Source: Leptospiraceae bacterium
Lineage (GTDB): Bacteria > Spirochaetota > Leptospiria > Turneriellales > Turneriellaceae
Direction: 5' to 3'
Assembly (NCBI GenBank): GCA_020440825.1
Contig: JAGRNJ010000015.1
Span: 1 to 64,000 of the forward strand
Length of the DNA: 64,000 nucleotides
In this document: positions 1-64,000 of the stretch, one piece after another
How positions within the stretch are numbered: position 1 is the first letter of the stretch
Layout: the number at the start of each line of letters is the position of its first letter
Translations under genes and position numbers: made by a program
The notes under the pieces: generated by a model
What the model was told of the DNA's origin: nothing
Seen by the model: the letters and a program-made list of their open reading frames with translations, nothing else
The model's database searches: none

Positions 1-83
1 GAATTTTCAAGCTTCGATTTCTCTTCATTGCTCAAAAGCGGCAAGAGATCAATAAACTCAGCTTCTGTTTTCAATTCGGTCAT
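1..83 (-). CDS. Partial 5' end of an unidentified gene, possibly ParB-like
   Basis: Reading leftward from an ATG at 83, the frame stays open to the window edge and gives 27 residues (MTELKTEAEFIDLLPLLSNE...). The stretch LLPLLSNEEKSKLEN resembles the start of ParB/sulfiredoxin-type N-terminal domains, where a leading proline-hydrophobic segment is followed by an acidic E-E-x-x-x-L-E helix. The fragment is too short to be sure and the rest of the gene lies outside the window. The AT-rich tandem array and a palindrome lie upstream of it. Confidence 0.45.
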   Translation of the reverse strand, partial: MTELKTEAEFIDLLPLLSNEEKSKLEN

Positions 84-149
84 GGGGAATACAAACAAGC
101 TTGAAACATGCCGTCAAACTTTATGTTTACCACCCTATTGCTGCTCAGA

Positions 150-163
150 GCCAATCGATTGGC
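150..163. other. 14-bp perfect palindrome GCCAATCGATTGGC
   Basis: A perfect 14-bp palindrome lies 67 bp upstream of the partial leftward gene and 37 bp before the 12-bp tandem array. A length of 14 bp with full symmetry is compatible with a dimeric repressor site. No promoter could be recognised around it, so its role is unknown. Confidence 0.3.
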
Positions 164-200
164 CACATCTACGCGTTGTAAAGCCTACGCCAGAAATTCA

Positions 201-284
201 TTGAACTCTTTATTGAATGATTTATTAAGTTATTCACTGAACTATTAAGTGAACTATTAATTGAATCATTTATCAAACATTTTT
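201..284. repeat. Degenerate 12-bp tandem array, about seven units
   Basis: Cut every 12 bases from 201, the sequence falls into units such as TTGAACTCTTTA, TTGAATGATTTA, CTGAACTATTAA, GTGAACTATTAA and TTGAATCATTTA. The third and last units are weaker. The consensus is close to TTGAAC/T-ATTTA. The array is AT-rich and sits between divergent genes (the partial leftward gene and the rightward secreted protein). On the minus strand one frame is open through it and reads as degenerate Asn/Ser-rich tetrapeptides, but it has no good start. It may be a set of protein-binding iterons or simply a microsatellite. Confidence 0.6.
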
Positions 285-320
285 ATTCGACAAATCATGC
301 GGTTCAGTCATAGTGGATCG

Positions 321-344
321 CAGAGTCAAATGCCATAGACTCTG
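321..344 (+). other. Small hairpin in the 5' leader of the next gene
   Basis: Seven-base arms CAGAGTC/GACTCTG enclose a 10-base loop and end just before the GGAG ribosome site of the gene starting at 357. It could affect translation of that gene. The stem is short and no other evidence supports a role. Confidence 0.3.
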
Positions 345-356
345 ACCGGAGAAATT

Positions 357-1178
357 ATGAAGAATTCAACACTACTATTATCCATTGCCCTGGCCCTGCT
401 CTTAGCAATTACCGGTACCACCTTCTCGCAAGCCGGCAGCCTGCACGGCTGGGTGAACTCAAATACTTATATGTTAACCATGACCGGTGAAGCCTCAGAG
501 AATGTTCAGGGCAAGAAAAACAGAAAAATAGATGCAAACTTGAATGCCCGGGAAAATGCATATACCAAATTTAAAGAAATCTGCCCAGATTTCTCGGGTG
601 ATGTCGCATCAATTGCCAAGTTCTACTGGACAAAATATGACTCGAATGATGCTGCCACAATAAAAGTGCATTTCTATTCAAAGGGTTTAAAAGAAAAGTG
701 CGGAGATCCTCTACCTGCGAAAGATGAAGAGAAAAAAGAAGAAGAAAAAGAAGAAGAAACCAAACCGGCAGATGGCGATTCATCCAAAAAACCGGACAAC
801 TGGGTTGATGAACCACACGTAGTCAGGTACCCCGACGGCAAGGGAAAGGTTTACAGCAAGCCCACTGGAGAGCTGAAACCGCGCAATTTGCCGGTTAAGA
901 ATTTTTATCAAGGAAGTGAGGGATGCTATGTGGAATGCGTCTCTGATAAATTTGATGGAGCTGCCTACTATGCCAAACCCGACAGTGATACAAGTCATTA
1001 TGTATTTGGCTGGGTTCGCTTAGAAGGCAAATATATCAATAAAAGCTGCCAACCGAAAGGAATAGAAACAGACGACCTCTCTAAGTTAGATTCAATGAAA
1101 AAACTATGCGAAACTCATATTCCCAATTGCGGCTCAAAGTGTACTGGTTATGGCCGCACCGGTGAATGGTTCCCTTAA
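357..1178 (+). CDS. Secreted cysteine-containing protein with acidic/lysine linker
   Basis: This 273-residue protein was not recognised as a named family. It opens with a clear signal peptide (about residues 1-26, basic start then a Leu/Ala-rich core ending near FSQA-GS). A low-complexity Glu/Lys linker follows at about residues 120-150. The C-terminal half has YSKPTG and YYAKPDSD...FGWVRLEG segments reminiscent of bacterial SH3-like repeats, plus several cysteines that could form disulphides in the periplasm. GGAG lies six bases before the ATG, which supports this start. It appears to be a single-gene unit, with about 230 bp of non-coding sequence after it. Confidence 0.8.
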   Translation: MKNSTLLLSIALALLLAITGTTFSQAGSLHGWVNSNTYMLTMTGEASENVQGKKNRKIDANLNARENAYTKFKEICPDFSGDVASIAKFYWTKYDSNDAATIKVHFYSKGLKEKCGDPLPAKDEEKKEEEKEEETKPADGDSSKKPDNWVDEPHVVRYPDGKGKVYSKPTGELKPRNLPVKNFYQGSEGCYVECVSDKFDGAAYYAKPDSDTSHYVFGWVRLEGKYINKSCQPKGIETDDLSKLDSMKKLCETHIPNCGSKCTGYGRTGEWFP

Positions 1179-1389
1179 ACAGGTTCAGAGAGGATACTGG
1201 GAATCTTTTCTGTCGGCTGTTCAGGCATGCCTATGGGATAGAGCTAGATATCCGCCGATTGAAAATACTCACTTCAGATTTAAGAGCCGGTCATGAAGCT
1301 ATAGTAAAATCAATCTAAAATTTTCTAAGGAAGCTCGTCGTAACTGAAATTTAAAAAAAATTCAAAATTCGTGAAACAAAATACCCATA

Positions 1390-1405
1390 TTACGGTATTC
1401 CGTAA
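1390..1405. promoter_or_regulatory. Palindrome TTACGG-TATT-CCGTAA at the DUF1564 start codon
   Basis: Six-base arms TTACGG and CCGTAA flank TATT and end two bases before the ATG at 1408, where the ribosome site would be. The same arms recur twice inside the gene (centres near 1608 and 1848). A position on the translation start suggests an operator or an RNA-level control element. No conventional Shine-Dalgarno sequence is visible here. Confidence 0.55.
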
Positions 1406-1407
1406 AT

Positions 1408-1944
1408 ATGAAGTGCAATAGATATGTTCCTGGTACTCAAATCATTGTTGACGCAATTTGGGAAGTAAGACTCGAAAACGGTCTCTGGTCAGAAATAGTA
1501 CGAGCAAGCCAAGTTGCTGGAAAAACCTACTCATGGGTTGTGCGTTGGTGTATTTTTACGGCTCTGGAACCTAAAAATCTCGAGCAGCTCAATGCTACTA
1601 TTACGGAATTCCATAATAGTAAATCGATTGGGGCTTCTAGCAAAGAAACCCATCACCGATTGCAGCTCTGTCTTTATGGAGAAGACCAATATCTTTTCAA
1701 AGCTTGTGCCCTGAAGTTCAGGGTTTCAGTGACTTCTCTAATTCGGGCAGCGATTCGAATGTACTTGGATCAAATTCTCAGTGGTTCTATTTCACACGGG
1801 GAATTTATTTCCGAAGGTTTGAAACATATCAAATCAGCTATTACGGAATTCCGTAATAGTAGCTACAGATTAGATGAGATAAAGACTATCTTCCAACATT
1901 TTCCACGACTACCAACCCCGCGAGGACATAGCCCTCCCCCATGA
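1408..1944 (+). CDS. DUF1564 family protein
   Basis: The 178-residue product carries the DUF1564 signature: KTYSWVVRWCIF around residue 40 and HRLQLCLYGEDQYLFKACALKFRVSVTSLIRAAIRMYL around residues 85-120. DUF1564 is a family of unknown function known mainly from Leptospira, where paralogues are numerous. The SVTSLIRAAIRMYL segment could be a helix-turn-helix or ribbon-helix-helix-like element, so DNA binding is a possibility but not shown. Two near-identical palindromes inside the gene encode ITEFHNS and ITEFRNS, exactly 80 codons apart. The C-terminus runs into the upstream region of the next gene, with the stop 10 bases before its GTG. Confidence 0.8.
   Translation: MKCNRYVPGTQIIVDAIWEVRLENGLWSEIVRASQVAGKTYSWVVRWCIFTALEPKNLEQLNATITEFHNSKSIGASSKETHHRLQLCLYGEDQYLFKACALKFRVSVTSLIRAAIRMYLDQILSGSISHGEFISEGLKHIKSAITEFRNSSYRLDEIKTIFQHFPRLPTPRGHSPPP
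1596..1621. repeat. Internal copy 2 of the DUF1564 palindrome
   Basis: A 26-bp palindrome with one mismatched pair, centred on TTACGGAATTCCATAA (1601-1616). It lies in the coding sequence and reads T-I-T-E-F-H-N-S. The 12-bp core TTACGGAATTCC is identical to copy 3, and the codon phase is the same. Confidence 0.65.
1838..1859. repeat. Internal copy 3 of the DUF1564 palindrome
   Basis: A 22-bp perfect palindrome centred on TTACGGAATTCCGTAA (1841-1856). Its centre is 240 bp (80 codons) from that of copy 2. It reads A-I-T-E-F-R-N-S in the protein. Copies 2 and 3 agree across ATTACGGAATTCC and AATAGT, which points to DNA-level constraint or a recent duplication. Confidence 0.65.
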
Positions 1945-1954
1945 TCTCACTTTA

Positions 1955-3940
1955 GTGGATCTGTTGCCCCGCAATGTATATATTTTCCTTGTGACCTCTT
2001 TTCTGCCAATAACCCGCGATGAGATGGATCGCCTCGGCTGGGATGCGGCAGATGTCATCTTAGTAAGCGGTGATGCGTACGTCGACCACCCCTCGTTTGG
2101 TACGGCTGTTATTGGCCGCTTGATCGAAGCCCAGGGCCTTAGGGTTGCAATCTTGGCACAGCCCAACTGGCGGGATGACCTGCGGGACTTCAAAAAACTG
2201 GGCAAGCCCAATCTTTTTTTCGGGGTGACGGGCGGATGTATGGACTCTATGGTCAACCACTACACGGCCCATAAACGCAAGCGCAGTTCTGATGCCTATA
2301 CTCCCGGCGGGGTGGCGGGTTTTCGGCCAGATTATGCGGTAGTTACCTACTCCCGTATTTTGAAAGATTTGTACCCCGAGGTGCCGGTTATTTTAGGTGG
2401 CATCGAAGCCTCACTGCGCAGAGTTACCCATTTTGATTACTGGAGCAATTCCCTGAAGCCTTCGATTCTGGTAGAATCTGGTGCCGACATGCTGGTGTAT
2501 GGTATGGGAGAGCTTCCTCTGCTCGAACTCTTGAAACTATTACAGAAAGGGGTTCCAGTTTCTTCTTTATTAACAATTCCCCAGACATCGGTGCTGGTCG
2601 ATCAGCAGAAGCTTCCCAAAAATAAAAACTGGGAAGATGTAGAGATTGAAAGTCATGAAGTTTGTCTCAAGAATAAAGAGAAATATTCCCGCAATTTTCG
2701 TACGATCGAGCGGGAATCAAACAAGATTTCGGCCCGACGAATTTTACAGAAAATCGATAACCGTTATGTAGTCGTCAATCCGCCCTACCCCCCAATGAAT
2801 GAACGTCAGATAGACTACTCCTTTGAGCTGCCCTATACCCGTCTACCGCATCCCAAATATAAAAAACGAGGCACCATTCCCGCCTATGAGATGATCAAGT
2901 TTTCGATCAATACCCATCGTGGCTGTTTCGGGGGATGCAGCTTCTGCACGATCAGTGCCCACCAGGGTAAGTTTATTGCGAGCCGTTCTGAAGGCAGTAT
3001 ACTGCGGGAGCTCGAAGCCCTTACCCGGCATCCCGAATTTAAAGGAATCATTAGTGATATGGGTGGCCCATCGGCCAATATGTATCGCATGAAGGGTATC
3101 GATGAATCGATCTGTGAACGCTGCTCAGCGCCGTCGTGCATTTTTCCCAAAATCTGTAAAAACCTTGATACAAATCACGGGCCAATGCTCGATCTCTATA
3201 AGAAAATTTCGAACCATCCCAAAGTGCGCAAGGCGTTTGTGGGCAGCGGCCTGCGCTATGACCTGATGCTTGCCAAAGATGACAAAGACGACAAAAAAAA
3301 TCATAAGACCGAGTACGTTACCCAGCTGGTGACAAAGCATGTATCCGGCAGACTCAAGGTTGCCCCCGAGCATACATCGAATGAAGTTTTAAAGTTGATG
3401 CGCAAACCTTCCTTTGATCTTTTTCACCAGTTCAAACAAATGTTTGATAAAATTTCACAGAAAGCAGGATTGAAGCAACAGATAATACCCTATTTTATTT
3501 CAAGCCATCCGGGCAGCAAAGAAGAGAACATGGCCGAGCTCGCCGCCGACACCAAAGATTTGGGGTTTGAACTCGAGCAGGTGCAAGACTTCACCCCCAC
3601 CCCCATGACGGTTGCCACTGAGATTTATTACTCGGGCATTCACCCCTACACCGGTCGGGAACATTATACTGCCAAAACAATGGATGAAAAAATCGGCCAA
3701 AAAAAATATTTTTTCTGGTACAAACCCGAGAATAGAAAAAAAATTGGTGAACGATTAGAGAAATTAGGGCGGATTGATCTCATCGCAAGGTTTTTTAATC
3801 TTACGAATTCAAAAAAACCTGGAGTTCATTCTCCCCATAAACCCTCATCTGGCAGAAATTCAGAAAAAAATGAATCACCCCGGCATGCAAAAGTAAAAGT
3901 GAACCGACGGCATTTGACGATTCGCAAGAAAAAGCCGTAA
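1955..3940 (+). CDS. YgiQ family radical SAM protein
   Basis: The 661-residue product matches the YgiQ/UPF0313 family along most of its length. The N-terminal segment FLPITRDEMDRLGWDAADVILVSGDAYVDHPSFG and the cobalamin-like domain region FFGVTGGCMDSMVNHYTAHKRKR are characteristic. The radical SAM cluster motif C324-FGG-C328-SF-C331 binds a 4Fe-4S cluster and S-adenosylmethionine. The reaction of the family is not established. The basic C-terminal tail (about residues 620-661) is poorly conserved. The start is uncertain: GTG 1955 has no clear ribosome site, and the frame stays open upstream to 1883 without an ATG. An in-frame ATG near 2023 would cut into conserved sequence. Confidence 0.9.
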   Translation: MDLLPRNVYIFLVTSFLPITRDEMDRLGWDAADVILVSGDAYVDHPSFGTAVIGRLIEAQGLRVAILAQPNWRDDLRDFKKLGKPNLFFGVTGGCMDSMVNHYTAHKRKRSSDAYTPGGVAGFRPDYAVVTYSRILKDLYPEVPVILGGIEASLRRVTHFDYWSNSLKPSILVESGADMLVYGMGELPLLELLKLLQKGVPVSSLLTIPQTSVLVDQQKLPKNKNWEDVEIESHEVCLKNKEKYSRNFRTIERESNKISARRILQKIDNRYVVVNPPYPPMNERQIDYSFELPYTRLPHPKYKKRGTIPAYEMIKFSINTHRGCFGGCSFCTISAHQGKFIASRSEGSILRELEALTRHPEFKGIISDMGGPSANMYRMKGIDESICERCSAPSCIFPKICKNLDTNHGPMLDLYKKISNHPKVRKAFVGSGLRYDLMLAKDDKDDKKNHKTEYVTQLVTKHVSGRLKVAPEHTSNEVLKLMRKPSFDLFHQFKQMFDKISQKAGLKQQIIPYFISSHPGSKEENMAELAADTKDLGFELEQVQDFTPTPMTVATEIYYSGIHPYTGREHYTAKTMDEKIGQKKYFFWYKPENRKKIGERLEKLGRIDLIARFFNLTNSKKPGVHSPHKPSSGRNSEKNESPRHAKVKVNRRHLTIRKKKP

Positions 3941-3963
3941 GAATGTCAGCTTAGCGATCACCA

Positions 3964-4554
3964 ATGAATGTGAAGAGTGACGTTTATAATTCTTCGGTGG
4001 CCGTCTTGCAGAAATTAAATCCAGGAATATCAAGTTCGCAGTACACGATTCATTTTCTGAAGTCACTATGGCAATCTGGAATTGTTAAAGCAAGCCTGGT
4101 TCTCTTTTTGACTGTTTTGCCCGCGTTTGCACGACCTCAGTTTTCATATTTGAATGAAAAATGGCTGAATGGCAAGCCATCCGCCTTAACAAATAAACCG
4201 CTGATTCTGTTTATCTTTACCCGCGGTTGCGGCAATTGCCACCGCTCTCATGAATTTTTCAATGAACAGTTCAAGAAATATGGTGAGAAGGTTCAATTCA
4301 TCGGGGTACACTCACCGGAATTTGAATGGGAAAAAGATCTCTCAAAATTAAAAGAATATCTTCGGGAACAGGAAATCGAATATCCGGTTTATCTCGACAC
4401 AGATTTCAAGATCTGGGTTTCCCTCGATAATCATTTCTGGCCGGCATTTATTTTTTTTGACGCCCAGGGCAGAAGAAAAGATACCATCATTGGTGAAACC
4501 CACTCAGGAGATGTAAATGCACAAAAAATTGAAAGCAGGCTGCAAAGTTTTTAA
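3964..4554 (+). CDS. Thioredoxin-like (TlpA/ResA-type) exported protein
   Basis: This 196-residue protein has an N-terminal hydrophobic segment at about residues 38-56 (KASLVLFLTVLPAFA) that would export or anchor it. A thioredoxin fold follows with FTRGCGNCH, a CxxC redox pair at about residues 86-89. Downstream are VQFIGVHSPEFEWE and HFWPAFIFFDAQGR, typical of the TlpA/AhpC-TSA group with a cis-proline region. It probably reduces or exchanges disulphides outside the cytoplasm. Its 3' end overlaps the next gene by 38 bases, so the two are likely co-transcribed. Confidence 0.8.
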   Translation: MNVKSDVYNSSVAVLQKLNPGISSSQYTIHFLKSLWQSGIVKASLVLFLTVLPAFARPQFSYLNEKWLNGKPSALTNKPLILFIFTRGCGNCHRSHEFFNEQFKKYGEKVQFIGVHSPEFEWEKDLSKLKEYLREQEIEYPVYLDTDFKIWVSLDNHFWPAFIFFDAQGRRKDTIIGETHSGDVNAQKIESRLQSF

Positions 4555-5359
4555 CGGGCTTGCGAAAAATAAGCCCGTCAATCTTCTTAGAATATTTCAA
4601 TATATTTTTCTAATGGCGTTACCGGCAATTCTGAGTGTTACGAGCTGTTCAGAGGCAGGTTCTTTTGCTCGTTCAATCGAACGAGCCAGCGGGAAAGATG
4701 CCTATCTGCAGCATGATATTTTTTCTGCGCGTATTCAATTGACTTTTGGCGGTAAAGAGATAATATTCGGAAACATGTTTATCGAAACCAGGGGAGATCG
4801 CTCCCGTTTTGAGTTTGATAATGGTGAGGTCATGCTCTTTGATGGAAAAAACGCCTATGCCTCGTCGAACGAACTGATCTCTCGCTTACCACGCATTCGG
4901 TTCGAAGTACTGACATGGCCATATTTTCTGGAACTGCCCTTTAAGCTCAATGACCCTGGCGTCAATTTACAGACACTTGGTTCAAAAACTATGAATGGGA
5001 ATCTTATTCCCTCTGCTCGATTAACCTTCTCTGCTGGTGTTGGCGATACTTCCGAAGACTGGTATATTCTCTACCGGAATCCGCAGAGTAAATTACTGCA
5101 AGCTGCCGCCTATATTGTTACCTACGGGCAATCTGTCGAAGATGCTCAAAAAGAGCCACATGCCATTGTTTACTCTAAATATCGTGAGATTGGTAACGTA
5201 CAAATTGCAACGGAATGGAATTTTCACAACTGGACGCTCGAAGACGGTATTATGGGCAGGGCAATTGGCCATGCATCTTTAAGCCAGTTAAAATTTGTCA
5301 GCTATAACTCGGTTTCGTTTATCGCTCCCGGGGAATATATACTTGCGACCTTACCCTGA
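4517..5359 (+). CDS. Putative lipoprotein, possibly DUF6503-like
   Basis: The 280-residue product has a hydrophobic segment at about residues 23-43 ending in V-T-S-C (Cys44), a plausible lipobox, which predicts a lipid-anchored envelope protein. The mature part alternates polar and hydrophobic residues, as in LolA/LolB-like or DUF6503 beta-sheet proteins. It contains GKNAY, WPYFLELPFKLNDPG and DWYILYRNPQSKLL segments. I recognise the DUF6503 resemblance only weakly. A GGAG precedes the ATG, supporting this start within the end of the thioredoxin-like gene. A convergent gene follows. Confidence 0.75.
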   Translation: MHKKLKAGCKVFNGLAKNKPVNLLRIFQYIFLMALPAILSVTSCSEAGSFARSIERASGKDAYLQHDIFSARIQLTFGGKEIIFGNMFIETRGDRSRFEFDNGEVMLFDGKNAYASSNELISRLPRIRFEVLTWPYFLELPFKLNDPGVNLQTLGSKTMNGNLIPSARLTFSAGVGDTSEDWYILYRNPQSKLLQAAAYIVTYGQSVEDAQKEPHAIVYSKYREIGNVQIATEWNFHNWTLEDGIMGRAIGHASLSQLKFVSYNSVSFIAPGEYILATLP

Positions 5360-5377
5360 GTTTGGGTTGATACTTTT

Positions 5378-6064
5378 TCAGTCTCGAAAGCGCTGAAAAG
5401 TCCCATTGGTTCCATTAAAAACAACCATATCATTGACAAACGCACTAATGGTTACCTGCGATCGCGCGATCTTAAAACTGATCGGGTTAAAATTTTCCAG
5501 AGCATATGATTTTGGCTCATCGAGACCATTCGTATATGCGACAATACGCCGGGTACTCAGATAAACTATCGTATTTTGAAATGCTCGGGCCGCATTTGTT
5601 GTTTCAGCTTCAATGGGCAAGATAAACCACTTTGAATTCTGGCCATCATAAATATAAATATGGCGCGGGCCGGTTACCAGAACAATATCACTACCAAGAC
5701 TTACAAAATGATCATGTACCCTGAATTGTGCGAATGATAAGGTCTCTCGCAGATCAATTCGCCTGGGACCACTAGAATATGTCGACATTGCGATCAGTCG
5801 TTTATCTGTTGCAGCAAGACCTATATTGCCAAAATTGAGACTGGTGAGAAACGTTTCATCACGTAAATTATATTCATGCGTTTTACCACCCGTGATAATA
5901 CGAAGATTGCGTTCATCAAAGCGAACCACAATATTATCATTTGCCAATTCTTTTCCCGTCAAATCAAACTGTGATCGCCACAGATGAAATGCCGACAAAA
6001 AAGTTGAGCAGAGCAACATTGTTACCGGAACAATGAACCATCGATATCTATAATTTTTTAACAT
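5378..6064 (-). CDS. Membrane-anchored protein of unknown function
   Basis: The 228-residue product begins RYRWFIVPVTMLLCSTFLSAF, one N-terminal membrane anchor or uncleaved signal. The rest is a soluble domain rich in short beta-strand patterns (IVVRFDERNLRIITGG, NIGLAATDKRLIAMST, DIVLVTGPRHIYIYDG) spaced like blades of a small propeller. I cannot assign a family. It is convergent with the preceding lipoprotein gene and divergent from the TetR operon, with about 115 bp upstream that also hold that operon's promoter. Confidence 0.7.
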   Translation of the reverse strand: MLKNYRYRWFIVPVTMLLCSTFLSAFHLWRSQFDLTGKELANDNIVVRFDERNLRIITGGKTHEYNLRDETFLTSLNFGNIGLAATDKRLIAMSTYSSGPRRIDLRETLSFAQFRVHDHFVSLGSDIVLVTGPRHIYIYDGQNSKWFILPIEAETTNAARAFQNTIVYLSTRRIVAYTNGLDEPKSYALENFNPISFKIARSQVTISAFVNDMVVFNGTNGTFQRFRD

Positions 6065-6103
6065 ACTTTTATTTCTTTGTCCATTTAAAAATATTATTTT
6101 CCC

Positions 6104-6132
6104 TTGACGATCTATAGACCAGTCTATATAAT
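6104..6132 (+). promoter_or_regulatory. Sigma-70 promoter TTGACG-N17-TATAAT
   Basis: A -35 TTGACG (6104-6109) and a perfect -10 TATAAT (6127-6132) are separated by 17 bases. This is the best housekeeping-type promoter in the window. It points at the operon beginning at 6180, whose GTG follows a strong GAGGAGG ribosome site. The palindromic operator lies in the spacer and runs into the -10. Confidence 0.75.
6113..6128. promoter_or_regulatory. TetR/LmrA-type operator TATAGAC-CA-GTCTATA
   Basis: Seven-base perfect arms around CA form a 16-bp site placed between -35 and -10, where a bound repressor would block RNA polymerase. The core TAGACCAGTCTA matches known boxes of LmrA/YxaF and NemR-type TetR regulators. 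The second gene of the operon encodes an LmrA/YxaF-like TetR protein, so autoregulation is the natural reading. Confidence 0.7.
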
Positions 6133-6179
6133 ACTCTGAATCGTTTTAATGCCTATGCATAAAATATGAGGAGGTTCCC

Positions 6180-6629
6180 GTGAGTCTAGCAGAAAAAATT
6201 TCAATTTCATCGGCAATATTTTTCTTTGTTGTTGGTCTGGTAACCGGCATCTGGAAATATATTGAAATCGCCCGCAGTGAAAAAGCAACCGCACCGGTTT
6301 ATGTAGATGTCTTGCACCGTGCTACCCTGCTTTACTCTTTTGCCTGTATGATTCTATTTGCCTTATCTGGCTTAAGCGTTTATTCAGATCTGGTGAATAC
6401 AATTTCAGTACTGGCTGTGGTTGCTTTTTTTGTTTTTGCCAATTCAACCTACTTGATACATGGCATCCTCAAAGATACCGATAACCAGTTTGAAAAACCC
6501 TATCGACTGGGCCCGGTAAAGCTGCCCGGCTTTCTCATACATGGTTCAATGTTTGCATTGATTGCAGGTGAATTAGTGGGAACCCTGGTTTTGGCAATGG
6601 GGGCCCTGACCCGAATATGGGGAACGTAA
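6180..6629 (+). CDS. Small integral membrane protein, four predicted TM helices
   Basis: This 149-residue protein has four hydrophobic stretches (about residues 10-30, 50-68, 73-95 and 112-140) and little else, so it should be a polytopic inner-membrane protein. I do not recognise a family. The start is GTG, chosen because GAGGAGG sits six bases upstream. It is the first gene after the TetR-controlled promoter, and the repressor's ATG lies within its last codons. That suggests it is the regulated target, perhaps linked to a small toxic or lipophilic ligand. Confidence 0.75.
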   Translation: MSLAEKISISSAIFFFVVGLVTGIWKYIEIARSEKATAPVYVDVLHRATLLYSFACMILFALSGLSVYSDLVNTISVLAVVAFFVFANSTYLIHGILKDTDNQFEKPYRLGPVKLPGFLIHGSMFALIAGELVGTLVLAMGALTRIWGT

Positions 6630-7234
6630 AGAACGCAACATCAGCCCCGGCTCGCGAGCGCATTCTAGAAGCCGCTGCCACCGCACTTACACAAAGAGGA
6701 TACTCTGCAACCGGGTTGAATGAAATTATTCAGAAATCGGGAGCCCCGAAAGGTTCTCTGTATCATTATTTTCCTGAAGGTAAAGAGCAACTGGCAGTAG
6801 AAGCACTGGCATATTCGACGCGCGAATGGTTTTTAATGCTGCATTCTATCATGTATGCAGCTAATGATGTGCCCACTGCAATTCGTAACGTTTGCAAAGA
6901 GATGGCAAAACAACTCAAGAAAAGCAATTGGGAAAACGGCTGCCCGATTGCGACTGTAACACTGGAAGTGGCATCGACAATCCCGGCTATTCAACAGGCA
7001 GCAGATAATCACTGGAAAGACTGGCATACTGCGATTCGGGAGTATTTCACATTACACAATTTGCACGTTTCCGATGCAATGATTACAACCTCAATCGCCG
7101 CATTTGAGGGGGCCCTGCTGTTATCACGTGCGCATCGCAGTGAAGAACCTCTCTTACAAATAGGTGAAACGCTTGCCATGCTAATAGAAACCCTTCCCAT
7201 GAGACAAAACCCTGAAGGACAAAAGAAAGAATAA
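6617..7234 (+). CDS. TetR family repressor, LmrA/YxaF-like
   Basis: The 205-residue product has a TetR N-terminal helix-turn-helix (ERILEAAATALTQRGYSATGLNEIIQKSGAPKGSLYHYFP, about residues 13-52). The ligand domain includes NGCPIATVTLEVAS, a hallmark of the LmrA/YxaF C-terminal domain. It overlaps the upstream membrane-protein gene by 13 bases, and its stop shares one base with the next ATG (TAATG), so translation is probably coupled. It likely binds the 16-bp palindrome in its own promoter. The inducer is unknown. Confidence 0.88.
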   Translation: MGNVKNATSAPARERILEAAATALTQRGYSATGLNEIIQKSGAPKGSLYHYFPEGKEQLAVEALAYSTREWFLMLHSIMYAANDVPTAIRNVCKEMAKQLKKSNWENGCPIATVTLEVASTIPAIQQAADNHWKDWHTAIREYFTLHNLHVSDAMITTSIAAFEGALLLSRAHRSEEPLLQIGETLAMLIETLPMRQNPEGQKKE

Positions 7235-7719
7235 TGAAACACCTAAAACTAATTGTAGGTTTTCTATCTTTATTTACAACAAGCATCATATCAGCCGACT
7301 CGCTGGGAATCATGCCCTCATTTTTAGTAAACTGGAGCAATGCTCACCATCCGGCCGCCGGAGCTTCCTTGAAATATGTTTCAACATCAGAATCGATACT
7401 CCCCTGGCTTTACTCATCAGGTGAAATAATGTATTATTACTCACCCGACTCAAATGTGCACTCACTGGAAGTAACCGGGCTTTCCTTTGCCAATTTTTTA
7501 TCTCCGGGGTTTGCCATTCAGCGCGAAGACAACCGGACTAAAACCCTTCTACTGGCCGAACTTGATCTGTTTTATTTTCCTTTTGCTCTAATTTCAATTA
7601 TCATTTTTGAGAAACCGGCCATCATTCCGTCTGTTTATTTTCGTTATAAAACTGACTTCAGAGAAAGCCAGGGAAGTGTGGGATTTCGGTTTTCGTTTCC
7701 CATTTACCAAAGAGAATAA
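7234..7719 (+). CDS. Exported protein of unknown function
   Basis: The 161-residue product has a signal peptide of about 21 residues ending IISA-DS. The mature part has short amphipathic strands and a hydrophobic stretch near residues 108-125, and ends with an aromatic-rich segment (VGFRFSFPIYQRE). A small outer-membrane beta-barrel or membrane-associated protein would fit. No family was recognised. The start overlaps the TetR stop by one base, so it is in the same operon. Confidence 0.7.
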   Translation: MKHLKLIVGFLSLFTTSIISADSLGIMPSFLVNWSNAHHPAAGASLKYVSTSESILPWLYSSGEIMYYYSPDSNVHSLEVTGLSFANFLSPGFAIQREDNRTKTLLLAELDLFYFPFALISIIIFEKPAIIPSVYFRYKTDFRESQGSVGFRFSFPIYQRE

Positions 7720-7720
7720 G

Positions 7721-8782
7721 ATGAATCAAGTCATAGTTCAATTCATCATTGCAGGATGGTTTCTAAGCGGTGCGATAATACTTTTCATAGCAACTTCTGT
7801 CTGCCTTTTACAAAAAACCCGCAACAGAATACCCGCATTTTCTGCTCTTTTTTCAACTGCTGTTTGGTGCCTGTCACCTTTTCTTTTTTACTCCGGAATA
7901 TCTCAAAGAATACCGGTGTTGCAACTTTTACATATACCTTTTTCAGTTATCGCGGGGCCTTCGGCGTGGCTATATTTTCAGCTGACAGTAAAAGACCGGC
8001 TTTTTGAAGTAAATGATTTATGGCATCTGCAACTACCGGCACTGGTAACATTATTGACAATTATTTCAATTTACTCGACCGGCTTTCCTGTAGCAGTACT
8101 GAATGTTTCAGGTAAAGTTGTTTCGATTTTATATCTGACCGCATTGCTTTTATCAGTACGAAAGCTTACAAGCAATATACCTCTTGCCGCCCGAATTTCA
8201 TCTGTATTAATAATATTAAACCTTGCAGCTCTCTGGATTGGTTTTGCCGGTTTTTTGTTCAAGACTGACCTGCTTAAGTTGACAAGCGCCATGGCACTTC
8301 CACTACTCATTCATATTGGGCTTGGCATTCATCTTGCTTATCCTGAAACTTTTCGTCTTCTGGAAAATGCAGAACGTAAGCGCATGGAGCGCAGCTCAAG
8401 TCTAACCAATGTTGACCTTAAGACTACTCTTGAAAATGTACTCTCATATTTACAATACGAAAAACCCTGGCTTGAAGAAGACTTCAGTCTAAGCGAGCTG
8501 GCAGATGAAATGGGACTTTCATCTCACCAGATTTCTGAACTTTTAAACCAGCATCTTGGCAAGAGTTTTCACGTGCTCATCAATGAACTGAGAGTCAAAG
8601 AAGCAAAAAAACTCATACTTGAATCATCAGATGATACTCTTATTGACATTGCCTTTCGTTCTGGGTTTAACTCAAAGGCTTCATTTAACAGAAATTTTCG
8701 AAAGGTCGCTGGGATTACTCCAAAAGAATTTCGAAAAAAATACGACAACTCAAAATCAAAAAATATTACGGAGAGTACCTAA
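7721..8782 (+). CDS. Membrane-embedded AraC family regulator
   Basis: The N-terminal 220 residues hold about six or seven hydrophobic helices. They are followed by a linker rich in charged residues and a C-terminal AraC-type double helix-turn-helix (FSLSELADEMGLSSHQISELLNQHLGKSFHVLINELRVKEAKKLI...IAFRSGFNSKASFNRNFRKVAGITPKEFRKKY). Proteins with this layout couple a membrane sensor to DNA binding. I chose ATG 7721, one base after the preceding stop, over an earlier in-frame start at 7607 that would overlap the previous gene by 113 bases. The target is unknown, and it may respond to envelope or lipid signals. Confidence 0.88.
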   Translation: MNQVIVQFIIAGWFLSGAIILFIATSVCLLQKTRNRIPAFSALFSTAVWCLSPFLFYSGISQRIPVLQLLHIPFSVIAGPSAWLYFQLTVKDRLFEVNDLWHLQLPALVTLLTIISIYSTGFPVAVLNVSGKVVSILYLTALLLSVRKLTSNIPLAARISSVLIILNLAALWIGFAGFLFKTDLLKLTSAMALPLLIHIGLGIHLAYPETFRLLENAERKRMERSSSLTNVDLKTTLENVLSYLQYEKPWLEEDFSLSELADEMGLSSHQISELLNQHLGKSFHVLINELRVKEAKKLILESSDDTLIDIAFRSGFNSKASFNRNFRKVAGITPKEFRKKYDNSKSKNITEST

Positions 8783-8784
8783 AA

Positions 8785-9462
8785 ATGAAATTGAACATGT
8801 TCTATAAAAAATTTCAGTTATTTGTAATTGGCTTTATACTTTTACAATCTCATTCAGTATTAAATAGTGAACCTTTACCAAAAAAGCAAAAAATACTAGA
8901 AGGTGAGGTATACACACAAAGGGATAATTTATTTAAAGTTTCGGTTCCATCTGGTCTTAGTGGGTGGTACAGAGAAGAAGAATCGTCCGTCACTTTCTTT
9001 TTGCAAGATAAAAAACACGAAGAATCAATACTGTCTTTCGATGTTGAATATACAAAAGTTTCTGATGTCAATAGAGAAATAGAAATGTTATTTACCCCAT
9101 TAGAACAACTGTTATATTTTGGATATCAGCAATACTCGAAATTAAGAAATGAATACCCTTTGTCCAATTTAATGCACCTTCAAGTACTATACAACCAAAT
9201 AAGTCTCTCTGCTTCCTTGTTTACTATAATTTACTCTACTAAGATAATTGATAAAAAACAATTGAAAGGAGATGAGATTGAAAAATATAGTTTTTTAACT
9301 TCTTTTCATACTTTTTTAATCGAAAAACATATTATAGCAATCAAAACATATCATTCGGGCTCATCGAATACTATAGACAGTACAATTTCTCAAAAACTTG
9401 ATAGTAGTGATTTTGAAAATCGAGCCCTTTTTATCAGTGAAATGATTCAGTTTAATGAATAG
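8785..9462 (+). CDS. Exported protein of unknown function
   Basis: The 225-residue product begins with a basic start and hydrophobic core (LFVIGFILLQSHSVLNS), a likely signal peptide. The rest is polar, Ser/Lys/Glu-rich, with no recognised motif. The pattern SVPSGLSGWYREEESSVTFFLQD early in the mature part suggests a beta-strand start. The ATG lies two bases after the AraC-type regulator's stop, so it is the last gene of the TetR/AraC run. It is noticeably more AT-rich than the regulator gene. Confidence 0.65.
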   Translation: MKLNMFYKKFQLFVIGFILLQSHSVLNSEPLPKKQKILEGEVYTQRDNLFKVSVPSGLSGWYREEESSVTFFLQDKKHEESILSFDVEYTKVSDVNREIEMLFTPLEQLLYFGYQQYSKLRNEYPLSNLMHLQVLYNQISLSASLFTIIYSTKIIDKKQLKGDEIEKYSFLTSFHTFLIEKHIIAIKTYHSGSSNTIDSTISQKLDSSDFENRALFISEMIQFNE

Positions 9463-9534
9463 CCGCCGAATAGTCTCAACCTATCAATTAAGACGTATCA
9501 TTCATTTTAAAAAGACGACAACTGCTTCAATTTC

Positions 9535-9553
9535 TGTTACAGTCACAGTAACA
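9535..9553. promoter_or_regulatory. Inverted repeat TGTTAC-N7-GTAACA before the acyl-CoA ligase
   Basis: Perfect six-base arms flank AGTCACA, 29 bases before the ATG of the acyl-CoA ligase. A further TGTTAC half-site (near 9562-9568) follows. The spacing and the position next to a fatty-acid gene suggest a repressor operator. No regulator gene is adjacent to test this. Confidence 0.4.
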
Positions 9554-9581
9554 ATTAAGTTTTGTTACATGGAGACAACAA

Positions 9582-11429
9582 ATGGAATATAAGAACCTTG
9601 CCCATTTTTTTGAAAAAATTTCTGAAAGATATGCTAAACTGAATGCTTTCGCTGTAAGAGAAAAAGATGGCAGCTATCAGTATCACACATATGCTAAGAC
9701 CCGCGACACCGCCTTTGCTTTAGCTGCAGCGCTTATAGAACTAGGAATCAAACCCGGCGATCATGTGGGTATCTTTGCTGACAATCGTTACGAATGGATT
9801 CTCTGCGATATGGCGATTATCTTCTGTGGAGCTGCAGATGTTCCGCGTGGCAGTGATGTAACTGATGACGATATTTCTTATATTGTTCCCCACTCAGAGA
9901 TGAAACTTATTATTGTTGAAAATGAAACTATACTCAAAAAAATTAAAAATGTTTTACCATCACATCCGCAAATTATCTGTATGCAGGCGACAAATGAAGA
10001 AAACACATTATCATTAACTTCTATAATAGATCACGGCAGAGAACTAATTAAATTTGGTCTCGGTACCGGAAAAGTACGCAGAACCATTAATGCCATTAAG
10101 CCAGACGACCTCTTTACACTGATTTACACAAGTGGAACTACCGGCACTCCGAAAGGTGTTATGCTTACCCACGGGAATATCATCAGCCAGATTAACAATA
10201 TACCCCTCACCCTCGAGCGGGGTTCCCGTATACTCTCGATACTGCCTATCTGGCATATTTTTGAACGAACATTTGAAATGGTCAGCCTTGCGAATGGCGC
10301 CTGCACATACTATTCAAGCATAAAGACTCTGCGCGATGACCTGCGTGCAGTAAAACCGCAGTTCATGGCTTCGGCCCCCAGGCTATGGGAAAGTATTTAC
10401 TCAGGAATCATAACAAATGTCGGTAAATCATCTGCCGTAAAACAAATCATGTTTCATTCTGCAGTTCAACTCTCTGAGTGGTTTTTCACAGCCATTCGCA
10501 ATCTTACCGGTAAAGAGTTAAAAATAACTTCAGACAACCCACTTACTTCTATTGTATTGTTACCGTTGAATCTCGCGATTGCGATTCTGCTTTTTATTCC
10601 CTGGAAATTAATGGATACTATTGTTCTGGCTAAAATTCGGGCTGCAACAGGCGGTGAATTACAAGGTACAGTTTCAGGGGGCGGAGCACTACCCCTGCAT
10701 GTCGACCGGTTTTTTAACAATATAGGCATACCGGTTCTTGAAGGCTACGGACTCACCGAGACATCACCGGTCATTTCGGTACGAACTTTTGACAACCTGG
10801 TGATAGGTACTGTGGGTCCTCTATACAACCAAACCGAACTGAGAATCATTAATCTTGAAAACGGTGAAGAAATCTGGCCTGCACAAAAAAAATACGGAGT
10901 CAAAGGAGAGATACATGTTCGCGGACCACAAATAATGAAAGGATATTTCAAATCAAAAGAAAAAACAAATGCAGTTTTGAAAGATGGTTGGTTAAATACC
11001 GGTGATTTGGGTGTGATGACGCAAAATCATTGCCTAAAAATTGTTGGCCGCAGCAAAGAGACAATCGTATTGTTGAACGGAGAAAATGTTGAACCGGTAC
11101 CCATTGAAAACAAGCTTCAAGAATCTTCGTTAATTGAGCAATGCATGGTCGTTGGCCAGGATCAAAAAAGTCTGGGAGTTTTGATAGTTCCCTCGGTGAC
11201 TGCCCGCGAACAGTTTACAAAAATTGAAGATCTAAGAGCATCGATAGGTAAAGAGATTCGCAGTCTTGTTTCTACCGGCAATGGTTTTAAAGCTTTTGAA
11301 AAGATTGGCAATTTTGCAATTCTCGAAAAACCTTTTGAAGTCGGCGATGAACTTACCCCTAAGCTTTCTCTGAAGCGGCATACAATCACCGAGAAATATA
11401 CAAGGATAATTGAATTACTTTACCAATAG
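9582..11429 (+). CDS. Long-chain fatty acid--CoA ligase (AMP-forming)
   Basis: This 615-residue adenylate-forming enzyme activates fatty acids to acyl-CoA at the membrane. The P-loop motif YTSGTTGTPKGVMLTHGN is at about residues 183-200. GYGLTETSPVI follows near residue 388, and LNTGDLG near 470, with the adenylation aspartate. The C-terminal KLSLKR segment probably carries the catalytic lysine. The overall architecture is that of FAA1/FadD15-type ligases, including the hydrophobic insertion at about residues 318-345 that may contact the membrane. An inverted repeat just upstream may be its operator. It appears to be monocistronic or the head of a unit with the damaged genes that follow. Confidence 0.93.
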   Translation: MEYKNLAHFFEKISERYAKLNAFAVREKDGSYQYHTYAKTRDTAFALAAALIELGIKPGDHVGIFADNRYEWILCDMAIIFCGAADVPRGSDVTDDDISYIVPHSEMKLIIVENETILKKIKNVLPSHPQIICMQATNEENTLSLTSIIDHGRELIKFGLGTGKVRRTINAIKPDDLFTLIYTSGTTGTPKGVMLTHGNIISQINNIPLTLERGSRILSILPIWHIFERTFEMVSLANGACTYYSSIKTLRDDLRAVKPQFMASAPRLWESIYSGIITNVGKSSAVKQIMFHSAVQLSEWFFTAIRNLTGKELKITSDNPLTSIVLLPLNLAIAILLFIPWKLMDTIVLAKIRAATGGELQGTVSGGGALPLHVDRFFNNIGIPVLEGYGLTETSPVISVRTFDNLVIGTVGPLYNQTELRIINLENGEEIWPAQKKYGVKGEIHVRGPQIMKGYFKSKEKTNAVLKDGWLNTGDLGVMTQNHCLKIVGRSKETIVLLNGENVEPVPIENKLQESSLIEQCMVVGQDQKSLGVLIVPSVTAREQFTKIEDLRASIGKEIRSLVSTGNGFKAFEKIGNFAILEKPFEVGDELTPKLSLKRHTITEKYTRIIELLYQ

Positions 11430-11452
11430 AGTTTTTACGCACGGAGAAAAAA

Positions 11453-11960
11453 ATGAAAAAAATAGTTCGCCACTTCAAAATAATGACGATGGTTTGTGTA
11501 ATTTTTTTTAGTTTTTCTAAGTAAAGATATTGAAGCTAAAGAAAATAGAGATCTATACCATATAGGCTTTGTTGCTAAAGTAGAAGGTATTTTTAGTACA
11601 GCAGATGAAAAAAATTCAATTTTTGCAGGTATTCGTACAAATTATATGTTACCATCATTTTTTTTGGGACTTCTAGGAATAGGCGCAGACCTTTCACTGC
11701 TAACAAATGCAAAAGGTATAACTGACTCAAATAGACTGCAGTTTCATGGGATATTCTGCATTATATGTACAACAAGGTTCTCCGTCTCTTATATTACAAC
11801 AAATCACTGGCGGGCAACAATTAATTTTTTTTCACAGAAACAATACGACGAATTCACAAAAAACCTTGGTTTTACAATGTCTATTGATGTTCCAACTGTT
11901 CATGATAAAAAATGGCAAATTAGCCTTGGCATTGCTCATCTCTTAGGTTCCTCAATTTAA
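11453..11960 (+). pseudogene. Secreted protein gene with frameshift at a T8 run
   Basis: GGAG and ATG 11453 open a signal-peptide reading frame (MKKIVRHFKIMTMVCVIFF) that stops after 23 codons at 11524. Removing one T from the eight-T run at 11502-11509 joins it to the frame that continues VFLSKDIEAKENRDLYHIGF and runs to the stop at 11960, giving about 168 residues. The corrected N-terminus is a textbook signal peptide, so the shift is real damage, a sequencing slip, or a phase-variable switch. The downstream part looks like a small outer-membrane barrel (WRATINFFSQ, WQISLGIAHLLG). No family was recognised. Confidence 0.7.
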
Positions 11961-12014
11961 AGTAAGGTTATTCAATGGACGAAGCTACAAAGTACTTTTT
12001 TAAAGAGGCAACTC

Positions 12015-12851
12015 GTGTTAAAAAAGATATTAACTGTTTTTTGTTTTATCGTTATTCTATTTTCAAGGCCGGGAATAGCCAGCAGTAAATTAGATGACTT
12101 TAAAGATGACGCAAAAAAAGAAGCAAAAGAAAAGCGAAAATCATCAACGAAGTCAGGCGAGTCTGATGGATCTTCAATCGTTTTAGATCCAGAATCAACT
12201 ATGATCTGTCTCGGCTTTGCGGTGGGCACATTTGTTTTTTTAGGAGTGTATAATTTCTTTTCAAGATACAATGATTATCCATATTTTTCAGAAAAAGACC
12301 CGTTTGCCGTACCACCCATTGATGATGGCGACTCTTTTTTCGAAGCTCAATCTGAAAATGAGTATGGGGCAAAGCTTTATCATAATTATTATAATATTTC
12401 TGCTATAGGTCAATATTTAGATAAAACTACTTACAGCCTGGGTTTTGATATTGAGACAAAATTTTTTGGCTTACTGGGGCCGATCATCAACCACCGAACT
12501 TATTTAGATAACGATACGAAATTAAATATATGGGAATACGGGTTAAATTTCTCTATATTTCAATATTTATATTTCGCAGTTGATTTTTTTCTACAAAGAG
12601 CTTATTTCAATAGACTATTCACAGAAAATGCATTTGCCTATGGTTTATATTTAAGACTTTTTCCATTTAAGCCTATTGAATTAAAATTCAAGTACGGGAC
12701 AATTGATTTCGACTTTATAGAATTCATAAATCTTGAGGCTTGAATATATTTTCATCTTGGCCCTTATGCAATATTTACCGGCTACAAATTAATTCAATCT
12801 GAGAATGCCAAGTTAGATGGGTATGACTTTGGAGTACAATACTGGTACTAA
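12015..12851 (+). pseudogene. Outer-membrane protein gene with in-frame TGA
   Basis: A GTG start preceded by GAGG opens a signal peptide (MLKKILTVFCFIVILFSRPGIAS), then a Lys/Asp-rich stretch and many short aromatic strands. An in-frame TGA at 12741-12743 ends it after 242 residues. The same frame continues IYFHLGPYAIFTGYKLIQSE... to DFGVQYWY and TAA at 12849-12851. An aromatic C-terminal end is what a beta-barrel outer-membrane protein needs, so the TGA looks like a nonsense mutation in a 278-codon gene. It lies beside the frameshifted gene, which suggests local decay. Confidence 0.65.
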
Positions 12852-13007
12852 ATTTTCTTCCCAAACGTACATTATTTCGTTAATCAAACAGTAAAATATT
12901 TTCTGACACAAATCTAGGTTCGCTCAAAAGTGCAAATACCTAAAAAGTCTATTTTACGCAATTTTATTAATTTGTCTTTATTCTGTAAAACGAAAATAAT
13001 TACCTAA

Positions 13008-14114
13008 TTATGTACTTTTCTTTATAACCCCTATAAACTCTTCCGTCTGTTTATAAGCCACATCATCTGTGACCTGCACCGGCGGATGTTTCATAAAGAA
13101 ACTGGAAGGACCATGTAAGATACCGCCTATTTTTTTATCCAAAGCAACTTGTGCACATCTGATAGAATCAATTGCCACCCCGGCAGAATTCGGAGAATCT
13201 TCAACAGAAAGACGCATTTCTATGTTCATAGGTATATCGCCAAACATGCGGCCTTCCATTCGTATGAAAGCAACTTTATTGTCATTTTGCCATGGCACAT
13301 AATCACTGGGACCAATGTGTATATTTTTTTTATCTAGTCTTTTGGCTGCAACAGACTGCACCGACTCTGTTTTTGAAATCTTTTTTGAAGCGAGACGACT
13401 TCTATTGAGCATATTTAAGAAATCAGTATTGCCGCCCGTATTAATTTGATAAGTACGGTCGACCTGTACGCCTCTCTTTCTGAATAAATCCATCAATGCA
13501 CGATGTGTAATTGTGGCCCCTAATTGTGCCTTAATGTCATCACCTATAATTGGCAAATTTTTATCTTCAAACTTTTTTGCCCAGACGGGATCAGAAGCAA
13601 TAAACACCGGCATATTGTTGATGAACGCACAACCCGCTTCAAGAGCACATTCAGCGTAAAAACGAACCGCTTCTTCTGAACCCACCGGTAGATAGTTCAT
13701 AACGATCGCTGAATTTGAGTCTTTTAATATTTTGACAATCTCATCTTTATTCAATTGCTTGGCATCAGATAAAATAAATGTTTCATCATCATCATATTTT
13801 TGCATATGTTCAGAAAAACCATCTAATAAATTTCCCATTTGTACAATCGTGCCGGTCATCGGTACATTTTCACAAAATACTGTAGTGCAGTTAGGCTTCT
13901 CAAAAATAGCTTCAGCTACGTCTTTGCCCACTTTTCTTTTATCAATATCAAATGCTGCAGAAATTTCAATATCGCCGGGGGCATAGCCTCCGATTTTCCA
14001 GTGCATTAGACCAATTGCACTTTCAGCATTTTTGTTCTTATAGTACTCAATTCCCTGCACAAGTGAACTTGTACAATTCCCTACCCCTACGATTGCGACT
14101 CTGATTTTATTCAT
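13008..14114 (-). CDS. ino1: Inositol-3-phosphate synthase (myo-inositol-1-phosphate synthase)
   Basis: The 368-residue product converts glucose-6-phosphate to L-myo-inositol 1-phosphate using NAD+. The dinucleotide site VAIVGVGNCTSSLVQGIEYY is at residues 6-25, with the G-x-G-N-C signature. DIKAQLGATITHRAL (about residue 200) and TGGNTDFLNMLNRSRLASKK (about 230-250) are typical of the short bacterial/archaeal type, whose usual length is about 360-370. AGAGG precedes the ATG. The gene is divergent from the DUF3047-RND-PAP2 operon, and a 14-bp palindrome lies between them. Its product is the head group for inositol lipids, which fits the CDP-alcohol phosphotransferase and Aur1-like genes nearby. 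Confidence 0.95.
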   Translation of the reverse strand: MNKIRVAIVGVGNCTSSLVQGIEYYKNKNAESAIGLMHWKIGGYAPGDIEISAAFDIDKRKVGKDVAEAIFEKPNCTTVFCENVPMTGTIVQMGNLLDGFSEHMQKYDDDETFILSDAKQLNKDEIVKILKDSNSAIVMNYLPVGSEEAVRFYAECALEAGCAFINNMPVFIASDPVWAKKFEDKNLPIIGDDIKAQLGATITHRALMDLFRKRGVQVDRTYQINTGGNTDFLNMLNRSRLASKKISKTESVQSVAAKRLDKKNIHIGPSDYVPWQNDNKVAFIRMEGRMFGDIPMNIEMRLSVEDSPNSAGVAIDSIRCAQVALDKKIGGILHGPSSFFMKHPPVQVTDDVAYKQTEEFIGVIKKST

Positions 14115-14184
14115 TTTTACCTCTTAAGCATATTTTCTAAAATAAAAACACCCCGAGTCGAAAATCTACCGCAGGGAATTTTGC

Positions 14185-14198
14185 TAACCAATTGGTTA
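14185..14198. promoter_or_regulatory. Palindrome TAACCA-AT-TGGTTA between ino1 and the DUF3047 operon
   Basis: A perfect 14-bp palindrome lies in the 148-bp divergent intergenic region, 71 bases from the ino1 start and 65 from the other. TetR-type repressors often use such sites. The same six-base arms with a two-base centre recur at 24475-24490, before the LolA-like gene. Its position would allow control of both divergent units. Confidence 0.6.
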
Positions 14199-14262
14199 AT
14201 AAATTATTTACGCCACACACGGTAAATGATTTTTTGTTTAACTTCTGACTATCGTACACACT

Positions 14263-15003
14263 ATGTTGACAATCGGCAAAAAATATAACAGTTATTCGAT
14301 TCATTCTTTTTTTTATAAATTAATGATTTTACTTCTGCTCTTAAGATATTCAGATATTTCACCCCAGAACAGGCATTCTCAAGAAAAATTCTATATAGAT
14401 AATTTTGATTACGATATTTCCCAATTGCAATCAAAATGGGTGGGCCGCTCAAAGCTGGCTTTCCAGTTCTATAAAATAAATGAAGAGAAAGGTGAAAATA
14501 ATTCATTTTTAAGGGCAGAAGTCAAAAATTCAAGTGAATTTATAGGCAGATATGTCAAAGTAGATATTGTCAAATATCCGTTCTTAAACTGGCGTTGGCG
14601 GGTTCACAGACTCCCACCCGGTGGCAATGAGAGCATCAAAGCAGTCTGCGATGTGCCTGCATCTGTGAATGTTCTGGTATCTGCCAAAAAAACCTTAGGA
14701 GTTCCTACCCCTGAAACCATCAAGTATTCCTGGTCTACGACTCTGCCCAGGGGTACTGTCACAGAAAGTCCGTATGCAGTCTGGCCCTCTCGCTGTGACA
14801 TCATCGTTCTGCAAAAAGGCCGACAAAGCAAGCCTGAATGGGTGTATGAAAAACGCAATGTACTGCAAGATTTTCGCAAATTCTACAAGAAAGACCCGGG
14901 CAATAAACTGGAAATTGACGGAATTGTGCTGATGTCAGATTCTGACAATACAAAATCGATCGCGATTGCCGATTATGACAGCATTTATTTTTCAAAATAT
15001 TAA
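14263..15003 (+). CDS. DUF3047 domain protein
   Basis: The 246-residue product has the DUF3047 pattern: FLNWRWRVHRLPPGGNE near residue 107, IKYSWSTTLPRGT near 157, WVYEKRNVLQDFRKFY near 193 and the closing GIVLMSDSDNTKSIAIADYDSIYF. The family has no known activity. The usual Asp-Asp-x-x-Arg segment after the tryptophan motif is absent, replaced by CDVPASVNVLVS. A hydrophobic segment near residues 20-28 may be a signal. The start is uncertain (ATG 14263, or ATG 14323 just before it). It is followed after two bases by the RND exporter, so a shared export task is likely. Confidence 0.8.
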   Translation: MLTIGKKYNSYSIHSFFYKLMILLLLLRYSDISPQNRHSQEKFYIDNFDYDISQLQSKWVGRSKLAFQFYKINEEKGENNSFLRAEVKNSSEFIGRYVKVDIVKYPFLNWRWRVHRLPPGGNESIKAVCDVPASVNVLVSAKKTLGVPTPETIKYSWSTTLPRGTVTESPYAVWPSRCDIIVLQKGRQSKPEWVYEKRNVLQDFRKFYKKDPGNKLEIDGIVLMSDSDNTKSIAIADYDSIYFSKY

Positions 15004-15005
15004 AA

Positions 15006-17465
15006 ATGAAAGCAGAGAATTTTTTTTCAACTCTCGCTAAGATTACAATTCAGCATAAGTATGTTGTACTGGCGACCTTTACTTTATTGACGATCTTGTC
15101 TTTTTTTATCATTCAGAAATTAAAATTAAATGCTGACTTCTCTTCCCTGCTTGATCAAAATCATGAGGTTATTCAGAACCTCGATAAAGTCACCCGGGAA
15201 TATGGTGGCATCGGCAGCCTGATAATTGTCATAAATACCAATTCTTTTGAGAGGGGCTCAAAATTTGTTGAATCTGCAGTAGCTGGTTTATCGCAGAACT
15301 CAGATATTCGGTATATTGACTACAAGAAACCAATTTCTTTTTTCAAACGAAACCTGCTTCTTTATCTCGATTTGCAAGACATAAAAATTATCAGAAAGCG
15401 ACTTTACAATAAACTCGAATATGAAAGACAAAAAGCAAATCCCGTTACAGATATTTTTGGCTTAATGGAAACAGAAATCAAAGATCCTGGCTTCTATTAT
15501 CAGGACATTCTTGATAAATATAAAAATAAGCTCAATCTCAATTTTGATTTTGAAAATGGCAAAAAACAACTGAGGGGCAATGAGTATTTTTACAGCTTTC
15601 AGGAATCAGAACAATTGCCACATAGATTTGTTTTACTTATAAAACCTGTCAAGTCATCTGTTGATATAAACTTCTCAAGAAAAATTACACGAGAGGTAAA
15701 AAAGTTTCTGACAGAGAAAATTGGTCAAGATTTTGAAAATATTTCATTTCAAATGACCGGCCGCTACAAGAAGAAACTCGACACTATTGAAAAATTGGGC
15801 CAGGACATGAAAACCGTTTCATGGATATCGATCATTTCAATTCTTCTGATACTTATTTTCTATTTTCGCAATATTCGATTTTTATTGATCCTGGTAGTTT
15901 CGTTGTTTTCGGGATTATTATTCACTTTTGCTGCAACCACTCTGGTGCTCGGGCATTTGAATCTCGTTACCAGTATGCTGGCGGCAATTCTGCTGGGACT
16001 CGGCATCGACTTTGGTATTCATTATCTGGCCAGATTCAAAGAAGATATACAGCAAGGTGACTCACTTACTGATGCAATAGAACATATGCTTGTCCAGACA
16101 GGCAAAGCCTCTTTCATTTCAGCCACAACCACATCGATTGCATTTTTTATTCTACAGCTCTCAAATTTCAGAGCATTTTCAGAGTTCGGGCTTATCGCAG
16201 GTCTTGGCATACTCTTCATCTATTTTTCGATGACCTTTATAATCCCCTCGCTGCTTGCCATTGTTTATGCAAAAGATACTGCTTCGTTAAAAACAGTTCC
16301 ATTGCGCTTTCATATTTCACAACATTTAACTCGATTCCCTTTGACTACTGTACTGATATTTGCAGGTATCGCAATTTTTTCCTTCTGGCATATACCTCAA
16401 GTTCAATTTGACTATAACTTCAGCAAATTAACTGAATATAGCGACCTGGAGTCATATGCAACAGATGCCGAAGTGAACACTATGTTCAGTTTTTCACTGA
16501 CCCCCAGCATTATTCTGGCAGATTCTGCAAATCAGGAACGAGAGTATGAACGTGCAATTGAGAAATTTCAAAAATCTTTTCGTGAAGGCAAAACTTTGCG
16601 AGTCGATCGGGCAGTATCCATACAATCATTCATACCAGATGGCCAGAATTTAAAAATTAAAGAGATTACAAGAATTGATCGTCTATTGCAGAAATACCGA
16701 AAATATCGACCCACCATGTCACAAGCGACACGTAAAAAATTTGAGTCCATCGAAGAATTTATTGTACACTCACCAATTTCAGAAGAAAACCTGCCACAGA
16801 TTGTCAGAAATAACTTATTGCCTTTGCAAGAATCCAGTACCAAACGAATTGTGCTGGTATTCCCGAAAGCCGATCTCGGGCAGGGACGCCAGGTTCTTGA
16901 GTTTGCAGAGCAAATAAGCCAGATTCAGGTCAATGGCAAAGGAATCCCTCTTGCATCCGATTCACTGGTATTTGCAGAAGTCATGAACTTGATTTTCAAT
17001 GAAGGTTATGGGATTTTATTGATCTGCTATGCAGGTATTGTGCTGCTCGTATATTTAAATATAAGAAATATTTTCTCTACTTTTCTCATACTATTGCCTT
17101 TAACGTACTCTCTTTTTTGTCTGGCAGGGTTTATGGGTTTCTGGAATTTTAAGCTGGATTTTTTTAACGTGATCATGTTTCCGATTTTACTGGGTATAGG
17201 AATCGATAACGGAATACACCTGTTTTCACGATACAGAGAAACGAAAGATATTCAAAACAGCTTGAGTACAACCGGCAAAGCAATCACTGTCTCTTCGTTA
17301 ACTACGCTCTGTGGTTTTGGTGCACTTGCCTTCAGCGAAAGTCCCGGTATCTCTGGTATCGGTAAAATGGCCATTTTGGGTATATCGATCGTGTATATTT
17401 CATTTTCAGTTTTACTTCCCCAAATGATCGTAATCTATGAAAAAAATTTTATGAAGGAAAAGTAA
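15006..17465 (+). CDS. RND superfamily exporter, MMPL/HpnN-like
   Basis: The 819-residue protein has two repeats, each with an N-terminal helix, a large periplasmic loop and five helices, giving 12 predicted membrane helices. GLGIDFGIHYLARF (about residue 336) and GIGIDNGIHLFSRY (about 730) are the paired helix-4/helix-10 motifs with acidic residues for proton coupling in MMPL-type RND proteins. Members of this group export lipids, such as mycolate precursors or hopanoids. It is two bases after the DUF3047 stop and seven bases before the Aur1-like gene, which implies one operon and suggests a lipid substrate. Confidence 0.9.
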   Translation: MKAENFFSTLAKITIQHKYVVLATFTLLTILSFFIIQKLKLNADFSSLLDQNHEVIQNLDKVTREYGGIGSLIIVINTNSFERGSKFVESAVAGLSQNSDIRYIDYKKPISFFKRNLLLYLDLQDIKIIRKRLYNKLEYERQKANPVTDIFGLMETEIKDPGFYYQDILDKYKNKLNLNFDFENGKKQLRGNEYFYSFQESEQLPHRFVLLIKPVKSSVDINFSRKITREVKKFLTEKIGQDFENISFQMTGRYKKKLDTIEKLGQDMKTVSWISIISILLILIFYFRNIRFLLILVVSLFSGLLFTFAATTLVLGHLNLVTSMLAAILLGLGIDFGIHYLARFKEDIQQGDSLTDAIEHMLVQTGKASFISATTTSIAFFILQLSNFRAFSEFGLIAGLGILFIYFSMTFIIPSLLAIVYAKDTASLKTVPLRFHISQHLTRFPLTTVLIFAGIAIFSFWHIPQVQFDYNFSKLTEYSDLESYATDAEVNTMFSFSLTPSIILADSANQEREYERAIEKFQKSFREGKTLRVDRAVSIQSFIPDGQNLKIKEITRIDRLLQKYRKYRPTMSQATRKKFESIEEFIVHSPISEENLPQIVRNNLLPLQESSTKRIVLVFPKADLGQGRQVLEFAEQISQIQVNGKGIPLASDSLVFAEVMNLIFNEGYGILLICYAGIVLLVYLNIRNIFSTFLILLPLTYSLFCLAGFMGFWNFKLDFFNVIMFPILLGIGIDNGIHLFSRYRETKDIQNSLSTTGKAITVSSLTTLCGFGALAFSESPGISGIGKMAILGISIVYISFSVLLPQMIVIYEKNFMKEK

Positions 17466-17472
17466 TTGAAAA

Positions 17473-18462
17473 ATGGACATGATTAATGTAAATAGATTCT
17501 GGCAATCCTACTCCGAATGGTTTGATAATCTAACCCTGTGCAGAAAACTGATTCCCCTTTTTCTGGTTATTTCATACTGGATTACCATCGCTATCATTCA
17601 TTCTGCAGGGTTCAACCAGATATCTGTCGGATTACTCATTCTGGTATTATTTTACACCGGAGCTTACTCAGAAAAAATCGGCAGATTTTTTCTGCCTTTT
17701 ATACTCGTGGGAATTATCTATGATGCACATAAACATTTTGTAGCTGGCTTAAGAAGCCACATTCGGGTGCTCGAACCCTACTTGTATGAAAAAGCACTAT
17801 TTGGAATTAACGTTAACGAACAAATAATGACACCGAATGAATGGATTAAGAATCTTTATTCTCCCGCTCTCGATTTTGTAACCGGTATATTTTACCTGAC
17901 CTTTATGATCGCATTTCTAGCTTTGGCGGCCTACCTGTACTTTATTAAAACACGATCAGGAACCCGAGTTTTCAACAGTGAGCAGCTGAAAGCAAGAGTG
18001 CCTCAAATTATGTGGGCCCTCTTCACCGTCAACATGGCCGGTTACCTGACTTACTTTTTGTACCCTGCGGCACCACCCTGGTATTTCGATCTGTATGGTT
18101 CGGGGCCGGCAGACTTATCAGCCCCACCCTCTGCTGCCGGCGGTCTGCGATTTGATGCTTTACTCGGTCTTGATATTTTCAAGGGAATGTACAGCCAGAA
18201 CGCAAATGTTTTCGGAGCAATCCCGTCTTTACACTGTGCATACCCTGCTTTAATTTCAGTATATGCATTCTACTTCAAAAGTCTTCGTGTAATTTCAATC
18301 GTTTATTTTCTGGGAGTAGCATTCTCAGCCGTATATTTGAACCATCATTATATTATTGATGTGATAGCCGGAGCGATCTATTCTCTGGTAATCGGTAGTC
18401 TATTTATTTTTATCTGGGAGATACATTTTACTAAGAAGAAAGTACAAGATAGATTTTTCTGA
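17473..18462 (+). CDS. PAP2 superfamily, Aur1/inositol-phosphorylceramide-synthase-like
   Basis: The 329-residue polytopic protein has the two phosphatase-superfamily motifs of the Aur1-like (PAP2_3) branch: GAIPSLHCAYP at about residue 248 and NHHYIIDVIAG at about 290. The catalytic histidines are in SLHC and HHYIID. In fungi and some bacteria such enzymes transfer or release phosphoinositol groups on lipids. With ino1 and a CDP-alcohol phosphotransferase in the same cluster, an inositol-lipid role is reasonable but unproven. It follows the RND exporter by seven bases and its 3' end overlaps the convergent gene by 32 bases. Confidence 0.85.
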   Translation: MDMINVNRFWQSYSEWFDNLTLCRKLIPLFLVISYWITIAIIHSAGFNQISVGLLILVLFYTGAYSEKIGRFFLPFILVGIIYDAHKHFVAGLRSHIRVLEPYLYEKALFGINVNEQIMTPNEWIKNLYSPALDFVTGIFYLTFMIAFLALAAYLYFIKTRSGTRVFNSEQLKARVPQIMWALFTVNMAGYLTYFLYPAAPPWYFDLYGSGPADLSAPPSAAGGLRFDALLGLDIFKGMYSQNANVFGAIPSLHCAYPALISVYAFYFKSLRVISIVYFLGVAFSAVYLNHHYIIDVIAGAIYSLVIGSLFIFIWEIHFTKKKVQDRFF

Positions 18463-19198
18463 CACGCATGAGCACAGAAAGATTAACCGCTACCGCCAAT
18501 AATATGATCGTCACTGACAGAACTGAACCTTCAGTTTGAACAGACAGCCCCCAGAGCTCAAAATGAGGAAAATACTGGGTAACAAGAAGCGAAAAAACCA
18601 GATACGCAACCCGTTCAGGTCGGCGCATAAAACCTCTCCCTGCATGAACCCCCTGCTCTCTTACCAGTGCAGATAAATAACTGCCCAGAAATGAACCGGC
18701 AATTAAGGCAATCGAGCAAATCAGTAAAAATGTATTTTCTCTGAACAAGAACAGAATCCCGGCTAAAATAAAAAACTCTGAAAGTCTGTCACAGAATGAA
18801 TCATACAGTTTGCCAAACTTCGTGAGAAGATTCTTCTTGCGTGCGACCATTCCGTCTACCAGATCGAAAATACTGGCTATTGCAGCAAGCCCTCCGCCCA
18901 AACCAAGTAAACCGTGAGCAATTACAAAACCGGCACCGGCTGCGACAAAAACAGAAAGTGAAGTTATCATATTCGGTGTAAATTTTAATACTGAAAAAAG
19001 ATTACCAACCGGAGTCATCATAAAATGCGAGACTTCCATCAAAAATTTCCCGAGTATGACGGTTCCGCCATCTTGCTCTACTCTTTTATACTGTTTTCGA
19101 CGACCGGCAAGTGCGAGTCCCAGATACCAGAGAAAAGAAATCAGAATTATAATTAACAGGACAATGGGAAACCAGAAATTCAGATATTGAAAACTCAT
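18431..19198 (-). CDS. CDP-alcohol phosphatidyltransferase, candidate phosphatidylinositol-phosphate synthase
   Basis: The 255-residue membrane enzyme contains the full class motif D-G-x2-A-R-x8-G-x3-D-x3-D (VDGMVARKK...KFGKLYDSFCD, about residues 112-135). It transfers a phosphoalcohol to or from a CDP-lipid. The later segment RGFMRRPERVAYLV resembles the RPER region of archaetidyl- and phosphatidylinositol-phosphate synthases. An extra N-terminal membrane segment precedes the domain. Given ino1 nearby, the acceptor may be inositol 1-phosphate, but phosphatidylglycerol-type chemistry is not excluded. Its ATG overlaps the gtrA-like stop by four bases. Confidence 0.85.
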   Translation of the reverse strand: MSFQYLNFWFPIVLLIIILISFLWYLGLALAGRRKQYKRVEQDGGTVILGKFLMEVSHFMMTPVGNLFSVLKFTPNMITSLSVFVAAGAGFVIAHGLLGLGGGLAAIASIFDLVDGMVARKKNLLTKFGKLYDSFCDRLSEFFILAGILFLFRENTFLLICSIALIAGSFLGSYLSALVREQGVHAGRGFMRRPERVAYLVFSLLVTQYFPHFELWGLSVQTEGSVLSVTIILLAVAVNLSVLMRVRKIYLVLSS

Positions 19199-19587
19199 CG
19201 ATGCACACCAAAGACAAAATACCTGTGCATGGTAAAATTGAAGCCAACCCCTACAAGCACTGATGCAACTATCTTTGCCATAATGTACTGAAAAAACAGA
19301 TACTCTGCCAGCAAAAATACCAGACCGGTATTGAGCAGAAAACTGCAGATCGCAGTAAAGCCATACCGCAGGCTCTGTGCAAAAAGTTTTTTATGTTTTG
19401 CCTCAAATGCCCAATATCTGCCGGCTAAAAAATGTAAAAGGGCACCAATGAGTGAACCCATGGCAGTCGCAATTACGTACCACAAATGAAATATTTCAAC
19501 AAATATTATTGTCACTGTATAATCTGCTCCGGTAGCGATCAGAGATGCCAAATGTGTGCGCCAGAATGATTGTCTTAAGCTGCGCAC
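19195..19587 (-). CDS. GtrA family membrane protein
   Basis: The 130-residue protein has four hydrophobic helices and the GtrA pattern: LASLIATGADYTVTIIFVE, GRYWAF, LRYGFTAICSFLLNTGLVFLL and FNFTMHRYFVF. GtrA-like proteins are thought to flip polyprenyl-phosphate sugars for glycan or glycolipid synthesis. It is the first gene of a two-gene minus-strand operon with the CDP-alcohol phosphotransferase (ATGA overlap) and diverges from a glycosyltransferase 2 gene. The context fits glycosylation of a membrane lipid. Confidence 0.9.
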   Translation of the reverse strand: MRSLRQSFWRTHLASLIATGADYTVTIIFVEIFHLWYVIATAMGSLIGALLHFLAGRYWAFEAKHKKLFAQSLRYGFTAICSFLLNTGLVFLLAEYLFFQYIMAKIVASVLVGVGFNFTMHRYFVFGVHR

Positions 19588-19677
19588 AAATTCAACCCCG
19601 AAATCAACATCTTGATGTTATACAAAATTTTTTCGACAGAGCGTAAATCTCAAATTCATATTCACCTCTCAAGCATC

Positions 19678-20703
19678 ATGAAAAATTGTACCAAAGTGCC
19701 GAAAGTAAGTATATTACTGCCTGTGTATAATGCAGCCGAATGGCTACGAGACTGCCTGCACAGTATATCACAACAGACTTTTCATGATTTTGAAATTATC
19801 GCTGTCAATGATGGCAGCACCGATGATTCTCTGTTCATTTTACATCAATTTCAACAATTCGATAAACGAATGCAGGTTCACACTTTTACAGAAAACCAGG
19901 GTATAGTCGCTGCGTTAAATACTGCTTTTGACAAAGCCGAGGGTGAGTTTATTGCCCGCATGGACGCAGATGATATCATGCCGGCAGATCGATTAAGACT
20001 GCAGGCCAAGTATCTACTTGAACATACACAAGCCGGGGTGGTATCGGGACGGGTAGAATACATTGGAGACAGTGAAGCAAACCTCGGCTATTATCGTTAT
20101 GTGCAATGGCTTAACTCAATTTACTCTGCCTACGAAATTCGATTGCGCAGATTTATTGAATCTCCTGTTGCACATCCCTCTGTTATGATGCGCCGAAACA
20201 TTTTGCCAAAAACGGTATACCGTAAGGGTAATTTTCCTGAAGATTATGATCTTTGGTTGCGCCTGCTTGAGAGCGGGGCTGAAATTCATAAAATTGACGA
20301 GGTGGTTTTAAGGTGGAGAGACCACCCCAAACGAATCTCACGCACTAATAAAGAGTACGACAGAGAATATTTTTTTGAGCATAAGGCTCAATTTATTGCA
20401 GCCGAAATTGGGCGCCTCAAGCCAGAAAAAATTCTCGCCTGGGCAGGCGGCAGAAAAACCCGCCGTCGCATTGATTTTTTGAGAAAATTCGGTATCGAAA
20501 TGAAGGGCTATATTGATGTGCATCCCCGGCGAATCAATACAATAATTCAAGGTCTGCCCGTCATATCTCCAGAGAACATTCCCTGGCAAAGTGATATCCT
20601 TATTCTGGTTTTTGTTCCAAACTGGGGTGCGCGAGACGAGATCACCCGTTTTCTGGTTTCTCAGGGAGCGAAAGAGGGAGAGCAGTTTTTACTGTGTGCC
20701 TAG
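19678..20703 (+). CDS. Glycosyltransferase family 2 with extra C-terminal domain
   Basis: The N-terminal GT-A domain has VSILLPVYNAAEWL, VNDGSTDDS and the metal-binding RMDADD motif, then EDYDLWLRLL, all typical of family 2 enzymes that move a nucleotide-sugar unit. The last 100 residues form a separate alpha/beta region (WAGGRKTRRRIDFL, GYIDVHPRR, GLPVISPE, ILVFVPNWGARDEI) that resembles a nucleotide-binding fold. I chose ATG 19678 (341 residues) because homology starts just after it. An upstream in-frame start at 19612 would add 22 residues of non-family sequence. The gene is divergent from gtrA and followed by tRNA-Arg. Confidence 0.85.
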   Translation: MKNCTKVPKVSILLPVYNAAEWLRDCLHSISQQTFHDFEIIAVNDGSTDDSLFILHQFQQFDKRMQVHTFTENQGIVAALNTAFDKAEGEFIARMDADDIMPADRLRLQAKYLLEHTQAGVVSGRVEYIGDSEANLGYYRYVQWLNSIYSAYEIRLRRFIESPVAHPSVMMRRNILPKTVYRKGNFPEDYDLWLRLLESGAEIHKIDEVVLRWRDHPKRISRTNKEYDREYFFEHKAQFIAAEIGRLKPEKILAWAGGRKTRRRIDFLRKFGIEMKGYIDVHPRRINTIIQGLPVISPENIPWQSDILILVFVPNWGARDEITRFLVSQGAKEGEQFLLCA

Positions 20704-20765
20704 AAGAGATATTGCCCCCCGCTTTGCCTTGACAGTCTATCTGAAAGGCCGGGTTCATCCGATAA

Positions 20766-20837
20766 GCCCCCGTAGCTCAGTGGATAGAGCACTGGCCTCC
20801 GGAGCCAGGTGCGGTGGTTCGATTCCACCCGGGGGCA
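20766..20837 (+). tRNA. tRNA-Arg (anticodon CCG)
   Basis: The cloverleaf is complete: acceptor GCCCCCG/CGGGGGC, D arm GCTC/GAGC, anticodon stem CTGGC/GCCAG with loop CTCCGGA (anticodon CCG, codon CGG), and T arm GGTGG-TTCGATT-CCACC. The variable region is four bases and the discriminator is A. CCA is not encoded. The Trm112-like gene starts 13 bases after it. Confidence 0.95.
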
Positions 20838-20849
20838 AAAAGAGGCAAA

Positions 20850-21092
20850 ATGAATCCTGAATTATTAGAAATCCTGGTCTGTCCCAAGAGCAAACAAAAA
20901 CTGCAAATGGCAGATGCTGCCCTGCTTGCCAAAATAAATAAACGAATTCAGGAAAAAAAAGTCAAAAATATAGGTTCCGAGCCGGTCGAGTCTGAAATCG
21001 ATGCAGGTTTGTTTGAACCCAAAAATAAAGTTTTGTATATTATAAAAGAGGGAATTCCACAGCTTATTTACGAAAACGGAATTCAGCTGTAA
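20850..21092 (+). CDS. Trm112-like protein lacking zinc cysteines
   Basis: The 80-residue protein begins MNPELLEILVCPKSKQKL, the start of the Trm112/UPF0434 family, and ends with IIKEGIPQLI, the family's closing motif. In eukaryotes and many bacteria Trm112 activates methyltransferases. This copy keeps only one cysteine (in LVCP) and lacks the usual zinc set, as in several bacterial YcaR-like proteins. AGAGG precedes ATG 20850. An upstream in-frame start at 20814 would lie inside the tRNA. It lies just before dxs. Confidence 0.85.
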   Translation: MNPELLEILVCPKSKQKLQMADAALLAKINKRIQEKKVKNIGSEPVESEIDAGLFEPKNKVLYIIKEGIPQLIYENGIQL

Positions 21093-21099
21093 TCGCAAC

Positions 21100-23046
21100 G
21101 TGAACCAGTATATCGACGACATCCATTCGCCTGAAGACTTACGCAAACTGCCAGAATCGAGTTTGCCACAGGTATGCCGCGAAATAAGAGAGTTTTTGCT
21201 GCAGAGTGTGAGCCGCTCTGGCGGTCATCTGGCGAGTAATCTGGGAACTGTCGAACTGACCGTAGCTATGCACTATGTATATGAGTCGCCCAAAGACAAG
21301 ATCTGCTGGGACGTCGGGCACCAGACATATGTACATAAAATCTTAACCGGCCGTAAAGAGGCACTGGCTTCTGTACGCAAGACCGGGGGCATAAGCGGGT
21401 TTCCGAAAATTTCAGAATCGCCCCATGATCATTACAATACCGGCCATGCGGGAACCTCGATTTCCCAGGCGTTTGGTGAGGCAGTCGCCCGGGATATTCT
21501 GCATCCGCCTGAGCAGGGCAAAGGCAGTGCATATTCTGTACTGGCTGTGATTGGTGATGCTTCCATTGTTGCCGGTATGGCTTTTGAAGCGATGAATCAT
21601 GCAGGCTTTCTGCGTACCCCTTTTCTGGTTGTATTGAATGACAATGAAATGTCAATCTCGAACAATGTCGGAGCCATCAGCTACCGCTTAAACTCTTTGA
21701 TCACCAACCGAATGGTCAGAAAATGGCGACGCGCCTTATTCCGTTTTTTACACTGGCTGCCGGTGATTGGTACGGTGATGGAGCGACTGTTCCTGAGATT
21801 TTCAAGCAGCATGAAATCAATGCTTACCGATCATCAGTTTTTTGAAGAGCTGGGTTTTCGGTATCTGGGCCCCATGGACGGGCATGATGTTTTGCAGCTG
21901 GTTAAAATTTTTCGACGTTTGAAATCACTCGATGAGCCAACCCTCTTGCATGTTGTCACCCGAAAGGGGAAAGGTTATGATCCTGCAGAAAAAGATCCCA
22001 TACGTTATCATGGCGTGACCCCGTTTGTTCCGGCAGATGGAATTTCATCTATACCCGCAGCCCGCTGGGGGTTCAGTAAATTTGTCGGCACAACTCTAAC
22101 CCGTCTCGCAGAAGACAATACCCGGCTTACGGTGATTACTCCGGCTATGATTGAAGGCAGCGGTCTCATTGAATTCGCCAGAAAATTTCCTGCCCGTCTG
22201 TTTGATGCCGGTATTGCCGAGCAGCATGCAACAACCTTTGCAGGGGCACTTGCAAAAGCCGGAACCGACCCCTTTTTATGTATTTATTCAACGTTTCTGC
22301 AGCGTGGCTATGATCAGCTCATTCATGATATCTGCCTCATGAACCTTCCGGTACGACTGGTAATCGATCGGGCAGGTTGTGTAGGCGGTGACGGAGAGAC
22401 CCACCAGGGACTGTATGACATAGCATACATGGCGGCATTGCCGAACATTAAACTGCTCTCTGCAGCTACCGCCCAGGATCTGGTTGAAATGCTGATCTTC
22501 ATGAATGAGTATAATGAGTCGGCGATATCGGTACGTTTTCCGCGTACAGATGCCGTTGCAGATTTTCTACCAGAACGACTTAAAGAAGCTAAACCAGACC
22601 CATCGTACAATCCGTTTGTTCCAAAAGTGATTCGGGATGGTAAAGATATTGCAATTCTTTGTGAGGGAATCATGACTCAACGCGGGGTTGAAGTCGCTGA
22701 AAAACTCTCTCAACTGAGAATCTCTACCCGGGTCATTGATTTACGCTGTATTCATCCGCTGCCCGTAGAGGAATTGTCAGCACTGTTTGCCGGCCATAAG
22801 GCTGTCTTCACAATTGAAAATCACACCCGCCGCGGGGGGGTCGGAGATCTGCTGGCAGCTCAAATGAAAACCCAACTTGAATCGGTAACCTATGAAAGCT
22901 TTGCCTTTAACGATGTTCCGGTTGATCATGGCAGCATTCCCGACATTGAAAAAGAGCATGGACTCGATGCAGCATCTATCTATTCTTCAATACTCGCCCT
23001 GCTGAAAAAAAATAACCTGTTTGACCAGATCGCCCGCAGTGCTTGA
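21100..23046 (+). CDS. dxs: 1-deoxy-D-xylulose-5-phosphate synthase
   Basis: The 648-residue, thiamine-diphosphate-dependent enzyme joins pyruvate and glyceraldehyde 3-phosphate, the first step of the non-mevalonate isoprenoid pathway. SRSGGHLASNLGTVELTVAMHYV is at about residue 38, followed by the diphosphate-binding GDASIVAGMAFEAMNHAG and LNDNEMSISNNVGA. Transketolase-type DAGIAEQHATTFAGALAKAG and DRAGCVGGDGETHQGLYDIAYM mark the middle and C-terminal domains. The start is GTG 21100, seven bases after the Trm112-like stop. The murD start overlaps its end, so the three genes form an operon. Confidence 0.96.
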   Translation: MNQYIDDIHSPEDLRKLPESSLPQVCREIREFLLQSVSRSGGHLASNLGTVELTVAMHYVYESPKDKICWDVGHQTYVHKILTGRKEALASVRKTGGISGFPKISESPHDHYNTGHAGTSISQAFGEAVARDILHPPEQGKGSAYSVLAVIGDASIVAGMAFEAMNHAGFLRTPFLVVLNDNEMSISNNVGAISYRLNSLITNRMVRKWRRALFRFLHWLPVIGTVMERLFLRFSSSMKSMLTDHQFFEELGFRYLGPMDGHDVLQLVKIFRRLKSLDEPTLLHVVTRKGKGYDPAEKDPIRYHGVTPFVPADGISSIPAARWGFSKFVGTTLTRLAEDNTRLTVITPAMIEGSGLIEFARKFPARLFDAGIAEQHATTFAGALAKAGTDPFLCIYSTFLQRGYDQLIHDICLMNLPVRLVIDRAGCVGGDGETHQGLYDIAYMAALPNIKLLSAATAQDLVEMLIFMNEYNESAISVRFPRTDAVADFLPERLKEAKPDPSYNPFVPKVIRDGKDIAILCEGIMTQRGVEVAEKLSQLRISTRVIDLRCIHPLPVEELSALFAGHKAVFTIENHTRRGGVGDLLAAQMKTQLESVTYESFAFNDVPVDHGSIPDIEKEHGLDAASIYSSILALLKKNNLFDQIARSA

Positions 23047-24460
23047 CAAGAAAGTTTTAATCATAGGAGCAGGCGGTAAAACCGGCAACGCGCTGGTAAA
23101 ACTTGCGGTGCGTCGTTTCAAAACTGTGATCATCTGGGATGACAAACCCGGCTTTACCCTGCCTTTTGAGCATGAGAATCTGCAACTGGCACAAAAAGAG
23201 CATATTGAATCTGGCAGCATTCTTGAGAAAATTGACTTTATCACCCTCTCACCCGGGGTACCGTTGAACAAGAGAATTTTTCGACTCGCGCGCAATGCAG
23301 ACATCCCCATTCTCTCTGAGATCGAACTATGCAATAAAGATTTGTCACGTTTTAAAATTATTGGTATTACCGGCACAGATGGTAAAAGCACTGTTACATC
23401 GATGCTCACCCATATGCTCAATCATTTTGCAGACAAACCGAACTGTGCGATTGCCTGTGGTAATTTTGGGCTGCCCTTCTCACAGATTGTAATTGAATTA
23501 GAAGATAATCCAGAGAAATACAGTGCTATAGAGTACCTGGTTGCTGAACTTTCATCATACCAGCTTGAATTGTTCCGCAATGTGCGTCTGCAGATTGCCA
23601 TGTTCTTGAACCTTGCCCCTGACCATCTCGACCGTTATGCAGACATGAGCGAATATGGCCGGGCAAAGTGGAATATTCTGAACGGTCTCAGAAATAATGA
23701 TCTGGCCATCATTAACTCGAAATTAATGCCCGGCCAGACTGATCTATTTGATTCAGGCACCGGGCATCCGCTGCAATTTCCCCTGTTTCATTACGAAGTT
23801 ATTGCTGTCGAGGCAGAACACAGCCGAAGTAAAAATGTACAGTTGAGCGCAGATGACTTTCTGCTGGCAAAGAATGAAACTATTTGCCACCTTAATGAAC
23901 TCAAATTTCGCGGAAAGCATAACTACATAAATCTTTTATTTGTAGTAGAAGCTTTTCTGCGCCTGTTCCCGAACGCAGAAAAAGATGTAATCAAAAATTC
24001 AATTTCGGGTTTCACAGGTCTGCCTCACCGCTACGAGATTCTTGCAAATCACAAACAGATTACCTTCATCAATGACAGCAAGGCGACCACCTGTCAGGCT
24101 CTCTCTACTGCCTTACAAAACTCTGAATCGCAGGTTTACCTTTTCTGTGGCGGTAAAAGCAAAGGTGAAGATTACTCTTTGCTGAGACCGGTTCTTGAAG
24201 AAAAGGCGCCGTATATTTTTCTGTATGGTGATAATAAAGAAGAGTTAAGAAATGCATGGCAAGAGACAGGCTTAATCTATTCTTCAAGTCAAACACTCGA
24301 TGAAGCATTTGCGGCCGCACTTGAAAAGCGACAACAGGAAGCCCAATCTGACGTTTTATTTCTGCTGTCGCCAGCCTCTACCTCGTGGGACCAGTACTCC
24401 AGTTTTGAAGAAAGGGGAGACCATTTTCGCAAACTGGTAAATGACTTTCAAAACTATTGA
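23039..24460 (+). CDS. murD: UDP-N-acetylmuramoyl-L-alanine--D-glutamate ligase
   Basis: The product adds D-glutamate to UDP-MurNAc-L-alanine in peptidoglycan synthesis. It has an N-terminal Rossmann start (VLIIGAGGKTGNALVKLA), the ATP loop IGITGTDGKSTVTSML, ELSSYQLEL, LNLAPDHLDRYADMSEYGRAK, LPHRYEIL with NDSKATT, and SPASTSWDQYSSFEERGDHF. GTG 23039 overlaps dxs by eight bases. TTG 23021 is an alternative six residues earlier. The length of 473 is normal for MurD. Confidence 0.95.
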   Translation: MLDKKVLIIGAGGKTGNALVKLAVRRFKTVIIWDDKPGFTLPFEHENLQLAQKEHIESGSILEKIDFITLSPGVPLNKRIFRLARNADIPILSEIELCNKDLSRFKIIGITGTDGKSTVTSMLTHMLNHFADKPNCAIACGNFGLPFSQIVIELEDNPEKYSAIEYLVAELSSYQLELFRNVRLQIAMFLNLAPDHLDRYADMSEYGRAKWNILNGLRNNDLAIINSKLMPGQTDLFDSGTGHPLQFPLFHYEVIAVEAEHSRSKNVQLSADDFLLAKNETICHLNELKFRGKHNYINLLFVVEAFLRLFPNAEKDVIKNSISGFTGLPHRYEILANHKQITFINDSKATTCQALSTALQNSESQVYLFCGGKSKGEDYSLLRPVLEEKAPYIFLYGDNKEELRNAWQETGLIYSSSQTLDEAFAAALEKRQQEAQSDVLFLLSPASTSWDQYSSFEERGDHFRKLVNDFQNY

Positions 24461-24474
24461 CAGACAGTCGTCAA

Positions 24475-24490
24475 TTAACCATCTGGTTAA
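24475..24490. promoter_or_regulatory. Palindrome TTAACCA-TC-TGGTTAA before the LolA-like gene
   Basis: Perfect seven-base arms around a two-base centre lie 22 bases before ATG 24513, just after the murD stop. The arms TAACCA/TGGTTA with a two-base spacer are the same as in the ino1-DUF3047 intergenic palindrome. A TTGACA hexamer lies about 17 bases upstream, but no good -10 could be identified. Confidence 0.6.
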
Positions 24491-24512
24491 CAACTTTCTT
24501 ACGGGGGATACC

Positions 24513-25241
24513 ATGAAAAAAACAGTACTTTTAATTTTATTCAGCTTTATTGCTGTGCCTGCTTTTGCAAATGAAGGCCGAAAAATTATGGAGAAAAACG
24601 ATGCCTTAGCTGAAGCTTCTTCAGGCAGTGGTGAATCAATTCTGGTGATTATTCGAGGTTCATCCCAGGAGAAAAAAGAATTCAATTCTATTTCAAAAAA
24701 ATATGGCAAAAAAACACGGTCACGAATCACGTTTACCTCACCAACCCGCATAGAGTTTTTAACGTGGTCATCACCGGGTGAAGACAGCCAGCAATGGATC
24801 AAACTGAGCTCGGGCGGTGTAAGAAAAATTTCTTCATCTGATAAAGACGGGGCCTTTGTAAATTCACATTTCTATTATGAAGATATAGGAGATCGTGATA
24901 TTGACGACTTTGATTACAAGCTGCTCGGCAGTGGTAAAGTAGGCAGTGACGATGTCTATAAAATTGAGTCTATCAAAAAAACCGGAACAAAAGTATATTC
25001 TAAATCAATAGTGTATGTTCGTAAGGCAGACTATGTTGTTGTACAGGTTGACCTCTACCAGGGCGGTAAACTTACAAAAATTTTACGAAACGAAGCGATT
25101 GAAACGATTCAGGGAATCATTACCCCACGCAAAGTTACAATGGAGCGCGCCGATGGCAGCGGTAAAAGTATCTTGTATCTGAAATCCATTCAGTATAATT
25201 CAAACGTGCAGGATTCCCTGCTCAAATCTGAAGCCCTGTAA
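24513..25241 (+). CDS. Outer membrane lipoprotein-sorting protein (LolA-like)
   Basis: The 242-residue product has a signal peptide ending AVPAFA-NE, and strand-rich segments SRITFTSPTRIEFLTWSSPGEDSQQWIKL, RKISSSDKDGAFVNSHFYYEDI and KIESIKKTGTKVYSKSIVYVRK. These match the LolA-like TP_0789-type family of periplasmic lipid or lipoprotein binders, which frequently accompany MMPL-type RND exporters. I chose ATG 24513 for its GGGGGA ribosome site; 24441 would overlap murD. A palindromic site lies upstream. The porin-like gene begins four bases after the stop. Confidence 0.85.
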   Translation: MKKTVLLILFSFIAVPAFANEGRKIMEKNDALAEASSGSGESILVIIRGSSQEKKEFNSISKKYGKKTRSRITFTSPTRIEFLTWSSPGEDSQQWIKLSSGGVRKISSSDKDGAFVNSHFYYEDIGDRDIDDFDYKLLGSGKVGSDDVYKIESIKKTGTKVYSKSIVYVRKADYVVVQVDLYQGGKLTKILRNEAIETIQGIITPRKVTMERADGSGKSILYLKSIQYNSNVQDSLLKSEAL

Positions 25242-25245
25242 CTGC

Positions 25246-26748
25246 ATGCGCCGATTGTTCCAGTTTGCTCTGAGCATTTTTTTTGCAGCCGGTATTTTCT
25301 CTGCCGGCTATGCTCAATCAGAAGCAGAGCTTGACTCAATGTTCTTGAATCCCGGGGGGCCAACAGATATGCCTGCCGAGACAGCATCTGTCCGCAAACT
25401 GGAAATTTACGGCTTTGCAGAAAGTGAAAACTATTTCGGGGCTACCGGCAAAGCCGCAAACCGCGACCGTGAAATTATTAAACTGGAATGCAGGGTTAAA
25501 TTAAATCTAAAGTACGGAGACCCCTTCTTTCATGTATTCACCTCTCTAGATGGTTATTTCTATCCTGAAATTTATCCCGACGCTTCTGCTACAGCCCCGG
25601 CACGAACACAAAATCCGCATTTGCCTGGCCGGCAGTTTGCATTTGAAGCTCAAGAGGCCTATATTGCCGGCGGTGACAAATTGCGATTCAAGGCAGGTAA
25701 ACAGTTGTTTGGCTGGGGTAAGGCAGATGCCTTCAAAGTGGCCAATTATCTCGATCAGGCAGATTTACGGGAACTGTTTGCCAAAGATAAGGGCGACCAG
25801 AATCGCGGGGTATTTGCCATTTCTCTCAAATATTTATTTTCAGACTTTGCTGTTGAAGCAGCACTGGTTCCCCTGCATCATGCCCCGCTCTACCCTGCTG
25901 CCGGTACCTTTTGGGCAATTCAAAATGTTGCACAGACAATACCCTATGGGGGGGCATCATTTTCGACAATCCCGGTTACCAACAATGGCACTGGCTTGGC
26001 AGCCCACTTTAATAACGTCTCTGCTGCCATTCGCCTGGGAGGTACTTTTGGTTCTCTCGATGCCCATATCAGTGCCCATTCAGGAATTGACAGAAGTATT
26101 TTCTTTCAACCTGTAACAACGATACCAGTACTCGCAGCTGCGGGTCCTCCGCCTGATGTATCCCGCAATGCATCTGTTACTCTATCACCATACTATGCAC
26201 GGGTACTACAGGGCGGTGGCGAGGTTGCGTTCATTATTGATCGATTCAGTTTACGCTCTGAAGTGGTGTATACCAATGATAAAGTGGCAATCGTCAAAGA
26301 CACCGCAGAGGCTTCAAGTTCAACCCGCAATAATGGCGGGCTTGAGCTGGTACTGGTCAATAAAGTGGAACGGGAAAAATATCTGGCCGGTACCCTGGGT
26401 TTTGATGTCAAGCTCTGGGATGATGATTCATTGATTCTGGTCGAATACACCCGCGCAGGCTATCTGAAAAATAATTCACGTTATTTCGAAGAATTTCTCA
26501 ATAATCTGGCGGTCATTAGAATAGAAGACAAAGTGTTTGACCAGCGCCTTGAGTGGAAGGCTGGCATCATACTGCGGCCCAATGGTAAAGATACCGGATA
26601 TGCACCGAATGCTGAAACAGGCTGGAATTTTCAAAACGGATTGACAGTTTCACTCGGTGCAGTGTTCTTTTACGGTGACAATGACTCACTCTTTAAATTA
26701 TATCGAGATGCCAACCTTGTATTTTTACGCGCCCGGTATGATTTCTAG
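25246..26748 (+). CDS. DUF1302-like outer-membrane protein
   Basis: The 500-residue protein has a signal peptide (residues 1-23, ending GYAQ) and a long series of alternating beta-strands, ending with LVFLRARYDF, a typical barrel C-terminus. The segment LRFKAGKQLFGWGKADAFKVANYLDQADL resembles the DUF1302 group of outer-membrane proteins, which often pair with LolA-like/DUF1329-type proteins and RND pumps. It lies four bases after the LolA-like gene. The combination suggests transfer of a lipid across the periplasm. The substrate is not known. Confidence 0.8.
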   Translation: MRRLFQFALSIFFAAGIFSAGYAQSEAELDSMFLNPGGPTDMPAETASVRKLEIYGFAESENYFGATGKAANRDREIIKLECRVKLNLKYGDPFFHVFTSLDGYFYPEIYPDASATAPARTQNPHLPGRQFAFEAQEAYIAGGDKLRFKAGKQLFGWGKADAFKVANYLDQADLRELFAKDKGDQNRGVFAISLKYLFSDFAVEAALVPLHHAPLYPAAGTFWAIQNVAQTIPYGGASFSTIPVTNNGTGLAAHFNNVSAAIRLGGTFGSLDAHISAHSGIDRSIFFQPVTTIPVLAAAGPPPDVSRNASVTLSPYYARVLQGGGEVAFIIDRFSLRSEVVYTNDKVAIVKDTAEASSSTRNNGGLELVLVNKVEREKYLAGTLGFDVKLWDDDSLILVEYTRAGYLKNNSRYFEEFLNNLAVIRIEDKVFDQRLEWKAGIILRPNGKDTGYAPNAETGWNFQNGLTVSLGAVFFYGDNDSLFKLYRDANLVFLRARYDF

Positions 26749-26784
26749 CAGGCTTCTCAAGAAAGGTCTCGTTAACCGTTACTT

Positions 26785-27888
26785 ATGAAAACAGCAATTA
26801 CGTATGACTGGTTTACAGGGCAGGATTATAAAGAAAGAATTCTCGAAGTATTTGCACGTCAGTTTTTTAGCTCTGACCTCTTTTTACTGGCGTATGAAGA
26901 TGATTCTTATCTTTCTTCTCTGGGTTTCAATCGAATTTATAATGGCAAACTGAAAACCAGAGAAATCTGGAAAAACATTGAGAAGTTCCCAAAAGTACTT
27001 TCGAAAATGAATTTGCGCGGGTATTCTGTTGTTACTTCATTGAGCTGCGGACCCATGCACTGGATCAAAAAAAATAAATATTCTGATAATGATCTTGTTT
27101 ACCAGATCGGCTACTGCTTCGGCCCATACCCGTATCTGTGGGACGACGGTGATGCAGATACTCTGCGCTCTTTCTGGAACCGGTTCAGCAGCAATGATCG
27201 ACTGGAATTCAGAAAACTTGATCAGGAATATTTTGCAGGCATTGATCTGTTATTGGTACCCGACAACCATGCCGCAGAAAAAATGAAAGAGGTGCACAAT
27301 CGTACTCCCGTTATTCTGCACCCGCCGGTTTCAGAACATATCTTTCATCCCCGTTCAGGTGATAAAGACTACTTTATTATCAATTCAGACATTGAACATT
27401 TTCGCGGATTAAAGCCGGTCATTGAAACCTTTAACTACTTGAACGACAAATTAATAATTCTGGGTGAAGGAACCCGCCATGATGAATTTCGGGAACTCGC
27501 CAGACCGAATATTTCTTTTCTGGGTTACTGTGATGAAAGCGAACGAGCTTTCTATCTGCGCAATGCAATTGCGGCGATAGTACCTGATATTCGTCACTAC
27601 AATCATTTTGCAAAAGAGGCACTCAGTATGGGGGTTCCCGTTTTAGCCCATCGTCATTCATCGGCGGCAGAGCTGATTCATTCAGAAGAGAACGGGGTAC
27701 TTTTTGCAGAGCATACGCCAGATTCAATTCTGGGTGCCGTGCTGTATGCTCTTGAAAATCAGTTTGATCGCAAAAAAATTATCAAGAGTGCAGAAAAGTT
27801 TAATCGACTGGCATTCGAAGAAGCCTTCAAAAAATTAATTGTCAAGCACCTGCCGCCTGTCTTGCAGAGTATAACCAAGAAGAAATAA
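26785..27888 (+). CDS. Glycosyltransferase family 4/1-like
   Basis: The 367-residue product resembles GT-B fold glycosyltransferases. The C-terminal donor domain has YFIINSDIEHFRGLKPVIETFN, LIILGEGTRHDEFREL, ISFLGYCDESERAFYLRNA and the acidic motif HFAKEALSMGVPVLAHRHSSAAELI, typical of retaining sugar-nucleotide enzymes. The N-terminal half (ITYDWFTGQDYKERILEVFARQF) would bind the acceptor. It follows the porin-like gene by 36 bases, and its 3' end overlaps serB on the other strand by 54 bases. The substrate is unknown; the position near the envelope cluster fits glycolipid or polysaccharide work. Confidence 0.85.
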   Translation: MKTAITYDWFTGQDYKERILEVFARQFFSSDLFLLAYEDDSYLSSLGFNRIYNGKLKTREIWKNIEKFPKVLSKMNLRGYSVVTSLSCGPMHWIKKNKYSDNDLVYQIGYCFGPYPYLWDDGDADTLRSFWNRFSSNDRLEFRKLDQEYFAGIDLLLVPDNHAAEKMKEVHNRTPVILHPPVSEHIFHPRSGDKDYFIINSDIEHFRGLKPVIETFNYLNDKLIILGEGTRHDEFRELARPNISFLGYCDESERAFYLRNAIAAIVPDIRHYNHFAKEALSMGVPVLAHRHSSAAELIHSEENGVLFAEHTPDSILGAVLYALENQFDRKKIIKSAEKFNRLAFEEAFKKLIVKHLPPVLQSITKKK

Positions 27889-29022
27889 TATAGCATCGAG
27901 TCCCGGCTGGGAGATAAATGCTTTCGATGCCTTTTTGACAGTCGGTTTAGCATTGAAGGCGACACCAAGACCGGCTGCTTCAAGCATCGCCAGATCATTT
28001 GCACCGTCCCCTACTGCAACAGTCTGGTCTAGAGAAATATTTTCTTTTTCTGCCAATTGTTTGAGAAGAACGGCTTTTCTCTCCCGATCGACAATGTCAC
28101 CGGTGGTGCGGCCGGTCAGTTTCCCATCTTTCACTTCGAGAGTATTTGCAAAACTGTAATCAAGCTGTAACAATTCTCGAAAATGGTCTGTGAACGGGGT
28201 AAAGCCGCCTGAGATCACCGCTGTTTTAAATCCCATTTTTTTGAGAAATGATATCAGTTCTTTGACTCCGTCTGTGAGTTGTAATCTGGCTTTCACTTTT
28301 TCAAGATCAGAAACCGGCAAGCCTTTGAGCAATGCAACCCTCTCGGCCAGTGCGGTCGTAAAATCAATCTCACCCCGCATTGCCCGTTCTGTGATCTCTG
28401 CCACCTGTTTTTTGACACCGGCAAAATCTGCAATTTCATCAATGACTTCCTGCTTGATGAGGGTTGAGTCCATATCCATCACAATGAGTCTCTTGGCCCG
28501 ACGAAAAAGATTTTCTTTCTGTAAAGCTACATCGAAATGGTTTTCAAAAGCCACTGCATACAATGATTGTTTCAGTTCACTCGAATCGATATTGACCGGA
28601 ATATCAAGCTTCATTTCAATACAATGAACATCGCCAGAGCGCTGAAAGGTCATCCGGCGAATATTGATATTTTTACTGCTCAAAGCTGAGGCTATTTCAC
28701 GAATATCCTGTGCATGAAACTCACGGGATAGTAGAGTCAATGCCCAGTGTTTAGAGGGCTCAGACTCTATCTCATCTGGCAAATCAAGATCGAGAACCAG
28801 GCCAAGAGAGTTGATTGTTTTTTTTAAGTCCCGGTATAACCGCACCGGATCACCGTTTTTCAATTCTACCAGCAATGAAAGAGAAAGGTGACCCAGACTG
28901 GTAATCTGCTCTACATCCCGCACGGTAATCTGCCAGTCAGACATTGTCTGCATGACCTGGGCGAGTATCCCGGGCTTATCGGCCCCGGTGATATGGAATA
29001 AGAAGATACGGTCATCTGCCAT
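27835..29022 (-). CDS. serB: Phosphoserine phosphatase with N-terminal ACT domain
   Basis: This haloacid dehalogenase-family enzyme makes serine from phosphoserine. The first 80 residues look like an ACT domain (FLFHITGADKPGILAQVMQTMSDWQITVRDVEQ). The catalytic core has MDMDSTLIKQEVIDEIA at about residue 183 (nucleophile and general acid aspartates), SGGFTPF with the phosphate-binding serine, and VGDGANDLAMLEAAGLGVAFNAKP. The length of 395 is usual for the two-domain type. Its start shares one base with the bamA stop, so it is read from the bamA message. It is convergent with the glycosyltransferase gene. Confidence 0.95.
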   Translation of the reverse strand: MADDRIFLFHITGADKPGILAQVMQTMSDWQITVRDVEQITSLGHLSLSLLVELKNGDPVRLYRDLKKTINSLGLVLDLDLPDEIESEPSKHWALTLLSREFHAQDIREIASALSSKNINIRRMTFQRSGDVHCIEMKLDIPVNIDSSELKQSLYAVAFENHFDVALQKENLFRRAKRLIVMDMDSTLIKQEVIDEIADFAGVKKQVAEITERAMRGEIDFTTALAERVALLKGLPVSDLEKVKARLQLTDGVKELISFLKKMGFKTAVISGGFTPFTDHFRELLQLDYSFANTLEVKDGKLTGRTTGDIVDRERKAVLLKQLAEKENISLDQTVAVGDGANDLAMLEAAGLGVAFNAKPTVKKASKAFISQPGLDAILFLLGYTLQDRRQVLDN

Positions 29023-31715
29023 CAGAAACGGCGGTCCCCTATACCAAATACAAACTCAAAACCATCTGTACCGGGATGATCCCGAAACCAGCGGCGTTCG
29101 CTGTCCCATAAAAGACGTTTCGCCAGATAAATTCGAAGTGGCAAAATCGGTATCTGCAGTCTGAAACCGAAACCCCAGCTGTATCGAAAATAACTCATAT
29201 TGAAATTTTGAATATTGAGTTCAGCCTGCTTTAATGCCGTTATGGTACTCTGCGGAGTCGTATCACCAATTAAGAACTGGCTGGAATCATGGTATAGTGC
29301 ACCGGCATCAAAAAACATTACCAGCCAGAATAGAGAGGGCTCAACCGGAATTCGAAGTTCTGTACCATACAGAATTCGGTGACTGCCCCCAAGCCGCCAG
29401 GCAGAAGGGTAATAAATATCAAAGAGATTCCATCCGCGCAGCGACTCATAACCACCAATGTATAACCGGTCTTGCACCTCAACATAAGGGTTAATACTCT
29501 TATCTTGTGCCCCGTAAACCGGCCCGGTCTGCTGGGTAAAGGTCATCGATGTACGGTGTTCGAATACAATTCTCCAGCGTCGCAGTACATTTTTTCGAAT
29601 AAGATTAAAGAGTGTGAAGTCCATTGGCCACCAGTAAAATGAATACTGCGGATAATAGCGAATGTAGTGGTCTGCCCCGCCCAGAATAGAACCAACCAGG
29701 TCGACAGAAAATTCAAAACGCTGGCCGGTAGTGGTATTGAAAATATTGTCCCGGTTATCATAGTAGAGGCCGTTGGTCAGCATATTCCTGACCTGCCAGC
29801 CCTGGTCAACAAGCAGATACACAGAATCATCCACCATGCTGCTCGGGTTTGCCGCGACAGAGAACGTTGGCGAAAAACGGTGGTAATGTCCCCAGTTTAC
29901 CCAGAATCGATGCCCGACCCCGATCGAGACCCCGACTGAGTCCTGGTCATACGTTGACAGTTCTTCTTCATTGGCAATATTGATCGAGGGTGCCTGAACC
30001 TGGCGATGAGAATAAAAACCCGATAAAGTCAAAGACCAGGGAACATCGAACATCCAGGGTTCTGTCCAGCTTGCTTCGAGAGAAGTTCTCAAAGGACCAA
30101 ACTCAACCCTTCCCGAAAGCCGCTGGCCGGTTCCGTTCAGGTTGTTTTCAGATACTTCTGTAAAAATAGAGAAACCGGTTAACGTACCATAACCGCCACC
30201 GAGACTGATGGTTCCCGTAGGCTGCTCATTCACATCGATGATGAGATTCATTTGCCCTTCTGATGAGCCGGGTCGGGCGTCAATATTCACCTCTTTGAAA
30301 AAGCCCAGGTTGAACACAAGCTCTCTGGCCCGCTGCACTTTGTCGGCATCAAATAGTTCACCTTCCTGCAATAGAAGATTGATTTCACGGCGGATGACCT
30401 TATCGAGGGTTTTTTTATTCCCTTTTATAATAATACTTTCTATGAAACCTTTGTCACCCTCAGCAATGACAAATCGGGTATGAACAATTTTTCGCCCTTC
30501 GTATTCTGGGTTATCTTCGAGCAGTTCAGCTAATCTCTCAAGATTAAAATAATCATCACCGTTGGCAGCTGCTGCTACCTGGCGCGCATCATTTCGCTTT
30601 TCTTCAATAGCCGCTTTACTCAAAACGATGATCGTTCTCTCGGGTATTACCCGCGCAAAAATAAAGCCCTGTTGGGAATAGAGGTAGTTGATAATGCCGC
30701 GGTCACGCTGAAATTTTGCATTGTCGAAAACATCACCGACACTGGAATCTGTATATTCAAAATATTCTTCGATCTGGTCTTTGGTAAACAATGCTTTATC
30801 GCCGGGTGGCTGGCCGGTTTGTTCAGGATGCAGAAACTTTTCATCCCAGGTTACATCATAACCGCCATAAAAATACTGCTCACCTTCCCGTACTTTATAA
30901 TTAACGACAATGACCCGTTCTTCCTGCTCAACAGGATTTGACCAGCGAATATCCCAGCGTGCTTCTTCAAGCTCGGCATCTAGGTAGCCCCGGCTTCTGT
31001 AAAATTCAATTATGGTCTCTTTATCTTTTTCGAAAACAGCTTCTTTGAACGTTCCGTCTGAAATAAACCCCTCTTCTTCAAGTTCGAGAACAGCCAGAAT
31101 ATCTTCAGGATCCAGCGAACGTATACCAATCAGATTGATTTTAGAGATTTTAATATTTTCACCTTCATCGACGATGAAAATAACTTTGATAAGATTTTCA
31201 GGCCCTTCAATATTGACAGTTTTGGTCTTCACTACCGCATTAAACAGACCTTTCTCACGATATTTACGAATGAGAATCGAGACAGATTCAGAGAGTTTAC
31301 GTTCTGTAAATACTTCGTTTTCTTTGAGGGGAATTGCCTCTGTAATCTCCTGTCGGTTGAGTTCATCCAGACCGCGAAACTCGATTTCTTCAACCCTTGA
31401 GCGCTCTTGCACTATAATTTTGATGTCGACCCCATCTCCCGACGAATCTGCATGAAACGCGATATAGGCAAATGAGCCACTATTAAAGAGGGTTTTCAAG
31501 TCACCGTTGGCCAGATCACCCGACAATCGGGCTCCCTGGCGCATTTGTATGAGATCGAGAATATCTTCCCGGCTCATGTTCTCATTGCCTTCAACACTGA
31601 TTGATTTTATGGTTCTGCCTTCAAACTGCTCAATCTGGGAGATCAGGCCCGAGCGGGGCATCAAAAGAAGAGCAATAACTGAGAGCCCGGCAAGTATCGA
31701 AGCAGACTGGTTCAT
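29022..31715 (-). CDS. bamA: Outer-membrane assembly factor BamA (Omp85)
   Basis: The 897-residue protein inserts beta-barrels into the outer membrane. After a signal anchor (NQSASILAGLSVIALLLMP) come repeated POTRA domains. These include FEGRTIKSISVEGNENMSREDILDLIQMRQG, VEEIEFRGLDELNRQEITEAIPL and IKISKINLIGIRSLDPEDILAVLEL. The C-terminal Omp85 barrel has GYGTLTGFSIFTEVSENNLNGTG and the closing GFEFVFGIGDRRF. I chose ATG 31715, since upstream in-frame starts (to 31835) precede no conserved sequence. The final strand ends in RRF. It leads a two-gene unit with serB. Confidence 0.93.
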   Translation of the reverse strand: MNQSASILAGLSVIALLLMPRSGLISQIEQFEGRTIKSISVEGNENMSREDILDLIQMRQGARLSGDLANGDLKTLFNSGSFAYIAFHADSSGDGVDIKIIVQERSRVEEIEFRGLDELNRQEITEAIPLKENEVFTERKLSESVSILIRKYREKGLFNAVVKTKTVNIEGPENLIKVIFIVDEGENIKISKINLIGIRSLDPEDILAVLELEEEGFISDGTFKEAVFEKDKETIIEFYRSRGYLDAELEEARWDIRWSNPVEQEERVIVVNYKVREGEQYFYGGYDVTWDEKFLHPEQTGQPPGDKALFTKDQIEEYFEYTDSSVGDVFDNAKFQRDRGIINYLYSQQGFIFARVIPERTIIVLSKAAIEEKRNDARQVAAAANGDDYFNLERLAELLEDNPEYEGRKIVHTRFVIAEGDKGFIESIIIKGNKKTLDKVIRREINLLLQEGELFDADKVQRARELVFNLGFFKEVNIDARPGSSEGQMNLIIDVNEQPTGTISLGGGYGTLTGFSIFTEVSENNLNGTGQRLSGRVEFGPLRTSLEASWTEPWMFDVPWSLTLSGFYSHRQVQAPSINIANEEELSTYDQDSVGVSIGVGHRFWVNWGHYHRFSPTFSVAANPSSMVDDSVYLLVDQGWQVRNMLTNGLYYDNRDNIFNTTTGQRFEFSVDLVGSILGGADHYIRYYPQYSFYWWPMDFTLFNLIRKNVLRRWRIVFEHRTSMTFTQQTGPVYGAQDKSINPYVEVQDRLYIGGYESLRGWNLFDIYYPSAWRLGGSHRILYGTELRIPVEPSLFWLVMFFDAGALYHDSSQFLIGDTTPQSTITALKQAELNIQNFNMSYFRYSWGFGFRLQIPILPLRIYLAKRLLWDSERRWFRDHPGTDGFEFVFGIGDRRF

Positions 31716-31847
31716 GATAAACCGTAGGCCCAAATAAATTTTATTTTTAAAAATTAAGCGAAGAAAGTTCATGAATTTATGATAATAGATTAGTTGGCAG
31801 CATAGACGGGGTTCCATTGTGAGAGACACCGTCAAGCTTTAAGGCCC

Positions 31848-31891
31848 AAAAAAAGGGGGCTCAGAGAGAGAATAATTCTTCTCTGAACCCC
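31848..31891 (-). terminator. Intrinsic terminator after the second flagellin gene
   Basis: Read on the minus strand, a long stem (GGGGTTCAGAGA pairing with TCTCTGAGCCCC) is followed by a run of seven T residues. It lies 22-65 bases beyond the stop of the flagellin at 31913 and between that gene and bamA, so it should end flaB transcription. Confidence 0.75.
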
Positions 31892-31912
31892 GTTCCAGCT
31901 TTTAGAATCGCT

Positions 31913-32761
31913 TTATCTGTGTTCTAAAAGAGACAACACCAGTTGACTCGACAAATTTGCCTGAGCGAACATCGCCGTACCACTCTGCAATTTCAACTGG
32001 CTGCGAGTGAATTCAAGCAATTCCTCTGCCATATCGGTATCCCGTATTCTGGAATCGGCGGCCACCATATTCTCATACCCGCTCTGCAGAGCCTGCACAG
32101 TGGTTTCAATACGGTTATAATACGCCCCGAGATCTGCCCGCTGCCGATTCAGCACATCAATTGCCGAATCAACGGTTCCTATCATCGAATTCGCGGCTGC
32201 AACGGTACCGAGATTCATTGTGCTTGAGCCTTTTCGCAGCTGAAAAGCACTGGTATTCATTGTCGAAATGAACGCCCGAATTCTCTGGTCCTGATTCGGC
32301 CCCACGTGAAAAAAGATAGAACCGGTTTTAGAATTTTTCGCAAAATCTCCCGTCAACAGTTTCATTCGATTGAACTCTGCCGTAGTTGAAATACGATCTA
32401 CTTCTTGAACCAGCTGGGACACCTCAACCTGTATCTGCATTCTATCTGCCGAAGAATAAATTCCGTTGGCAGATTGTACAGACAGCTCCCGAATACGCTG
32501 CAAGATATCGTTGACCTGGGTCATATTGCCTTCTGCAACCTGAATGAACGATAATCCGTTCATCGCATTGCGTTCGGCCTGCCTGAGTCCCCGTATCTGT
32601 GTGCGCATCTTTTCAGAAACCGCCAGGTTTGTAGCATCGTCTCCCGATCTGTTAATTCGCTCACCACTCGACAGCTTCTCAATGGATTTTTCAAGCCCTC
32701 GAGAAGCCGATTGAAGCTGGCGACTAACAAACATCGCAGGTAAATTGTGATTGATCTGCAT
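31913..32761 (-). CDS. Flagellin FlaB-type, second copy
   Basis: The 282-residue core flagellar filament protein has the N-terminal flagellin D0/D1 block ([66 protein letters not shown]). Its C-terminal block is SRIRDTDMAEELLEFTRSQL plus SGTAMFAQANLSSQLVLSLLEHR. Spirochaetal FlaB proteins have this short form without the variable outer domains, and the filament lies in the periplasm. AAGGAGGG precedes the ATG. It shares overall layout with the next flagellin upstream (about half identical by eye). A terminator follows. Confidence 0.93.
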   Translation of the reverse strand: MQINHNLPAMFVSRQLQSASRGLEKSIEKLSSGERINRSGDDATNLAVSEKMRTQIRGLRQAERNAMNGLSFIQVAEGNMTQVNDILQRIRELSVQSANGIYSSADRMQIQVEVSQLVQEVDRISTTAEFNRMKLLTGDFAKNSKTGSIFFHVGPNQDQRIRAFISTMNTSAFQLRKGSSTMNLGTVAAANSMIGTVDSAIDVLNRQRADLGAYYNRIETTVQALQSGYENMVAADSRIRDTDMAEELLEFTRSQLKLQSGTAMFAQANLSSQLVLSLLEHR

Positions 32762-32878
32762 CTTTCCCTCCTTGGTGCAGGATGCACTATGGTTTTCTTC
32801 GACATCAGTGTCTTAAGGAAGAAACCCCGAATGCAAAAACAAACGGGTTGGCCAAAATCGCCAATTCCATTTGCCCTT

Positions 32879-32907
32879 TTTCCGCAGAATTCTCCCGATA
32901 CTGCGGA
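32879..32907. other. Hairpin with TTCCGCAG arms before the second flaB
   Basis: Eight-base arms TTCCGCAG/CTGCGGAA enclose a 13-base loop. On the minus strand it precedes the ribosome site of flaB (31913) by about 110 bases. It may be part of the leader or the end of the upstream flaB message; it is not followed by a T run on the minus strand. Confidence 0.35.
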
Positions 32908-32923
32908 ACCCGAAAGACTTTGT

Positions 32924-32976
32924 CTATCGGGTCTCTGTACCGCGCATTATAATAGCGCAAGACAGAGACCCGATAG
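32924..32976. repeat. 15-bp perfect inverted repeat between the flagellin genes
   Basis: CTATCGGGTCTCTGT (32924-32938) and ACAGAGACCCGATAG (32962-32976) enclose a 23-base core that itself has GCGC/GCGC arms. In RNA this would form a strong bulged stem. It lies in the 303-bp gap between the two flagellin genes, read downward on the minus strand, and is not followed by a T run. A control element, RNA processing site or terminator are all possible. The rest of the gap holds the hairpin at 32879 and the ribosome site AAGGAGGG. Confidence 0.55.
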
Positions 32977-33064
32977 GTCTTTCCCAAGAAGGATAAATTC
33001 AGATTCTATAAATTTTAGTTACGAACCTCGTTTGAGATTCGCTGAGGTAACAAAGAACATCTTA

Positions 33065-33895
33065 TCATTCTAACAGCTTAAGGGTAGACATCCCGCGAAG
33101 ATTCGCCTGGGCCAGCATTGAAACCGAAGCAGAATGCAGAATCTGGTTTCGAGTGTACTCGACCATTTCTTCTGCCATGTCTGCATCGCGAATGCGGCTT
33201 TCGGCAGCCTGTACATTCTCATAGGCATTCATCAAACCTTTGGCCGATGTTTCCAGTCGGTTGGCATAAGCTCCCAAATCGGCACGCTGTTTCATCAGCG
33301 TTTGCAGTGCTTCATCCACCGTACCAATAGTAGCATTGGCGCTACCGGCACTGGTGAGAGACACTTTTGCAATTCCCAGAGCAGCAGAGGTCATCGTATG
33401 CACATACGCCCTCTCCCGCTGGTGCATATTCGGCCCCATGTGAAACCACATCGATGCGGTTTTCGAATTGCGGGCATAGTCTCCCTGCAGCAGTTTAAAT
33501 CGATTAAACTCTGCCTGAGACGCTACCCGATTCACCTCATCGACCAGTTGTGAGATTTCGACCTGCATAAGCATGCGATCAGAATCAGAATAGATTCCGT
33601 TTGCCGCCTGCACAGCAAGTACTCGAATTCTCTGCAGTACATCTGCCGTCTGGTTCAAATAGCCATCTGCGGTCTGTACGAAAGAAAGACCATCCTCGGT
33701 ATTTCTTTCTGCCTGGCGTAATCCCCTCACCTGGGTGCGCATCTTCTCAGATACCGCTAACCCAGAAGGATCGTCTCCTGAGCGGGTAATTCGTTCTCCC
33801 GATGACAGTTTTGCCATCGATGAATCGACATCCCAGCCCCGAAATTTCAAAACTCGGTTCGCATTGATCGAACTCATGTTATGGTTTATTCGCAT
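33065..33895 (-). CDS. Flagellin FlaB-type, first copy
   Basis: The 276-residue flagellin has the full spirochaetal FlaB pattern: [19 protein letters not shown] at the start, [44 protein letters not shown], and the middle [65 protein letters not shown]. It closes with [44 protein letters not shown]. The periplasmic filament is built from such proteins. The ribosome site AAGGAGGTAAC overlaps the stop codon of a short leader ORF, suggesting translational coupling. Confidence 0.95.
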
Positions 33896-33897
33896 TG

Positions 33898-33966
33898 TTA
33901 CCTCCTTGTACTCCGAAAAGCCCCGGGCAAAAACCGCCCGAAAACTTGCCAGAGAACCGGAGTCAT
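33898..33966 (-). CDS. 22-codon leader ORF upstream of flaB
   Basis: A GGGAGGTAAC ribosome site is followed by ATG 33966 and a 22-residue frame, [22 protein letters not shown], then TAA at 33898. The last codons AGG-AGG-TAA are the ribosome site of the flagellin gene, so the stop lies two bases before its ATG. This geometry favours reinitiation or coupled translation. The peptide has no recognised family, and the Arg codons CGG, AGG and AGG are rare in many bacteria. It is either a true leader peptide or an accident of duplicated ribosome-site sequence. Confidence 0.45.
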
Positions 33967-33989
33967 GTTACCTCCCTGTGAAATTTAAG

Positions 33990-34017
33990 TATTTGTTCGA
34001 TTCTCATCGAACAAATA
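33990..34017. repeat. 12-bp perfect inverted repeat upstream of flaB
   Basis: TATTTGTTCGAT (33990-34001) and ATCGAACAAATA (34006-34017) are separated by four bases. Placed 24 bases upstream of the leader ORF start on the minus strand, it could be an operator overlapping a promoter or a leader hairpin. A wider inverted pair, AGAGAACCGG near 33951 and CCGGTTCTCT near 34039, brackets it. The 443-bp gap 33896-34338 holds these elements and the leader ORF; the rest has nothing I can name. Confidence 0.55.
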
Positions 34018-34338
34018 ACTACAACCTCGTACATAACCCGGTTCTCTGCCGGGCCACTAGAAGGAACAATGAGGACTCAAGCCGTAATGGTTCCCGCAGC
34101 CTCTGCTACGGGCTATTCGTATTTACGGTATTCATCATTGGCTTATTGAATACAGTAAGGCACAGCTATACAAGGTTAAGGCAACTTAGAGCACAATAAA
34201 GCTGATTACAATATCGGTTTAGGGGGTTTTGCGTTTTTTTCGGGTTTTTTAGAATTATCAGGCAAAAAACCTCTTTTCTAAACAACATTACAGTAAAAAC
34301 TAGTCTCGACGTTAGTCTATACAAACAAGGAATTAAAG

Positions 34339-35511
34339 ATGCAGATGAATCGTAAAGATTTTCTTAAAAATGCGATTGGTACCGGGGTCATGATCAGTAT
34401 GCCGACCTGGCTACTCAACTGTGCCAGCGGCCAGAGATTGGCGGGGTCACATAATATAGATCCGCTGCTCAATGCCAGAGAAAACGGGCTTGATACCCCC
34501 ATATTGAGTGCAATCAATGTGGGCATTACTGCGCCGAACCCTCATAACACCCAGGCCTGGAAGTTTAAAATTCTAAATGATACCGAAGCTTTGCTCTATG
34601 TAGATGAGAATAGAATTTTGCCCGAGACAGACCCGCCGGCACGACAAATACATATTGGTCAGGGAACTTTTCTGGAGCATCTGGCAATCGGGGCAAAAGA
34701 GATGGGCTATGAAGCGGATATCCAGATTCTGCCAGAGGGAGAGTACCCTCTTTCAGAAATCGGAAAAAAGCCTTCGTCAAAAATTTGTTTGCGAAAATCT
34801 TCTAGCTCGTCTGGGGATGTTCTGTATCGATATATTTCAACACGTCAAACCGATAGAACGGTGTATGACGGTCCCATCATCAACGACCACGAGTTTGAGC
34901 AGATCAAAAGCCTTGTCGGGAACATGCATTCGAAACTGGGAATAATAAATACTGAAGGCGAAATGTCTGAGCTTAAACCCATTTTTTATAAAGCAATGGA
35001 AATTGAATGTTTGAATCACCATACCTACGATGAAAGCCGAATCTGGTTTCGTTACAACGATTCAGAAATTTACGAGAAACGCGACGGCATATCTTTTCGA
35101 ACCAGCGGCATGGGCTGGTTCAAACGCAAACTGGCCGAAAGTTTTGTTGGCAAAAGCGAAAGTGCCTGGCATGAAAAATCAAACATAAATGCATACCTGG
35201 ATTCTTTTAATTCGGCTGTAAACAGTTCTCGAGCCATTGTTTACTGGGAAACGCAGACAAACAAACAGGCAGACTGGATAAAAACCGGCCGCGATTATGC
35301 CCGCTTTCAACTTGCAATTACCTCAATGGGTTTGCGCATGCATCCTATGAGCCAGGTTCTACAGGAATATAAAGAGATGAACCAGCTAAGTAACGAATTC
35401 AATGGAAAACTGTCTGCAAAGGGACGGGTACAGATGCTTGTGAGGCTGGGCCGCGGCAGCCAGGATTTTTATGCACCTCGCAGAGATGTAAGAGACATGA
35501 TTATTGCATGA
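34339..35511 (+). CDS. Nitroreductase-like exported protein (Acg family)
   Basis: The 390-residue protein opens with NRKDFLKNAIGTGVMISMPTWLLNCASG. This is a signal segment with a single-arginine Tat-like R-K-D-F-L-K and a possible lipobox L-L-N-C. The domain has SAINVGITAPNPHNTQAWKFKI at about residue 53, similar to the flavin-binding start of nitroreductase folds, and later STRQTDRTVYDGP, like the Acg-type branch of exported nitroreductases. The substrate is not known. It stands alone, with a convergent gene after it. AAGGA upstream of the ATG supports the start. Confidence 0.75.
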   Translation: MQMNRKDFLKNAIGTGVMISMPTWLLNCASGQRLAGSHNIDPLLNARENGLDTPILSAINVGITAPNPHNTQAWKFKILNDTEALLYVDENRILPETDPPARQIHIGQGTFLEHLAIGAKEMGYEADIQILPEGEYPLSEIGKKPSSKICLRKSSSSSGDVLYRYISTRQTDRTVYDGPIINDHEFEQIKSLVGNMHSKLGIINTEGEMSELKPIFYKAMEIECLNHHTYDESRIWFRYNDSEIYEKRDGISFRTSGMGWFKRKLAESFVGKSESAWHEKSNINAYLDSFNSAVNSSRAIVYWETQTNKQADWIKTGRDYARFQLAITSMGLRMHPMSQVLQEYKEMNQLSNEFNGKLSAKGRVQMLVRLGRGSQDFYAPRRDVRDMIIA

Positions 35512-35550
35512 GAAAAATAACGACCGCCGACTGTTTTTTGTCTGAGAAAT

Positions 35551-35958
35551 TTATTTAGGAGTCAGGTATTTATGAATCACCGAATTCAAAGGATTCAGCA
35601 GGTCGGGAGTTTTTTTCTGCTCAAGCCACATAGTCAGCTGCACTGACATATTGCTTTCTTTGTTAAATTCATGCTTGAGAACATATTCTGCCATCGAATA
35701 CTTTAGCGTATCAAACATATCTTCTGCCATGTTAAAGCAGGCCGGGTCGCTACCCAGGAACGACGCTATTTTTGAGAGTATCTCGTGTTTATCCATCTCG
35801 GCAATTTCAGTCAATTCTTCCCGGGATTGTTTGAGTTCAATTTTTTCTTCATAACCAGAACAGTTCGTACATCTCGGAGAATAAACAACGTTATCAGATG
35901 GGTCTTTATAAACTTCTACTTTTACTTTTTTGCTGTTGAAAGGGTTGCAATCTGACAT
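35551..35958 (-). CDS. Small protein with N-terminal cysteine cluster
   Basis: The 135-residue product begins MSDCNPFNSKKVKVEVYKDPS and has a C-x2-C (SPRCTNCSGYEEK) at about residue 31. With Cys4 it could bind a metal in a small zinc-ribbon-like start. The rest is mostly helical with many Glu, Lys and Met residues. No family was recognised. ATG 35958 follows GGAG. Upstream in-frame codons to 36024 add a non-conserved-looking 22 residues. It is convergent with the nitroreductase-like gene. Confidence 0.65.
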   Translation of the reverse strand: MSDCNPFNSKKVKVEVYKDPSDNVVYSPRCTNCSGYEEKIELKQSREELTEIAEMDKHEILSKIASFLGSDPACFNMAEDMFDTLKYSMAEYVLKHEFNKESNMSVQLTMWLEQKKTPDLLNPLNSVIHKYLTPK

Positions 35959-36171
35959 AGATATATGCTCCGTTAGCGTTGTTTTGACTTCTCTTATATT
36001 ATGACTTTCTGCTTTGAATGTCAAAATATTAGTGTCTCATGTTTTTGGCTATCTTGCGACAGTTTTTCGGACTTAATTTGCCGGCTTTAGAGATCAGATA
36101 AACGAAACTTCAAGTAAGCGCACCATAATGTGTAAAATCAACAACTTTGCACTCTGCCCGGTGTTCAATCA

Positions 36172-39100
36172 TTATTCATTTTGCACCGGCCACTCATTTC
36201 CTTTCAGAACGGCATACAGTACCGGGAACACCAGCACAGTCAGCATCGACGAAATTCCCAGCCCGAAAATAATTGCATACGCCAGGCCCGCCCAGACAGG
36301 GTCGCCGGCAATGGTCACTGAACCAAGCATCGTTGTCACTGTTGTCAACATGATCGGGCGAAAACGGGTTATACCCGCCTGCACCAGTGCTTCTTCAAGT
36401 GCAACCCCCTGCTCTTTCAGTGAATTCAGATACTCTAACAGTATTATAGAATTATTAACGGCAATACCGGCTAAGGCAATGACCCCGATCATTGAGGTTG
36501 CGTTAAAATAGATTCCCGTAAAAAAGCTCAGAACATAAAACCCAGGCAAAACCCCGATTAAACTCAACGGAATCGTTGACATGATAATGAGCGGCTCCCG
36601 AAAAGAAGAAAATTGTGCCACAAGTACAAAATATATCAGAAAAATTGCCACCCCCATCGCTGCCCCCAGGTCTCTAAAGACTTCGAGAGTCAGTTCCCAC
36701 TCTCCGCCGATTGAGATTGAAAGCTCCTGATTTTCTGCATTCGCATACTCAACCGAAAACAGAGACCATGACTTCTGGCGATACCCCTCTGCCGGTTCAT
36801 AATCGAGCAGAAAAGAAAGCAAATCAATCGCCGCGTACGTGATCGAGCGGTTCCCCATCTCTGCAGTAACATAAGCGGTGTTCTGCCGGTTTTCCCTTCG
36901 CAATGGTTTCACCAGCGGCCGCTCTACGACTTTGACAAAATCTGAGAGCTTCACCTTTATACCGAGATCGTTGACAATATACAGGCTTGACAGTGCACTT
37001 TTATCGCGCCGAAATTCCCGGGCAAGGCGAAGCGTTATCATCTCCTGCTCAATATTTTCGGGATTATGATAGATGCCAATTGCTTTACCAGAATAGGCAG
37101 TATTCAGGGTTTCGACGATCTGCAGGTTTGACAGTCTGCTGCGTGAGGCCAGAGCAGAATTAATCTGTAATGTGATAACGTTGAGATCATCTGATACGGA
37201 TGTATCCCGGTCTACCACTTCTTCAACCTGGCCGATTTTTTGACCCAGATCACGGGCCACTTTATTGAGCAGCTCATCATTTTCACCCTGCACACGAACC
37301 AGTACCGTTGAGAGCACAGGCGGCCCGGGCGGGTCTTCGACCATTTTTAAAACAGCATCGGCAGAGAATGCACGAACGTGTTGCTGCAACAAAGGTCGCA
37401 ACAGGGTCACTATCTCGGTTGACTTCAGTTCCCGCTCATCACTCGCAAGTAGACCTGCCCGTATGGTAGCCTGATTCGGGAACCTGCGATCACTTGCCCC
37501 GCGAAATAAACCGTTAAAATCGAGAATCGGCGGGGCGCCGATATACGACTGCACCATTGAAATTTCTGGCCGGGAGGTGAGAAACTCTTCGATTCTTTCT
37601 GTGACGAGAATTGTTTTTTCGAGAGAAGAGCCATCCGCCAGATCAAGATAAATAAAGAACTGGTCTTTATCTGCTTTGGGCAGCATTCGAAATTTAACCA
37701 GACCGGTTGCAGGCAGAATGAAAGATGCAACGGTTGCCAGTGCAATTGCCAGCAAAAACTTTTTTCGATTTCCAGATTTGGCTATCAGGCCATGCAGCAG
37801 ATTGCGTAAAAACGCCAGCAGAAGTTCAGCGAGCCGGTTTTGCATTGCCGAGAGTTTGGTAACCAGACTCAGCCCGTTCAGTCTGCTTAGCCAGGAGGTT
37901 TTAGCCGGTTTTTTATTTTCATTTAATAGCAGGGTCGCCAGCCACGGATTCACAGTAAAAGACAAACCTAATGATACTACCAGGGCAACGGGTACAAAAA
38001 ACGGAATGGGGCCCATATAAGGGCCCATCATACCGGTAACAAAAGCCATGGGAATAAATGCCAGTACCGTAGTCACGGTCGACATAAACAGCCCGATACC
38101 TACCTCAGCTACGGAATCAATCACAGTTTTCTCTTTATTTTTGTATCCTTCATTTTTCAGTCTTCGAACAATATTTTCGATGACAACCGTCGCATTGTCA
38201 ACCAGCAGCCCCAGGGATAGAATCAGGGCAAACAGTGTGATACGGTTAATGTTCTGCCCGGTCACCTGTGAGATTCCGAATACTGTCGCTAACGTTAACG
38301 GAATTGAGATTGCTACCAGAAAGGCGGCACGACCGTTGAGAAAGAAAAACAGAATTGCCACAACAATCAAAATCGATGTGAACAGATTAGAAACCAGCCG
38401 GGAGATTTCCTGCCTTGCTACCTTCCCCTCATTAATAATGATGCTGGCTTTGATATCATCTGGCAGAAACCCTTTTTCAAGCTGGGTCATCCGCTCGCGC
38501 AAATTACCGGTTACATCGCCAATATTTGTGTCTTTCAGTTTTGCAATACTGATCAATACCGAGTTATTCAGCTTCTGCCCAGTAAACCGGTGTCGAACCA
38601 GATCTTCGGTCTCAGCCGGCCCTTCTCTGATCGTGGCAACATCTCCCAGGTAAACATTTTGAATATCACTCGATTGAATGACCAGATTGCGCAGCTCGGC
38701 AGCACTTTCAATAACCCCGGTTGTCTGCAACGGAATATAAACATCTTTTTGCTTTATCACACCAGATGGCAGAAAAAAATTGTTTCTGCGCAGGGCATTT
38801 TCAATCTGGGAAAATCCCAGATTATTGCGGGCAAGCCGAAGCGGATCAATTTCTATCGCAAGCTGGGTGCGCTTCCCGCCGATGATTTCAACTCGCGAGG
38901 TTCCTTCTACATTAATCAGTTTATCGCGCAGGCGAAAGGCAAATTTTCGCAAATCACCGGGCGAAACACTCTGGGACTCCAGGGCAATCACCAGTACAGG
39001 TACATCATCCGGGTTGATTGATTCAATACGGGGAGGTTGAATGCCAAGCGGAGCGAGGTTCAGGTCGCTTTGAATACGATCATTCAAAGTTATCTTGGCA

Positions 39101-39432
39101 GAATCTTCATCTTCCCCTACATAAAAATTGGCAATAATACTGGCCATGCCACCTTCAACGGTGACCGAGAAAATATCTTCAATGGCTGGAATCTGTGCCA
39201 GCGTATTCTCTAAAGGTTTGGTAACCTGCTCAAGAACTTCAGAGCGGGAAGCTCCGGGAAAATCAACCTGAATACGAAACGCCGGTGCTGTAATCTTGGG
39301 ATTGTACTGGCGGGGAGTATTCCAGAAAGAGAATGCCCCCCAGATAAAGAGCGATACCATCAATAACAGCGAAAGCCTTTTGTTGGTTACGAATGTCTGT
39401 GCAATTTTTCCGGTCCAGTTTTGATTCTGCAT
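36172..39432 (-). CDS. RND efflux transporter permease (AcrB type)
   Basis: The 1086-residue inner-membrane pump has the AcrB architecture: two repeats of six helices with two periplasmic loops each. It begins at an N-terminal helix (RLSLLLMVSLFIWGAFSFWNTPRQYNPK) and carries GLLVDNATVVIENIVRRL at helix 4 and GIAVNNSIILLEYLNSL at helix 10. The proton-relay Asp pair is Asp-Asn here, as in some HAE/heavy-metal branches. No membrane-fusion or outer-membrane partner gene is next to it. ATG 39432 has GGAGGG before it, and a CsoR-type palindrome lies just upstream. The substrate is unknown; the operator suggests copper or sulfane sulfur control. Confidence 0.9.
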   Translation of the reverse strand: MQNQNWTGKIAQTFVTNKRLSLLLMVSLFIWGAFSFWNTPRQYNPKITAPAFRIQVDFPGASRSEVLEQVTKPLENTLAQIPAIEDIFSVTVEGGMASIIANFYVGEDEDSAKITLNDRIQSDLNLAPLGIQPPRIESINPDDVPVLVIALESQSVSPGDLRKFAFRLRDKLINVEGTSRVEIIGGKRTQLAIEIDPLRLARNNLGFSQIENALRRNNFFLPSGVIKQKDVYIPLQTTGVIESAAELRNLVIQSSDIQNVYLGDVATIREGPAETEDLVRHRFTGQKLNNSVLISIAKLKDTNIGDVTGNLRERMTQLEKGFLPDDIKASIIINEGKVARQEISRLVSNLFTSILIVVAILFFFLNGRAAFLVAISIPLTLATVFGISQVTGQNINRITLFALILSLGLLVDNATVVIENIVRRLKNEGYKNKEKTVIDSVAEVGIGLFMSTVTTVLAFIPMAFVTGMMGPYMGPIPFFVPVALVVSLGLSFTVNPWLATLLLNENKKPAKTSWLSRLNGLSLVTKLSAMQNRLAELLLAFLRNLLHGLIAKSGNRKKFLLAIALATVASFILPATGLVKFRMLPKADKDQFFIYLDLADGSSLEKTILVTERIEEFLTSRPEISMVQSYIGAPPILDFNGLFRGASDRRFPNQATIRAGLLASDERELKSTEIVTLLRPLLQQHVRAFSADAVLKMVEDPPGPPVLSTVLVRVQGENDELLNKVARDLGQKIGQVEEVVDRDTSVSDDLNVITLQINSALASRSRLSNLQIVETLNTAYSGKAIGIYHNPENIEQEMITLRLAREFRRDKSALSSLYIVNDLGIKVKLSDFVKVVERPLVKPLRRENRQNTAYVTAEMGNRSITYAAIDLLSFLLDYEPAEGYRQKSWSLFSVEYANAENQELSISIGGEWELTLEVFRDLGAAMGVAIFLIYFVLVAQFSSFREPLIIMSTIPLSLIGVLPGFYVLSFFTGIYFNATSMIGVIALAGIAVNNSIILLEYLNSLKEQGVALEEALVQAGITRFRPIMLTTVTTMLGSVTIAGDPVWAGLAYAIIFGLGISSMLTVLVFPVLYAVLKGNEWPVQNE

Positions 39433-39445
39433 ATGCCCTCCGCCC

Positions 39446-39465
39446 ATATACCCTATGGGGTATAT
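39446..39465. promoter_or_regulatory. CsoR/CstR-type operator before the RND pump gene
   Basis: Eight-base arms ATATACCC/GGGTATAT flank TATG, forming a 20-bp palindrome 14 bases before ATG 39432. The core ATACCC-N4-GGGTAT fits boxes bound by CsoR/RcnR-family regulators, which sense copper, nickel/cobalt or persulfide. No regulator of that family is in the window. Confidence 0.6.
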
Positions 39466-39706
39466 CCATACTTTTTTTGAGAGACATTACGACCTCTCTT
39501 TTTCTTTATTTCAGGAACCGGGTCATGTACTAACGAGCCAGGGCGGGAACCTGGAACAGTCAAAATATTTCAGGTCAAATTCACTGGAATACAAAAATTT
39601 GCTGCGAATTCTGGTAAATTCTTCACGCTGCACAGGAAAACAATAGATTTTACAGCTTTGAAAAAAAATGATTCAAGAACTCAACTGTAATGTTAGATAA
39701 TGTAGT

Positions 39707-40393
39707 GTGGAGTATGTTGCTTTCATTCTGTTCGGCTTAGGTGCTCTTATGGTAATCTGGGGAATTATGCAATCCCAGGGAGACCGGCACAAAGAAAATA
39801 TACTGTATCAGGAGCACCGTTCAAAGAGCAGTGCAGCTCCCAATATACAGCAGCCTCCTGAAAACTTTCCAGATAAGTTTACTGCCATGCAGCAACATAC
39901 CAGTACTGCAGCGCAACCGCAATACTCCCAACCCCAGTACTCGAGACCCCAATATGTTGAGTCACAGTACACACAGACTCAGGAACCGCCCAAATTTCAA
40001 GCTCCGCCTGAAAACACTGAAACGATGCCTCGGGTTTCTGTTAAAATCAGCTCAAATAATCCGGTGTTGATTGAAAAAACTGCCAGTTTATATCATGATT
40101 CAAATCGTCGCAACATCTACAGTGGCGAAGAACCAGAGTTCAAATTACAGGACATTGCAGGAATTCGCCGCTTTGGTAGAGGCTACCTGCGCTATGACGG
40201 TTTCGGTTTTCAATTTGAACACACTTCAGGAATGCAGAAATACATGCTGAATGATCTGGAGCATATCGCCTTTTATCCGAACTGTGTGGTGTTGATGCCC
40301 AAGAATACACAACCGGCTGCCCTGCTGTTTGTCGATGAAACAGAGTCGATTCGAAAAGTGCTCGAAACCTTTCGGGTTGACAGTGCCGTTTAA
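39707..40393 (+). CDS. Single-pass membrane protein with Gln/Pro-rich linker
   Basis: The 228-residue protein opens with one membrane helix (VAFILFGLGALMVIWGI, residues 4-20). A Gln/Pro/Tyr-rich repeat region (QPQYSQPQYSRPQYVESQYTQ, about 65-95) follows. A C-terminal domain of about 110 residues with a PH-like run of strands (EFKLQDIAGIRRFGRG, DGFGFQFEH, CVVLMPKNTQPAALLFVDE) closes the protein. No family was recognised. The start is GTG 39707. The next gene starts 22 bases after its stop, so the two form a pair. Confidence 0.7.
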   Translation: MEYVAFILFGLGALMVIWGIMQSQGDRHKENILYQEHRSKSSAAPNIQQPPENFPDKFTAMQQHTSTAAQPQYSQPQYSRPQYVESQYTQTQEPPKFQAPPENTETMPRVSVKISSNNPVLIEKTASLYHDSNRRNIYSGEEPEFKLQDIAGIRRFGRGYLRYDGFGFQFEHTSGMQKYMLNDLEHIAFYPNCVVLMPKNTQPAALLFVDETESIRKVLETFRVDSAV

Positions 40394-40414
40394 TTTTTAA
40401 GCCTATCTGACTTA

Positions 40415-41488
40415 ATGCAATTGCGCGATATTCACGCGTCAGCGATGCCGCTACGCAAGAAAAAATTTAATTTTTTCTCTTTTCTGTTTTTCTTTATCAT
40501 CTTTGCAGCTGCCGGTGCGGGTCTGGGCTACTACCTGTTCAATAACACCGACCGCTTTCTGTTTTACTTTCAGGAAAACAAATATACGGAACTGGATAAA
40601 GAATATGCTGAAATTCTGAACTACTGGCAGACCAACTACCCGCTCGATAAATTTGCCAAAGTAGATGAAAACTTTTTTAAGACCGAACGGGAAACAGAGT
40701 TTCTCAAACTGGTCAACACCCTGATCGAAGATTTTCCGGCGGATGGCTATCTTTTTTACCTCAAGGGCATGTATCATGCAAATGCTTTCCTGCTGCCGGT
40801 TAAAAACAGGCAAGATGTACTGGCCGAATTCTTTTTCAATGAAGCGATTGAGCGTCCTGAACAGCCCCCCGAACTCGATTATGACCGCAGATCAACTGCC
40901 CTGCTCGCCTTAAGAAAAGCAATTGTACTGGGGCTGCCCGAAAAACCCCTGCAAGATGCAAAGGCAACCCAGGCAGCACTGTACTTCTGGGGAGGCGGTG
41001 CGTGGTGGGGTGAAAGCCAGGCCGCCCTGCCCGATAATGCAGGCATGGTAGCCAAAATGCCGGTTGCAGAATTATTGAACATTCTCTCTGGCGGCCGGCC
41101 TCCGAATTGGAAAAATCTCGAAACAGTGTATCCGCCTGAACTGACAAAATTCTGGCAGGCACTCTATTATTTGCAGACCGGCAATCTGCCGCTTTCTTTT
41201 GCCATGCTTTCTGATCTGACACAACAGAAAAGCGACATTCATATTCATAACTACGCTGCCTATCTTCTGGGCAAGAGCCAGGGCAAATACAGGCAATTGC
41301 GGCAGCAATTATTCTATTATCGTAAAATAGAGCTCGAATACTTCATGCCCCGTAATCCCTGGTTTTTATCTGAATACACAACTTTGCTGAGATTTTTAGG
41401 TGACCAACAGGAAAGCACCCGGGTTTTGAGCGCTTATGAGAGCAAGTACAATGGCTGGGTCAGAGAGAAACCGCCATTCCCGTTATGA
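40415..41488 (+). CDS. Membrane-anchored helical repeat protein, possibly TPR-like
   Basis: The 357-residue protein has a membrane anchor (FLFFFIIFAAAGAGLGYYLF, about residues 24-43) and then a long helical domain with alternating amphipathic helices (DFPADGYLFYLKGMYHANAFLL, TALLALRKAIVLG, FAMLSDLT). This suggests TPR or similar helical repeats facing the periplasm or cytoplasm. No exact family was seen. The start could be ATG 40415 or ATG 40445 (MPLRKKKF). It follows the GTG-starting gene closely and is 98 bases before rpsO. Confidence 0.65.
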   Translation: MQLRDIHASAMPLRKKKFNFFSFLFFFIIFAAAGAGLGYYLFNNTDRFLFYFQENKYTELDKEYAEILNYWQTNYPLDKFAKVDENFFKTERETEFLKLVNTLIEDFPADGYLFYLKGMYHANAFLLPVKNRQDVLAEFFFNEAIERPEQPPELDYDRRSTALLALRKAIVLGLPEKPLQDAKATQAALYFWGGGAWWGESQAALPDNAGMVAKMPVAELLNILSGGRPPNWKNLETVYPPELTKFWQALYYLQTGNLPLSFAMLSDLTQQKSDIHIHNYAAYLLGKSQGKYRQLRQQLFYYRKIELEYFMPRNPWFLSEYTTLLRFLGDQQESTRVLSAYESKYNGWVREKPPFPL

Positions 41489-41586
41489 GCTGAATATCTG
41501 TGAGAATGTGCTTTTTTCGCTTGCCAGCATGTTTCATGTTTAGAATTATTACCGGAAATTAAAGGAAACGATTAAAAGGCGCTACC

Positions 41587-41853
41587 ATGATCAGCAAAGA
41601 AAGCAAGAAAGAGCTCATAGAAAAATACCGCAAAAACGCAAAAGACACAGGTTCAGTAGAAGTTCAGGTTGCCATCCTGACTGCACGTATCAACGAACTG
41701 ACAGATCACTTTAAATCCCATTCAAAAGATCACCACTCGAGGTTAGGCCTTTTGAAAATGGTAGGTAAGCGCCGCCGTCTTCTCGATTATGTTAAACGCG
41801 GTGACGACCAGCGCTACCGTACAATTATTGCAGACTTAGGTATTCGTAAGTAA
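41587..41853 (+). CDS. rpsO: Ribosomal protein S15
   Basis: The 88-residue product is a full-length S15 (family length about 88), which binds 16S rRNA in the central domain of the small subunit. ETGSVEVQ-type start ([54 protein letters not shown]) is unmistakable. AAGGCG precedes the ATG. The gene is followed after 61 bases by pnp, the common rpsO-pnp arrangement in which PNPase limits its own message. Confidence 0.98.
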
Positions 41854-41914
41854 TTCAACACTAATTTTTTTCCTCTGCATGGGCGCCTTTTAAGCCAACT
41901 CTGGAGGAAACCAA

Positions 41915-44011
41915 ATGTTACATAAAGAAACTACTAAAGTACGTGGCAGCGACTACGTATTTGAAACTGGGGTATGGGCTAAACAGGCCGGCGGCTCAGT
42001 TTTAATTCGCTGGGGAAAACTGGTTGTGATGGCCAATGCCACTTCGGCAAAATCGGGCAATGAAGATCTTGACTTCTTCCCATTGACTATTGAATACCGG
42101 GAAAAATTCTATGCCGCAGGCAGAATTCCCGGCGGGTTTATTAAACGGGAAGCCCGCCCAACAGAGCGGGAAATTTTGAATTCACGTTTATGTGACCGCC
42201 CATTGCGGCCCCTGTTCCCTGAGACATTCAAGAATGAAACACAGATTTTTGTAACCCTGCTGAGTTCCGATGGCAAACTTTCGGGCGATGTGCATACGAT
42301 CAATGCCGCGAGTGCTGCGTTGATGATTTCTCCCGCTCCCTTTCAAGGGCCGGTTGGTGGCGTAAGAGTAGCAAGGGTCAATGGTGAGTTTATTTTATTC
42401 CCTACTCCCGAAGAAATCAAACTGGCAGATATCAACCTGGCGCTGGCCGGTACAGAATCTGCCGTTACCATGATCGAAGGCAACAGTGACAATGCGAGCG
42501 AAGAAGATATGCTTGAAGCATTGCGGGTTGGTCATGAAGAAATCAAACGGCTCTGCCAGGTGCAAAAACAATTTGCGGCCAACGTTGCCAAAGAAAAAAT
42601 TCAGCCCTCCCCAAAACCCGACCACAGCGAACTGGAAAAAGAACTGCGCGCTCTGGTTTTCGATAAAATAAAAGCAGCCAATGCTGTGTCTGGTAAGCAT
42701 GCCCGGCAAAGTGCTATCGACGAAGCCTGCGATATGGCCGTCACAGAATATAAAAACAAACTTGCCTCTGAAGACGATGCAGTACGCGAAAAGAAACTGA
42801 AAATTGTCAAACATTTACTCGAAGAGTTTGAAGTCGAAGTTGTACGCGACCAGATTTTTAATGAAGGCAAAAGGGCCGATGGCCGTAAACTCGATGAAAT
42901 TCGGGATATCTCGATAGAAGTGGGCGTCTTACCCGGGGTTCACGGGTCTGCATTGTTTACACGGGGTGAAACCCAGTCGCTTGGGGTTGCCACCTTAGGT
43001 ACCGACAGTGACTCGCAAAGCTCTGATGATGTTGAAGGCATGACTTCTTCACGATTTTATCTGCATTATAACTTCCCGCCCTATTCGGTTGGTGAAGTAA
43101 GAAGATTATCGGGACCCGGCCGTCGTGAAATTGGCCATGGTAAACTTGCTGAAAATGCACTCGTCTCACAAATGCCGAATGCAGAAAAATTTCCCTATGT
43201 CGTGCGGGTGGTTTCAGAAATTCTCGAGTCAAATGGTTCGAGCTCGATGGCCACTGTCTGCAGCGGATGCCTGGCCATGATGGATGCAGGTGTTCCGTTC
43301 AGAAACCCGGTAGCCGGGATAGCCATGGGTTTGATCACAGAGGGAGACAAATTTGCTGTCTTAACCGATATTGCCGGTCTTGAAGATCATTTCGGCGATA
43401 TGGACTTTAAGGTAGCAGGTTCTGAAAAAGGAATCACAGCCTTTCAAATGGATACCAAAGTACAGGGAATTTCATTTGAAGTAATGGCCCAGGCCTTAAA
43501 GCAGGCAAAAGATGCCCGTTTACACATTCTGAACAAAATGAAAGCGGTGATTGAAAAACCAAGAGAAGAGCTGTCTGAGAATGCGCCCCGTATTTCGACG
43601 ATCCAGATTGATCGGGAGAGAATCGGCGAACTGATCGGCCCTGGCGGTAAAAACATTCGCGCAATTATTGAAAAATCAAAGGCAGAAATCAATGTCAATG
43701 ATGACGGTATTGTGACGATCGCGACCAACAATAAGGAATCTGCAGAAATTGCCCGCAATCTGATCGAGGGACAGTTTGCAGACGCTGAAATGAATGCAGT
43801 TTATGACGGTACGGTCAAAAGAATCGCTGATTTTGGTGCCTTCATTGAGATCATGCCGGGTCGGGAAGGTCTTTGCCATATCTCAAAAATCTCTGATCAC
43901 CGTGTAAACAATGTCAGAGATGAACTGAAAGAAGGCCAAGAAGTCAAAGTAAAAGTGATTGGTATTGATCGTCAGGGAAAAATTGCCTTGTCGATTAAAG
44001 ATGCCAACTGA
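41915..44011 (+). CDS. pnp: Polyribonucleotide nucleotidyltransferase
   Basis: The 698-residue exoribonuclease trims RNA 3' ends by phosphorolysis. It has two RNase PH-like domains (from residue 10, with YREKFYAAGRIPGGFIKREARPTEREIL, and from about 310, with RADGRKLDEIRDI). A helical linker lies between. The C-terminal KH domain (IGELIGPGGKNIRAIIEKSKAEI) and S1 domain (GTVKRIADFGAFIEIMPGREGLCHISKIS) close the protein. The strong GGAGGAAA ribosome site and adjacency to rpsO support the call. Confidence 0.97.
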   Translation: MLHKETTKVRGSDYVFETGVWAKQAGGSVLIRWGKLVVMANATSAKSGNEDLDFFPLTIEYREKFYAAGRIPGGFIKREARPTEREILNSRLCDRPLRPLFPETFKNETQIFVTLLSSDGKLSGDVHTINAASAALMISPAPFQGPVGGVRVARVNGEFILFPTPEEIKLADINLALAGTESAVTMIEGNSDNASEEDMLEALRVGHEEIKRLCQVQKQFAANVAKEKIQPSPKPDHSELEKELRALVFDKIKAANAVSGKHARQSAIDEACDMAVTEYKNKLASEDDAVREKKLKIVKHLLEEFEVEVVRDQIFNEGKRADGRKLDEIRDISIEVGVLPGVHGSALFTRGETQSLGVATLGTDSDSQSSDDVEGMTSSRFYLHYNFPPYSVGEVRRLSGPGRREIGHGKLAENALVSQMPNAEKFPYVVRVVSEILESNGSSSMATVCSGCLAMMDAGVPFRNPVAGIAMGLITEGDKFAVLTDIAGLEDHFGDMDFKVAGSEKGITAFQMDTKVQGISFEVMAQALKQAKDARLHILNKMKAVIEKPREELSENAPRISTIQIDRERIGELIGPGGKNIRAIIEKSKAEINVNDDGIVTIATNNKESAEIARNLIEGQFADAEMNAVYDGTVKRIADFGAFIEIMPGREGLCHISKISDHRVNNVRDELKEGQEVKVKVIGIDRQGKIALSIKDAN

Positions 44012-44037
44012 TTGAATTTTCAGTAAATTCACAATAC

Positions 44038-45354
44038 ATGCAGCATGAAATAGAACAACTTGAGCTCAACAACGGGCTCAAGGTTGTACTTGAAAACATA
44101 CCTCATCGTAAGGCAGCTGCCATTGGGATCACCCTGCCCGTCGGTTCCCGCTTTGAAAGCCCGCAAGAAATGGGCTTTTCCCATTTTACAGAACATCTAC
44201 TTTTCAAAGGTACCCAAAAACGAAACTACCGGGAAATTTCCCGCAGCCTGGAAAAACTAGGCGGCTATCTGAATGCCAGCACTTCACGAGAGACAACCGT
44301 CTATTATGCGATGATCGCCGGTCGTCATCTTGAAGTCTCAATGGATGTGTTGTCAGATATTTTTTTTGAATCCCAGTTAAAAACAGAAGAATTTGAAACT
44401 GAAAAGAAAGTCATTCTCGAAGAAATCAAAATGGCAGAAGATGACCCTGAAGAACTGGTATTCGATCTGTTTTATGAAGATGCATTCGGCGATACCGGCC
44501 TCGCCCGCCCGATTGCCGGCACGTTAGACTCTATCTCTGCATCTCATCGAGACAATCTGTTTGATTTTTATCGCGGCAAATACGGCACCCGGGGTCCGGT
44601 TTTATCGATTGCCGGCAACCTGTGGTCGGCAGATTCTGCAAAAAATTCAGTATTGCAGAATGTAAAAAAATATTTTGAGAGAAGTGAAAATACTCTGGGC
44701 GGATGCCCTTCGATGAAACTGATTGAAAAGCCCGCAGAATTCTTCTGCGGTAAGATTCGACATGTTCAAAAGGATCTCGAGCAGATTCATTTTTTACTGG
44801 GTTTGCCGGGCTTAAATGTTGAAGAAAACCAGAAACCGCATTTAAACCTGTTCAACAATGCCTTTGGAGGCAGCGGTTCATCGAGACTGTTTACAAAATT
44901 GCGCGAAGAAAACGGGCTTTGTTATTCAATAGGATCATTCCACAACTCTTATGCCCGGGAAGGAGTCTGGATAATTTCCTGTGCGTGCTCGCCAGAACAT
45001 TTTTTAACGGCGGTAGACTTATGCCTGCAACAGTTGCGCGAGGTTCTCGATAAAGGCTTAGAAGCTCATGAAATTGAAGAAAGCCAAAGCGGCTTTGCCG
45101 GCTACCTTGAACTGTCTTCTGAATCACCGAGCAGTCGAGCCGAATCAAATGCAAGGGCTTTGTTATATCTTGATCGTCTGGTCTCGCTCGAGTCAAAGAT
45201 TCAACAGATTGAAGAAGTGAATATTCACGAGGTGATCCCTGAGATGCTTGAATACTGGCAGAATAAAACCCCGGTCTTAACCAGTCTGGGCCCTTTGCCC
45301 GTTAAATCGACTGAGAAAAAAGTTCGCGAACTTTTCAAAAAATACGGATTCTGA
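44038..45354 (+). CDS. M16 family zinc peptidase
   Basis: The 438-residue protein has the inverted zinc motif H-F-T-E-H (MGFSHFTEHLLFKGTQ, about residue 48) with the distal glutamate in VILEEIKMAEDDPEE. It also has SRETTVYYAMI and GGSGSSRLFTKLREENGLCYSIGSF, which define bacterial PqqL/YmxG-type M16 peptidases. It may degrade short peptides or process exported proteins. It is 26 bases after pnp, as often seen in bacteria, and convergent with malQ. Confidence 0.93.
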   Translation: MQHEIEQLELNNGLKVVLENIPHRKAAAIGITLPVGSRFESPQEMGFSHFTEHLLFKGTQKRNYREISRSLEKLGGYLNASTSRETTVYYAMIAGRHLEVSMDVLSDIFFESQLKTEEFETEKKVILEEIKMAEDDPEELVFDLFYEDAFGDTGLARPIAGTLDSISASHRDNLFDFYRGKYGTRGPVLSIAGNLWSADSAKNSVLQNVKKYFERSENTLGGCPSMKLIEKPAEFFCGKIRHVQKDLEQIHFLLGLPGLNVEENQKPHLNLFNNAFGGSGSSRLFTKLREENGLCYSIGSFHNSYAREGVWIISCACSPEHFLTAVDLCLQQLREVLDKGLEAHEIEESQSGFAGYLELSSESPSSRAESNARALLYLDRLVSLESKIQQIEEVNIHEVIPEMLEYWQNKTPVLTSLGPLPVKSTEKKVRELFKKYGF

Positions 45355-45370
45355 AAAGCACATCTAAAAT

Positions 45371-47296
45371 TTATTTGCGCAGGGCGAAAGAGCGCACTGT
45401 AGAATTCCAGTTTTCCTGAAGATACAATTCTTCCACAAGAAAGGGCATCCGCCATGACCAGTTCTCATCATTTACAGTTCCCGGAACATTCACACGTTCT
45501 TCAAGCGGGCTCTGCCGCAGCATTGACGTATCAAGCGCAAAAAGATCCTGCAAAGTGGGAATGACCAGTACCGAATTTGCCTGAAACAGATTCTTCAAAA
45601 AAGCCGTTGCCAGCCCTGTATTCATTTCATCGAAATCTTTGAACTCTTGCTGCAGTTGTGCGACAAATGCCTCTTTATCAGACTCTTCGTCCCACCACCC
45701 CCGCAGACTGGAAGTATCATGCACCGATAGCGTTGCCACTGACAGACGGGGGTAAGTTTGGGGGTCAATAACCTGCCCACCGTTATCATAATCTCGCGCC
45801 CAGCGTCGAATCTTGAGCGAAAGAATCTGCAGCCGGTTGAGCAAACCCGGCATACAGGCAGGCACGGCTCCCAGGTCTTCGGCGCAAACCAGCATCGAAG
45901 AAGACTGCATCAATACCCGCAACAATTTCTCACCGTTCTTTTCCCAGAGCTTTTCTGAGGCAATGACCTTGTCATGAATCAATTTTTTAAGTTTTTCTTT
46001 TTCATCCTGGGAAAGACTTTCCCAGGCACTGGTTTGATCATAAAACCAGAATGCGGTAAACACCCCGGGGCTTGTCTCAAGCAAAGTACGATTTTGGTGT
46101 GCGTTAATAAGAAAATCTTTAACTTCCTGCGGGCAACTCTCGGCTGCAATAGTTTCTGACGATCGGAACTCAGGTTTTATCTGATAGAGATTTTGGTTTT
46201 CAATCTGATGCAAATAATCATAGACTGATGAAGAATTTTTCTGCAATGAATGTTCGATGCTCTCACCCGATATATGGGAAGTGCTCAACCATGCAATACG
46301 CCCCTCGTCAAAACCGAGAGCGAGCAACTCATGCCGGTCGATATAACTGGCCGGTGAATAAAAACCCAGCAGGCCTGAAAACTCCCCGGCAGGTATTTGC
46401 CAGATTCTTAAGAAACCAAGTACATGATCAATTCGATAGGCTCCGTAAAATTGCGCTGCAATTTCAATACGGTTTCGCCACCAGACATAATCGTCGTGGG
46501 AGAGATTTTCCCAATCATAAACCGGAAATCCCCAGTTCTGGCCTGTATCAGAGAACATATCAGGCGGAGCCCCCGCCTTAAAATTAAGATTAAAATATTT
46601 TCGAAAATACCATACATCCGCACTATCAAGATTCATCAAAATGGGAATGTCCCCTTTGAGTACAACATCCATGGCCTTGATTTGATTGGCGGCATCAGCA
46701 AACTGGGAGAATGCGAGAAACTGCAGAAAAGCATGATAATAAAATTTTTGCGAATTCTTTTCCTTTACCGTTTCGAGATCTGCAGCAGAAATATTTTTCA
46801 TTTGCGGCCACTCATACCAGGGTTTTTTATGATTAAGTTCTTTGAGCGTGCAGTAAGCACAATAGGGAAACAACCAATAGCGATGCTCTTCACAAAAATC
46901 TTGAAAGTCTGACTTTTGAATATCAAACTCTTCATATACCTGCCGCAGTATTGAATGTTTGAAAGTATAAACATCTTTGTAGTGAATACGCTGATCATTT
47001 TTGTGTAAATCGCTGAACTCTTGTACCTGCAGCTTTGAGTTATCTGAAAGAGGAACCTGCCAGAGTGAAATATAGACGGGGTTCAGACCGTTGGCCGAGA
47101 TTGCAGAATACGGAGCACTGAAGTCGCCAGAGTCCTGTATTGGCAGTAATTGAATGAGAGAAAATTCTGTTTTTTTTGCCCACTTGGCAAATTCAATCAA
47201 ATCAAAAAAATCACCTATTCCCTGAGAATTTGCAGTTCGAATTGCACCAAGGGGAATTGCAACTCCTGAATATTTACCTTGAGAGAGATCGATCAT
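45371..47296 (-). CDS. malQ: 4-alpha-glucanotransferase (amylomaltase, GH77)
   Basis: The 641-residue enzyme transfers alpha-1,4-glucan chains in glycogen or maltodextrin turnover. GIGDFFDLIEFAKWAKKTEFSLIQLLPIQDS at the start, YRIDHVLGFLRIWQIP (with the catalytic Asp, about residue 295) and VCAEDLGAVPACMPGLLNRLQIL (the acid/base Glu, about 490) are typical. It ends with a C-terminal MPFLVEELYLQE segment. The start overlaps the pyrE stop by four bases, so it is the last gene of the minus-strand run. Confidence 0.92.
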   Translation of the reverse strand: MIDLSQGKYSGVAIPLGAIRTANSQGIGDFFDLIEFAKWAKKTEFSLIQLLPIQDSGDFSAPYSAISANGLNPVYISLWQVPLSDNSKLQVQEFSDLHKNDQRIHYKDVYTFKHSILRQVYEEFDIQKSDFQDFCEEHRYWLFPYCAYCTLKELNHKKPWYEWPQMKNISAADLETVKEKNSQKFYYHAFLQFLAFSQFADAANQIKAMDVVLKGDIPILMNLDSADVWYFRKYFNLNFKAGAPPDMFSDTGQNWGFPVYDWENLSHDDYVWWRNRIEIAAQFYGAYRIDHVLGFLRIWQIPAGEFSGLLGFYSPASYIDRHELLALGFDEGRIAWLSTSHISGESIEHSLQKNSSSVYDYLHQIENQNLYQIKPEFRSSETIAAESCPQEVKDFLINAHQNRTLLETSPGVFTAFWFYDQTSAWESLSQDEKEKLKKLIHDKVIASEKLWEKNGEKLLRVLMQSSSMLVCAEDLGAVPACMPGLLNRLQILSLKIRRWARDYDNGGQVIDPQTYPRLSVATLSVHDTSSLRGWWDEESDKEAFVAQLQQEFKDFDEMNTGLATAFLKNLFQANSVLVIPTLQDLFALDTSMLRQSPLEERVNVPGTVNDENWSWRMPFLVEELYLQENWNSTVRSFALRK

Positions 47297-47868
47297 TTTC
47301 GGGTACGAAAATCATCTAATGTAAATAAAGAATACATTTTGACCCCTCGTGCAGCAAGATTATCTGAACCGCCTTCAAGCCTGTCGAGAACACAGAAAGC
47401 CTCACTGGCAATCAATCCCTGCACTTCAAGCGCATCGAGTGCTTTTAAAGTCGACCCGCCAGTGGTTATGACATCATCTACCAGCACAATATTGGCATCA
47501 CCAATCTCGGGCAGCATACCTTCAATCTGTTTTTTGCTTCCGTGATCTTTTGCTTCTTTACGAATAATGAGAGGCAGAATTTCTTTGCCCTGGGTCTGGG
47601 CAAAAAGAGAAGATGCATAAATGACGGGATCACTGCCCATCGTAAGACCGGCCATTGCCCGAGGATACTCTCGCAATACCTCTTTCATTTTTGCACACAT
47701 AAGTTCAGCGACCAGCTGTAGAGTATGGGGTCTCAACAGTATTTGTTTTAAATCAAAATACCAATTGCTTTGTTTACCAGATGCAAGAGTAAACGGTTCA
47801 TCATAATTCTCGCGGTAAGAGTATTTGCGTATTGCTTCTTTTAGTTCATCATATCGTGGATGATTCAT
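47293..47868 (-). CDS. pyrE: Orotate phosphoribosyltransferase
   Basis: The 191-residue enzyme makes orotidine 5'-phosphate in pyrimidine synthesis. The substrate region FTLASGKQSNWYFDLKQILLRP is at residues 26-47, and the PRPP-binding motif IVLVDDVITTGGSTLKALDAL is at about residue 132. It overlaps mqnD by 20 bases and malQ by four, which suggests one message. The length is normal for the short form. Confidence 0.95.
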   Translation of the reverse strand: MNHPRYDELKEAIRKYSYRENYDEPFTLASGKQSNWYFDLKQILLRPHTLQLVAELMCAKMKEVLREYPRAMAGLTMGSDPVIYASSLFAQTQGKEILPLIIRKEAKDHGSKKQIEGMLPEIGDANIVLVDDVITTGGSTLKALDALEVQGLIASEAFCVLDRLEGGSDNLAARGVKMYSLFTLDDFRTRK

Positions 47869-48700
47869 AAGGTATCCTGCTTTTGTTTCTCGCGTAATCT
47901 AAGAAAAACTCTACGGCCCGTTTCCCGTTCTCAGTCAAAGCAACTGTATCTTCATTGACATAGGTAAAAATATGGCTTAACAGAGTTTCACGATCGAGTT
48001 CCTGTCCGTGGGCGGCTATGAAGGGCAGCATCTCTCTTGTAAATTTTTCTTTGTTATTCGAGTAGACATCGAAGCCGTACTCAACACTTTGCGAGATTTT
48101 TTTTGCTATTAAACTTTTTATATCTTTGGGCAAATCTTTGCGAATAAAAATTCCGCCCAGGGGTACAGGAAATCCTGTTTGCTTTTCCCAGTAATCACCA
48201 AGATCATTTACCAGTTGAAAACCGAAGTTTTGATAGACAAACCTGCCTTCATGTATCAGTACTCCGAAATCTAACTGGTCGTTCTGCAATGCCGGTAAAA
48301 TATCTGAGAAGGTCATGAATTGACCGACCGGCGAATCCTGAATGCCTTCACTTTCAAGATAGAATCGATACAATAAATTTGCGGTGGTATTTCTACCCGG
48401 TATACCGATTTTAGAATTCTGATTAAAATCAGAATCTTTTTTCCCGATGAGAACGGGCCCGACCCCATAGCCCAAAGCACCACCACAAGGCAGCAACTCA
48501 TAGTCTTTTTCAAACGCCGGAAAGGCAGCAAACGATGCTTTTACAATGTCCCATTTTGCTGCCCCGGCCCCCTCATTGAGCTGTTGAATATCTGCAAATT
48601 CATGCTCGAGTATAAAAGAGGTTTGCTCTCTATCATGTAAAAAATGATAGAAAGCAAACGTATCATTCGGGCATGGACTGATTGCCAGATTCAGTTTCAT
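47849..48700 (-). CDS. mqnD: 1,4-dihydroxy-6-naphthoate synthase (menaquinone, futalosine route)
   Basis: The 283-residue protein has the MqnD start LNLAISPCPNDTFAFYHFLH and the pattern ADIQQLNEGAGAAKWDIVKASFAAFP, which fits the cyclic dehypoxanthinylfutalosine branch. Further on are FGVLIHEGRF and GFPVPLGGIFIRKDLP. MqnA is related but lacks the SPCPNDT start. It points to menaquinone made by the futalosine pathway. It shares one base with the FecR lipoprotein stop (TAATG), so it lies in the same unit. Confidence 0.92.
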   Translation of the reverse strand: MKLNLAISPCPNDTFAFYHFLHDREQTSFILEHEFADIQQLNEGAGAAKWDIVKASFAAFPAFEKDYELLPCGGALGYGVGPVLIGKKDSDFNQNSKIGIPGRNTTANLLYRFYLESEGIQDSPVGQFMTFSDILPALQNDQLDFGVLIHEGRFVYQNFGFQLVNDLGDYWEKQTGFPVPLGGIFIRKDLPKDIKSLIAKKISQSVEYGFDVYSNNKEKFTREMLPFIAAHGQELDRETLLSHIFTYVNEDTVALTENGKRAVEFFLDYARNKSRIPYESSTI

Positions 48701-49608
48701 TAAAAAGGAAGTTTATTCTTCAGCTCATTGAGTTTTTCCTGGGCCTTTTCTGCTTCTTTTTGAATGTTTTCTACCCCGGGTACTTTGCCACTGATTACCG
48801 GTTTAATTTTTTCTTCGAGGCCGCCGGTATAATCCTGCACATTGAGATTCACTTTCGGCAATTCAGGCAGTTTACCACCGTCAGGAAGCATATCTTTCAA
48901 ACCATCCATACTGGGTATCTTATCTTTGATTGAATCAAGGCCGCCAAAGCTGCCTTCAATTGAGCCCCATTGATCGGGCGAAAAGGAAGATATCTTTGAC
49001 ATGGAAGCAATTTTCATTTCTTCCAGTTTTCCCAATGAGCCGGTCGTAAAATCTGAACCTGATTCTGCTTCTGCCGTCTGGCCAGATTCAATGACAGAAG
49101 ATTTATCACCTGAACTTACTGCTACTTTACCTTCTTTTACAGCAACTTTCGATTTACCAGATTCATCTGACTCGACCAGAAATTCTGTACCACGAACGCC
49201 GGCTACAAAGGAAGGAGTTCTAATGGTAAACTCTGAACCAGCTGGCATTTTCTGAATCTTGGCAAATACACTGCCTTTCTTCAGTTCTAATGCATCATAG
49301 GTACCACCATTGGTTAGTTTAATTGCATTGGCGATATCTAAAGTGGAGTTTTCACCCAGTTTAAAGACAATACCCGCCGCAGTTTGTATATCAGCTGTCG
49401 TTTTTGCACCCAATTCAATTCTGTCAGAGCTGTAGAGAAAATCTCCTGCTTTCAGATCCAGAGTCTTTTGGTCACGTATCAGTTTTCCTGATTTTCCGAT
49501 CAGTAAGGCGACAATCATCGGTCGGTCTTTGCCGTCTGGTACCTTTTTCTTGGGCTTACAAGAGACAAAAAGCCCTGCCATCAACATTAGTATTACAATC
49601 TTTTTCAT
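48700..49608 (-). CDS. FecR-domain lipoprotein
   Basis: The 302-residue protein has a lipobox L-F-V-S-C at residues 13-17 after a short hydrophobic stretch, so it is a lipoprotein. A FecR domain follows (about residues 40-150: LKAGDFLYSSDRIELGAKTTADIQT, SVFAKIQKMPAGSEFTIRTPSFVAGVRGTEFLVE, KVAVKEGKVAVSS). The Ser/Gly/Lys-rich C-terminus ends in a coiled-coil-like KEAEKAQEKLNELKNKL. Spirochaetes have FecR-domain surface or periplasmic lipoproteins of this style, such as the LipL45 group. Its role is unknown. It lies directly upstream of mqnD. Confidence 0.85.
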   Translation of the reverse strand: MKKIVILMLMAGLFVSCKPKKKVPDGKDRPMIVALLIGKSGKLIRDQKTLDLKAGDFLYSSDRIELGAKTTADIQTAAGIVFKLGENSTLDIANAIKLTNGGTYDALELKKGSVFAKIQKMPAGSEFTIRTPSFVAGVRGTEFLVESDESGKSKVAVKEGKVAVSSGDKSSVIESGQTAEAESGSDFTTGSLGKLEEMKIASMSKISSFSPDQWGSIEGSFGGLDSIKDKIPSMDGLKDMLPDGGKLPELPKVNLNVQDYTGGLEEKIKPVISGKVPGVENIQKEAEKAQEKLNELKNKLPF

Positions 49609-49622
49609 ATTTACCCCGTAAT

Positions 49623-50114
49623 TTAGTCTAATTTTGCGATTTCACTGCCTGCGAGAAAACTGCGCAATAGTTTTTCACTCTCTGCTTCTGCTTGAAATAA
49701 AAAGCTTTTATTGGTCCAGATTAAGCCGGCTATCCCGCTCTCTTCCACATAGTCAAATCTCCATTCATTGCCTGAAACTTCAGAGAAATCTGTGAGTTTT
49801 TCTTCCCTTTTCTGCTCGACCAGGTAATCCCAGTTTTTTTTGCAATTACCAGAATCAGAACATTGGCAAACCTCAAGTGATGCCTTAGCCCCAAACCCGC
49901 CAAGGCGATAGTCTTCGCATTGCAATCCTTTTCTGTAACCGGGAATGCTTTTGCGTATTTCTGCATCAAGGCCGGCAAATTTCAAAGGATAGATGTCATC
50001 GAGACTTTTAAAGGAAAAATCAATTTCTGTAAAAATCTTGCTTTTTGAGCAGGAAGACAATGCTATCACAAAAATCAGTAGAAGAAATATTCCAGCAGTT
50101 TTCAATCTAAGCAT
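49623..50114 (-). CDS. Small putative lipoprotein
   Basis: The 163-residue product has a hydrophobic start (AGIFLLLIFVIALSSCSKSK) with the lipobox A-L-S-S-C at about residue 22. The mature domain has a few cysteines (CEDYRLGG, EVCQCSDSGNCKKNW) that may form disulphides, and a C-terminal helix rich in Glu and Ser. No family was recognised. It ends 14 bases before the FecR lipoprotein gene and starts 29 bases after the rpe stop. Confidence 0.72.
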   Translation of the reverse strand: MLRLKTAGIFLLLIFVIALSSCSKSKIFTEIDFSFKSLDDIYPLKFAGLDAEIRKSIPGYRKGLQCEDYRLGGFGAKASLEVCQCSDSGNCKKNWDYLVEQKREEKLTDFSEVSGNEWRFDYVEESGIAGLIWTNKSFLFQAEAESEKLLRSFLAGSEIAKLD

Positions 50115-50143
50115 GGGGGAGACTCACCAGCCGTTGCAGATTG

Positions 50144-50803
50144 TCAATCGTTTCCGGTTAGAATTCTTGCCCGCTCATTGGGGTCTTCACTCTTAAAAAC
50201 AAACGAACCGGCAACAACCATATCTATACCCAGTTCACGAAGTCTTTTGCAATTCTGTTCATTTACACCGCCATCGACTTCAAAAAGCATGTGATGGTTA
50301 TACGTTTTTGAAAGTCGCTCTCGCATTTTCACCAGCCTCTCAATTCTTGCCCATGAGGTAGGTAGAAAAGGCTGCCCGTAAAAACCAGGCTCGACCGTCA
50401 TGATCAGTAAAAGATCAAAAAACGGATATAGTTCTTCTATTACTTCAACCGGGGTTCCCGGGTTTAAGGCCAAACCAGATAAAATTCCCTGCTCTCGAAT
50501 AGATTCTGCGAGTCGAACAGGAAGTGAAGTTGCTTCATAGTGGAACGTTATATTATGAGGTTTTAGCGGGAAGTATTTTGGAACTTCAATATGCGGATGA
50601 CTCACCATTAAATGAACATCCAGCGGAATATTTGTTTCTTTTTTTACCGCCGCAGATACGGCTTCACCAAAAGTCAAAGCCGGTACAAAATGCCCGTCCA
50701 TGATATCGAGATGAATAAACGAAATCACCCCGGGATCAAGCTGTCGTAACGCACTGCCCAGTTCGGTTAAGGGAGCTGCCAGAATTGATGGTGAAACTTT
50801 CAA
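50144..50803 (-). CDS. rpe: Ribulose-phosphate 3-epimerase
   Basis: The 219-residue TIM-barrel enzyme interconverts ribulose- and xylulose-5-phosphate in the pentose phosphate pathway. KVSPSILAAPLTELGSALRQL at the start, HLDIMDGHFVPALTFG (metal-binding His and Asp, about residue 32), DVHLMVSHPHIEV, MTVEPGFYGQPFLPT and EVDGGVNEQNCKRLRELGIDMVVAGSFVF are all typical. It is 11 bases after the PASTA gene. Confidence 0.95.
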   Translation of the reverse strand: MKVSPSILAAPLTELGSALRQLDPGVISFIHLDIMDGHFVPALTFGEAVSAAVKKETNIPLDVHLMVSHPHIEVPKYFPLKPHNITFHYEATSLPVRLAESIREQGILSGLALNPGTPVEVIEELYPFFDLLLIMTVEPGFYGQPFLPTSWARIERLVKMRERLSKTYNHHMLFEVDGGVNEQNCKRLRELGIDMVVAGSFVFKSEDPNERARILTGND

Positions 50804-50814
50804 AAAGAACTCTC

Positions 50815-51990
50815 TTATAAAGTTACAATAGGAACCTGAAATTTATATCTCGGCTCTGGAATTGTTTCAACAGTTTTTTTCTCTTCTTCAATTAAAGGTA
50901 CTGCACCTTCGGGAATTTCTTTCGAAGTAGTTTCTGATTCGTTGAGCGTAATTGACTGATGCCCTTCCCAGATTACATACTCGGCATCATGAACAGGATA
51001 AAGTGGATACACAGCTCCCAAGGCTGCAAAATACATCGGTGATGAGTATTTTTTCTCACCGTCAACTATTCTCTCAAGAGCAAGAGTCACAGGCTTGTTT
51101 TCAAGCTTGTCCTCTTTAGAATTTCGAAAATGCAGATGATAAGGCAGAGAGTTTTCTTCCAGATCATTGAGGGTTAAGGTAAATCTGCCAACTTTTATCT
51201 TCCAGGCTTTACTCTCGGTATTATATTCACTGGCCGTTACTTTGCCATGCTGTTCATAATTTTCTACGTTTACAGTTTCAATACTTACCGGAGTTTTTAA
51301 CTCATAGGCCATTCTTTGAATGATACCCGCCGGAGTCCCCTCGAGCTTTTCTGGTACATAAGCCTGCCCTTTTGTAGAAGCTTCACCGGTAGAAACCAGA
51401 ATAGAGACCGGCGAACCCGGGGTTAAGAAAGTACCTTCAGGGGGATCCTGTGCCAGAATTTCACCTTTGGGAGAATTTGAAGGAATCTTGGTCACTGTTC
51501 CAATGTTCAATGAGTAAATACGTCCGCCCTTGGGAATATTGTCCAGCATTGATTTTGCCAGATCTTCATTGCTGCCAACAAGCTTCGGTACTGGCACGAT
51601 GTTTTCACTCTGGTTGATTACCAGGTTCAATCGACGACCAGTACCTACAATCTGACCGGCAGATGGACTCTGGGATAGAATATACCCCTGCGGATATTCG
51701 GTAGTAAATCTTCGTTCGAGTCTTACTCGAAAACCGGCTTCGAGTAAGCCGTTATGTTTATCGAGATAAATCTGGCCAACCAGATCTGGTACAGGCACTT
51801 TGTCTTTTGCAGACACCAGCAAAGTGATGACTATAAAACCTGATATAAAGAACAATGAAAGGCCAGAAAATAAAATCAAACCAAGTTTTGACAGACTCTT
51901 GAAATAATTCAAGTCATTTGCACCATCACTCGTTTTCATTGATTTTTCCTGGGTCTGAGATTGCCCATTGCTATTTTCAGAATCTGCCAT
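50815..51990 (-). CDS. PASTA domain membrane protein
   Basis: The 391-residue protein has a short polar N-terminus, one membrane helix (about residues 37-60, LGLILFSGLSLFFISGFIVITLLV) and then extracytoplasmic PASTA domains: KVPVPDLVGQIYLDKHNGLLEAGFRV, IVPVPKLVGSNEDLAKSMLDNIP and a third, degenerate one near residue 210. PASTA modules bind peptidoglycan or muropeptides. There is no kinase or penicillin-binding domain, so this is a stand-alone anchor or sensor. ATG 51990 was chosen because the upstream in-frame start (52029) adds 13 residues with no support. Confidence 0.85.
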   Translation of the reverse strand: MADSENSNGQSQTQEKSMKTSDGANDLNYFKSLSKLGLILFSGLSLFFISGFIVITLLVSAKDKVPVPDLVGQIYLDKHNGLLEAGFRVRLERRFTTEYPQGYILSQSPSAGQIVGTGRRLNLVINQSENIVPVPKLVGSNEDLAKSMLDNIPKGGRIYSLNIGTVTKIPSNSPKGEILAQDPPEGTFLTPGSPVSILVSTGEASTKGQAYVPEKLEGTPAGIIQRMAYELKTPVSIETVNVENYEQHGKVTASEYNTESKAWKIKVGRFTLTLNDLEENSLPYHLHFRNSKEDKLENKPVTLALERIVDGEKKYSSPMYFAALGAVYPLYPVHDAEYVIWEGHQSITLNESETTSKEIPEGAVPLIEEEKKTVETIPEPRYKFQVPIVTL

Positions 51991-52148
51991 GTCCCATATT
52001 TCAGAGTACAGCAGCACTGTAAATCTCATTCAAATGCCTTGGTGATAACCTGAGATTCACCAGAATGATGCAGTTTACTGTATGTTTTTCGACTGCAAAA
52101 ACTGAACAGAATGCCTTAACCTTGCAGCATTCGAGGTGCAGTCAAAGA

Positions 52149-53789
52149 TCAACCGCCAAAACGCTGTTTGAACATCAGAGGTTCGAGAATTGTATCTTCC
52201 CGTGATGGCTCCCGGGTTTCAGGGTAATCCTGCATAAAATGCAAACCCCGCGACTCTTTTCTGCTCAAGGCCGAGCGAATAATAATCTGTGCGATAAGAG
52301 CCAGATTGCGCAATTCAAGAATCTCACGGGTTGGGGTTGTACGATTATAAAAATCTATCACTTCTTCATAGACCAGATCAATTCTGCGCAGAGCCCTCTG
52401 CAGGCGTAATTTTGAGCGCATGATACCGACATAATCCCACATGATATTGCGAATTTCTTTGAGATCGTGGCTTACCAAAACCCATTCGGCCAGGTTCGCA
52501 GCCCCGCCTTTATCCCAGGCGGGAATTTTTTCATAGGAACTTTGTTTTAACCTTTGTTCAGAATTTTTCATTCTCACCTGGATGTCTTCAAAGGCGCGAT
52601 GAGCAAATACCAGACCCTCAGCCAGAGAGTTTGAAGCGAGACGATTCCCGCCATGTACCCCGGTCGAGGCTGTCTCGCCGATTGCATATAGAAAATTCAG
52701 ATCTGTTCGTCCCTCATAATTGGTACTGATGCCTCCGCACATATAATGCGCAGCCGGGACCACAGGAATGGGTTCAGTGGTCATATCAATGCCAAATTTT
52801 TCTTTAAGAGTATTGTAGATCAACGGGAATTCAGTTTTGATCTGCTCAGAATCTTTATGAGAAACATCGAGATAAACACATTCGGTTCCATGAATTTTTA
52901 ACTCTGAGTCGATGGCCCTGGCAACAATATCTCTCGGAGCAAGCTCGAGCCGGTCGTCATATTTTTCCATGAATGAATTACCATCTGAGGTAATCAGTTT
53001 TGCGCCAAAGCCGCGAAGTGCTTCGGTAATTAAAAATGCAGGGTCGGCGGATGAAAACAGTGCGGTGGGGTGAAACTGAAAAAATTCCATGTTTCTGGCC
53101 CGGCAACCGGCCCGAAATGCCATCGCAACACCGTCACCGGTTGACACGGGTGGGTTTGTGGTATGGGGATACACTCTGCCCGCCCCACCAGATGCTAATA
53201 TCACAAAATCAGCCAGAATCGGGGTAATCTCACCGGTAGACTCGTTGAGAATATAACAACCATAGCAATTGCGGGACAATTGTTGTGGTTTAAAATGATG
53301 TTCGGTAATTAAATCGATGGCCATTTGACCAGAGAGTAACTGAATACGCGGGTTTTCAGCAGCCTGTTGCAATAAAAATTTCTCAATCGCTCTGCCGGTG
53401 TGATCGTGGGCATGCACTACCCTGTTCATGCCATGCCCCCCCTCTTTGCCAAGGTGTAAGGCGCCATCCTGGGAACGGGTAAACTGCATTCCCAATTCAA
53501 TCAATTCTTTGACTCGAGAAACCCCCTCATTGACCAGAATAGAAACAGCACCTTCATCGCATAAGCCGGCACCTGCTTCTAAGGTATCTGCAAAGTGTTT
53601 TTCGGGATTATCCATCGCGCCAAGGGCTGCAGCAATCCCGCCCTGGGCATAGGAAGTCGCGGCTTCATCAGGCGCATCTTTTGTAACAATGATTACATCG
53701 CCCAGCTCAGCTGCACGCAGAGCGAATACCAGACCTGATATACCGGAACCGATCACCAGAAAAGGAACCTGTATCGAGGTCGAGTTCAA
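52149..53789 (-). CDS. nadB: L-aspartate oxidase
   Basis: The 546-residue flavoprotein oxidises aspartate to iminoaspartate, the first step of NAD synthesis. The FAD-binding start FLVIGSGISGLVFALRAAELGDVIIVTK is at residues 9-36. TSYAQGGIAAALG, HGMNRVVHAHDHTGRAIEKFLL, HPTALF, GAKLI and GGISTNYEGRTDLNFLYAIGETASTGVHGGNRLASNSLAEGLVFA are family motifs. The length is normal. It is one base after the receiver protein's stop, so the two are likely co-transcribed. Confidence 0.95.
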   Translation of the reverse strand: MNSTSIQVPFLVIGSGISGLVFALRAAELGDVIIVTKDAPDEAATSYAQGGIAAALGAMDNPEKHFADTLEAGAGLCDEGAVSILVNEGVSRVKELIELGMQFTRSQDGALHLGKEGGHGMNRVVHAHDHTGRAIEKFLLQQAAENPRIQLLSGQMAIDLITEHHFKPQQLSRNCYGCYILNESTGEITPILADFVILASGGAGRVYPHTTNPPVSTGDGVAMAFRAGCRARNMEFFQFHPTALFSSADPAFLITEALRGFGAKLITSDGNSFMEKYDDRLELAPRDIVARAIDSELKIHGTECVYLDVSHKDSEQIKTEFPLIYNTLKEKFGIDMTTEPIPVVPAAHYMCGGISTNYEGRTDLNFLYAIGETASTGVHGGNRLASNSLAEGLVFAHRAFEDIQVRMKNSEQRLKQSSYEKIPAWDKGGAANLAEWVLVSHDLKEIRNIMWDYVGIMRSKLRLQRALRRIDLVYEEVIDFYNRTTPTREILELRNLALIAQIIIRSALSRKESRGLHFMQDYPETREPSREDTILEPLMFKQRFGG

Positions 53790-53790
53790 C

Positions 53791-54528
53791 TTAGTCCTGT
53801 TTTTTGTCGGTTTTCAGCGCAGATTTCGAAGTACTTTTCTTTTTTGCCGCAGGCTTAGAATTCGTCTTTGATGTGGCTTTTTTAGCCGTGGTTTTCTTAG
53901 GAGAACTGGTCTTAGTGGCAGATGATTTAGGTTCTTTAACAGCAGCTGGCTTAGGCGCAACAGTCAATGCAAGTTCAGCTTTTAATTTTTCTGCGGTCTG
54001 CAACTTTTCTCTTAGTGAAGAGAGTTTACTTTGTACAAAGGCCCGAATCTGGTTGGTTCGTACTGGCTTTTCCATAACAGCGAGGTGTATGCTTTCGGCC
54101 TTTGCCTCAACATTGCCAATATTGCCGGTCAACAGCAAAAAGTCACCGATCGTATAGCCATGAGGCAAACGCAAGATATTCTGAATGAAGTCTATGCCCT
54201 TGAGGCCAGACTCGGTATTCTGCTCAACAATGACCAGAGTGAAACCTTTTTCATTCTCAAGCTCTCCCTCAAGAACCGGAGGTTCGAGTTCGGGAATCTC
54301 TGCATCAGGATTTTTCTTGCGCAACTGGGAGTCGGCATTTACTTTTTTTTGAAATTCAATAATACGTTCAACTTCGACATGGTTTACCCAGGTTCCAGCA
54401 TTCACCATGAGTGTTTCTGCATCAGTATACCGACTTGCAGATTCAAATAAAAAGCCCATATCTTTGAGCATTACTTGAACTGTGTCAACAAAACTATGAT
54501 TATCATCTATTATCAGTATACGGTTCAT
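53791..54528 (-). CDS. Atypical receiver domain with lysine-rich H1-like tail
   Basis: The 245-residue product starts like a response regulator (RILIIDDNHSFVDTVQVML, acidic pair at 8-9) and later has LLLTGNI...VMEKPVRTNQIRAFV, the switch Thr and conserved Lys-Pro. At the usual phospho-acceptor position the strand reads LVIVEQNTESGLKG, with Glu in place of Asp, and about 50 residues are inserted before it. The last 60 residues are Lys/Ala/Thr/Ser-rich (KKTTAKKATSKTNSKPAAKKK), like histone H1 tails. It may bind DNA without phosphorylation. ATG 54528 follows AAGGAAG. It lies between nadB and the haem/FG-GAP gene. Confidence 0.8.
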   Translation of the reverse strand: MNRILIIDDNHSFVDTVQVMLKDMGFLFESASRYTDAETLMVNAGTWVNHVEVERIIEFQKKVNADSQLRKKNPDAEIPELEPPVLEGELENEKGFTLVIVEQNTESGLKGIDFIQNILRLPHGYTIGDFLLLTGNIGNVEAKAESIHLAVMEKPVRTNQIRAFVQSKLSSLREKLQTAEKLKAELALTVAPKPAAVKEPKSSATKTSSPKKTTAKKATSKTNSKPAAKKKSTSKSALKTDKKQD

Positions 54529-54615
54529 TCCACTTCCTTGCAAAAATCTGCAAAACTGCTTCGAGAGTCAAAGATTGTTTTTTATTCAGCACGACAACGA
54601 TTAAAAGGGTCATTT

Positions 54616-56169
54616 CTATCGTCTTTGCAAGAGCCATAAGCCACTGGTTTTATAGTTTTGGGTTTTGTTTTCGCCCTCAATTTTCTGCACAAGGGGTAGT
54701 TGGGTAGCTGAGAGAAGTACGTTCGCATCACCGTTTTGGGTCAATTCTTTGAGCACAGAAAAACGGTATTGCCCAGATATAACCGTTGAGCTGAACTGCA
54801 GTTCATTCTGCTGTCTCATAATCAGTAAACAATAGGGCTCGGCTCTCGAAATATCAGGATAAAATGTACTTGTGACCAGATCCATCCGCCCGTCGTCATT
54901 CAAATCAACTATCGCTGTATCCAATGCTCCATGAAACGGTTCAAAATATGCCAGTTTTACAGAGAGTGAAGGCTTTTTGTGCAGAGTATATACATAGACT
55001 CCATGACAGGGTTTCGGCGGATTGTAAGGCCCGGCATCGGGATTATCGCCGGCAGTCAGCACTACCTCTGGAACCCCATCAGCATTCAAGTCTGCCACTT
55101 TCATACGGGTAAACCCGCACGAAGCATCAAATCTCTGTAGAAAAATTTCCTGAAATGTTTTTGCCCCGGCCAGATACGCGCGTAAAGACTCACGGGAATT
55201 TGCCACAAGTGCCAGAATATCGGGTTGTTCATCGTCATTCAGATTCATCACATGTGCAGAAACAAAGCCCTCATCTTCAGAAAGTATACTATTGGAACCA
55301 TCTTCATGCAGCAGCTGCAGGTTGCCCTGCCGGCCAACGCCAAAGCCCGGTATTAACCAGTCTTGCAAATATCGAAGCGCCATAGCCGTTCGCGGCAGTT
55401 TATCTTTTATGAGAACAAATTTCTGATTTTTGATTTCACCAAGACTGGCCGGAAATTCTAAAGGCCGATTTCCCAGCAGGTCTCCCAGTAAGGTCACCAT
55501 AAGCTGTTTGTTTATTTGTTGCAGATAAACGGGGGGGGTTGGCAGGCGGATGACCTCTTGCGGTTCATTCGGGGCATTGTACAGATCAATGGGCCATACC
55601 ATAAGCCGGGGCTCCCACGCTGTACCGACATACAGATTTTTCTGATCATGATCGAGTAACGTGATCGCAGGGTCATTGATTTTCAGGTTCAATCTGGTTA
55701 ATTGAAATTCGGTCTCGAGCTCGGGTTGCCTTGGGGTATTATAATGCAATTTTTCTGCAGCAAAAATAATATAATATTTGCGAATCAGATTCCATTCTTC
55801 AGGCTTCATGGCAGGCTTGGCGGGAATTTCTTTCAGCATTTTAAGCAGGTTTCGCCGGTTTTGCCATTGTACTATAAAGCCCGCATCATGCTTCAGAGTT
55901 GTAGTATCTTCAATTCCCAGATACAATCCCATATAACCGAGTACATAGCCCCAGGTTTCTTTTTCAAGAGTTTCAGCCTTTGGAAAAAGATGACAGCCAC
56001 TGCAATGCTTTTGAGCCAGAGATTCGGCCTTTGCTTTCTCAAAAAACGAGAGAGAATACATTTTACCCGCAAACTCTGTGCCACTTTGGCAGGAAAAGAA
56101 AACTGCAAATAAAAAAAGAATATATTTTCTTGAATTATTTCTTGGTAGAGTGAAAATTTCGTACAACAT
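54616..56169 (-). CDS. Haem-binding lipoprotein with FG-GAP/VCBS repeats
   Basis: The 517-residue protein has a lipobox-like F-F-S-C near residue 28 and then KHCSGCHLFP, a c-type haem motif C-x2-C-H at about residue 55. The rest looks like a beta-propeller with FG-GAP repeats: MNLNDDEQPDILALV, VADLNADGVPEVVLTAG and DLNDDGRMDLVTSTF, which bind calcium via their acidic loops. It may be an extracytoplasmic electron-transfer or sensor protein. The start is uncertain: ATG 56169 overlaps the response regulator gene by 35 bases, and an extension to 56229 is less likely. Confidence 0.8.
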   Translation of the reverse strand: MLYEIFTLPRNNSRKYILFLFAVFFSCQSGTEFAGKMYSLSFFEKAKAESLAQKHCSGCHLFPKAETLEKETWGYVLGYMGLYLGIEDTTTLKHDAGFIVQWQNRRNLLKMLKEIPAKPAMKPEEWNLIRKYYIIFAAEKLHYNTPRQPELETEFQLTRLNLKINDPAITLLDHDQKNLYVGTAWEPRLMVWPIDLYNAPNEPQEVIRLPTPPVYLQQINKQLMVTLLGDLLGNRPLEFPASLGEIKNQKFVLIKDKLPRTAMALRYLQDWLIPGFGVGRQGNLQLLHEDGSNSILSEDEGFVSAHVMNLNDDEQPDILALVANSRESLRAYLAGAKTFQEIFLQRFDASCGFTRMKVADLNADGVPEVVLTAGDNPDAGPYNPPKPCHGVYVYTLHKKPSLSVKLAYFEPFHGALDTAIVDLNDDGRMDLVTSTFYPDISRAEPYCLLIMRQQNELQFSSTVISGQYRFSVLKELTQNGDANVLLSATQLPLVQKIEGENKTQNYKTSGLWLLQRR

Positions 56170-56530
56170 CTTCCAGTTTTGCCCTGGTAAAGGGTTTAGC
56201 GATAAAGTCAAATACGTAGTCAAATTCAAATGCTCTTTTTTTGTCTGTCTCTTCGAGTGATGAAGTTAGCATAGCTACCTTAGTCAATGAATTCTTTTTT
56301 ATCGCAGAGAATTTTTCAAGAAACTGAAAGCCGTTCATTCTTGGCATCATAATATCGAGTAAAATCAAGTCAGGCAGTTCTTCAGGCTTTTTTATTTTTT
56401 TTGTAATTTCGCCAAGAGCTTTTTCTGGTTCTAAAAAAACTGTAACTTTTTCAAAATAGCCGGAAGCTTTAACTATCTTTTCAGATAAAAAGTTGAAAGT
56501 TTCATCGTCATCGATAAGCCAGATTACCAT
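56135..56530 (-). CDS. CheY-like response regulator
   Basis: The 131-residue single-domain receiver has the acidic cluster IDDDE at residues 6-10, the phospho-acceptor Asp in LILLDIMMPRMNG at about residue 66, a switch Ser/Thr in AMLTSS and Lys in IAKPFTRAKLEDVV. With no output domain it should act by protein contact. It overlaps the histidine kinase gene by seven bases, so the pair is a cognate two-component system. Confidence 0.92.
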   Translation of the reverse strand: MVIWLIDDDETFNFLSEKIVKASGYFEKVTVFLEPEKALGEITKKIKKPEELPDLILLDIMMPRMNGFQFLEKFSAIKKNSLTKVAMLTSSLEETDKKRAFEFDYVFDFIAKPFTRAKLEDVVRNFHSTKK

Positions 56531-58047
56531 TCCTCAAATCCTTTTTGCATATTCGGAATTTTGATTTCAAATTTAGTTCCATATGGTTTATTTTTAGAGA
56601 CTACTATTGAGCCATTAATTGCCTTAACAATTTCATTAACAATATATAGACCCAATCCTGACCCTTCAGAGTGTGCAGAGCCACGAAAGAACATGTCAAA
56701 GATGAAAGGTAGCCTGCCATCTTCAATGCCTTCGCCATTGTCAGTCACAGTTAAAATCCCGATATCTTCGTTTGAAATAAAAGAAATTTCAACAAATTGT
56801 TTTTTTGCATCTGATCGCTGAAAACGAATTGCGTTCGAGATCAGATTTGTGAGCAAAACTGTTATTCTGTACTTATCTGAATAAAACGGAATAACTGTAT
56901 TAATTTTTGTAATAAATTGAATTATTTTATGACTGTCTTTATGATAATTCACATGGTTCTCAATAGCCTGATGAACAATTGCGTGCAAATTTATTAACTC
57001 ATAATCAGGCAGCTTATGAATATTTCGTGAATAATTGAGAATATTCTGCACAGTATTATCAATTCGAGAAAGACTTTTTTTCATATGCCGAATTATCAAC
57101 TGACAGTCATAATTTACTTTTTTGTCACTTAATTTTTCATTTAATAGATCAATCAAACCCGATACAGCCAGAATCGGGGCACGTAAGTCATGTGAAACAG
57201 CATAAACAAATCGATCAAGCTCAAAATTAACCTTTACAAGTTTTTCATTCATCGTTTCTTGAATCAACTCAGACAATTTACCTTCACTAATATCTCTCAT
57301 ATGGAAAACAACAGTTTGTTTATTGTATGAATCCTGTACTAATCTTGTTTTAATATCAAACCAGTTGCCAAAATCTTCATTCAGGAACATTACTTTGACC
57401 TGTTCTGAAACAGAATAACCCTGCAGCGTCTTGTTGAAATATTCCTGCAAAGTCTGAATGAACAGGTTCACATCAATTCGATTTAATTTTTCGATTGTAA
57501 ATAATTTACGACCAGATGTAGGAATTCTGTTCAATATTCTTTTGAAGAAGTTTGTGAATACCGAATTACCACGTATAATTGTCCCATCTTCGGTAAGACT
57601 CCAGATCATCTCTTCTGTCGAATCAAGTAATATCTTCGCATCCTGAAATATTGTCGAAGTTTCAGGAAAACGCTCAAAATACCGGCTAATATCGATTATT
57701 GTACCACTAATTTTTTGAATCTGGCTGCCCTCAGAAACAGGATTGGCTGACACTCTTATCCATTTGTCTATTCCCTGTGTTGTGATAATCTTAAACTCTT
57801 CAACAAAAGGAAAACCAAGCTCTAGAACAGATTGCAGACAATTTATGAAGCGGCCACGCGAAGTTTCACCACAGAAAAACATTAGAAAATTTGAGTAATC
57901 AAGCTCATGATCTTCGGGCAGTCCCAATAATTTAAATACTGTTGAAGAGAAATTTAATCTTCCAATTCTAAGGTCAATATCCCATTGACCAATTTGCCCG
58001 GATTCCAGAGCAACAGATAATTCATCTTCTTTTTTACTGAGCATCAT
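56524..58047 (-). CDS. PAS-containing histidine kinase
   Basis: The 507-residue cytoplasmic-looking kinase starts with a PAS/PAC region (GQWDIDLRIGRLNFSSTVFKLLGLPE, EEFKIITTQGIDKWIRVSANPV, about residues 18-120). A second PAS-like segment follows (EEMIWSLTEDGTIIRGNSVF). HisKA contains the phospho-histidine in YAVSHDLRAPILAVSGLIDLL (about residue 282). The ATPase domain has NLISNAIRFQRSDAKKQFVEI, TDNGEGIEDGRLPFIFDMFFRG and GSGLGLYIVNEIVKAINGSI. No membrane helix is evident. It leads the long minus-strand run, and its target is probably the CheY-like partner. Confidence 0.92.
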   Translation of the reverse strand: MMLSKKEDELSVALESGQIGQWDIDLRIGRLNFSSTVFKLLGLPEDHELDYSNFLMFFCGETSRGRFINCLQSVLELGFPFVEEFKIITTQGIDKWIRVSANPVSEGSQIQKISGTIIDISRYFERFPETSTIFQDAKILLDSTEEMIWSLTEDGTIIRGNSVFTNFFKRILNRIPTSGRKLFTIEKLNRIDVNLFIQTLQEYFNKTLQGYSVSEQVKVMFLNEDFGNWFDIKTRLVQDSYNKQTVVFHMRDISEGKLSELIQETMNEKLVKVNFELDRFVYAVSHDLRAPILAVSGLIDLLNEKLSDKKVNYDCQLIIRHMKKSLSRIDNTVQNILNYSRNIHKLPDYELINLHAIVHQAIENHVNYHKDSHKIIQFITKINTVIPFYSDKYRITVLLTNLISNAIRFQRSDAKKQFVEISFISNEDIGILTVTDNGEGIEDGRLPFIFDMFFRGSAHSEGSGLGLYIVNEIVKAINGSIVVSKNKPYGTKFEIKIPNMQKGFEEW

Positions 58048-58333
58048 TTTGACTGTCTATACCTTTTTGAGAATTACTTTCCCGCTTTCTCAAATACCAT
58101 TAGAGCATTCTTACATTTTGAATAGCTTGTGGTCCGTTCAGAGAATAATATATTATCTCACTTCTTTCAAGTATTTAATTATTTCATTTTATGGTAAAAA
58201 CATACTAACAAAGTTGATTAGTTTTTGAGGCTTTCAAGCGTTTTTTCTGCCAGATCTTTTTGCTCAAATAATTTAGATAAAATATGTTCACTTTTTTATT
58301 TACCCTGTTAAAGACATTTTAACTGAGTACTCA

Positions 58334-59365
58334 ATGAAACATGGCTTCTCACTTGCGCTTTTATTATCGCTCTTTTCCCTTTTACAATGTACAGGTCGGG
58401 AAATTCCCGATATAAAACAGACCCGGCAGACCTTATTCGAACAGAAAATTCCCTATGAAGGCGGTGAGCGCGCTAAATTGAGGGCACAGCATTACATTAT
58501 TTCGAATGAAAGAAGAATAGACATGTTTGCTCCCTATTTGAAAAATCTGGGGGGAATTTACATAGGCGTAGGTACTGACCAGAATCTCACATTTGCGGCA
58601 TGGGCAAAAAGTGAATATGTCTGGCTTATGGACTTTGACGATGTAGTAGTTGCCATAAACCAGATTCATATTCAGTTTCTCAAAGATTGTGCAGATTTTA
58701 CCTGTTTTAAAGCAAAATGGAGCAATATAAATACTACCGAAAACAAGGCATCGGTTCTGGCAAACTTCACCGACCCGGACCGGCGGGAAGACGCCGAGAC
58801 AGCAATTGAACTTTCTACAGGAAAGTATTCAGGTGTCATCTATCGTTTCAATGAATTGAATCTCATGACCAGGCGTTTCGGCTTTCACTCTTTTCATGAT
58901 ACCCCGGAAGATTACTCTTACTTAAGGGAGCTTGCGATGCAACGCCGAATTACCGCAATTCGCGGTGACTTGACCAAAATCGGCACTTTACAGTTGCTGG
59001 GTAAAAGAGCAGCCTCTATGCAGTTGCCTGTCAAAGTTCTGTATACTTCGAATGCAGAAGAATACTTTCGATATCCGCAGGAATTCAGAACCAATATTCT
59101 CTCGCTCCCGGTTGATGAAACCAGCCTGCTGGTACGAACCATTACCTCGGGAACCAAGGGTACATATGGTTTTCCCGATGGCGAACGCTATCCCGATCAG
59201 GTTCCCTTTCATTACAACATTCAAAACCTGCAGAACATGCAAGGCTGGATGCGCAGCGACCAGAAACTTTCTATTCACTCTGTGATGAAAAATTTTGAAA
59301 TTCTGCAAAAAGGTTTTTCCCGGGCAGCAAACCCTGCCCCGGCACAAGCGACGGTAGAAAAATAA
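58334..59365 (+). CDS. Spirochaetal lipoprotein of unknown function
   Basis: The 343-residue product starts with FSLALLLSLFSLLQCTG, a lipobox L-L-Q-C at about residue 19. A soluble domain follows with GIYIGVGTDQNLTFAAWAKSEYVWLMDFDD near residue 73. A repeated-looking run of helices and the pattern LRELAMQRRITAIRGDLTKIGTLQLLG come next. It resembles conserved hypothetical lipoproteins of Leptospira, but I cannot name the family reliably. The 286 bp upstream are AT-rich and non-coding with no promoter I can be sure of. It is convergent with the M14 peptidase gene. Confidence 0.75.
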   Translation: MKHGFSLALLLSLFSLLQCTGREIPDIKQTRQTLFEQKIPYEGGERAKLRAQHYIISNERRIDMFAPYLKNLGGIYIGVGTDQNLTFAAWAKSEYVWLMDFDDVVVAINQIHIQFLKDCADFTCFKAKWSNINTTENKASVLANFTDPDRREDAETAIELSTGKYSGVIYRFNELNLMTRRFGFHSFHDTPEDYSYLRELAMQRRITAIRGDLTKIGTLQLLGKRAASMQLPVKVLYTSNAEEYFRYPQEFRTNILSLPVDETSLLVRTITSGTKGTYGFPDGERYPDQVPFHYNIQNLQNMQGWMRSDQKLSIHSVMKNFEILQKGFSRAANPAPAQATVEK

Positions 59366-59381
59366 ATGTTTCACTTAGGTA

Positions 59382-60932
59382 TTACGGATTGCCCGACTTT
59401 TTCATGATGACAATCGTTCTCATCGGGTAAACATCTGGCTTTAGAGACAGCTGCCGAACTGCGAATCCCTCTGCTCGTATGGTCAGGGTACATTGCTTGA
59501 TTCCGGGCATAAACATTGAGAATGTTCCGTCTGCGGCTGTGCCACGCTGTTCACCTTCTTTAAAGACGAACTGGTCAAATTCGATCGATGCCCTAAGCGG
59601 ATTGCTGAATTCATCCGTCACCTGCAACCGAATCATAGGCACTTCTGCATAAAAATTGAGCAGGTTTTCCCAGATAGGCCGAATTCCCTGCAGAATTGCA
59701 GGAACCTGCCTGTAGTCCTGGTACAGATGCGACGATTCGACCAGATACGCGAGAGAACCATAATAATTGTAAAACGTGTCTGTATCTGTACCATCAACTT
59801 CATATAGATTTTTCTTGATGAGAAAAGGCTTATCTTCCCGTTCTGATGCTATTCCCAAAAGAAGGCGCTCTGCAAGCTGGCCCGGAATATCCGGCTGGGG
59901 ATTCACGAGCCCCTCAATCGTATATGGTACAAGCAGTGAATTTGCATAACTGTGATAACTGAAGATAGATGAAAAACGCAATTTATCGACCAGGTTCATA
60001 ACCGCCTTCGTTTCTGGCTCAGAGGCCGCAGCATAGCCGCGAAAAAAACCGTGACCGGGTACTCCCGATGACGCCTTCTCATTGCCGGTATTCCAGCGGA
60101 AAGGGAAATTACGGTTCAGGTCAACCCCTTCTGTGAGATTTCGTCTTGCCCGGCCAGAGACAAATCCGTTCTTTCGGCCACTCGCGGTACTGCGATGCCA
60201 GAAGCTGTGTACTCCATCGGGATTGACAATGGGTACTATCCATAATTCCAGTTTTTCGAGCACTGGGTAAGATTCTCTTTCAGTAAGTGCCTTGATGATG
60301 ATTTCATAGCAGTGCTCAATTGCCATTGCCTCATTGCCATGAATGGCACAGTTGATAAAAACCCTCTCCCGAATTTCTGTAAACAAAGGCGGGAATGAAT
60401 TCACTTGAGGTTGTTTCTGTATTTCGGGGAGGTAAATCCGCAACGCATAAATCTTTCGTCCCAGCCTTGATTTACCAATCACATACAGGGTGGCAATCTG
60501 GGGGAATTCTTTTTGCAGGCAATTCAGGTATAGTTCATTCAATCGGTCATCTTTGTAGCCATTCAGCATTTCGGCAGCCGGCACACAGCCTTTGCGCAAA
60601 CGGCTTCGATACGTGGGATCGAGTTCGACCCCCCGACTGGGGTAAGCTAGAGAGCGATACTGAATTTTTTTTTCATCCCATTCTTTTTTTATGGCGGCAG
60701 GAACCAGTGCCCGTATTTTTTTCCCTTTTGTCTGCAAAATGATTAAACTTTGCCGTTGAGGTTCAGATAAATTTTCTGCCAAATTCTTTGAGAATTCCAG
60801 ATGAGAAAAGGCCTCAGGGTCATGCAGGGGTGCAAGGGGTATTGCATCTGCTGTGCCCAATAGCAGACAAAAGATGAGAAAACTTCGAAAGAATGCCACT
60901 CTTCTGCGCGACCTTATGAGTCGCACTGTCAA
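59382..60932 (-). CDS. M14 family zinc carboxypeptidase
   Basis: The 516-residue protein has a signal peptide (residues about 8-31, ending TADA-IP). Its metallocarboxypeptidase domain has HGNEAMAIEHCYEII (zinc ligands His and Glu, about residue 198), GVDLNRNFPFRW (about 265), SIFSYHSYANSLLVPY (third zinc ligand His) and YLVESSHLYQDYR (catalytic Glu region). A C-terminal domain of about 90 residues (RLQVTDEFSNPLRASIEFDQFVFKEGEQRG) looks like a carboxypeptidase regulatory-like beta fold. It would trim C-terminal residues of exported proteins or peptidoglycan peptides. Confidence 0.93.
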   Translation of the reverse strand: MTVRLIRSRRRVAFFRSFLIFCLLLGTADAIPLAPLHDPEAFSHLEFSKNLAENLSEPQRQSLIILQTKGKKIRALVPAAIKKEWDEKKIQYRSLAYPSRGVELDPTYRSRLRKGCVPAAEMLNGYKDDRLNELYLNCLQKEFPQIATLYVIGKSRLGRKIYALRIYLPEIQKQPQVNSFPPLFTEIRERVFINCAIHGNEAMAIEHCYEIIIKALTERESYPVLEKLELWIVPIVNPDGVHSFWHRSTASGRKNGFVSGRARRNLTEGVDLNRNFPFRWNTGNEKASSGVPGHGFFRGYAAASEPETKAVMNLVDKLRFSSIFSYHSYANSLLVPYTIEGLVNPQPDIPGQLAERLLLGIASEREDKPFLIKKNLYEVDGTDTDTFYNYYGSLAYLVESSHLYQDYRQVPAILQGIRPIWENLLNFYAEVPMIRLQVTDEFSNPLRASIEFDQFVFKEGEQRGTAADGTFSMFMPGIKQCTLTIRAEGFAVRQLSLKPDVYPMRTIVIMKKSGNP

Positions 60933-60953
60933 TCATTATTGCATAGCTCAATT

Positions 60954-61018
60954 GGTATGAAAATCCATACCCATTTAGCGGCAAGTTTTGAGCTTTTGGA
61001 ATGTAAATCCATACCCAT
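60954..61018. repeat. GGTATG/CATACC inverted repeat with a second CATACCC box
   Basis: GGTATG-AAAATC-CATACC (60954-60971) is an inverted repeat. AAATCCATACCCAT occurs at 60961-60974 and again at 61005-61018, 44 bp apart. The elements lie in the 151-bp divergent gap between the M14 peptidase and MaoC genes, so they may be operator half-sites for one or both. Confidence 0.45.
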
Positions 61019-61083
61019 CGACATTTTATCAAGATTTAGCGAAAAAACTCTTTGCTTCGACAAGCTGCTCTGCGCAATAGCAT

Positions 61084-61524
61084 ATGATCTATTTTGAAGA
61101 TATGCAGCCCGGCCAGGAGATTAAACTCGGTAACTATGAAGTTCCGCTGCAGGAGATACTTGATTTCGCTCAAAAATTTGATCCGCAACCATTTCACATT
61201 GATGCCAGGGCAGCAGAAAAATCAATGTTTGGAGGGATTATCGCAAGCGGATGGCATACGGCCTCGATAGCCATGCGCCTGTATGTCGACGCAGTTCTCA
61301 ATCAATCCAGTTCTCTGGGCTCACCGGGGGTAGATGAGTTGCGCTGGAAAAGACCGGTTAGACCGGGGGATGTTCTGACCGGCAGTTTCAAGATTTTAGA
61401 GGTTAAACCATTTCGCAAAGGTATCGGTCTGGTAAAAGGTAAAGCCCAGCTGACAAATCAGGAAGATAAAGTGGTGATGACCTTTATTGGCAATGGAATG
61501 TTCGGCACCAGACCCGATTCCTGA
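61084..61524 (+). CDS. MaoC-like hot-dog dehydratase
   Basis: The 146-residue product is a single hot-dog domain with the MaoC pattern: YFEDMQPGQEIKLGNYEV, FAQKFDPQPFHIDARAAEKSMFGGIIASGWHTASIAMRL. The Asp-x3-His of DPQPFH at about residue 37 is the hydratase pair. It would hydrate or dehydrate a 3-hydroxyacyl-CoA or acyl-ACP. ATG 61084 has no strong ribosome site. It is divergent from the peptidase gene and unlinked to other lipid genes here. The 253 bp that follow hold the glnA promoter. Confidence 0.9.
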   Translation: MIYFEDMQPGQEIKLGNYEVPLQEILDFAQKFDPQPFHIDARAAEKSMFGGIIASGWHTASIAMRLYVDAVLNQSSSLGSPGVDELRWKRPVRPGDVLTGSFKILEVKPFRKGIGLVKGKAQLTNQEDKVVMTFIGNGMFGTRPDS

Positions 61525-61687
61525 AATTTTCTTTCGACGAAGGCTGTGCCGACCTGCCGCTCGCGCGTAAAGCCTGGCAATCTGGATTTCAATCTGATCA
61601 GCAGTAAAGACGCCAAGAATTTATTTGCAAATTGTTTACAAAATAAGCAACCTACTTAACTGAGTGAACCCTGCTTCTCAAGATCAC

Positions 61688-61705
61688 TTGGCATCTATTT
61701 TGCTT
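61688..61705 (+). promoter_or_regulatory. Sigma-54 promoter before glnA
   Basis: TTGGCATCTATTTTGCTT matches the sigma-54 consensus at -24 (TTGGCA) and -12 (TTGCTT) with the invariant GG and GC exactly 12 bases apart. Three positions in the variable part differ. It lies 73 bases before ATG 61778. Glutamine synthetase genes are classic sigma-54/NtrC targets, so a nitrogen-controlled start near 61715 is likely. Confidence 0.75.
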
Positions 61706-61777
61706 TACGATGGCAAGGTGGGGCTTTTCATGCCAATAGGCAAAGAACCCCATATCGTTCAACCAAGGAGAGAAACT

Positions 61778-63217
61778 ATGTTCAAAACACCTAAAGAGGC
61801 GATTGATTTCGCCAAAAAAGAAGGCGTATTATTTTACGACTTTAGATTTACAGATATCAAAGGTGCATGGCACCATGTATCGTATCATGTAGATTCTATC
61901 AGTGAAGAATCGTTTGAAGGACTCCCATTCGACGGAAGCTCTATTCCATCATGGCAGCCAATCAACAAATCAGATATGCAGTTAATACCAGATATTTCAT
62001 CTGCATTTCTTGATCCGTTCCCGGCAGACAAAACACTGGTAATTTTCTGCGATGTGTATGATATCTACCAGAACTCACTGTACCATAAATGCCCACGCAG
62101 CATTGCTAAAAAGGCCCTGAAATTCATGGAAGAAAGCGGAATTGCAGATACCGCGTACTTTGGCCCTGAAAATGAGTTCTTTATTTTTGACAGTTTGAAA
62201 ATTCGTGATGAAATCAACTGCCAGTACTATGAACTCGACAGTACCGAAGGTATCTGGAATATGCATGAAGAAATTCCGGGAAAAAATTCAACTAAAATTG
62301 ATTTCAACTCAGGCCACCGTCCTGGTACAAAAGGCGGATACTTCCCCGTAGCTCCTATTGACTCACAAGTTGATATTCGTGCTGAAATTGTAAAAACCTT
62401 GCACCAGATCGGCATGGAAACTTTCGTAGTTCACCATGAAGTTGCCCAGGGTCAAGGCGAAATCGGTGTAAAGTTCGGTACTCTGATTGAAGCTGCCGAC
62501 AACGTACAAAAATTAAAGTATGTTGTAAAAATGGTAGCCCATAAACATGGCAAAACTGCTACGTTCATGCCAAAGCCATTATTTGGTGATAACGGAAACG
62601 GTATGCACTGCCACCAGTCACTTTGGAAAGACGGTAAAAACCTGTTTGCAGGCAATGGCTACGAAGGGCTTTCTGAAATGGCAATGAATTATGTTGGCGG
62701 AGTGCTGCAGTATGGCCGTTCAATTGCTGCATTTACCAATGCATCGACAAATTCTTACAAACGTCTGATCCCGGGCTTTGAAGCTCCCTCAATTTTGGCA
62801 TATTCTGCACAAAACAGATCTGCTTCTTGCCGTATTCCTTTTGTACGCGGTGAAAAAGCAAAACGAGTTGAGTTCCGTTTTCCTGACTCATCTTCAAACC
62901 CATATCTGGCTTTTGCGGCTATGCTTATGGCAGGTATTGAAGGTGTGCAGAAGAAAATTGATCCGGGCCCACCAAGAAATGAAGACCTGTTTGAGCTTAC
63001 TCTCGATGAAATTCGTGAGAAAGGAATCAACCAGATGCCTCACACTCTACGGGTTGCCGTTGAAGAAATGCTCGCGAAGCGGGATTTTCTCAAAAAAGGT
63101 GATGTCTTTACCGAAGATTTCATTCAAACCTATAAAGCCTATAAGTTCGAAACTGAAATCTGGCCATGGGAAGGACGTCCGCATCCTTTCGAGTTCATTT
63201 CTACTTACAGCTGCTAA
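61778..63217 (+). CDS. glnA: Glutamine synthetase type I
   Basis: The 479-residue enzyme joins ammonia and glutamate to make glutamine, the main nitrogen-assimilation step. Conserved features are [18 protein letters not shown] at the start, [22 protein letters not shown] (about residue 50), [49 protein letters not shown] and [25 protein letters not shown]. The length is that of bacterial type I. ATG 61778 follows AAGGAGAGAAACT; an upstream in-frame start at 61664 precedes the sigma-54 promoter and is not used. The adenylylation loop (about residue 400) is not clearly visible by eye. Confidence 0.96.
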
Positions 63218-63243
63218 ACGCGGCGTAGAATTGAATCCTACCG

Positions 63244-63377
63244 GCCCGTTCACTCGGGCCTGCTAGACCGCTTGCGGGGGCCTTTGGTCTCACTAAAGCG
63301 AGTTTACAAGCCCGCTACCGCGGCCCAATTGGCTCGCTGAAGCGAGCTTACTAGCCCGCCGCCGCGGGCTTTTTTTA
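63244..63377 (+). repeat. Three degenerate ~45-bp hairpin repeats after glnA
   Basis: Copies 2 (63286-63330) and 3 (63331-63377) are about 45 bp apart and align well: G-G-T/C-C-T/C-C-G/A-C-T-x-A-A-G-C-G-A-G, then TTAC-A/T-AGCCCGC and CCGCGG. Copy 1 (from about 63244) is weaker. Copy 3 ends in the glnA terminator. Duplicated terminator-type elements may stop transcription from either side. Confidence 0.5.
63353..63376 (+). terminator. Intrinsic terminator of glnA
   Basis: AGCCCGC (63353-63359), loop CGCC and GCGGGCT (63364-63370) form a seven-pair GC stem followed by seven T residues (63370-63376). It lies 136 bases after the glnA stop. It is the third and best of the repeat copies. Confidence 0.85.
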
Positions 63378-63504
63378 TCTTCTCATGCATTTGTATTCCA
63401 GAACTCGAAATTTCTGTTGATTACTAAAACCGGGGTAAATCTCTCAAGTCTTTGGTATTCCCGGTTGCGGCGAACGAAAGGTTCATGCGAGGCGTCAGAT
63501 ACAT

Positions 63505-64000
63505 ATGGTTGGTTATTTTATTTTTGCACTGGTTATTATAATTCCGTTTCTTGCCTTGTTATCTTACTTTCTCAAGAAGAAAGGATACAGCAAAAATTCT
63601 CTGTTTTTCGCGGGGATTGCCTATATTGCATCGGGCTTACCACTGCTGTTTTCCTGGTTTTTGATATTCGGTCTTATCTTAATCGCATTTGGCGGTTTAT
63701 TGATATTTCTCTCCCGTTACAGACTCGCACTTGCATGGCAGATTTTTATCATACTTACTTTACCAATCGCATCGCTTGCACTCTGGTTTCATTCTGAATC
63801 TTCGCGCAATATTTTTCTGATACCTGAAAACTACCGGGGTAGAGTTCTGATTGTGCATGGCTGCAAGGACGGCAGCCCGCGTGAGTTTGAAGGGCGCTAT
63901 CGTATTTATAGAATTCCGGCAAATGGTATCCTGAAAAGCAAGTTTGATTTTGCCGGTTCTTCTTTTGATCATCTTCACTCACGTTTTTTCTATGTCAAAC
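63505..64000 (+). CDS. Partial membrane protein, DUF6843-like C-terminal part
   Basis: From ATG 63505 the frame stays open to the window end (165 codons). The first 95 residues have about four hydrophobic helices (VGYFIFALVIIIPFLALLSYFL, SLFFAGIAYIASGLPLLFSWFLIFG). The rest (NIFLIPENYRGRVLIVHGCKDGSPREFEGRYRIYRIPANGILKSKFDF) is soluble and resembles the DUF6843 start. The ribosome site is weak. The role is unknown. Confidence 0.7.
   Translation, partial: MVGYFIFALVIIIPFLALLSYFLKKKGYSKNSLFFAGIAYIASGLPLLFSWFLIFGLILIAFGGLLIFLSRYRLALAWQIFIILTLPIASLALWFHSESSRNIFLIPENYRGRVLIVHGCKDGSPREFEGRYRIYRIPANGILKSKFDFAGSSFDHLHSRFFYVK

Follow-up and report, generated by a model that had tools for sequence, protein, structure and literature searches.

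The question raised by this locus is why nearly the same palindrome is found three times around one gene of a 64 kb stretch of DNA (the window, meaning the whole stretch analysed), once at the start codon and twice within the coding sequence. Palindrome 1 (ATTACGGTATTCCGTAAA, 1389..1406; core TTACGGTATTCCGTAA, 1390-1405) overlaps the -10 element and the start, and its core ends 2 bases 5' of the ATG at 1408. Palindromes 2 and 3 (1600..1617 and 1840..1857; CDS nt 193-210 and 433-450; cores TTACGGAATTCCATAA at 1601-1616 and TTACGGAATTCCGTAA at 1841-1856, respectively) lie in the linker between the two predicted ribbon-helix-helix (RHH) units and in the C-terminal tail of the encoded protein, respectively, and the arms of palindrome 3 are perfect. 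The spacing of the two intragenic palindromes is 240 nt, or 80 codons, with identical reading phase, and they extend to one near-perfect 26-mer and one perfect 22-mer; the coordinates of the original prediction (three palindromes, extensions of 22-26 bp, the same phase) were thus confirmed. With <=3 mismatches allowed, exactly 3 matches were found in the window against 0.30 expected from dinucleotide shuffles, and 0 of 100 shuffles reached 3, confirming that the three palindromes are real and beyond chance. A wider meaning of the exact 80-codon spacing was rejected, since both intragenic sites occur together in the window paralog only.

The gene (1408..1944, + strand) encodes a single-chain tandem RHH protein of 178 aa, one of 17 paralogs of one unnamed family in its own genome, and its neighbours in the window encode a secreted-looking protein and a large radical-SAM-like protein. 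With 32 family members as input, AlphaFold2 predicted (mean pLDDT 88.6) a strand-helix-helix arrangement twice per chain, followed by a small helix and a beta-hairpin. Predicted RHH unit 1 is at 1444..1563 (+ strand; aa 13-52, with strand 13-23 and helices 24-37 and 41-52) and predicted RHH unit 2 at 1651..1782 (+ strand; aa 82-125, with strand 82-90 and helices 93-103 and 108-125). The Pfam search of the window protein gave a sub-threshold RHH_1 match only (aa 105-122), and weak RHH_1 matches were obtained for 8 of the 32 family members (best 3e-4). The top 11 Foldseek matches in the PDB came from F relaxosome entries (probability 0.94-1.00, with weak E values of 0.03-0.13) and were read as TraY chains, a permuted single-chain Arc being ranked lower. 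In F TraY, one polypeptide forms the whole RHH dimer fold (PMC12117103). By computation, the window protein was likewise shown as a predicted built-in dimer with two RHH units in one chain. In contrast to F TraY, its best fold match in the PDB, the family is chromosomal, has up to 17 copies per genome and carries an extra C-terminal tail, and no relaxosome context (oriT or relaxase) was found beside the window gene. An origin from a plasmid or phage was rejected, as searches for either gave no match.

The gene had originally been labelled DUF1564 (PF07600), and this membership was rejected on the PF07600 searches and on hhalign. No PF07600 match was obtained in the own genome (at E<=1), among the 32 family members or in 17 other genomes of the order, whereas PF07600 is present in other families of the class; hhalign against ten DUF1564 proteins gave 9% probability over 32 columns, with one RHH-like segment aligned. 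Leptospira DUF1564 does resemble the present family in being many-copy, in its RHH-like segment and in belonging to the same class, but neither a palindrome of the shared type nor the promoter described below was seen at the DUF1564 loci read. Relevant literature on DUF1564 was not found in the papers searched.

Comparison of the paralogs gave GYTRYGG-N4-CCRYARC, an 18-letter palindrome, as the site consensus. The genome census was carried out by pattern searches and on sequence stretches, its counts being complete, and 130 core-pattern sites were found in the own genome (3.78 Mb) against 15 for the reversed control. As the consensus came originally from family genes, some of the enrichment counts are in part circular; this applies less to the reversed-pattern controls, the covariation and the tests in other genomes. 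A site, complete or decayed, is present within the CDS or <=172 bp upstream in 16 of the 17 paralogs, and only the most divergent paralog is without one. The positions shift among paralogs (CDS nt 193, 303, 433 and 463; upstream from -19 to -172), the nt 303 site being within RHH2 in a different reading frame and the nt 433 and 463 sites in the tail. The position of palindrome 2 is the one common to most paralogs: eleven carry a complete or near-complete site at the corresponding point of the linker (CDS nt 190-193), and its arms differ among them (GTTACG/CGTAAC, GTTATG/CATAAC, GTTGTG/CACAAC, ATTACG/CATAAT and GCTATG/CATAGC), and two more have decayed versions there.

That coding need alone does not explain such palindromes, as had been proposed from the window sequence, was borne out. 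Strict sites within coding sequences numbered 11 in 8.2 kb of family genes against 7 in 340 kb of long background ORFs, so that the site clusters, as had been asked of the prediction, at the window gene's own family, here the tandem RHH one. In 300 runs of a synonymous-codon null, the mean was 0.48 strict sites and the maximum 3, against the 11 observed. The arms of the linker site covary: pairing holds in 89% of the cells when the linker sites are aligned, 4 of 7 pairs are changed on both sides, and the 11 double-changed cells (3.6 when shuffled) exceed all 500 shuffles and all slid versions. A separate compensatory flip, G-C to C-G, was found at nt 97 in several genes of family f4. With the synonymous null and the covariation taken together, the proposed comparison of synonymous sites came out in favour of the palindromes, and the computation shows a site kept at the DNA level.

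The arm type was found to follow the protein. The tree of the own-genome proteins has two branches of eight proteins each, clade A with the N-terminus C[NE]R..P and clade B, which includes C108:10592-11101, with mostly CRKQPP; clade A genes carry only GTT/ATT..AAC/AAT arms (for example GTTACGGAATTCCGTAAC) and clade B genes only CT..AG arms (for example GCTATGGATATCCATAGC). When only non-homologous positions were counted, arm type agreed with clade in 3 of 3 and 6 of 6 cases, respectively (p=0.012). The cores of type A sites are nearly all AATT. Most relatives carry the GCT arm type, so the type A arms are probably derived.

A promoter shared by the paralogs lies at the same place. In the window, a -35-like element (TGAAACAAA, 1372..1380, + strand) is followed by a -10-like element (GGTAT, 1394..1398, + strand) inside palindrome 1, with the ATG 9 nt later; since this -10 is also present in paralogs without a start-codon palindrome, half of palindrome 1 is otherwise explained. 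The consensus is TGAAACA[AG]A-N13-GGTAT, and TGAAACAAA-N13-GGTAT was found at 24 sites in the own genome against 0 for the reversed control, with a spacer of always exactly 13 when 11-15 was allowed in the search. It lies 8-10 nt 5' of the ATG in 16 of the 17 paralogs, the remaining one (C90) having a variant -35 (TGAAACAGA) at identical spacing. As no room is left for a Shine-Dalgarno site, transcription is probably leaderless. In its DNA elements, the arrangement GAAAC-N16-GGTAT is like that of ECF-sigma promoters, with a GAAAC-like -35, a 16-bp spacer, a -10 box and fixed spacing. Other genes behind this promoter include recA (L058), two ssb (L043 and L054), comM (L045) and those for a Golvesin/amidase protein and a permease-like protein, a gene content that looks like a competence regulon. 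Since the paralogs have an ECF-sigma-like promoter in common with recA, the two ssb and comM, their action probably falls in a competence-like state. In the papers searched, no natural transformation was found for this order (competence in Turneriella/Leptospira).

Among 61 genomes, draft assemblies included, homologs of the family were detected in 13, which belong to three families of this order of environmental spirochaetes and usually hold several each. GCTRYGGN4CCRYAGC was present in >=5 copies in 11 of the 13 genomes that encode the protein and in 0 of the 48 without it (Fisher 2e-10, phylogeny being ignored); strict type-B sites numbered 5-77 in those 11 genomes and <=2 in each of the 48 protein-less genomes, five of which are close relatives within the order. 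In the two f4 genomes the sites are few, and 12 of 17 are in or right beside family genes. The arms of relatives occur at other positions as well (CDS nt 97, 324 and 457 in f4; after RHH2 in g5; upstream in several). The computation thus shows a site that is tied to the tandem-RHH family, with exceptions in both directions: G010 has 77 sites, yet one detected protein, and G014 has six proteins with no strict site, only decayed ones. The idea that the site belongs to the regulon in general was rejected, ssb, recA and other RHH families being without it; in the related genus g5, other RHH families and ssb genes under the promoter have no site in the gene or the promoter region. The amidase gene is the only such regulon gene with sites, two of them immediately 5' of its promoter, consistent with a role in transcription.

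Outside the family genes, the own genome holds most of its 73 strict type-B sites, some of them in arrays or host genes. Many of the 130 core sites belong to arrays, and in most arrays type A units alternate with type B units. Intergenic arrays were observed in L006 (1769-2061, G000:C3), L009 (1820-2015, C77), L010 (865-1090, C20) and L242 (1847-1958, C77), alternating A/B or with B alone, with periods of 37, 45, 48 and 32 bp; the array in C20 reaches the contig end. Comparable unit lengths, 37 and 46 nt, have been described for satellites of Leptospira interrogans (PMC6749651). Within host enzymes, palindrome-coded peptides (VLDFHN, ATEIHS, YGNPQR and GYGIPQR) were found in tgt, ribD-like and rluD-like genes. 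In tgt (L236, 507-1703) they make up an insertion of ~29 residues that solved Tgt lacks (query 22/55 against chain 34/38), and in the ribD-like (L239, 1194-1955) and rluD-like (L243, 950-3001) genes YGNPQR/GYGIPQR lie within unaligned segments. In-frame insertion was therefore seen in tgt and is likely in the ribD- and rluD-like genes. It is absent in the hisA and iscS-like genes, where the site is within an ungapped alignment and so arose in place; from tgt on the one hand and hisA and iscS-like genes on the other, both insertion and in-place origin occur. Palindrome arrays have also entered host genes, so that the arrays likely have a mobile-repeat component.

The simplest account of these results is that the palindromes are copies of the recognition site of the encoded protein, which would regulate its own gene within a competence-like regulon, and we give this account somewhat better than an even chance. 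The earlier suggestion that the gene may bind its own DNA has thereby become the best reading of the sequences. One single-chain molecule would grip each 7-bp arm, and with arm centres 11 bp apart, about one helical turn, two molecules could lie next to each other on the same face. Occupancy of a site within a gene or shortly before it would repress or tune that gene, the paralogs being presumably transcribed leaderless from the ECF-sigma-like promoter. Since site 1 of the window gene spans both the -10 and the start, a protein bound to it would prevent transcription; the intragenic sites 2 and 3 may serve as elongation roadblocks or as points of oligomer nucleation. In some paralogs the upstream sites lie at -71 to -172, above the -35 rather than on it, and simple steric repression therefore fits the window gene only. 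Outside genes, the site would have multiplied in this lineage, singly and as arrays, to give dispersed targets or decoys. A broader version is offered tentatively, as appreciably less probable than autoregulation: an undescribed, chromosome-wide site system of this order, in which single-chain RHH proteins, expressed along with recA, ssb and comM in the competence programme, would act on a dispersed palindrome of 18 bp, seeded from the protein genes and spread to intergenic arrays and host genes, with arms that change with the protein clade.

The palindrome may instead be a mobile or selfish repeat, like a Rickettsia palindromic element (RPE) or REP/BIME, that inserts in frame and happened to be captured early by the family. 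The arrays with periods of 32, 37, 45 and 48 bp, most alternating A/B, the insertion in tgt and the unaligned peptides of the ribD- and rluD-like genes are what such a repeat would leave, and in-frame RPEs are documented (PMC2229807). Yet the sites in the hisA and iscS-like genes arose in place, the arm type follows the protein clade at non-homologous positions, and the sites are absent or nearly so where a genome has no RHH family and, in f4, are concentrated in family genes, so this explanation is rather unlikely. No Y1_Tnp/RAYT gene (PF01797) was found in the own genome (a draft, 88% complete), and a RAYT/REP origin was rejected on this ground. RPEs and REP-RAYT resemble the site in being dispersed between genes and in frame within genes; they differ in length (105-146 bp against 18 bp), and here one protein family is concerned, with in-place origins in conserved enzymes. 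The in-place evolution of the hisA and iscS sites and the competence-like regulon (recA, ssb, comM) would suit a self-DNA tag for natural transformation, spread by biased uptake and in-place conversion. Known uptake sequences occur at about 1 per kb, and the density here (130 sites in 3.78 Mb, ~1 per 30-50 kb) is far below that; a tag would not predict the enrichment in RHH genes either, and with no report of transformation in the order among the papers searched we consider it unlikely.

Selection would not be needed if template-switch (quasipalindrome) mutation had perfected imperfect palindromes and so made their arms covary. Such mutation alone could yield covariation at one position, but it leaves unpredicted the confinement to a single family, the repeated origin at several gene positions, the fixed arm sequence and the co-occurrence with the protein, and is very improbable. 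An equally slim chance is given to an mRNA hairpin acting as attenuator or translational operator, an idea close to the RNA binding of the original prediction, which is now disfavoured. Stems of 6-7 bp with 4-nt loops and the frequent location in coding sequences speak for it. It was rejected on the mismatch pattern, C.A/A.C mismatches on the sense strand (10) outnumbering G.T wobbles (5; G.U in RNA); moreover, the only site of some genes is upstream of the leaderless start, and the AATT of nearly all type A cores has a symmetry that a loop would not need.

Read as a protein with its own DNA site, the family resembles the Arc, MetJ and CopG repressors, with a palindromic site at the own gene and half-sites one helical turn apart, but it is a single-chain unit and its site is mostly intragenic and shifts among paralogs. 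In MatP-matS, Noc-NBS and ParB-parS, dispersed short palindromes, often intragenic, are read by one DNA-binding protein, whereas many paralogs and a competence-like promoter are involved here. An uncharacterised, expanded spirochaete family thus gains a predicted DNA target, which makes its function directly testable, and a competence-like regulon (recA, two ssb, comM and one leaderless promoter) is suggested where the papers searched gave no natural transformation. If true, a regulator whose site moves within its own coding sequence, with arm changes that follow the protein clades, would offer a natural case for studying how a protein and its DNA site co-evolve.

In the related genus (G004-G011), a diverged promoter, TGAGAAAA-N14-GGTATTT, was found in 12-39 copies per genome against 0-1 for the control, preceding ssb, recA, comM, the window-gene family, further tandem-RHH-like families and IS91-like transposases. 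In g5, the additional tandem-RHH-like families under it number at least two (L189, L192, L195, L199, L207 and L213; L191, L203, L205 and L209), and the IS91-like transposase genes (L208, L216 and L235) stand behind the competence-like promoter as if the signal had been borrowed. In G009, ~39 nearly identical promoter copies were observed, and several of those read precede one RHH-like family.
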